24,306 bases of DNA from a virus: positions 1-24,306 of the IMG/VR virus record IMGVR_UViG_3300032144_000319. One strand, 5' to 3'. The position numbers and the translations under genes were made by a program. How positions within the stretch are numbered: position 1 is the stretch's first letter; every line of letters starts with the position of its first letter. The notes under the pieces are model-generated. The model was not told the DNA's origin, did not search any database, and worked only from the letters and a program-made list of their open reading frames with translations. Shown one piece after another: positions 1 to 24,306 of the stretch.

Positions 1-2
1 AC

Positions 3-1397
3 GAACAGGCGACCGCCCTCACCCCCACGCGGACGAGGGGCACGGACCCGCGCGCGCTCGGCCCGGGCGTGGCCGTGGAGAAGAACTTCAGTCGCAAGGG
101 CGGGCTCGCTCCCGAGGAGTACAACCGCCAGGCCGGCGATCGGCTCGCGGCGCACGACGCGACCAACCAGACCATCGCGCGCCACTATCAGGAAGACCAG
201 GCGGCGCGCGCCGTCCAGACCGAGAAGCTCCGGGCCGAAGCGCTCGGGATGCAGAAGGTCAACGCCGCGCGCGAGCTCGAGCTCAGCCGCCAGCAGCAGA
301 AGTATACCGAAGATCGCGCCTGGCTCGAGAAGGACGTCGACGCCTGGTATGACAAGAAGGTCGACCCGGACGGAGGCCTGCGCGCTCGGCGCGGCGTGCT
401 CGGCAACATCGGCAGCGCCATCGCCCAGTTCGTGGGCGCGTACGCGTCGGTCATCACCGGGACGCCCAACTTCGCCAACCAGATCCTCAACAAGAAGATG
501 GATCAGGCGGTGGACGCGCAGATGGAGGACCTGCGGCGCGGCCGGGTCAAGCGCGACAGCCAGCTCGCTCGCATGGCCGAACGCGGCATGGGCCTCGAGC
601 AGATGCGCAGCGCGCTCAAGCTCCAGCAGGAGATCGCGCTTCGCAAGGAGATCGAAGCCGCCGCGCTCGAAGAGGGCAGCCGCGAAGCGAAGCAGGCTGC
701 CGAGAGCCTGCTCATGAGCCGCAACGAGCAGCTCGTGAACAAAGAGAACGAGCACCGCACCGCCGCGCTCGGCGAGCAGACCGTCTCGGGCGAGTACGTG
801 CGCCCGAACGCCGGCCGCCAGCTCTCCCCGCTCGAGCTCCTCGCCGAACGGAACAAGGCCAAGAAGCTTCTGCTCGAGGGCGAGCACCTCGACAAGGGCG
901 GCGACTATGCCGTGGCCGAGGAAGAGCGCGCCATGAAGCGTGAGGATCGCGAGTTCCAGCGCGACAAGGAGAAGAACACGGTCACGGACCTGCAAGCCAG
1001 GGCCGAGTCCGCGCACCAGGCGGTCACGAGCCTCGGCACCAAAGCAGGCCTCGTGCGCGACAAGAACGGCAAATGGGTGGTTGGCGCCGGCGCCGTGCCC
1101 CCCGCGCTGCTGCAGAAGGCGGGCGAGGCTGCGACGGGCGGCCTCTACCAAGGCGACATCGGCGCCTCGTTCGACGCGGCGGTCGAGGCCTTTGGTCGTC
1201 AGCAGTCGGGCGGGGTCATCGGCAAGGAAGAGCGGCCCGACTTCCAGATCCAGCTCGGCCGGGATACCTCGTCGCGCCAGCAGCTCGCCGATCGCCTGAA
1301 CGCGGCCGAGCTCAACATCGAAGCGAAGCGCAAGAAGGACCTCGACGACATCCGCAAAGGCACCACGAACGCGGCGCCCTCGAGCTGGAGACGCTGA
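3..1397 (+). CDS. Coiled-coil internal virion/ejection-type protein, 5' end outside window
   Basis: The frame is open to the left edge, so the gene may begin before the window; GTG at 69 and GTG at 75 are the first in-window starts (442 residues from 69). The protein is hydrophilic, highly charged and mostly helical. One glycine/alanine-rich hydrophobic stretch lies near residues 110-140 (GNIGSAIAQFVGAYASVITG), followed by PNFANQILNKKMDQAVDAQ and a long coiled coil. In phage virion proteins this pattern (hydrophobic Gly-rich patch, then an Asn-rich helix and an AQ-containing coil) is typical of internal proteins ejected with the DNA. The assignment is by style and by position directly before a second ejection-type protein, not by a catalytic motif. 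The stop codon abuts the next gene's GTG, so the two are probably co-translated. Confidence 0.7.
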   Translation, partial: EQATALTPTRTRGTDPRALGPGVAVEKNFSRKGGLAPEEYNRQAGDRLAAHDATNQTIARHYQEDQAARAVQTEKLRAEALGMQKVNAARELELSRQQQKYTEDRAWLEKDVDAWYDKKVDPDGGLRARRGVLGNIGSAIAQFVGAYASVITGTPNFANQILNKKMDQAVDAQMEDLRRGRVKRDSQLARMAERGMGLEQMRSALKLQQEIALRKEIEAAALEEGSREAKQAAESLLMSRNEQLVNKENEHRTAALGEQTVSGEYVRPNAGRQLSPLELLAERNKAKKLLLEGEHLDKGGDYAVAEEERAMKREDREFQRDKEKNTVTDLQARAESAHQAVTSLGTKAGLVRDKNGKWVVGAGAVPPALLQKAGEAATGGLYQGDIGASFDAAVEAFGRQQSGGVIGKEERPDFQIQLGRDTSSRQQLADRLNAAELNIEAKRKKDLDDIRKGTTNAAPSSWRR

Positions 1398-4300
1398 GTG
1401 GCCGTCTTCATCGACCCACGCTCGGGTGAACGGTACGAGTCCGTCCCCGACGAAGACGCCGAGCGGGCCCGCACCGAGTACGGCCTCGTTTCCGAGGCCG
1501 AGTACGAGCAAGAGCGCCAGTACGGCGACCGAGGCGGCGAGGCCTTCCTGAACGCGGCCGCGGCCGGCGCGTTCGACACGGCCGTGTCCCCCGTCCGCAT
1601 GGCGAGCGAACTCGCCGCCGGCGGCGCGCACCTGCTGGGCGCGACCGGGGCAGAGAACGAGCTCCGGGCCTTCAACCAGCAGATATCGGGCCGGCAGGTG
1701 ATGGAGAACATCACGGCCGTGCTCGGCGAGCTCGCGGGCGAGGGCAACGCGGAAGAGATCGCCCGGCGCTACAGCGAAGATGCGCGCGCCGTGGCGCAGG
1801 CCAACCCCAACTGGTCGACCGCGGGCTACGTCGGCGGCGCTCTGCTCGGCGGCCGTGGCGTGGCGGGCGCGAGCGCCCAGCTCGGGCGCGCGGCGGCCAG
1901 CGCGGCGACCAGCAGCGCCCTCGGTAAGACGGCCCTCGCGCTCGCCACCGAGGGCGCTGCCGAAGGGGCGATGGTAGCGGCGGGCGAAGCGAGCGAGCAA
2001 GCCTTCATCGCGAACGAGAGACTCACGAGCGAGCAGGTGCTCGGCGCCATCGGCCTCGGGACGTTTATCGGCGGGGGCGTCGGCGGCACGCTCGGCACGC
2101 TCGGCCACGGCGTGGGCAAGGCGCGGCGCGCGACCGACGCCGCCGGAGCCCGCGTCCGGCGCATGTTCGACCCGGACGCGAGCGCGAACGCCGACACCGT
2201 GGCGGAGGTCGCCGGCGACGCGCTCGGGGTGAAGGTCGACCGGGCCGAGGGCAGCAAGATCAAGCAGGCGCTCGAATCGCTGCGTGACAAGGCCGAGCAC
2301 GCCCAGGCCGCGGCGACCGGCGCCGACATCGAGACGATCCAGGACTATGGCGCGCTCCGCTGGGACCAGAAGGCCATCGCCGGCCGCGACGCGTTCATCA
2401 ACCGGGAAGCCATCCGCGAGGGCGCCAAGCGCGATCTGACCCAGGGCCTGCAGGAGTTTTCCGACGCGGCCGAGCCGGTCATCGACGAGATCCGCTACAC
2501 GGGCCTCAAGCGCGACCACGTCGCCGCCGCTATCAGCGACAACGCGGACGCTCAGCTCGCCGACGCCCGCGCCCGAGCCGCCGCGGTCGAAGAGATGCTG
2601 GTGCCGATGCGCAAGCCCGGCAGTCGCGCCGCGGCGACCCGGGAAGCCGGCAAGGACGCGGCCATCGATCGGGAAGCCTACGTCCAGACGTTTTCGCCCG
2701 AGCAGCAGAGCGGCATCGACGACGAGCTCGACGATGAAATCCGCGAGACGCTCGAAGCGCTCGGCCGGCGCGACGCGAAGGAGGGCGGCCGGGCCTGGAA
2801 GCGCGTCGAGCAGGACATTCTGCGAGAACGCGTCGACCGGCAAGCGCCCGCCCCCGTTCCGGCCGATCCGCGCGAAGGCAGCATGCGCGGCGAGCTCGGC
2901 GGCGCCGGGCTGCTCCAGGAGGTCGACCGCTTCGCGAGCCGGCAGATGGCGACCATCGCCAAGACGAGCGACCCGGTCGAAGCCTACATGGCGCTCGACC
3001 AGCTCAAGCGGGGGCTACAGAAGTACGCCGACCGCACCGGCAAGAGCGCTCGCGCCCTCAATCGCACGAGCCCCGAGCGGGCCACGGGCATGCGGAGCCT
3101 GTCCGACTACCTCGAGCGCTTCCAAGAGCCGCTCCGTCAGAGCCTCGAGAGCACGGAAGTGTGGGGCAAGGCGGGCGCGAACCAGAAGGCCATCAACGCG
3201 GCGCTGACCCGGCAGATCGAGGGCGCCAAGGCGTTCCGAGCGCGCTTCCTGCGCGAGACGGAAGGCTACCGCGGACTCGACGTCGTGCAGACCGTGCGCG
3301 AGGACGCGACGAGCGGCTTCATCAACAAGCTGGGCCTCGCCGAGAACGAACCGACCGAGCAGTTTTTGCGCGCGCATCTGCGGGCCACGAACGACGTGCT
3401 CACGGCGCTCGACGGCGCGCTCGAGCTCGGCGAGAAGAAGGCGCTCGTCGGCCGCGCGCGCGAGACCGAGAAGCGCCTGAACGGCATGCTCGCGGCGCTC
3501 GACGAGAACGTGCGCACGGCCAACCGCATCGAGGCGCTCATCGGCGCGGACGCGGACGGTGACGGCGGCATGGGTAAGGCGCTGCTCGGCTCGCTCGTGG
3601 GCGGGCCCATCGGCGCGCTCGTGGGCTTCGGGGCGGACATCGCGTCGAGCCCCGGCAAGCGCATGCGCCAGGCCATCGCCATCCAGCGCATCGCGCGGCG
3701 CAACGGCGTCGACATCGAGCAGGCCATGGGCCGCATCTTCGCCGCCGGCAAGAAGGCCGATGCCAAGGTGGCCCGCGATACCGCTCAGAACGCGGCCGAG
3801 CTCGCCGACGAAGCCGAGGACGAAATCAGCGGGGTGCGCCTGCGGCCCGGGTTCGAGCCCCCGCCAGCCGCGGCCGCGCAGGCCTCCGGGGGAGGTCGGG
3901 CGGCGGCCGCTCCAGCGCAGCAGCCGAATTTGGCTCCAGAAGCTGCCCCGGCGCCGGCGCAGGCCTCGACGGGAGGGGCGCGGCCGCGCTCGGGCCCGAA
4001 CCTCGGAACGCGTGCGGGCGTGCCCGCGGCCATGGCCGTTTTCCTGGGCAATCACGAGGACAAGCAGGCCGCGTTCAAACAGCGGGCGCGGGAGATCCAC
4101 GCCGCCACGGCCAACTTCGGCGAGTCCCTGCGCGACGCGGTCGACCGGGACTTTGGCGACACCGCCACCGAGATGCCCCGACTGTCGGCCGCACTCGTGA
4201 ACGGGCTCACCCGCGGGGCGCTCTTCCTCGAGTCGAAGCTCCCCATGAGCTACCGCGCAGCGGCGCCGGGCGCCCAGGGCCGGTCGACTCGGCCCGTGGC

Positions 4301-4718
4301 CGATCACGATATCGCCAAGTTTGCCCGTTACTGGTCTGCGGTGAACAACCCCGTCAGCGTGTTGCACGACATGGCACTCGGCATCGTCACGGCCGAGCAG
4401 ATCGAGGCGATCCGCGCGGTGTACCCCGAGCTGCACGTCGAGCTCAGCCAGCAGCTGCTCGAGAAGGCCGCGGACCTGGACGCGAAGGGGCAACGCCTGC
4501 CCATTCAAACCCGGCTCCAGATCGGGCGCTTCGTCGGCGCCGAGCTCGAGCCCGCCTTCCGCCCGCGCGCGGTCGACCTCATCGACCAGGCCCGGCAGGG
4601 CAAGGCCGAGGCCGCCACCCAGCAGCCCACCCCGCGCCCGAGCGCGCCGCCCAACATCGCCAGCTCGGTCGGGCCCGAGTCGGTCCAGATCGCTCAGCGC
4701 GAAGCCCGCGTTGGATAA
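1398..4718 (+). CDS. Large (1106 aa) putative ejection/internal virion protein
   Basis: GTG directly follows the upstream TGA. The N-terminus (FIDPRSGERYESVPDEDAERA) resembles the short leading module of many phage injection-type proteins. Residues about 45-240 hold several Gly/Ala-rich hydrophobic stretches, such as YVGGALLGGRGVAG and IGLGTFIGGGVGGTLGTLG, which could insert into membranes. Long charged helical segments follow, then another Gly-rich hydrophobic patch near residue 735 (LLGSLVGGPIGALVGFGAD). After that comes a Pro/Ala-rich linker near 820-870 and a C-terminal helical domain. I see no lysozyme or transglycosylase catalytic motif. Length, amphipathic composition and position at the end of the structural cluster suggest a DNA-ejection channel protein. 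That role is inference; the coding call is firm. Confidence 0.75.
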   Translation: MAVFIDPRSGERYESVPDEDAERARTEYGLVSEAEYEQERQYGDRGGEAFLNAAAAGAFDTAVSPVRMASELAAGGAHLLGATGAENELRAFNQQISGRQVMENITAVLGELAGEGNAEEIARRYSEDARAVAQANPNWSTAGYVGGALLGGRGVAGASAQLGRAAASAATSSALGKTALALATEGAAEGAMVAAGEASEQAFIANERLTSEQVLGAIGLGTFIGGGVGGTLGTLGHGVGKARRATDAAGARVRRMFDPDASANADTVAEVAGDALGVKVDRAEGSKIKQALESLRDKAEHAQAAATGADIETIQDYGALRWDQKAIAGRDAFINREAIREGAKRDLTQGLQEFSDAAEPVIDEIRYTGLKRDHVAAAISDNADAQLADARARAAAVEEMLVPMRKPGSRAAATREAGKDAAIDREAYVQTFSPEQQSGIDDELDDEIRETLEALGRRDAKEGGRAWKRVEQDILRERVDRQAPAPVPADPREGSMRGELGGAGLLQEVDRFASRQMATIAKTSDPVEAYMALDQLKRGLQKYADRTGKSARALNRTSPERATGMRSLSDYLERFQEPLRQSLESTEVWGKAGANQKAINAALTRQIEGAKAFRARFLRETEGYRGLDVVQTVREDATSGFINKLGLAENEPTEQFLRAHLRATNDVLTALDGALELGEKKALVGRARETEKRLNGMLAALDENVRTANRIEALIGADADGDGGMGKALLGSLVGGPIGALVGFGADIASSPGKRMRQAIAIQRIARRNGVDIEQAMGRIFAAGKKADAKVARDTAQNAAELADEAEDEISGVRLRPGFEPPPAAAAQASGGGRAAAAPAQQPNLAPEAAPAPAQASTGGARPRSGPNLGTRAGVPAAMAVFLGNHEDKQAAFKQRAREIHAATANFGESLRDAVDRDFGDTATEMPRLSAALVNGLTRGALFLESKLPMSYRAAAPGAQGRSTRPVADHDIAKFARYWSAVNNPVSVLHDMALGIVTAEQIEAIRAVYPELHVELSQQLLEKAADLDAKGQRLPIQTRLQIGRFVGAELEPAFRPRAVDLIDQARQGKAEAATQQPTPRPSAPPNIASSVGPESVQIAQREARVG

Positions 4719-4733
4719 CGAAGAAAGAACATC

Positions 4734-5576
4734 ATGGGAGCATTCAGCAGCACAGGATCGAAGCAGCTCGGCCAGGACGAGTACGCAAACCTCATCGCCG
4801 CACTCGGCCAGGACCGCACCCAGCTCGCGCGCATGTTCGCTCGGCCCTGGAAGCGCTTCGAGGGCACGACCGACACGAACACGGCCGCGGCGAGCTCTCC
4901 CATCGTGAGCCTGAGCGACGAGGGCATTCTCTTCCCTGCCAACACCGAGCGGCTCATCACGGTCGCGGTCATGGCCGCCAACGGCGATAACCGCTTCAGC
5001 TTCGTGACGCAGCAGCGCGTGCTCGGCGGCACCGACCCCGTGCTGAAGGGCCCGGAGGTCTACCTGACCGATTGCGAGGCGGTGCTGAGCACCGTGCTCG
5101 GTTCGAGCGGCACGACCACGACCGAGACGGCGGCGCTCTGCAAGGCGCCCGCCTGGTGGGACGGCGCGGCTCCCGCCGTGGGCGCGTTCAGCTCCGGCCT
5201 CGCCACGGCCTATTTCCTCGGAGGCACGGGCTCGCCCGCGCTGCCGTGTCGGGCGATTCTCCCGCTGGGGGCGACGTTCAGCCACGCCACGAGTTCGATC
5301 GCCAACACCCGCATGGTCGGCATGCACAACCCCGCCGTCGCCACGAGCTCCGTCGACCTCGCGATCGCCGATCTGGCCACGCCTTCCGCCTCGAGCGCCG
5401 ATGGCACGCTCACGGCGCGCGCTCGGGTGCTGCCCCCCATCCACGCCCCCGTGCTCATCGACACCGCGACCAGCCCCGACGAGGTCATCATCGGCGCGCT
5501 CGGCATCGCCAGCGACTCGGTCGCCTGGATCGTCGACGTCTTCATCGGCGACCCGATCAAGATCGCTCTGGCCTGA
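4734..5576 (+). CDS. Putative virion structural protein, beta-rich (280 aa)
   Basis: Starts at ATG 4734, fifteen bases after the previous stop, with a weak GAAGAAAG Shine-Dalgarno. Composition is rich in Ala, Ser, Thr, Gly and Val, with few charged residues and many alternating hydrophobic stretches, as in beta-rich decoration, fibre-base or tail-surface proteins. Runs such as SSGTTTTETAAL and ATPSASSADGTLTARARVLPP look like exposed loops. No signal peptide or enzymatic motif is visible. It is the last gene of the rightward structural operon. Its 3' end overlaps the convergent minus-strand gene by 20 bases, leaving no room for a separate terminator. A structural role is inferred from context only. 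Confidence 0.7.
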   Translation: MGAFSSTGSKQLGQDEYANLIAALGQDRTQLARMFARPWKRFEGTTDTNTAAASSPIVSLSDEGILFPANTERLITVAVMAANGDNRFSFVTQQRVLGGTDPVLKGPEVYLTDCEAVLSTVLGSSGTTTTETAALCKAPAWWDGAAPAVGAFSSGLATAYFLGGTGSPALPCRAILPLGATFSHATSSIANTRMVGMHNPAVATSSVDLAIADLATPSASSADGTLTARARVLPPIHAPVLIDTATSPDEVIIGALGIASDSVAWIVDVFIGDPIKIALA

Positions 5577-5823
5577 GCTTCGCGGTCCGCATCAGGCGGG
5601 CGAGCGCCTCGGTCGCGAGCTGGGCGCGCTCGCCCTGGACCTGGGCGCGGGCCTGGGCGGACGCGAGCTCGGCGAGGAGCCCCTCCTTCTCGCGTTCGAG
5701 CCGCGCGACCTCCGCTCGGAGCGCGGCGGCGATGGCCGCGGCCGTCTCTGTCTGCGCCGCGAGCTCGTCGCGCAGCGCCCGCACCTCGTCCCAGTGCCAG
5801 GCGGGGCGGTCGGGCTCGGACAC
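5557..5823 (-). CDS. Small coiled-coil protein downstream of endolysin
   Basis: GTG at 5823 lies five bases after the endolysin stop codon and gives 88 residues. A longer reading from 5919 would overlap the endolysin's conserved C-terminus and begins with arginine-rich noise. The product is one long amphipathic helix (ALRDELAAQTETAAAIAAAL onward) with heptad-like spacing, Ala/Glu-rich. Genes behind phage endolysins often encode spanins (Rz-type), but this protein has no N-terminal membrane segment or lipobox, so I do not call it a spanin. It is the last gene of the leftward operon. Confidence 0.6.
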   Translation of the reverse strand: MSEPDRPAWHWDEVRALRDELAAQTETAAAIAAALRAEVARLEREKEGLLAELASAQARAQVQGERAQLATEALARLMRTAKLRPERS

Positions 5824-5828
5824 GGCGG

Positions 5829-6269
5829 TCAGGCAGCGGTCGCTCGGGCGAACATCCAGAGCTCGGCGGCGCGGCGCTGGAGCAGCGCGGCGTTGACCTT
5901 GCCGGCGGCCTTGTTCCACACGATGAACTGCCGGCCCGCGCCTTCCGTGTCGCCGCCGTTGAAGCGACGCACGAGCGTGCTCTCGGCGAAGGCCTGCGTG
6001 CCGATGTTGAACGCGAGGCTCACCATCGCGTCGAACTGGCCCTGCGTCAGCGGGCGCGTGATGGCGCCCTCCACCGCGACCTCAAACCGGGAAAGGTCAC
6101 GGGCGAGCGCTTCGTCCGCCTGCTTCTGCGTCCAGATGAGCCCCGGCACGACGTCGCGGCCGGTGTGCCCGTAGCCGATCGTGTCCTTGCCAGCGGCGCA
6201 CTTGTACGTCTTGAGCACGCAGCCTTCGAACCGCTTGATGGCTTCGATGCCAGCCGGGCTCGTGCGCAT
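5829..6269 (-). CDS. Endolysin, T4-type lysozyme (glycoside hydrolase family 24)
   Basis: This enzyme would cleave the MurNAc-GlcNAc bond of peptidoglycan to release progeny. ATG 6269 gives 146 residues, the usual length for a globular phage lysozyme; the longer open frame to 6578 only adds low-quality sequence. The catalytic signature E-x8-C-x5-T is complete: Glu15 in RFEG, Cys24 in YKCAAG, and Thr30 in TIGYGHTG. The family's second block (QFDAMVSLAFNIGTQAF, 78-94) and the C-terminal RR..E helix are present. Cys replaces the more common Asp at the second catalytic position, as in phage P1 Lyz. Unlike P1 Lyz there is no N-terminal signal-anchor, so export should need a holin. No obvious holin gene adjoins it. 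A 14-bp hairpin lies just upstream. Confidence 0.93.
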   Translation of the reverse strand: MRTSPAGIEAIKRFEGCVLKTYKCAAGKDTIGYGHTGRDVVPGLIWTQKQADEALARDLSRFEVAVEGAITRPLTQGQFDAMVSLAFNIGTQAFAESTLVRRFNGGDTEGAGRQFIVWNKAAGKVNAALLQRRAAELWMFARATAA

Positions 6270-6289
6270 GCTTCCGATCGTAACCCGAA

Positions 6290-6334
6290 TCCCCCCGAAG
6301 GGCCCGTGTGAACGAGCAGAGCCCTTCGGGGGGA
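6290..6334 (-). terminator. Strong hairpin between 6370-6660 gene and endolysin
   Basis: Near-perfect inverted repeat: CCCCCCGAAGGGC at 6291-6303 and its exact complement at 6321-6333, plus one further T-A pair (6290/6334), with a 17-base loop. It lies in the 100-base gap between the stop at 6370 and the endolysin ATG at 6269, both read leftward. No T-run follows on the minus strand. It could be a partial terminator, an mRNA processing or stability element, or a device that lowers endolysin expression relative to upstream genes. Confidence 0.55.
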
Positions 6335-6369
6335 AGTCCCAAACCGAGCAGAAGCCGCTTGCGCGACGA

Positions 6370-6660
6370 CTATACCAGGTGATCCTCGGCCAGGCGCAAG
6401 GCAAAGGCGGCGATGCCGTGGGCGAAGGAGGGGTTGCGCGTCTCGATGGCGCGCCGCGTACAATGGCAGATGGCGGCGTAGAGCTGGTCGGCCGCGAGAT
6501 CTGGCCCCATCTCCCGGCTCGCCGCCACCAGGTTCTGCACGGCCGCGATGGTATCGTCGGTCGGCTCCAGTGTTGCATCGTGTGGCAGGGGCGCCCCAGG
6601 GCTCGGCAGGGTGGGCGCGCCCAGCACCGGCCCGAGCTCGCGCAGGACCTGGCTGGTCAC
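6370..6660 (-). CDS. Hypothetical protein, 96 aa
   Basis: GTG at 6660 overlaps the TGA of the upstream exonuclease gene (GTGA), which indicates translational coupling. The N-terminal third is Pro-rich (GAPTLPSPGAPLPHDATLEP). The rest is helical, with DTIAAVQNLVAASREMGPDL and a Cys/His/Arg patch (AICHCTRR). I recognise no family. Because it is coupled to the RecE-like nuclease it may assist recombination or DNA processing, but nothing in the sequence demonstrates that. Confidence 0.65.
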   Translation of the reverse strand: MTSQVLRELGPVLGAPTLPSPGAPLPHDATLEPTDDTIAAVQNLVAASREMGPDLAADQLYAAICHCTRRAIETRNPSFAHGIAAFALRLAEDHLV

Positions 6661-7460
6661 GCCGCCTCCCCTTCGTCCTCGGCCCCGGACCAGTCGAGCT
6701 CGGGCTCTTCGTCCACGACCGACAGCGGCACGTCGCTTTCCGCGTAGGCCGGAAAGTGGTCGTTCCGCTCGCACACGAGCAGCTGCTCGAGCCAGAGCCG
6801 GTTCATGCGCGCGCCGACTTCGAGGCTCTTCTCGTCGACCCGGAAGACCGTCACCGGGTAGGGCGGCGCGCTCTCGACCGCGACCACGTAGACCTCGTCG
6901 AAGCCGCCCGGGCCGTACTCGCCGCAGAGCTCGGCCCCGCGCCGGTACCATGCGACCTGGGCGTGGTAGAGGTGGCGGCGGCACTCCCAGACGAACCGCT
7001 CGGGGTGGCTCGTGCGGGTCGTCTTGAGCTCGACCAGGATGCGCCGGTCGCCCTTCGGGATGACCACGTCGGGGGTGCCCATGCAGGCCCGCCCCGCGTC
7101 CTCCCAGTGGATCCGGCGCTCCTGCACGCCGTCGAGCAGCCACATGGCGCGGGGGTGCTTCTCGAGGCTCTCGCGCATCCCGATCACGTCGCCGAGCTCG
7201 GTCGGGCTCATGATGTGCCGGCCCTCGTGCGCGGCCTTGAAGTGGCGCCATTTTTCGATCCGGTCGTCGCGGCGTCCGCCCGTGTACACGACGACGTTTT
7301 TCTCGCCGCCGAGCAGGTAGGCGTGCAGCGCCGTCCCTTTCCGCATCGGGCCCGTCTCCGGGCCGAAGCCGGCCGCGTAGTGCGCGGCGCTCGTCGCCAT
7401 GCGCTTCAGGCGGCTGAAGCGCACGGGTTCGAGCTCGTGGTTGTCGTTCTGGGATTTCAT
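6657..7460 (-). CDS. RecE-like PD-(D/E)XK exonuclease
   Basis: ATG 7460 overlaps the upstream stop (ATGA) and follows a strong GAAGGAGGAG ribosome site; 267 residues. The nuclease core is clear: GTALH at 42-46, the metal-binding Asp131 in MGTPDVVIP, the E-x-K pair Glu144/Lys146 in LVELKTT, and the RecB-type Q-x3-Y motif at Gln168/Tyr172 (HAQVAWY). The N-terminus (FSRLKRMATSAAHYAA) matches the entry segment of RecE C-terminal/DUF3799-type phage nucleases. Such enzymes degrade one strand of duplex ends 5' to 3' to feed a single-strand annealing protein. No recognisable Beta/RecT/Erf annealase is in the window. Alternative: a Cas4-like nuclease, less likely because no Fe-S cysteine cluster is seen. 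Confidence 0.85.
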   Translation of the reverse strand: MKSQNDNHELEPVRFSRLKRMATSAAHYAAGFGPETGPMRKGTALHAYLLGGEKNVVVYTGGRRDDRIEKWRHFKAAHEGRHIMSPTELGDVIGMRESLEKHPRAMWLLDGVQERRIHWEDAGRACMGTPDVVIPKGDRRILVELKTTRTSHPERFVWECRRHLYHAQVAWYRRGAELCGEYGPGGFDEVYVVAVESAPPYPVTVFRVDEKSLEVGARMNRLWLEQLLVCERNDHFPAYAESDVPLSVVDEEPELDWSGAEDEGEAA

Positions 7461-7966
7461 GCTCCTCCTTCTCGCCGAGCGAGCTCGGCACGTGCCAGTT
7501 CTTCGTACGCCTCGGGGGCGGTGATGCGGGGCTCGGCGATCCAGCCCTTCAGGTCTTGCTCGGGGATGGCGCGCAGGGCGGTGAGCACGCGCTTGTCGGC
7601 CTCGCTGCGAGCCGTGCTCATGCCGAGCAAGAAGGCGCGGCCGATCGGGCTGCCTTCGTCGTCGGAGCGCTCGCGCAGTGCTGCTAGCGCCTGCTTTGCC
7701 CACGCGGCCTCAACGCTACCGCTTACTAGGCGCGCCGACTCGATGGCCTCGATGGCGGCGATGATACGCTTATTGGCGCTGGACGAGCGTAGGGTGCGCT
7801 CGATGTCGCGCAGCTCGTTCAGCGCCACGTGCAGCGCGTTGATCTCATCGCGCGCGGCGAACGCGCCCTCGTTCCACGCGGCACGGAACAGGATCTCGTC
7901 CGCACCCTTCCAGTGCTCGCCGAGCTTCTCGCGGTAGCGCGCGACTGCTTCGTCACACTTGCTCAT
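7457..7966 (-). CDS. Hypothetical helical protein, 169 aa
   Basis: ATG 7966 has a good AGGAG site seven bases upstream and overlaps the previous gene by 14 bases; its own stop overlaps the exonuclease ATG. It is Ala/Glu/Arg-rich and almost entirely helical, with no Cys cluster or membrane segment. Recognisable pieces include VARYREKLGEHWKGADEILF and EADKRVLTALRAIPEQDLKGW. I do not know the family. Its position between two recombination-module genes suggests a role in DNA metabolism, by context only. Confidence 0.65.
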   Translation of the reverse strand: MSKCDEAVARYREKLGEHWKGADEILFRAAWNEGAFAARDEINALHVALNELRDIERTLRSSSANKRIIAAIEAIESARLVSGSVEAAWAKQALAALRERSDDEGSPIGRAFLLGMSTARSEADKRVLTALRAIPEQDLKGWIAEPRITAPEAYEELARAELARREGGA

Positions 7967-8465
7967 CGTCGGTCTCCTGGTCCTGCTCCTCGTTCTTCGT
8001 GGCCTTGTCGTGATCGGTGAGAGCGGGCGCGCTCGGGGGCGGCTCGCTGCGGGGCGCGTTCTTGCGCTGCTGCTGGTCCGGGACCTGGTTCCGGATCCGG
8101 ATGCAGTCTTGCGTCTTCCCGAACGCCTCCGTCGTGGTCGGGTAGAGCGTGATGAGCTTGCCGACCCAGTCGGCGGGGCGCTTGCCGTACAGCTGCGCGA
8201 TCGTCTTCGCGTTCGTCTTGTTCAATAGCAGCGGCAGCGGCACGGCCGTGCCCTTTCGCGTCTCGAGCCGCAGCTTCGGCTGGCGCTGAATCTTGCGGTC
8301 GCCTTTGTCGTCCACGACTTCGTTGGTGAAGGCGGTTACGCGCGTGATGCGGTAGACGCGCTCGCGGTCCTGCAGGTGCCAGACGCGCAGAATGTCGTTG
8401 TTGAAGAACGCGCGGTAGTCGTTCGCGTCGACTTCCTCTTCGATGGGTTGAAAGCGGTTTGCCAT
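7953..8465 (-). CDS. Conserved phage recombination-module protein (LLNKTNAKTIAQLYG family)
   Basis: 170 residues from ATG 8465. The stretch LLLNKTNAKTIAQLYGKRPA at about 80-99, followed by DWVGKLITLYPTTTEAFGKTQDCIRIRNQ, is a pattern I recognise from a widespread phage family usually annotated as hypothetical and found beside phage exonuclease or single-strand-annealing genes. The N-terminal half is beta-rich, and the C-terminal 40 residues are disordered and acidic (EEQDQETDDEQV). The compact beta domain with an acidic tail recalls single-strand DNA-binding proteins, but that is a guess. It is two genes upstream of the RecE-like nuclease in the same operon. Confidence 0.72.
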   Translation of the reverse strand: MANRFQPIEEEVDANDYRAFFNNDILRVWHLQDRERVYRITRVTAFTNEVVDDKGDRKIQRQPKLRLETRKGTAVPLPLLLNKTNAKTIAQLYGKRPADWVGKLITLYPTTTEAFGKTQDCIRIRNQVPDQQQRKNAPRSEPPPSAPALTDHDKATKNEEQDQETDDEQV

Positions 8466-8495
8466 GGTTCGGGGTCTCTCGGTTGGGGGTTCGGG

Positions 8496-8696
8496 TCAGG
8501 CGTCGCCGGCGGCGCGCTCGGCGGCGATCTCGTCGTCGATGCGCTGCTGGACGGCCGCGAGCTCGTCGTAGAGGCGCACGCACTTCTTGTGGTTGAACGG
8601 GTGCGGGTTCTCTTCCAGCACGGCGCACGCTCGTTCGTGGTCGGCCTGGAGCTCGTCACGGCGGACGAGCAGGGCGCTGAAGGCTTCTTTGGTCAT
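8496..8696 (-). CDS. Small coiled-coil protein, 66 aa
   Basis: ATG 8696 overlaps the upstream TGA (ATGA). The product (MTKEAFSALLVRRDELQADH onward) is two amphipathic helices joined by a short NPHPFNHKKC turn, giving a helical hairpin. No function is recognisable. The longer frame to 8924 is an arginine-rich shadow of the neighbouring zinc-ribbon gene. It is followed by a 30-base gap before the ATG of the next leftward gene at 8465. Confidence 0.55.
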   Translation of the reverse strand: MTKEAFSALLVRRDELQADHERACAVLEENPHPFNHKKCVRLYDELAAVQQRIDDEIAAERAAGDA

Positions 8697-8947
8697 GGGG
8701 TCTCCGGGTAACCGCCAACGATGGCGGGGTCTTCGCAGTCGCAAGCGGCCTCGGGGCAGCCGCAGCGGCCGCACGGGGCGACGCGCAGCTCGAGCGAGTC
8801 GAGGCCGCCCTCGTCGTTCTCGTGGACCACGACGCGACCGAACGCGCCGCAGTGGGTGCAGCACACGCCGAGCCCTTCGAGCTGCTCGGCCAGCAGCGGG
8901 GAAGCCAGCGCGGTCTCGGCGCACACGCCACAGGTGACGCGGTTCAT
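8693..8947 (-). CDS. Small cysteine-rich zinc-ribbon-like protein, 84 aa
   Basis: ATG 8947 overlaps the preceding stop, and its TGA overlaps the next ATG. Ten cysteines occur in pairs: CGVC near the N-terminus, VCCTHC near 33-38, then CGRCGC and CDC near 64-75. The pattern suggests one or two structural zinc sites, most simply a zinc ribbon with a second Cys cluster at the C-terminus. The longer frame to 9319 reads Arg-rich shadow sequence and was discarded. Small zinc ribbons in phage early operons often bind nucleic acid or protein partners; the actual role is unknown. Confidence 0.6.
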   Translation of the reverse strand: MNRVTCGVCAETALASPLLAEQLEGLGVCCTHCGAFGRVVVHENDEGGLDSLELRVAPCGRCGCPEAACDCEDPAIVGGYPETP

Positions 8948-9189
8948 CGCACCACCCGCAGGTGAGCGACCTTGGCGACCCGGGCCTCGAGCAGGGCCAG
9001 CGTCGCGCGGTAGCCCGCGGTCTGCACGGTGCCTTCCATGTTCGCCAGGTGCAGCTCGAGCAGCTCGACCAGGCGATCGAGGTGGCGCCGCTCCGTGCCG
9101 AGATCGAGCTCGGTCCGGAGCGCCACGACGAGCCGCTCGAAGGCGAGTTCGCCCTTGTAGGCGCGCAGTTGTTTCTCGCCGCGGGTCAT
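8944..9189 (-). CDS. Hypothetical helical protein, 81 aa
   Basis: ATG 9189 overlaps the upstream stop (ATGA), and its TGA overlaps the zinc-ribbon gene's ATG. The sequence is Leu/Arg/Glu-rich and helical throughout, for example LVVALRTELDLGTERRHLDR and LVELLELHLANMEGTVQ, with leucine spacing that would support a coiled-coil dimer. No family is recognised. Confidence 0.6.
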   Translation of the reverse strand: MTRGEKQLRAYKGELAFERLVVALRTELDLGTERRHLDRLVELLELHLANMEGTVQTAGYRATLALLEARVAKVAHLRVVR

Positions 9190-9401
9190 GACTTGCGGTT
9201 CCCTTCCGCGTCGAAGAGGTCAGGGTGCAACCAGCGCGCGATCTTGAGCTTGTCCTCATCAGACAGTGTCGCGTGCGCCTCGATTGCGCCCAGCAGGAAG
9301 TACGCCCGCGCGTCACCAACGCCGGGGCGCGAGACGGCGCCGACGATGACCTGACCGAGCCACTCGCGCGCTCCCGGCGGCGGGTTGTGGATATCGCTCA
9401 T
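9186..9401 (-). CDS. Hypothetical protein, 71 aa
   Basis: ATG 9401 overlaps the upstream stop. The sequence has the look of a compact soluble domain (PPPGAREWLGQVIVGAVSR, then AYFLLGAIEAHATLSDEDK and ARWLHPDLFDAEG). No catalytic motif or membrane segment is clear. It is the second gene of the operon that begins at the 9609-9626 operator. Confidence 0.6.
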   Translation of the reverse strand: MSDIHNPPPGAREWLGQVIVGAVSRPGVGDARAYFLLGAIEAHATLSDEDKLKIARWLHPDLFDAEGNRKS

Positions 9402-9604
9402 GCTTCCTCCGTATCGTTGGCAACTTCGACCACGCGGTGCGTGTACTCACCATCGAAGGCCGCATCGAACTCGGCCGCAGCGTCGTTGGCGGCCTCGGGG
9501 CACTCGTAGTCCCCGTGCCCCGCCCAGGTCGTCCAGGGCAGGTCGTTCCAGTCGGCGCCCGTGCCGAGCTTCGACGAGTGGATGTACTGAACCGCGAACC
9601 GCAT
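9398..9604 (-). CDS. First gene of the leftward recombination/lysis operon, hypothetical, 68 aa
   Basis: I chose ATG 9604 (MRFAVQYIHSSKL). A GTG at 9619 would add five residues, but it lies inside the 9609-9626 operator palindrome and has no ribosome site. The product contains many aromatic and acidic residues (DWNDLPWTTWAGHGDYECP, EFDAAFDGEY) and resembles small acidic phage early proteins that bind host factors; this is only an impression. No Shine-Dalgarno is obvious, and a plausible -10 (TACGAT, minus strand, 9611-9616) lies so close that the mRNA could be leaderless. Confidence 0.62.
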   Translation of the reverse strand: MRFAVQYIHSSKLGTGADWNDLPWTTWAGHGDYECPEAANDAAAEFDAAFDGEYTHRVVEVANDTEEA

Positions 9605-9608
9605 ACAC

Positions 9609-9626
9609 CTATCGTACACACGTTAG
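9609..9626. promoter_or_regulatory. Second copy of the repressor operator (18 bp, near-palindromic)
   Basis: CTATCGTACACACGTTAG. It matches the palindrome in front of the ribbon-helix-helix gene (13937-13954) at 16 of 18 positions, including the whole central CGTACACACG. It overlaps a possible minus-strand promoter: TTTGCG, a 17-base spacer, then TACGAT. Binding there would block transcription of the 9604-to-5557 operon. Confidence 0.75.
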
Positions 9627-9653
9627 ACACACGCGCAAACCTGAACAGCACTG

Positions 9654-9687
9654 AACGGCGAGCGCGCGCGTGCGATCGCTCGCCGTT
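9654..9687. terminator. Terminator-like hairpin downstream of replication gene
   Basis: Perfect 11-bp inverted repeat AACGGCGAGCG (9654-9664) and CGCTCGCCGTT (9677-9687) with a 12-base loop, followed on the plus strand by two more T. It lies 12 bases beyond the minus-strand stop at 9699. In the leftward direction only two T follow the stem, so its strength as an intrinsic terminator is uncertain. It separates the integrase/replication operon from the operator-controlled operon starting at 9604. Confidence 0.6.
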
Positions 9688-9698
9688 TTGGGACGGGG

Positions 9699-10619
9699 TC
9701 AGGCCGCGGCGATGGCGGGCACGACGACGCCGTCAATCGCGGCCGCGCGCTCGCGGAGCAGCTGCCGGAACGCGACGCGCGCCTCGCCCGGGTCGGGCGG
9801 GATACCGCGACGCCGAAACTCCCGCGCCGCCCGCTCCAGGTTCAGCCCGTGCTCGCGCGCGAACAGCACTCCGCTCTCGTCGATCCAGGGCGGGGGCGGC
9901 TTGGGGGCACGCTTCGGCGAGCTCGGCGCGGCCGCGGGCTCGTCCTCGATCCAGCCGTCGAAGCGCAGCTCCCAGTCGGTGTACGCCCGGTTGAACTCGG
10001 TCCGCCGGAACTTGCTCAAGAGCTTGTCCACGTCGTGGCCGAGCTCGCGGCACCGGGCCCGCTGCCGCTCGGTCGGGGTGTAGTCCTTCGGCGCGAACTT
10101 GCTCGGCACGGGCTCGGGTGTCCCGTGGTCCCCCTCCCCCTGCACCCCCTCCGGATCAGAAGAGATCAGATCAGAGGGAGAGGAGAGAAGAGGGTCACGC
10201 TCCGTCACAGATTTTTGTGACAGCTCGAAGATCGGAACGTCCGTCGTGGTGCGCCGCTTGTCGCGGCTCGCCCTCTGGCGCGCTCGATCACGCGAGCGCT
10301 TCTCCTCGAGCGCGCGCGCGTTCTTATAGACGTCGTGGTTGACGATCTCGTAGGAGACGCCGCCCACGTGCCGCAGGCGCCGCCCCTCGTCCGTGGCCGT
10401 GCGGCTGTCGGGGTCCGGGGCGCAGTGCACCCGGATCGCCGCCTCCACATCCGCCACGGTCGTGCCGAAGATGGCCGCGAGCAGTCGCGGGTTCAGGTCC
10501 ACCTGGCCGCCGTAGCCGCACGCCACGACGTACCCCCAGACCGCGAATACGGTCGGGCTCGTGCCGACCATGCTGCCGCTGAAGGTGCTGCGATAGAGGA
10601 GGCCGAAGTCTTCGCTCAT
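9699..10619 (-). CDS. Phage replication initiation/replisome-organiser-type protein
   Basis: 306 residues from ATG 10619, with a GGAGG site nine bases upstream. The N-terminal 100 residues read as a winged-helix domain (SPTVFAVWGYVVACGYGGQ, LNPRLLAAIFGTTVADVEAA). They end in PDPDSRTATDEGRRLRHVGG then SYEIVNHDVY, close to the P-D-P-x-S-R-T...E-G-R-R...G-G...I-x-N-x-x-x-Y signature of phage replication proteins that bind the phage origin and recruit helicase. A basic helix (EKRSRDRARQRASRDKRR) and a disordered Ser/Pro linker follow, then a helical C-terminal domain with FNRAYTDWELRFDGWIED. No helicase gene is in the window, so host helicase is probably recruited. Confidence 0.75.
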   Translation of the reverse strand: MSEDFGLLYRSTFSGSMVGTSPTVFAVWGYVVACGYGGQVDLNPRLLAAIFGTTVADVEAAIRVHCAPDPDSRTATDEGRRLRHVGGVSYEIVNHDVYKNARALEEKRSRDRARQRASRDKRRTTTDVPIFELSQKSVTERDPLLSSPSDLISSDPEGVQGEGDHGTPEPVPSKFAPKDYTPTERQRARCRELGHDVDKLLSKFRRTEFNRAYTDWELRFDGWIEDEPAAAPSSPKRAPKPPPPWIDESGVLFAREHGLNLERAAREFRRRGIPPDPGEARVAFRQLLRERAAAIDGVVVPAIAAA

Positions 10620-10635
10620 CGGGTGGGCCTCCGCT

Positions 10636-10860
10636 TCAGTTCCAGGACGAGACCGAGGCCTCGCCCAGGTGCTTGGCCGCGGTGCGGCAGATGGCGATGC
10701 CGACGAGCTGGCTGTCACCCCAGTTGCCGGCCCACTTGACCGCGCACTCGCGCGCCACCGTCGTCCACGAGCAGCCGAGCTCGACCCGGAGGTACCGGAC
10801 GAAGGCCGCCCGGTCGTCGGTCATGGTGATGCCCCAGCGGGCCGCGTCGAGGGTGCTCAT
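10636..10860 (-). CDS. Small conserved protein of unknown function, 74 aa
   Basis: ATG 10860 overlaps the stop of the integrase frame (ATGA). The protein has the pattern LRVELGCSWTTVARECAVKW, then WGDSQLVGIAICRTAAKHLG, ending in SSWN. I recognise this layout (ELG.SWR.VA, then L.G..LC..AA..LGE, with a terminal WN) from small uncharacterised proteins of GC-rich bacteria and their phages. Function unknown. Coupling to the integrase frame means it would be cut off from the integrase promoter after integration. Confidence 0.65.
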   Translation of the reverse strand: MSTLDAARWGITMTDDRAAFVRYLRVELGCSWTTVARECAVKWAGNWGDSQLVGIAICRTAAKHLGEASVSSWN

Positions 10861-12512
10861 CGCGCGGCCCCCTTCCGCGCCGACGCGGCGAGCTCGGCGC
10901 CGGCCGACTGCAGCACCAGCGCGGCGAGCTCGGTCGCTCGGGCATGTAGGTGTTCGCCGCCAGCGAGCACGCTCCCAGCGAGTCGAACGCAGGGCCCGTT
11001 CATCACGGCGCTGGCCAGCTGCAGCGCCAGATCGTCGCACGGCGCGCCGTCGGCCCCCGCCGCCAGGTACTTTCTCGCGGCGTCCGCGGCCTGGCTTTGC
11101 CCTGCGGCAAGACGCGCATCGACCGGCGCGATTTGCCGCGAATCTGCGGGGTCACCCGATGTGGGCCTCACGTCGGGATTCGCGGTTTTTCGCGTAGGAT
11201 CGTGAGATGTGCGACGGGTTCGATTCCCGGCGCCTCCACCAAAATCCCCAACGATTACGCGGTCCGTCCCAGGCGTGGCAAACAACGCGGCAAACTCCCC
11301 GTCGCCTGGGACGCTCCTCGGGGCGGGGTCCGTCGCTGGCGTTGCGGGCGCTGCGACGGCGTACGAGATGGCCAGGATCGCGTCGCAGAGGGGCTCCCAC
11401 TCCCACTGGGTGTAGCAGTCGATGATCTCGCCCTTGGCGTTGTGGGTGATGCGCTCGAGCGGCGCCTTCAGCCGCCCGGTCGCGTCCCCGCGACGCGATG
11501 CGGTGATGGTCGTGTGGCGGGTCGAGTGTAGCGTGCGGCACTCGATGCCGAGCTTCTCGCAGCCGCGGCTGAACGCCTTGTAGGCCGAGCTCTTCGTGTG
11601 GCAGTCGCTCTTGTCGCCCAGGGTGCGGACCTTGTTCCAGCGCCCGGGGGCGAGCCGAGGCACGATGAAGTCGTCGGCCTTCGGCGCCCTGCCGTAGGTG
11701 AGCGCGAAGCCCTCGCGCCACCACCACTCGAGGAGCCCGGCCAGCACCGGGTGCACCGGCACGCGGCGGGGCTGCTCGTCCTGCTTGAGCGGCTTGCGGT
11801 CGTACTGCCAGTCGATCGCGAGCGCCCCGAGCGGCAGCGCGTCGCGCGTCCACTGGCGCCAGGTGAGCCCGCACACCTCGCCCTCGCGCGCGCCGGTGTA
11901 GAAGAACAGGTTGTTGAGCACGAGCACGCCGGGCGAGAGGAGCGGGCTGGTCGTGAGCCGCACGACTTCGTCCTTCGGATAGATCTCGCGCCGCTGCTTG
12001 CCCTTCGCGCCCGCTTGCGCGTCGGAGGGCCACGTGCCCCGCGGCAGTCGCCCGCACGGGTCGCGAGTGATCAGGTCGGAATCGAACGCCTCCTGCATCA
12101 TGGTGCGGAACACGCCGAACGCGTTCTTTGCCGTCTTGAGCGACATTGCCTGATCGTCGGCGGTCAGCGCCGCGACGAGCTTCTTCACGTCGGCCCGCGA
12201 CAGGTCCTGCAGCTTGGTCGAGCCGACGCGCGGCAGGATGTGGTCCCGCATCCGCTGCGCGTCGTCCTTCTTCGTCCGGTTGCCGCGCGACACGAACCAC
12301 TCGGCGGCGTAGTCGAGGATGGTGGTCGCGCCGGTCGCCTCGCGCGTGGGCACGTAGGTGCCGGCGATGACCTCGCGCTTGCGCTGCTTGTCGAGCCGCT
12401 CCGCCATGCGCTTGTCGGTGCCGACGGTCTCGAAGTGCGTCTTGCCGTTGAACCAGACGCCGATGCGGTAGACGGTGCGGCCGCTCGCGAGCTGTCGCTT
12501 ATAGACGCCCAT
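10857..12512 (-). CDS. int: Tyrosine-family integrase containing attP within its coding sequence
   Basis: 551 residues from ATG 12512, with a GGGGGAG site inside the end of the excisionase gene. The N-terminus has an arm-binding/SAM-like layout (residues 1-160). The catalytic residues are all present: Arg209 (TGAREGEVCGLTW), His329 and Arg332 (LHSTRHTTIT), His357, and the nucleophile Tyr367 (IDCYTQWEWEP). The catalytic domain is finished by about residue 386. The frame then runs through a Pro/Ala-rich linker, crosses the attP core at residues about 425-434, and continues 117 residues in a helical, Ala-rich tail to 10857 without a stop. An internal GTG at 11171 could start a separate gene but has no ribosome site. 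Integration would replace this tail with host sequence, as described for the Mx8 integrase. Confidence 0.93.
   Translation of the reverse strand: MGVYKRQLASGRTVYRIGVWFNGKTHFETVGTDKRMAERLDKQRKREVIAGTYVPTREATGATTILDYAAEWFVSRGNRTKKDDAQRMRDHILPRVGSTKLQDLSRADVKKLVAALTADDQAMSLKTAKNAFGVFRTMMQEAFDSDLITRDPCGRLPRGTWPSDAQAGAKGKQRREIYPKDEVVRLTTSPLLSPGVLVLNNLFFYTGAREGEVCGLTWRQWTRDALPLGALAIDWQYDRKPLKQDEQPRRVPVHPVLAGLLEWWWREGFALTYGRAPKADDFIVPRLAPGRWNKVRTLGDKSDCHTKSSAYKAFSRGCEKLGIECRTLHSTRHTTITASRRGDATGRLKAPLERITHNAKGEIIDCYTQWEWEPLCDAILAISYAVAAPATPATDPAPRSVPGDGEFAALFATPGTDRVIVGDFGGGAGNRTRRTSHDPTRKTANPDVRPTSGDPADSRQIAPVDARLAAGQSQAADAARKYLAAGADGAPCDDLALQLASAVMNGPCVRLAGSVLAGGEHLHARATELAALVLQSAGAELAASARKGAAR
11104..11294. 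repeat. Putative arm-type integrase sites (GYGGCAAA) around the attP core
   Basis: Four related 8-mers flank the core. Left side: GCGGCAAG at 11104-11111 and, inverted, TTTGCCGC at 11132-11139. Right side: GTGGCAAA at 11275-11282 and GCGGCAAA at 11287-11294, spaced exactly 12 bases. Two inverted repeats also occur: 9 bp (CCGCGAATC 11136-11144 with 11177-11185) and 11 bp (CGTCCCAGGCG 11265-11275 with 11303-11313). Short direct repeats on both arms of a core are the usual arrangement of arm-type sites for lambda-like integrases. Binding is inferred. Confidence 0.5.
11211..11241 (+). other. attP: attP core: 3' end of an alanine-type tRNA or tmRNA gene
   Basis: The bases GGTTCGATTCCCGGCGCCTC followed by CACCA (11217-11241) are a T-loop, the 3' half of a T-stem, an acceptor 3' strand, discriminator A and encoded CCA. 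There is no anticodon arm or 5' acceptor strand upstream, so this is only a 3' fragment. The U at position 70 of the acceptor strand (CGCCTCC) would pair with G3 in tRNA-Ala or tmRNA, the two RNAs that carry a G3:U70 pair. Identity with the host gene probably begins near 11215, because the base at 11214 would not complete the T-stem. Phage genes lie on both sides, so it is attP and not attL/attR. Confidence 0.82.
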
Positions 12513-12515
12513 CGC

Positions 12516-12878
12516 TCACTCCCCCGCCCGCGCGGCGAGCCACGAGAGGACCTCGGACTTGAGGAAGCGATACCTGTTGCCGCCGACGCGGCGACACGGC
12601 AGCCCCGAGTCGCGCACGAGCTTGCTCACGCTCTCGATGCACACGCCGAGGAGCTGAGCGGCCTCGGCACGGGAGAGGATCTCGTCCGCCTGGGCGACGG
12701 CGCGACCGTTGAGCTGCTCGCGCAGGGCCGAGACCTCACTGCGCATCGCGCGCAGCTCGGAGTAGACGTCCTCGGAGAACGTCTCGGCGGGCCTCTTGGT
12801 CTCGGGCACGCCCTGCAGCACGCGCTTCATGCGCGCACGCTCGAGCTCGGTCGGGGGGTGGTGGTGTCTCGTGGTCAT
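12516..12878 (-). CDS. Excisionase-like MerR/HTH_17-type DNA-binding protein
   Basis: 120 residues, ending three bases before the integrase ATG. The C-terminal half is a typical winged helix of the excisionase/HTH_17 type: ILSRAEAAQLLGVCIESVSK (67-86), LVRDSGLPCRRVGGNRYRF, then LKSEVLSWLAA. The N-terminal 65 residues add a predicted coiled coil (YSELRAMRSEVSALREQL), which is longer than in minimal excisionases. Adjacency to the integrase supports a role as recombination directionality factor, bending attachment-site DNA during excision. It could instead be a general regulator of the operon. Confidence 0.78.
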   Translation of the reverse strand: MTTRHHHPPTELERARMKRVLQGVPETKRPAETFSEDVYSELRAMRSEVSALREQLNGRAVAQADEILSRAEAAQLLGVCIESVSKLVRDSGLPCRRVGGNRYRFLKSEVLSWLAARAGE

Positions 12879-13159
12879 CGGGGGGTCCTCTCGGTGGGGG
12901 GCTTGGGCATGTCGTAACCGGCGGCCGTGGCGAGCTCCTGGGCGGCGACGGCCACGTCGGGGTGGAAGATCCAGAACCGAACGCCGTGCTCGTCGGCGGC
13001 GCGGAGGAAGTTGAGCGCGAACAGGCGCAGGTGGGCGAGCTCGCGGGCGCTCGCGTTCTCGCCCGGCGCCTGCTTGCTCAGCTGCCGCTTGTAGGAGGCG
13101 AGTTCCTGCTCGAGCTTCGTGATGCGCTTCTCGAGCGCGGCGGTCTTCGAGGCGGGCAT
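12875..13159 (-). CDS. Hypothetical protein, 94 aa
   Basis: ATG 13159 is preferred: it has an AAGG site seven bases upstream and overlaps the previous TGA by one base. A GTG three bases earlier is possible. Residues 1-35 form a coiled coil (ALEKRITKLEQELASYKRQL). The rest (LAHLRLFALNFLRAADEHG, VRFWIFHPDVAVAAQELATA) looks like a small folded domain. No family is recognised. Its stop overlaps the excisionase ATG. Confidence 0.6.
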   Translation of the reverse strand: MPASKTAALEKRITKLEQELASYKRQLSKQAPGENASARELAHLRLFALNFLRAADEHGVRFWIFHPDVAVAAQELATAAGYDMPKPPTERTPR

Positions 13160-13425
13160 CACTGCACCTTCCCGAGCCAGCCGACGCCGGCGATCTCGCG
13201 CTGGATCGGGTCGAGTCGCCCGCGGGGCGGCCTGGGCGGTGGCGCCGGGCGCGCGCGCTCCTCTTCGAGCGCCTCGGGGGTGAGGTAGCGGGCGGTGCCC
13301 GACTGGTAGGCGCCGCCCTGCCCGAGCCGCAGCCGGCGCTCGACGGCGGCGATGTGCTGCTTCGTGCCGAGCGGCGAGCCCTTCTGCGCGATCAGGCGGA
13401 TCGTCGGGCGCGTCTTACCCGGCAT
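13159..13425 (-). CDS. Hypothetical basic protein, 88 aa
   Basis: ATG 13425 follows a strong GGGAGG site. The N-terminus is basic (GKTRPTIRLIAQKGSPLGTK). The middle holds RRLRLGQGGAYQSGTARYLT, and a long Pro/Arg-rich linker precedes the C-terminus. It overlaps the upstream gene by 11 bases. I recognise no family; nucleic-acid binding would be compatible with its charge. Confidence 0.55.
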   Translation of the reverse strand: MPGKTRPTIRLIAQKGSPLGTKQHIAAVERRLRLGQGGAYQSGTARYLTPEALEEERARPAPPPRPPRGRLDPIQREIAGVGWLGKVQ

Positions 13426-13702
13426 GGGCGCCTCCCTTCGGGGGCTCGCTCGGGAACTTCGGCCGCGGGCGCTGCCGGACGGCGAGCGCGTACTCCTCGT
13501 CGTGCGCCTCGATGGTCAGGAAGTATTTCGCGTCGAAGACGACGGCGCCGGGCTCGCCCTGGGCGATGCGGCGGAGGACCGCCTCGCGGTGCGGCGTGAC
13601 GCCCAGGTGGCTCTGCCGCTCGCTCACGAGCAGGGTGAAGTGGTCGCGCAGCACGGCGGCGACGGCGGCCGTGAGCGAGTCGAGCGCCGGGGTGGCACTC
13701 AC
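13415..13702 (-). CDS. Hypothetical protein, 95 aa
   Basis: GTG 13702 is supported by a strong GGGAGGT site five bases upstream. Residues 1-70 appear folded (SLTAAVAAVLRDHFTLLVSE, VLRRIAQGEPGAVVFDAKYF), and the C-terminal 20 residues are Pro/Lys/Gly-rich and probably disordered. Function unknown. It is the second gene of the operon behind the ribbon-helix-helix repressor. Confidence 0.6.
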   Translation of the reverse strand: MSATPALDSLTAAVAAVLRDHFTLLVSERQSHLGVTPHREAVLRRIAQGEPGAVVFDAKYFLTIEAHDEEYALAVRQRPRPKFPSEPPKGGAHAG

Positions 13703-13715
13703 CGAGCACCTCCCT

Positions 13716-13922
13716 TCAGGGAGCGGCGCGGCGCTTTTTCTTGGCGGGCTTGGCGGGCGCGGCCGTCGCGGTAATGCCGAGCTCGCGGCATTTTTCGGCG
13801 ACCAGGAAACGAACGGTGCTGCCCATGTCCAGGCGAAGGGTCGCGGCGAGGGCTTCGAGCTGAGCCCGATCGGCGTCGCTCAGCTTGAGCTGCAGGCGGC
13901 GTGGAAGCGGTGTTCTGCCCAT
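13716..13922 (-). CDS. Ribbon-helix-helix repressor (Arc/MetJ-like), likely regulator of the phage
   Basis: 68 residues. The beta strand RRLQLKLSDADRAQLEAL, first helix and turn LAATLRLDMGSTVRFLVAEK give the ribbon-helix-helix pattern: alternating polar/hydrophobic strand, helix, then a conserved G/S-T turn opening the second helix. A lysine-rich tail follows. Such proteins bind palindromic operators as dimers of dimers through the strand. An 18-bp perfect palindrome (13937-13954) lies 14 bases upstream of its ATG, implying autoregulation. A close copy controls the 9604 operon. No CI-type repressor is in the window, so this is the best candidate for the lysogeny switch. There is no Shine-Dalgarno before the ATG; a TAGAAT (minus, 13934-13939) suggests a leaderless or very short-leader mRNA. 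Confidence 0.8.
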   Translation of the reverse strand: MGRTPLPRRLQLKLSDADRAQLEALAATLRLDMGSTVRFLVAEKCRELGITATAAPAKPAKKKRRAAP

Positions 13923-14339
13923 CTAAGTGCCCGATTCTACCGTACACACGGTAGCAACTTACCTCGGGGTTGAGAGAATTGTTATTTTTGTACTTGGGGG
14001 GGGGGGGGTACCTTTGTGGTACCGTTCGTAACGACACTCGACATGAAGTCTCCCAGATTTCGCGATGTTGAGGGCCCCTGCCTGGTTGCCGCCGGCGCGG
14101 GGGCCACGTTCTTAAATTCGATTCCGGCGCGGGGAGCGCGGTCTCAGATCAGCGTGCTCGCATCGAGTCATCGACAGCACGCACCCCGCAAGCACCAGAC
14201 CCGTCACGATTCCCGATCGGCACACCCCCCGTCAATCACCCGTCACCGTCAACGCGATTTTCGTGTGACCGAGTGGGACACGGCCTCATCGGCACAAGCT
14301 GTGGACAACTCGCGCAACCGCATGAAACGAGCCTGATCG
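13923..14339. other. Divergent control region without a convincing gene; contains a 13-G run
   Basis: It separates the leftward operon (starts 13922) from the rightward operon (starts 14340). It holds the operator at 13937-13954, an AT-rich patch near 13975-13995, a run of 13 G at 13996-14008, two GGTACC palindromes just after it, and TGTGGACAA at 14300-14308 (complement TTGTCCACA, a DnaA-box form used in GC-rich bacteria). A 106-codon open frame at 14016-14336 has no ribosome site and the composition of random sequence; I do not call it. A rightward promoter must be here, but I cannot place it. Confidence 0.6.
13937..13954. promoter_or_regulatory. Operator palindrome before the ribbon-helix-helix gene
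   Basis: CTACCGT-ACAC-ACGGTAG: perfect 7-bp arms separated by four bases. It overlaps TAGAAT (minus strand, 13934-13939), a good -10 hexamer for the leftward operon. A 16/18 match occurs at 9609-9626 in front of another leftward operon. Two copies placed at two operon starts, one next to the gene of a DNA-binding protein, argue strongly for an operator. Confidence 0.82.
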
Positions 14340-14828
14340 ATGTTCATCCTCGAACCGTTTCACGATTACGCCGTCGTCCAGGTGATGCCGGGCGTGATGC
14401 AGCGCATCTCGGAGTCGAACCCGGACGCACCAACGCCCGCGTGGGTCCCGAACGACGGCAAGGGCATCATCGCTCTGCCCGGCACGACGCTGAGCGAGGG
14501 GCTACCTGCGGACGCGGGCACGGGCGCGAAGGGTGGCATGGGCGCGGCGGTGACCACGCTCAGCATCGGGCGGGTCATCTGGGTCGGTCCCGGGCGTTGG
14601 CGCGAGGGGCAGTTCCAGGTGCCGAAGTGCAAGCGCGGCGATCTCGTGCTCTTCATGCCGCGCACGGTGAGCTACGAGTTTTCGCTGCACGGCAGGAGCA
14701 TCAAGATCGTGCCCTGGTACGAGCTGACCGCAGGCGTCCGGGAAGTGGCCGCGGACAGCGCCGAATGGCGCGAGTTCGTGGCCTTCGTGAGCCGCGCGAT
14801 GAACGAAACGGCAGCGGAGGCCGTTTGA
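14340..14828 (+). CDS. GroES/Cpn10-like co-chaperonin with expanded mobile loop
   Basis: 162 residues; a co-chaperonin caps GroEL and helps fold substrates such as capsid protein. The Cpn10 fold signature is visible in order: N-terminal strand ILEPFHDYAVVQV (3-15), the mobile-loop hydrophobic patch KGIIALPG (41-48), GRVIWVGPGRWREGQF (77-92), KRGDLVLFMPRT (98-109), then EFSLHGRSIKIVPWYELTAG (113-132), which corresponds to the final strands and the ILA-type segment. GroES has about 97 residues. Here the mobile-loop region is longer, a Gly/Ala-rich insertion lies at 50-72, and a 30-residue helical tail (134-162) is added. T4 gp31 is a known phage analogue with an enlarged loop. It is the first gene of the rightward operon. 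No GroEL is in the window, so it probably works with the host chaperonin. Confidence 0.8.
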   Translation: MFILEPFHDYAVVQVMPGVMQRISESNPDAPTPAWVPNDGKGIIALPGTTLSEGLPADAGTGAKGGMGAAVTTLSIGRVIWVGPGRWREGQFQVPKCKRGDLVLFMPRTVSYEFSLHGRSIKIVPWYELTAGVREVAADSAEWREFVAFVSRAMNETAAEAV

Positions 14829-14841
14829 CCGTGCAACACCG

Positions 14842-15075
14842 TTGCCCTTCTGGCTCGAAACGCGCCCCGCCAACGACACGCCAGCGTCGTGGAAGCGGTT
14901 TGGCGAGGACACGCAGTCGCTCGTCGAGGCGGAGGAGCGTGCGCGGGCCATCATCCGGTGCAAGGTCGTGACCCCGGAGGGCGTGCGCGTGATGTGGAGC
15001 CCGGGCGTCCTGCCCCGTGGCACGCCGCGCCAGCCCGCGCCCGCGCCTCGCTCGGGGGTTGACGGCAATGCGTGA
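14842..15075 (+). CDS. Hypothetical protein, 77 aa (TTG start)
   Basis: TTG 14842 is the only usable start between the in-frame stop at 14800-14802 and the conserved-looking sequence PFWLETRPANDTPASWKRFG. It gives 77 residues with a folded-looking core (SLVEAEERARAIIRCKVVTP) and a Pro-rich tail. It overlaps the next gene's ATG by eight bases. No family is recognised. Confidence 0.55.
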   Translation: MPFWLETRPANDTPASWKRFGEDTQSLVEAEERARAIIRCKVVTPEGVRVMWSPGVLPRGTPRQPAPAPRSGVDGNA

Positions 15076-15448
15076 CGCCGAGCTCGAGCGCCAGGTGCAG
15101 AAGTTCGAGCGGCGACTGCAGCCCCGCTCGCGCGCTGAAATCGAGGCTGAAATATCGAAGGCCCGCGAGACGTGGGCGCCCCGCATCGAGCGCTACAACT
15201 ACCTACTCGAGCGCCGCGAGCGCTGCGACGCCGAGCTCGGGCGGCTGCGGCCGCTGGTCGAAGACTTCGACGCGCTCAGCCACGACCTCGACTGGGAATA
15301 CTACCGGCGGCTGCAGCTCGATGGTGCGCTGCCGTCGCTGCCGCGGGTGAGAGTATCTGCGGACGACGACCACAAATCGGACGACGAAGAAGGAGAAGAA
15401 GACGATGGCGGGAATGAATGCGACTTCGAGGTTGGAAGCGAAAGATAA
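15068..15448 (+). CDS. Coiled-coil protein with acidic tail, 126 aa
   Basis: ATG 15068 overlaps the previous stop (ATGCGTGA). Residues 1-75 are a long charged coiled coil (QVQKFERRLQPRSRAEIEAE, IERYNYLLERRERCDAELGR). The last 25 residues are strongly acidic (SADDDHKSDDEEGEEDDGG). Coil plus acidic tail is a common scaffold or binding-partner layout in phage, but no function can be assigned. Confidence 0.6.
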   Translation: MRDAELERQVQKFERRLQPRSRAEIEAEISKARETWAPRIERYNYLLERRERCDAELGRLRPLVEDFDALSHDLDWEYYRRLQLDGALPSLPRVRVSADDDHKSDDEEGEEDDGGNECDFEVGSER

Positions 15449-15650
15449 CAAGATCAAGGGCTTGAAGGAGCGCATCACGACGCTCACCGCGCAGCTCCGA
15501 GAGGCCAAGGCAGCCGCCAAGGCCAAGGGCGGAACCAAGACGCGCGCCGCCACGAGCTCCCGCCGGCCCGCATCCCCCAAGGCACGCACGGGCGCGCGCG
15601 CGCGATCGGCAGGCAAGCGCCGGTCCGTAGCGCCGCAAGCCGCGGCCTGA
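15405..15650 (+). CDS. Small lysine/arginine-rich coiled-coil protein, 81 aa
   Basis: ATG 15405 has a good GGAGAAG site but overlaps the preceding gene by 44 bases. The first 40 residues form a coil (KIKGLKERITTLTAQLREAK). The last 40 are Ala/Lys/Arg/Pro/Ser-rich (AKAKGGTKTRAATSSRRPAS), like histone-H1-type tails that bind DNA. DNA binding is inferred from charge alone. The partner acidic protein overlaps immediately upstream, so an acid/base pair is possible. Confidence 0.55.
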   Translation: MAGMNATSRLEAKDNKIKGLKERITTLTAQLREAKAAAKAKGGTKTRAATSSRRPASPKARTGARARSAGKRRSVAPQAAA

Positions 15651-15696
15651 GCTCCGAGGAAAGTTCGTGCGGCTCCGAGGAAAGCTCCGAGGAAAG
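15651..15696 (+). repeat. Three direct repeats GCTCCGAGGAAAG
   Basis: Exact 13-base copies at 15651-15663, 15672-15684 and 15684-15696 (the last two share one base), two of them followed by TTCG. Each carries GAGGAAAG, a Shine-Dalgarno-like core, on the plus strand. They fill the 92-base gap before the putative small terminase gene (start 15743). They could be binding iterons for packaging or regulation, or ribosome/RNA-binding decoys. Function unknown. Confidence 0.7.
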
Positions 15697-15742
15697 TTCG
15701 AAGCCGTGACGGATTTTCCCGCACTCGCCACATAGGACCCGC

Positions 15743-16372
15743 ATGCCCGGCCCGCCCTCGCTGCTCGAGACGGACCCGACGCTCGCCGAGCGCTTCTTCG
15801 GGTTCATCCGCGACGGCGTGCCGCGCGCGTACGCGTGCCTCGGGTGTGGGTTCAGTTACGACACCCTGTACGGCTGGGTGCGTCGCGGCCTCGTGCCGAA
15901 CGCGCCCGAGCCCTACGCGGGGTTCGCGCGGGAGCTGTACGAGACCGAGGTCGAGCTGCTGCGGAAGTGGCTCAAGCAGCTCGGGCAGGTCGAGGCGCGC
16001 TCCGAACGCGTGCAGGACGAGGACGGCTACAGCTACCGGCGCGTGGTCGAGCTCACTCAGGCGGACAACCGGGCCCTCACCTGGCTGCTCGAGCGCCGAT
16101 TCCCCAAGGCTTTCGGCAAAGGCGCGCACGAGCCGGCCGATCCCATCGAGGACATCGACCGCGAGCTCGCCGCGGCACGCGAGGCCGAAGAGCAGCTCGA
16201 AGCGGGCGGAGACGGAGGCCGGCTCGACGAAGAGCGCTGGAGCGTGATGGAGGAGTGGTTCTTCGCCCGCCCCGCCCGCCTGCTCGAGCTCGCGCGCCGG
16301 ACGGGCCTGGCCGAAGCCGCGATGAAACACGAGGACGAGGCCGTAGAGACGAAGAACGAAAGCGAGGAATAG
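15743..16372 (+). CDS. terS: Putative terminase small subunit
   Basis: 209 residues from ATG 15743 (AGGA five bases upstream). The N-terminal 50 residues form a helix-turn-helix (RAYACLGCGFSYDTLYGWVR, 28-47) that would recognise the packaging site. Helices follow (GFARELYETEVELLRKWLKQ, 60-79). The stretch ALTWLLERRFPKAFGKGA (111-128) matches the A-x-W-W-L-E-R-R-x-P-x-x-W/F-G motif that follows the DNA-binding domain in many small terminases. The C-terminus is acidic and helical and could contact the large subunit. The repeats immediately upstream are candidates for its binding site. The large terminase lies 5 kb further on, an unusually wide separation. Confidence 0.68.
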   Translation: MPGPPSLLETDPTLAERFFGFIRDGVPRAYACLGCGFSYDTLYGWVRRGLVPNAPEPYAGFARELYETEVELLRKWLKQLGQVEARSERVQDEDGYSYRRVVELTQADNRALTWLLERRFPKAFGKGAHEPADPIEDIDRELAAAREAEEQLEAGGDGGRLDEERWSVMEEWFFARPARLLELARRTGLAEAAMKHEDEAVETKNESEE

Positions 16373-16375
16373 GTC

Positions 16376-16567
16376 ATGGCCAAGGAACTCAAGGAACGCG
16401 TCGAGCAGCTCGAGAAGCAGGTCGCCGACCAGCAGGAAGCGATCAACGATCTGAGCGACCGGCTCGGCGCGCTCGAAGACGAGGGCGACGCGAGCGAGGA
16501 CGACGAGGACGAGGACGGAGACTCCGAGGCCCCGCCCGAGCCGCTCGAGACGGGCGACGAAGGCTGA
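16376..16567 (+). CDS. Small coiled coil with acidic tail, 63 aa
   Basis: ATG 16376 follows the previous stop by three bases, with GAGGAA upstream. Residues 1-35 are a regular coiled coil (KELKERVEQLEKQVADQQEA). Residues 36-63 are almost all Asp/Glu/Pro (ASEDDEDEDGDSEAPPEPLE). The next gene's ATG overlaps its stop by one base (TGATG). Function unknown. Confidence 0.62.
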   Translation: MAKELKERVEQLEKQVADQQEAINDLSDRLGALEDEGDASEDDEDEDGDSEAPPEPLETGDEG

Positions 16568-16785
16568 TGGCCGCCGTCCGAGCCAAGCCCGACCGGGTCA
16601 ACCAGACCGAGGACAAGGTCTTCACCATCGCGCTCGCGGACGCGCTGCCGCTGCTCGTGGCCCAGCGCCACATCACCCCGCCCGAGGGCGTCAAGCAGCA
16701 GTGGTTCGTCACGGTCGACGGCGAGACGATCCGCATCACGCGGGCGCGGCAGACCGTGACCCTCACGCCGGAGGAGACGGATTGA
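16567..16785 (+). CDS. Hypothetical beta-rich protein, 72 aa
   Basis: ATG 16567 overlaps the previous stop by one base. The sequence (DKVFTIALADALPLLVAQRH, QQWFVTVDGETIRITRARQT) suggests a small mixed alpha/beta domain. Its TGA overlaps the TTG start of the membrane protein that follows. No family is recognised. Confidence 0.6.
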   Translation: MAAVRAKPDRVNQTEDKVFTIALADALPLLVAQRHITPPEGVKQQWFVTVDGETIRITRARQTVTLTPEETD

Positions 16786-16982
16786 CGGCAGCCGTGCTCA
16801 ATCGCAAGGTCGGCGCATTCGAGCTCGCGGTCGGCGTGGCCCTGACCGAGCTCGTCGTCGGCAGCGGGCCGCGCGCGGTCGTGTTCGGGCTGCTGGCGGT
16901 CGGCCTCTACTACGCCAAGCGCCACTTCAAGGGGGAGTTTTCGCTCGCGGACCTCCGCGGGCTCGTGAAAGGAATCAAATGA
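16782..16982 (+). CDS. Small membrane protein before the VWA gene, 66 aa
   Basis: TTG 16782 overlaps the previous stop; GTG 16794 is an alternative. Two hydrophobic stretches are visible: FELAVGVALTELVVG (about 13-27) and RAVVFGLLAVGLYYAKRHF (about 31-49), the latter with a positive flank, giving one or two membrane passes. Size and topology would suit a class II/III holin, but it is not next to the endolysin. It is coupled by ATGA to the VWA gene, so the two products may act together at the membrane. Confidence 0.6.
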   Translation: MTAAVLNRKVGAFELAVGVALTELVVGSGPRAVVFGLLAVGLYYAKRHFKGEFSLADLRGLVKGIK

Positions 16983-17566
16983 GCCAACTCGAACTAAATA
17001 AGGGCGACAACTTCATCTTCCTCTTCGACGTGTCGGGCTCGATGAGCGCTGCCGACACCCCGAGCGGCGCGAGCCGCATCGACTACCTGAAGGAAAAGCT
17101 CGCGACCTTCGTGGACGAGGCGGGCAAATACGACGAGGACGGCATCGACCTCGTCACGTTCGGGCACGCGGTCACGCCGAAACCCAAGCTCACGCCCCAG
17201 AACGCCAAGGAAGTGCTCGCGGGGCTAAAGGCGAACGAGAGCGCCACGGTCACCGACAAGGCGATCCAGAAGGCATACGACCTGCACAAGGCGGGCGGCT
17301 ACAAGCAGTCGGTCGTGTTCGTGGCGACGGACGGCGCGCCGAGCGACAAGGACGCCGTCAAGGAGGTCATCCGCTCGATCGCGGCCGAGATCAAGGATGA
17401 GCACGAGTTCGCCATCTCGTTTTTGCTGGTCGGCAAGGACGACGGCGTTCGCGCGTTCACGAAGGAACTCGACGACGACCTCAAGGCCAAGCACGACATC
17501 GTGGACGTCAAGGAGCTCGACGAGGTCGACTTCATCGGGGCGTTCGCCGGCGCGCTGCACGACTGA
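16979..17566 (+). CDS. von Willebrand factor A (VWA) domain protein with intact MIDAS
   Basis: 195 residues, almost exactly one VWA domain; ATG overlaps the membrane-protein stop, with AAAGGA upstream. The metal-ion-dependent adhesion site is complete: DVSGSM (Asp17, Ser19, Ser21) after strand FIFLF, a Thr at 90-92 (ESATVTDKA), and Asp118 in VFVATDGAPSD. VWA domains bind protein partners through a divalent metal. In phage they are uncommon and mostly resemble TerY-type or chaperone-linked VWA proteins. The soluble domain lacks a signal peptide, so it should stay in the cytoplasm, perhaps docked on the upstream membrane protein. Role unknown: virion assembly, packaging, or a lysogeny/host-interaction cargo gene. 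Confidence 0.88.
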   Translation: MSQLELNKGDNFIFLFDVSGSMSAADTPSGASRIDYLKEKLATFVDEAGKYDEDGIDLVTFGHAVTPKPKLTPQNAKEVLAGLKANESATVTDKAIQKAYDLHKAGGYKQSVVFVATDGAPSDKDAVKEVIRSIAAEIKDEHEFAISFLLVGKDDGVRAFTKELDDDLKAKHDIVDVKELDEVDFIGAFAGALHD

Positions 17567-17568
17567 GC

Positions 17569-17823
17569 GTGACCATCCCGCCCGACCTCCTCGCCAGCGA
17601 CCCGGTCGATCAGTTCGACCGGCGCTGGAATGACCGGAGCTATCATCGGGCGGTGGTGCGGGCGGCGCTCGGGCCCGTGCCGTGGAAGGACGGGCTCACG
17701 ATCGGTGACCTGCTCGACCGGCGCTGCAGGAGTTCGCGCACCGGTAGCCGCTGCGAGCGCGAGGCGGGCCACCACGGCGCGCACCTGGGCGACGGCGGGC
17801 AGATGCAGTGGGGCGGGGCGTGA
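17569..17823 (+). CDS. Small protein with Cys/His GHHGAH motif, 84 aa
   Basis: GTG 17569 lies two bases after the VWA stop. The C-terminus CRSSRTGSRCEREAGHHGAH, ending in QMQWGG, matches a small motif seen in many actinobacterial and phage proteins (C..., C...GH.G.H......W), probably one structural zinc site. The N-terminal part (PVDQFDRRWNDRSYHRAVVR) is unfamiliar. Its stop overlaps the next GTG. Confidence 0.55.
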   Translation: MTIPPDLLASDPVDQFDRRWNDRSYHRAVVRAALGPVPWKDGLTIGDLLDRRCRSSRTGSRCEREAGHHGAHLGDGGQMQWGGA

Positions 17824-18089
17824 GCTTCGGCGGGCACGTCAGGAAGGTGTGCCACGAGGAGTTCCCGGTCCTGGCCCGGCTCCTCGACGACGTCTGGCAG
17901 GAGCCGACCCCTGGCGACGATCGTGGTCGGCAAGACCTGCGCGTGGATTTCGTGGGCGACCTGCACCTGCTCGTGATTCTCGACCCGCGCGCGAACTACC
18001 GCCTGAACGAGACGGTGATCACCCAAGCGCTTCGCGAGCTGAACCGCGCCGTGCTGGCGAAGCTCGCGGAAGTGAGGAGCAGATCGTGA
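17820..18089 (+). CDS. Hypothetical protein, 89 aa
   Basis: GTG 17820 overlaps the previous TGA (GTGA) and is preferred over GTG 17808. The sequence (SFGGHVRKVCHEEFPVLARL, DLHLLVILDPRANYRLNETV, LRELNRAVLAKLAEV) looks like a folded alpha/beta domain. No family is recognised. Its stop overlaps the next small gene (GTGA). Confidence 0.6.
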   Translation: MSFGGHVRKVCHEEFPVLARLLDDVWQEPTPGDDRGRQDLRVDFVGDLHLLVILDPRANYRLNETVITQALRELNRAVLAKLAEVRSRS

Positions 18090-18193
18090 ACGACGACGAC
18101 CACGACCTCTACGCGCACGAGCCCTCGGGCGCCGCGATCGTGGCGATGGTGCTCGTGGTCGTGCTGAGCATTGCCTGGGTGATTCTTCGGTGA
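18086..18193 (+). CDS. 35-residue single-span membrane miniprotein
   Basis: GTG 18086 overlaps the upstream stop, and its own TGA overlaps the next GTG, so it fits exactly into the coupled chain. The N-terminus is acidic (NDDDHDLYAHEPSG). It is followed by one clear membrane helix (AAIVAMVLVVVLSIAWVILR, 16-35). Acidic outside/Arg inside suggests an N-out orientation. Its function is unknown; tiny phage membrane proteins include holin regulators, superinfection exclusion factors and lysis accessory proteins. Confidence 0.55.
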   Translation: MNDDDHDLYAHEPSGAAIVAMVLVVVLSIAWVILR

Positions 18194-18420
18194 GGCTCTT
18201 CACGCTCAGCATGTGCAGCCTCGTCGGCACCGGCCAGCGCTGGATTCGCCTCGGCTCGGACGGGCCCGGCGTGCGCATCATCGACACGCGCAGCCGGAAC
18301 AACCCGTTTCGCTTCTCGATGCGCCACGGGCTGATGCGCGGGGTGATCCGCATCGGCCCGTACGCGATCGTGTGGATGCCGGCGGGGCGCGCGTGCGTCG
18401 GCGATCCGCGCACCGGATAG
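18190..18420 (+). CDS. Hypothetical basic protein, 76 aa
   Basis: GTG 18190 overlaps the previous stop (GTGA). The sequence (WIRLGSDGPGVRIIDTRSRN, GLMRGVIRIGPYAIVWMP) is rich in beta-forming residues and arginine. No family is recognised. A 33-base gap with TGTGGACAG at 18424-18432 follows. Confidence 0.55.
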   Translation: MRLFTLSMCSLVGTGQRWIRLGSDGPGVRIIDTRSRNNPFRFSMRHGLMRGVIRIGPYAIVWMPAGRACVGDPRTG

Positions 18421-18453
18421 CCCTGTGGACAGCCTGTGCCGTGAACTCCGCTC

Positions 18454-18717
18454 GTGATGCAACGCCCGCCGCCGAGTAAAGCGCGCGGGGTGCCGCCCGC
18501 GTTCCTGAGCGAAACGAGCACGCTCGTGCTCAGCGCGACCCGTGACACGGACGGCGAGCGCGTGGTACTCGTGAGCTGGCACCAGGTCGCAGACGCTCGC
18601 GGCAATTACTGGCGAGGCCAGATGGAGCTCACGGAAGAAGACGTCCGAAGGCTCCGGGACTTCTGCAGCGACTGGCTCGACCTCGTGCCTCCCCCCGAAC
18701 CGAGAGAGGCTGCATGA
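18454..18717 (+). CDS. Hypothetical protein, 87 aa
   Basis: GTG 18454 or ATG 18457; no strong ribosome site. The product appears to be a small beta-plus-helix domain (TSTLVLSATRDTDGERVVLV, MELTEEDVRRLRDFCSDWL). Its stop overlaps the next ATG. No family is recognised. Confidence 0.55.
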   Translation: MMQRPPPSKARGVPPAFLSETSTLVLSATRDTDGERVVLVSWHQVADARGNYWRGQMELTEEDVRRLRDFCSDWLDLVPPPEPREAA

Positions 18718-18992
18718 CATTCGTCGTCCGCTACACCGGCGACCCGCACGAAGAACGCGACTGGATCTTCACGTTCGGCCACGGCCACGTGCACCCCGAG
18801 ACGAGCGAACCGCTCGCGGAGCGATTCCTGCGCGTTGCCGGCACGTGGCTGTCGTCCCGCCAGCGCGTGCTGTCGCACTTCGGCCAGAAGTGGTCGATGC
18901 AGTACGCGACCGAGAAGGCTGCCGGCGTCGGCGAGTACGGCCTGGTCGAGCTATTCGAGAGCGAGTGGCCGAAGCCGAAGGAGCCGACATGA
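18714..18992 (+). CDS. Hypothetical protein, 92 aa
   Basis: ATG 18714 overlaps the previous stop (ATGA). Distinctive aromatic and His-rich N-terminus: DWIFTFGHGHVHPETSEPLA, then RFLRVAGTWLSSRQRVLSHF and WSMQYATEKAAGVGEYGL. A His pair in a GHGHVHP turn could bind metal. I do not recognise the family. Confidence 0.6.
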   Translation: MTFVVRYTGDPHEERDWIFTFGHGHVHPETSEPLAERFLRVAGTWLSSRQRVLSHFGQKWSMQYATEKAAGVGEYGLVELFESEWPKPKEPT

Positions 18993-19330
18993 TCCGCGGC
19001 AACACCGAGAACGGCTCGCAGTGGGTCGGCTTCGTCCGGGGTGCGCTGTTCGACCGGCTCACTCGCGGTGAGACGGTGACCCTCGACGGGCACACGCTCG
19101 GAAACGGCCAGCGACTGCACGCGATTGCGCTGGCGATGCCCGCTTCGTGCATCGCTCGGCTCGAGCGTGGCGAGCGCGTCTGTCTACAGGGCACGCGCGA
19201 GCGGCCGCACTTCTGCTTCTTCCTACGCGACACGAACGCGGAACTCATCGCGGCGAGCCATGAGTTCTTCCCCGGTGGCCTGCTACCGAACGCGCCGGTC
19301 GAGCACGTCAGCCCGGTGGAGCCGTCATGA
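18989..19330 (+). CDS. Hypothetical protein, 113 aa
   Basis: ATG 18989 overlaps the previous stop. The longer frame to 18845 starts in Arg-rich shadow sequence. The protein begins GNTENGSQWVGFVRGALFDR and contains LERGERVCLQGTRERPHFCF and a C-terminal Pro/Val tail. Alternating strands suggest a beta domain. No family is recognised; its stop overlaps the next ATG. Confidence 0.6.
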   Translation: MIRGNTENGSQWVGFVRGALFDRLTRGETVTLDGHTLGNGQRLHAIALAMPASCIARLERGERVCLQGTRERPHFCFFLRDTNAELIAASHEFFPGGLLPNAPVEHVSPVEPS

Positions 19331-20022
19331 AGCGCTTCGTCGCCCTGCTCGCGGACATGGAGACCGCGGGCTACCTCACCGAGGGCCCCGATGGCGACTG
19401 GGTGCGGGCCGAGGACGCGCTGGCCATCGTGGGGCAGGCCAAGCTCTACCTCGACGAACGCAACGCGGCGCTGAATGAAATCGCGAGCCTCAGTCTCGAG
19501 GTGGCAGCGGCGCACACGTCATACGAACGCGCCGAATCCGAGGCCGCCGCCCTGCGCGCGGAGAACGAGCGGTTGCGGGCATCACGTGACGCTTGGGAGT
19601 CTCGCGTCGAGGAGCTGGAGGCGCTCATGCAGGACGATGGGCACGTCGACGCGGAGACACTCGCCGACGCGAACGCGCTGCTGGAGGATGCGCTGGGGGC
19701 TATCAACCAGGATGCTTGGACCGTCCTGGCCGACGGCATCCGCGCCCACCTCGCCGGGCAGCCCGCGGCGCCGGTTACCACCACCATAGAAGCCTCTGGC
19801 GAGACGACGATCACTGGGGTCACCCCGAGGACGGGCGGACACATCGTGTACATGCCCCCCGGCGAGCGCCACACGCTCGTGACCGCCGCCGAGCAGCGCG
19901 TGCTCGAATTGGTTGCAGCGTGGTTCGACTCATGGCCGAGAGGAGGACCCGAAGAGGACTCAGGATTGGAGGAGGAGCGCGCGCTGTACTGCGCCGAACT
20001 CGCGCGCCGGGAGGGCAAGTGA
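19327..20022 (+). CDS. Coiled-coil protein, 231 aa
   Basis: ATG 19327 overlaps the previous stop (ATGA). Residues about 40-105 are a long coiled coil (AESEAAALRAENERLRASRD, AWESRVEELEALM). A helical section follows, then a Thr-rich beta stretch (PVTTTIEASGETTITGVTPR) and a helical tail (AEQRVLELVAAWFDSWPRGG). No enzymatic motif. A scaffold or regulatory partner role would fit but is not shown. Confidence 0.65.
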   Translation: MKRFVALLADMETAGYLTEGPDGDWVRAEDALAIVGQAKLYLDERNAALNEIASLSLEVAAAHTSYERAESEAAALRAENERLRASRDAWESRVEELEALMQDDGHVDAETLADANALLEDALGAINQDAWTVLADGIRAHLAGQPAAPVTTTIEASGETTITGVTPRTGGHIVYMPPGERHTLVTAAEQRVLELVAAWFDSWPRGGPEEDSGLEEERALYCAELARREGK

Positions 20023-20474
20023 GCCACGAGAAGAGGCGCCGTCGCTACATCCGGGAGCTGCAAACGGGGCGGTTTTTGGGTGAGGCGGGGCTCTCCGTCT
20101 CGGGCCGCATCGACGAGGACGACCTGCCGCTGTCGGTGAGGGAGACGCTCCAGCGGCTGCGCCAGGAGCTCGGCCAGCTCAACGAAGCGCTCGCGCAGCG
20201 AAACCTCGACCTGCTCGAAGCGCGGCGCGAGCTGCGGATACTGCACCGCGCCCGGACCGGTGTCGACCTGGTGCAAAACGAGCACGCGGCGTGCCAGCGC
20301 GCCAATCGATTGGCTCGGCGCGGCCAAGACCTCGAGCGCGGCCCGGACGAGGCCGTCGACCGCCTAAACGGCTTCCTCTCGGCCTACGAAGGCGCACCCG
20401 AGCCGAGCGAGAACGACACGAAACACCTCGTGGTGCGGCTCATCGGTCTGCGCCAGAATGCGGAGACGCCATGA
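20019..20474 (+). CDS. Helical hypothetical protein, 151 aa
   Basis: GTG 20019 overlaps the previous stop (GTGA). It has a basic start (SHEKRRRRYIRELQTGRFLG), then two charged helices that look like a coil (LQRLRQELGQLNEALAQRNL, DLLEARRELRILHRART). Residues 86-126 are a second helical region. No known family. Its stop overlaps the next ATG. Confidence 0.6.
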   Translation: MSHEKRRRRYIRELQTGRFLGEAGLSVSGRIDEDDLPLSVRETLQRLRQELGQLNEALAQRNLDLLEARRELRILHRARTGVDLVQNEHAACQRANRLARRGQDLERGPDEAVDRLNGFLSAYEGAPEPSENDTKHLVVRLIGLRQNAETP

Positions 20475-21364
20475 AATCACTCGAAGCCTTCTGGCACTGG
20501 GTCGACAACGAGAAGCCGGCGGTGGGCGTCTACGCCGAGAAGGCGCACGCGAACCTGTCGCCGCTCGCCATCGAAGCGCTCATGGCCGCGGAACGGCTCG
20601 TCGCGTTGCGCACGGGTTACGAGTGGCGCCCCACGGTCGGGCTCTGGGACGACCTGGACGAAGAGACCGTCAAGTCATTCTGGCCCGCCATGCGCGATCT
20701 ATCGCTCGCGTTCGCGGCCGGGCTCGCGCGCATGCACGAGCAGGTCGAGGACGGCTGCCTCGCGCGCGAAGGCGCGGACGACATCACGACCTTCGCGGAC
20801 GTCGATAGCGGCCGCTACCTGGGCACGCTCGCGGACGCGAAGCCGCAACCTCTCATCCGTACGTGCCCCGCGTGCAATTCGACCCCCTGCGATGGCACGC
20901 ACCCGAACTGCGACATCAAGGCGTACCTGGCCGCGCACCCCGAGCGCGCACCGTGGGCTGCGGCCAAGCTCGCGGACCTGAAGCCCTTCACCGTGCTCGG
21001 GCGGGCCGCGCCCTGCGCCTCGGGCGACTACACGTACCGGTGCGAGTACCAGGGCGAGTGGCTCACAGAGCAGCAGCTGGCCGCAAACGCGCTCGGCCCG
21101 GTCATCAAGGTCGAAGCCGTCGAGCGCACGAACCACTACCAAGGCCGCATCGAGATCTTCACGACCGTGACCCCGGAAGAGATCGACCGCCTGGGCGGCT
21201 ACGACCGCGTCCACACCATCGTGCTGCGGGGCAGGCCCGAGGACTACTCGGCCAGCATCCGCTACCGGATCGCGCACGTGCTCGACGCGTACATCGATTG
21301 CGCCATCGTGCGCACGCCCGAGAGCCAAGTGAGCCTGAGCGCCTGGGGGCTTGCGCGCCGCTGA
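20471..21364 (+). CDS. Hypothetical protein with a Cys cluster, 297 aa
   Basis: ATG 20471 overlaps the preceding TGA. The N-terminal 110 residues are helical and aromatic-rich (SLEAFWHWVDNEKPAVGVYA, SFWPAMRDLSLAFAAGLARM). At about 141-154 lies CPACNSTPCDGTHPNC, a plausible structural zinc site. The C-terminal part is mixed alpha/beta (VEAVERTNHYQGRIEIFTTV, PEEIDRLGGYDRVHTIVLRG). I do not recognise the family. It is the largest unknown gene of the block between the two terminase genes. Confidence 0.65.
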   Translation: MKSLEAFWHWVDNEKPAVGVYAEKAHANLSPLAIEALMAAERLVALRTGYEWRPTVGLWDDLDEETVKSFWPAMRDLSLAFAAGLARMHEQVEDGCLAREGADDITTFADVDSGRYLGTLADAKPQPLIRTCPACNSTPCDGTHPNCDIKAYLAAHPERAPWAAAKLADLKPFTVLGRAAPCASGDYTYRCEYQGEWLTEQQLAANALGPVIKVEAVERTNHYQGRIEIFTTVTPEEIDRLGGYDRVHTIVLRGRPEDYSASIRYRIAHVLDAYIDCAIVRTPESQVSLSAWGLARR

Positions 21365-21603
21365 TGGACCTCTCCCATCACCCCCGCTGGCGGCAGGCCG
21401 TCGCCCGCAACCGCGCCCGCTTCGAACGCGGCGGCCCCGCCGAGCGCGCCCGCGTGCGCGACGAGCTCGACGCGCTGCGGGCGGAGCTCCTGGGCGAGCG
21501 CCACGTGCCCGAGGACGCGCTCGTACCGTCCCGCGTTGGCACTCGGTACGCGAGCCTGCGGGCGCTGACGCTGGCGCTCGGGCCCGCTGCCGCGTCAGAC
21601 TGA
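21364..21603 (+). CDS. Hypothetical 79-aa ORF directly before, and in frame with, the large terminase
   Basis: ATG 21364 overlaps the previous stop by one base (TGATG). The product (HPRWRQAVARNRARFERGGP, RARVRDELDALRAELLGERH) is helical and charged. It ends at TGA 21601-21603, followed by C. The downstream sequence stays open in the same frame through the entire terminase gene. It may be an independent small protein or the N-terminus of a readthrough terminase. Confidence 0.55.
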   Translation: MDLSHHPRWRQAVARNRARFERGGPAERARVRDELDALRAELLGERHVPEDALVPSRVGTRYASLRALTLALGPAAASD

Positions 21604-21717
21604 CGGATCGCCCGCCAGTTCTCCGAGGCCCGCGCCCTCGCGGTCGCGACGCACCTCGCCCCCAATAGCCCCCGCCGCTCGCCCTGGCGCCGTGACCTGC
21701 ACCGCGGCCAGACGCCC

Positions 21718-23040
21718 GTGTTCGCGCGCGCACACAAAAAGTTCATTCTCAAATGGGGCCGGCGCACGGGCAAATCGACCGCGCTCGCGGCCTGGCTCTG
21801 CGACGGCTGGCAGCTCTACCCGAACGAGCAAAGCGTCTTCATCGCACAGACGCAGGGCCACGCTTACCGCATCCTCTGGCGGACCCTCATCCGCTTCGAC
21901 GCCAAGTACAAGCTCGGCCTGAAGCTCGACGAGAGCAAGCTCACGGCCACCTTCCCGAACGGCTACCAGATTTGGGCGACCGGCTGCAGCACGCTGCGCG
22001 AGGCGGAGAAGATCCGCGGCGCCCGCTACCGGAGAGTCGCCATCGACGAGGCCGGGACCTTCGCGAGCGACCTGCTCGAGTACCTGATCGACGACGTCAT
22101 CGACCCGGCGCTGATGGATCTCGACGGCGAGCTCGCGCTCTCGGGCACCCCGGGCGTCATCCCCAAGGGCTTCTTCTACGAGCGCTGCACGGGCATCGGC
22201 GAAAACGGACCCGTCCCGGCCTGGCCGATGTTCGAGGCGACGTGTCTCGATAACCCCTTCGTGCGCGGCCGCGAGTACCTCAAGAAGAAGCTCGCCGAGA
22301 AGGGCTGGACCGAGGATAACCCCACGTTCCGGCGCGAGTATTTGGGCCAGTGGGTCATCGACTTCGACGCCATCATCTACCCCTTCGTCGGTAACCGGAA
22401 CGCCTTCAACGGCGCCGACCTGCCCACGAACCGGGGCCGCAACCGCACCATCATCAGCGTCGACATCGGCTGGCACCACGACACGGCCATCGTCGTCAGT
22501 ACCTCGCACCGCAACCACCCCGACGTGTGGTTCCGCAGCGTGTGGAAGGCGCCGCATCTCTTGCCCGGCCGCATCGCCATGGAGGTCGAGCGCCGCCGGC
22601 AGCCGCTCTTGCTCGCGGGCGACTCGGTCGAGCTCGTGATCGACTCGGGCGGAAGTGGCGCGAAGACAATCGCCGAAGAGCTCAAGGCAACGTACGGCCT
22701 ACCGTTCCAGGCCGCCGAAAAGCAGGGGAAGATTCTGGGCATCGAGCGCCTGCGCGGCTCGCTCCTCGACGGCACCGCGCACGTCGACCCCTTCGAGTGC
22801 GCGCCGCTCATCGCCGAGTGGAGCGCGCTTCCCTACAACGACGAACGCGACGACCACCACGAGCAGTACCCCGACCACTGCTCGGACGCGGCGCTGTACG
22901 GCTACCGCCAGCACCACCTGCCCTACCGCCCCGAGCACGAGCCGCCCAAGCCTGGCAGTAGCGAGTGGCAGGCCGAGCAGCGCAAGAAGGAGCGCCTGGC
23001 GGCTCAAAAGCGGGCGAAGAAGCTCGGCAAGGCGGCGTGA
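21718..23040 (+). CDS. terL: Terminase large subunit (packaging ATPase and nuclease)
   Basis: Cuts concatemeric DNA and pumps it into the prohead through the portal. From GTG 21718 (440 residues): Walker A GRRTGKST (14-21), Walker B VAIDE (Asp110, Glu111), coupling motif LSGTPG (141-146), and the RNase H-like nuclease acidic residues Asp249 (SVDIGWHHDT), Asp309 (VIDSGG) and Asp390 (HCSDAALYGYR). GTG 21718 has no ribosome site and leaves only 13 residues before Walker A. The Q-motif-like segment WRRDLHRGQTPVF lies upstream in the same open frame (21604 onward), where no ATG, GTG or TTG exists. The true product probably starts earlier, through a rare start codon (CTG 21697 or ATC 21607) or readthrough of TGA 21601. 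The downstream portal gene supports the assignment. Confidence 0.93.
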   Translation: MFARAHKKFILKWGRRTGKSTALAAWLCDGWQLYPNEQSVFIAQTQGHAYRILWRTLIRFDAKYKLGLKLDESKLTATFPNGYQIWATGCSTLREAEKIRGARYRRVAIDEAGTFASDLLEYLIDDVIDPALMDLDGELALSGTPGVIPKGFFYERCTGIGENGPVPAWPMFEATCLDNPFVRGREYLKKKLAEKGWTEDNPTFRREYLGQWVIDFDAIIYPFVGNRNAFNGADLPTNRGRNRTIISVDIGWHHDTAIVVSTSHRNHPDVWFRSVWKAPHLLPGRIAMEVERRRQPLLLAGDSVELVIDSGGSGAKTIAEELKATYGLPFQAAEKQGKILGIERLRGSLLDGTAHVDPFECAPLIAEWSALPYNDERDDHHEQYPDHCSDAALYGYRQHHLPYRPEHEPPKPGSSEWQAEQRKKERLAAQKRAKKLGKAA

Positions 23041-23057
23041 GTGCTACGCTCTTCGAG

Positions 23058-23112
23058 CCCGGGGTCGAGCTCTACGATTTGCGTTGCAACCTGAGGTCAC
23101 CTCGACCCCGGG
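23058..23112. repeat. 12-bp inverted repeat after terminase
   Basis: CCCGGGGTCGAG at 23058-23069 and its exact complement CTCGACCCCGGG at 23101-23112, 18 bases after the terminase stop, enclosing a 31-base loop that itself contains the palindrome GTTGCAAC. Outer GAG/CTC bases could extend the stem across a 2-base bulge. No T-run follows. It may cap the terminase mRNA or act as a protein-binding site. Confidence 0.55.
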
Positions 23113-23271
23113 TACTCACGCGCGCGTGCGCGTTCGGCATGACAAAGCCATACTTGAGCCGCGAGTCCCCGGGGCAGGAGCGGGTATCAGCGTCCCGCCG
23201 TCGGCAACCAGCCACGAAGTGTAAAAGCCGTTGGCAGCACGGCCCCGGGACGAGCTAACGGCAGCGGCGCG

Positions 23272-23463
23272 TCACCAGGGCGGGTTCGACAGCAGGTACT
23301 GCAGGACGGCGACGATGATGCCGCCAATGATCGCTCCCGGCGTCTGCTTGGCGGCACCCTTCGCAGCGCGCACGGGCAGGCTCGGGCGCGAGCTCGGGGG
23401 CGGCGGGGCTTTGCTCGAGATGCTCGGCGGTTCGTAGTCGGGCGGGGGAAAGTTCACGTTCAT
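23272..23463 (-). CDS. Possible small antisense-oriented membrane protein, 63 aa
   Basis: ATG 23463 on the minus strand, in the 550-base gap between terminase and portal where no plus-strand gene is credible. Residues 1-40 are Pro/Ser-rich (NFPPPDYEPPSISSKAPPPP). Residues 41-63 form a basic turn and one membrane helix (GAIIGGIIVAVLQYLLSNPP). The composition looks protein-like and the C-terminal helix is convincing. However, there is no good ribosome site, and its orientation opposes the whole late operon. It could be a C-tail-anchored regulator, a holin-like peptide, or a chance ORF. Confidence 0.4.
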   Translation of the reverse strand: MNVNFPPPDYEPPSISSKAPPPPSSRPSLPVRAAKGAAKQTPGAIIGGIIVAVLQYLLSNPPW

Positions 23464-23468
23464 TTCGA

Positions 23469-23512
23469 TTCGTTTCGTGTCGAAGCGGGTCGTTTTGCTT
23501 CGTTTCGGGTCG
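23469..23512. repeat. Direct repeat TTCGTTTCGTGTCG, 30-base period
   Basis: TTCGTTTCGTGTCG at 23469-23482 and TTCGTTTCGGGTCG at 23499-23512 (13 of 14 identical), with a related GTCGTTTTGCTTCG between. The stretch is T- and CG-rich compared with its surroundings. It lies 80-120 bases before the portal start and just upstream of the possible minus-strand gene. It could bind a regulator or a packaging protein. Confidence 0.5.
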
Positions 23513-23540
23513 CGCGAGACTGAGCGCGATGTTGCACCGT

Positions 23541-23589
23541 GATAGACGGCGCTTATCGACAAAGCCAAAACGCGCCGTCAGAGACTATC
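23541..23589 (+). promoter_or_regulatory. Hairpin in the portal gene leader
   Basis: GACGGCGC at 23545-23552 pairs with GCGCCGTC at 23572-23579. An outer GATAG (23541-23545) could alternatively pair with CTATC (23585-23589), ending one base before the ATG at 23591. The portal ATG has no Shine-Dalgarno, so this structure could control its translation or mark a processing site. Confidence 0.45.
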
Positions 23590-23590
23590 A

Positions 23591-24306
23591 ATGGCCGAAG
23601 AGAAGTCCGGCGCGTGCAAGCGCTGGAACGAGCTCGCGGACAAGGACGAAGCCGGACGCGAGGTCGCGCGCATCGTCGATTGGATCCGCAGTAACGACAC
23701 CGGGCGCCTCACCCGCTGCCAGGACGATCTCTCGCTCTACGAGGGCTGGCGCCTGCCCGGGCTCGAACCGAGCGCGTACCTGCGGCGGTCGAGCTACGAG
23801 CACGACGACTACAAGCGGCTGCGCTGGAACATCCCTCGTTCCCTCTGCCACACCGTGCAAGCCAAGCTCGCCGGCAAGAACCGCCCCAAGGTGCAGTTCG
23901 TCACGAGCTCGGCCTCCTGGCAGCAGCGCCGCCGCGCCTATCACCTCGACCGGTTCGCGGAAGCTCAGATGCACCTCCGGCAGGGCCAGCACGGCAACGT
24001 GTGGGAGCTCGGCGCGCTCGTCCTGCTGCACTCGCTCGTGCTCGGCGACGGCTTCGTCTACGTCTACGCCGACGACATCGAAGAGCAGGTCGCGCTCGAA
24101 CCGATCTTCCCCTGGCAGCTCTTCGTCGACCCGAACGACGCCGCCCAGGGCCCGGGCCCGAGCATGGCGCAGCAGCAGCTCCGCATGGGCCAGGAGCAGA
24201 ACCTGGGCGACGCGCTCAGCCTGGCGCGGAGCGGCCGCGGCAACGCCGCCGGCAACATGAAGATGGCCCTCTCGGAGAACGCGGCCACGAACGCCCAGAC
24301 CAACAT
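23591..24306 (+). CDS. Portal protein, 3' end outside window
   Basis: The frame runs from ATG 23591 to the window edge (238 residues). The portal ring sits at one vertex of the capsid and is the channel through which terminase drives DNA. Supporting segments: RRSSYEHDDYKRLRWNIPRS, LCHTVQAKLAGKNRPKVQFV, SASWQQRRRAYHLDRFAEAQ, then VLLHSLVLGDGFVYVYADD and ALEPIFPWQLFVDPNDA. The last resembles the P-W-E-L-x-V-D-P-x-D/E-A block found in phage portals of this style. It follows the large terminase, as is usual. The start has no ribosome site, and a leader hairpin precedes it. Confidence 0.82.
   Translation, partial: MAEEKSGACKRWNELADKDEAGREVARIVDWIRSNDTGRLTRCQDDLSLYEGWRLPGLEPSAYLRRSSYEHDDYKRLRWNIPRSLCHTVQAKLAGKNRPKVQFVTSSASWQQRRRAYHLDRFAEAQMHLRQGQHGNVWELGALVLLHSLVLGDGFVYVYADDIEEQVALEPIFPWQLFVDPNDAAQGPGPSMAQQQLRMGQEQNLGDALSLARSGRGNAAGNMKMALSENAATNAQTN

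Follow-up and report, generated by a model that had tools for sequence, protein, structure and literature searches.

Very few elements are described as carrying an att site within their own integrase gene (PMC4701971), and Mx8 and SSV are treated by the authors of Islander as integrases known to extend across attP (PMC4383910). In phage Mx8, a 112-residue tail of Int is reported to be replaced by 13 residues on integration, with the lysogen form being less active (PMC4701971); a second report describes an altered specificity of that form (PMC6070905). In the archaeal suicidal integrases (SSV1, pTN3, and pT26-2), the att site also resides in the integrase gene and integration splits the gene, but into N- and C-terminal parts that are both inactive (PMC8371274). 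In mycobacteriophage BPs, attP lies in a coding gene whose C-terminus is altered by integration as a switch, but that gene encodes the repressor (PMC4557955). Finally, the streptococcal ICEs in rumA have att in the integrase gene and differ at the C-terminus between excised and integrated forms; their integrases are serine enzymes and their target is a protein-coding gene (PMC4701971).

The locus described here lies on a viral sequence of 24,306 nucleotides (IMG/VR record IMGVR_UViG_3300032144_000319), the whole of which is referred to as the window. Its integrase gene (int) resembles that of Mx8 (IntP; Mx9 is a relative) most closely: the tyrosine integrases are homologous, attP lies in int antisense to a tRNA-like 3' end, a C-terminal tail of similar size would be replaced on integration, and an HTH gene is located upstream of int (PMC4701971, PMC6070905). 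It differs from Mx8 in that the target is a tmRNA, the tail domain is undetected in Mx8, and a downstream gene overlaps the int stop codon. Unlike in the archaeal systems, the catalytic domain is wholly on one side of the core and is left intact; unlike in BPs, the altered gene is the integrase; and unlike in the streptococcal ICEs, the enzyme is a tyrosine integrase. The features of the locus are as follows.

10857..12512, minus strand: int, which contains attP and encodes a 551-residue Mx8-type tyrosine integrase (open reading frame, PHROG match, Mx8 homology, invariant residues)
12363..12512, minus strand: N-terminal domain of Int (first 50 residues), with three strands and one helix; it probably binds arm DNA (AlphaFold2 pLDDT about 76-89)
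11343..11990, minus strand: catalytic domain of Int, about residues 175-390, with R209, H329, R332, H357, and Y367 (PHROG match and invariant residues)
12516..12878, minus strand: gene for an HTH_17 protein, excisionase-like, upstream of int in the position of Mx8 uoi (Pfam, PHROG)
11215..11241, plus strand: attP core, the 3' end of a tmRNA gene (ssrA), antisense to int codons 424-433 (Rfam tmRNA model, 27-nt ssrA identity, relatives at intact ssrA)
11132..11140, plus strand: candidate integrase arm site TTTGCCGCG (TTTGCCRCG motif)
11274..11282, minus strand: candidate integrase arm site TTTGCCACG (TTTGCCRCG motif)
11286..11294, minus strand: candidate integrase arm site TTTGCCGCG (TTTGCCRCG motif)
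10860..11213, minus strand: sequence past the core, the C-terminal part that would be exchanged on integration (core position, reconstructed forms of relatives)
10893..11102, minus strand: conserved domain of the tail, spanning about residues 471-540 and predicted at low confidence to be helical (homologues beside tRNA cores, dN/dS, AlphaFold2 models)
10636..10860, minus strand: next gene downstream; its ATG and the int stop codon overlap (ATGA), and it would lose the int promoter in a lysogen (sequence; the junction is alike in the sister phage G001)
9699..10718, minus strand: further downstream open reading frame, conserved in G001, without a family match; the true start may be internal (open reading frame list, G001 comparison)

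The 551-residue product matches the PHROG integrase family (E=4.6e-27), and no phage record matches it better than Mx8 Int (28% over residues 20-379; pair E=2e-34). In an alignment of the window integrase with five Myxococcota relatives and Mx8, the catalytic residues R209, H329, R332, H357, and Y367 are invariant, and by homology the protein is a distant relative of Mx8 Int. AlphaFold2, run on single sequences, was confident only for the N-terminal 50 residues, whose fold pattern points to probable arm-DNA binding. The product of the adjacent upstream gene matches Pfam HTH_17 (E=6.7e-11) and a PHROG excisionase/regulator family (E=1.7e-8). Close relatives of the integrase were scarce: no plasmid relatives were found in the plasmid search, a peptide-pattern search of viral contigs and genome contigs yielded none that was confirmed, and a search with a two-sequence alignment returned only Mx8 itself and one distant integrase.

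The preliminary description of this DNA, made from the sequence alone, had proposed that the int frame runs through the 3'-end core of a tRNA or tmRNA and continues for 117 residues beyond residue 434. The Rfam tmRNA model aligns at 11171-11241 on the plus strand (E=1e-5 for the stretch), which agrees with that proposal and places the core within the int frame, C-terminal to the catalytic Y367. The match falls under the gathering score of the family because the T-arm, acceptor strand, and CCA alone are present, all intact, and the remainder of the gene is missing. A prophage of Sorangium cellulosum So ceGT47 has at its attL an ssrA 3' end that is identical to the window over the 27 nt at 11215-11241. 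The target had been called an alanine-type RNA and can be specified further as tmRNA; by eye, acceptor-stem position 3 faces U, consistent with an alanine-charged RNA.

Long open tails by themselves were rejected as evidence, given a GC content of about 70%, and open stretches of about 100 codons are indeed not rare at 69% GC. One could thus suppose that the tmRNA piece is a remnant, that attP lies elsewhere, and that the frame is open by chance. We regard this as barely credible, since several features of the locus speak against it. GC3 falls to 0.5-0.6 over residues 406-480 and returns to 0.73-0.9 in the tail, the pattern expected if the DNA flanking the core is constrained as attP and the tail is ordinary coding sequence, and the int stop codon overlaps the start of the next gene (ATGA). 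There are exactly three copies of the motif TTTGCCRCG in the 24-kb window, spread over no more than about 165 bp and lying to either side of the core; it was picked post hoc, and the sites are treated as candidates. Chance readthrough is further contradicted by relatives that occupy ssrA and share this core and by purifying selection on homologues of the tail, both described below.

Searches with the integrase gave matches in 37 of 379 genomes of the phylum and in 54 of 184 genomes of the order to which G119 belongs; much of the genome data consists of draft assemblies. At 18 of the loci examined, the 3' end of int adjoins a gene for a tRNA or a tmRNA, and in all 18 the integrase frame runs antisense into this gene, for about 10-97 residues. 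The targets are tmRNA at ten loci (i.e., ten related integrases are found at ssrA), tRNA-Asp at three, tRNA-Ala at two, and tRNA-Leu, tRNA-Ser, and tRNA-Met at one each, and different relatives use all three antisense frames of the core. A control set of 57 other integrase loci was uninformative, as an RNA gene was found near the integrase end at the Sorangium locus only. Genome G119, which carries one of the two nearest relatives, has its integrase at ssrA, and both the core and the frame in which it is read are those of the window (GGGAGNRTR); homology between the two proteins stops at residue 434, that is, at the core, after which the G119 protein continues with some 87 residues of antisense tmRNA. 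A pairing of this tmRNA-directed body with a tail beside tRNA-Phe in the same genome was dropped because their cores differ. The two findings that the preliminary description held could overturn its reading, a stop codon ahead of the core in relatives and integration at some other place, were not borne out: all 18 frames run across the core, and close relatives do integrate at ssrA.

Besides the integrase module, the window, a virus record, contains terminase genes and a gene for a RecE-like exonuclease. Our best guess for the host is a myxobacterium, because the core is identical to the ssrA 3' end of S. cellulosum So ceGT47 and the integrase has relatives in the same phylum. No integrated copy of the window phage was found in the genome data searched; we infer that this phage would integrate at ssrA. 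Among the other phage genes is one for a von Willebrand factor A domain protein (16979-17566; Pfam VWA_2, E=4e-11).

The search of related genomes suggested in the preliminary description, with a comparison of C-termini, allowed the integrated and excised forms of the gene to be set side by side. In six elements, a second copy of the core was located 13.6-60 kb away, and the excised form of the gene was obtained by scripted joining of the element ends. From lysogen to phage form, the number of residues past the core start changes from 20 to 85, 97 to 63, 18 to 91, 39 to 91, 36 to 77, and 12 to 92; the lysogen tail is the longer one only in G185 (97 vs. 63). In the Sorangium ssrA prophage, the change is from about 12 to about 80 residues past the core. 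Given the GC content, the openness of these tails is weak evidence when taken by itself. Thus, in these elements, and in two more that were traced from their orphan tails (below), the C-terminus is replaced on integration, the two forms differing after the core and the catalytic part being kept, as had been predicted for the window from its sequence. The phage-form tails of G195 and G380 finish in paired CxxC motifs that are zinc-ribbon-like and under Pfam cut-offs; they represent a third kind of tail, beside the helical domain of the window and an HTH domain (see G001, below).

Residues 471-540 of the window integrase match pieces of myxobacterial genomes that lack an integrase body, with 48-61% identity over 56-77 residues, and these pieces adjoin the 3' ends of tRNA genes. 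A tail profile matched 38 of the 184 genomes in the order of G119 (E<=1e-4), and another matched 13 of the 379 genomes sampled across the phylum (E<=1e-5). A tRNA T-arm motif was present within 330 nt upstream of the domain at 20 of 30 tail loci, whereas random stretches contained one in 9% of cases when taken from the same loci and in 2% when taken from other loci (p no larger than 2e-14). Three of the ten loci without the motif are cut by a contig end, and a fourth is L217, where the tail is still attached in frame to a 508-residue integrase. Scanning the tail loci with cmscan gave only one intact tRNA, a low yield that is due to partial tRNAs scoring too low. Homologues of the tail were absent among phage records, none was confirmed among viral contigs, and comparison of the tail with PHROG, Pfam, and PDB gave no match. 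AlphaFold2 models from single sequences are helical at low confidence.

The preliminary description put the tail at about the size of that of Mx8, and the sizes do agree (117 vs. 112 residues). The tail profile nevertheless misses the Mx8 tail, and the window tail is a different module or one that has diverged strongly; membership in the Mx8 type is therefore claimed for the integrase and its arrangement only.

Two further observations concern the tail loci. For three tail domains, at L186/L204 (Thr), L120/L205 (Phe, 3' half), and G390:C132 (Leu), the tRNA before the domain is in the sense direction; some elements may have attP reversed within int. Genomes G190 and G439 each contain five or six separate matches to the tail profile, which suggests either that several elements sharing this tail have integrated one after another or that copies have been split.

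If an orphan tail marks one end of an integrated element, its integrase should be found at the far end and should point at an antisense tRNA whose core matches. This was examined for five orphan tails on longer contigs. In G364, an integrase lies 15.8 kb from the tail, facing tRNA-Arg, with a perfect 46-nt shared core; in G337, one lies 40 kb away, facing tRNA-Asn, with a perfect 43-nt shared core. When the ends were rejoined, each gave one continuous frame, with phage forms of 552 and 653 residues versus 468 and 551 in the lysogen, and the rejoined ends match the tail profile (E=5e-21 and 1e-24; both tails were members of the profile). No integrase was recognized for the other three (G467, where the contig ends after 22.8 kb; G390, 40 kb searched; G403, 100 kb searched). 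The best match of the G364 and G337 integrases is L217, at just 28-30%; hence, the tail domain is shared between integrase subfamilies.

An ATG between the core and the domain is absent in 15 of 20 orphan tails and present in five, and several have a GTG. The alternative that the tail is a small lysogen protein with its own start, not an integrase domain, draws on these five and on the GTG or TTG codons found there in many loci; it appears very improbable, given the 15 tails without an ATG, the continuous frames of the rejoined elements, and the intact 508-residue frame of L217. Among the 22 most similar pairs of tails, dN/dS is 0.18-0.76. The tail is thus maintained as protein, since it is adjacent to the core, mostly without an ATG, and has dN/dS below 1, despite having no integrase upstream of it in the lysogen.

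A sister phage offers a comparison with an unrelated integrase. G001 is a 41-kb viral contig that is syntenic with the window and has 71-89% nucleotide identity to it on both sides of the module, whereas window positions 10872-12931 have no nucleotide match in G001. In the same place, G001 encodes a 639-residue tyrosine integrase that is undetected using the window integrase. The frame of this integrase passes through the 3' half of a tRNA-Ala that lies antisense to it (anticodon CGC by manual reading), its C-terminal end is a Pfam HTH_17 domain (E=6e-9), and the ATGA overlap with the next gene is identical to that in the window. Four Myxococcota relatives of the G001-type integrase also cross an antisense tRNA-Arg. 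Repeats of about 22 nt flank the G001 tRNA core on both sides (L023 12930-13230), each encoding FGAPLVR in the integrase frame; from their sequence, they are probable arm sites that also code. Elsewhere, the last 160 bases of the window (24145-24306) match G001 736-895 and the preceding bases match G001 up to 26600, so that the window is without about 15 kb relative to G001; the end of the record may represent an assembly join or a real deletion.

The exchange of 10872-12931 as a unit between the two phages would fit an arrangement in which attP is kept in int simply to make enzyme and site a portable, compact cassette. The tail would then serve integration, its loss in the lysogen would be incidental, and a separate directionality factor would regulate; the HTH protein gene adjoining int suits this reading, as do the arbitrary lysogen tails, which argue against a designed lysogen form. 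We consider it possible but doubtful as the whole explanation, because a mere by-product need not show a tail domain that is conserved across subfamilies and lies past the core wherever both ends were found, and because the Mx8 forms are reported to differ in activity (PMC4701971). The ATGA overlap, kept in both phages despite unrelated integrases, raises another alternative, namely that splitting int cuts the overlapping operon from the int promoter, that this silencing is what is selected, and that the change in the protein is secondary. It seems unlikely to be the primary function, as it leaves the conserved tail protein domain unexplained, although it is compatible with a tail switch and does not exclude it.

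We thus favor, as likely, an ssrA-targeting integrase-attP module of Mx8 type whose tail is swapped on integration as a reversible record of state. In the circular phage, int would encode the 551-residue enzyme, composed of the arm-binding domain, the catalytic domain, a linker encoded by attP, and the conserved tail. Recombination at the tmRNA core would fuse the catalytic part to antisense host ssrA and give the lysogen an arbitrary, host-encoded C-terminus, with the tmRNA 3' end carried by attP restoring ssrA, while the tail would be stranded at the far end of the prophage without a promoter and usually without an ATG start; excision would rebuild int. As the tails of lysogen forms vary in length and consist of arbitrary antisense RNA sequence, the functional event is likely the loss of the phage tail, not the gain of a designed one. 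As to the function of the tail, we infer, by analogy with Mx8, that it most likely promotes or directs integration. Its loss would alter Int function; most likely, it would record integration in a heritable and reversible way, lower or redirect the activity of Int, and stabilize the lysogen. Detachment of the genes after int from the putative int promoter in the lysogen, also raised in the preliminary description, may be a second effect.

The principle is already known from Mx8; new here are the targeting of tmRNA, the conservation of a tail domain, and the breadth seen in Myxococcota. A literature search, made without most subscription papers, turned up no description of the tail domain, of integrase subfamilies having it in common, or of this breadth. 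It seems reasonably probable that distantly related tyrosine integrases of myxobacterial mobile elements carry, past an attP core within int, a detachable tail domain not described before, that its loss on integration acts as a general, built-in state switch at many tRNA and tmRNA targets, and that other modules, such as HTH, can take its place.

An att site within int is the rule in the integrase subfamilies sampled from one phylum, and the tail domain can be joined to the enzyme only when the element is excised. This also explains some annotation oddities, such as integrases that end in antisense tRNA peptides and orphan open reading frames that start with such peptides. What biases an element towards integration over excision is an old question, and here the full-length enzyme and its tail-swapped counterpart occur naturally side by side in many cases, at tmRNA as well as at many tRNA genes.
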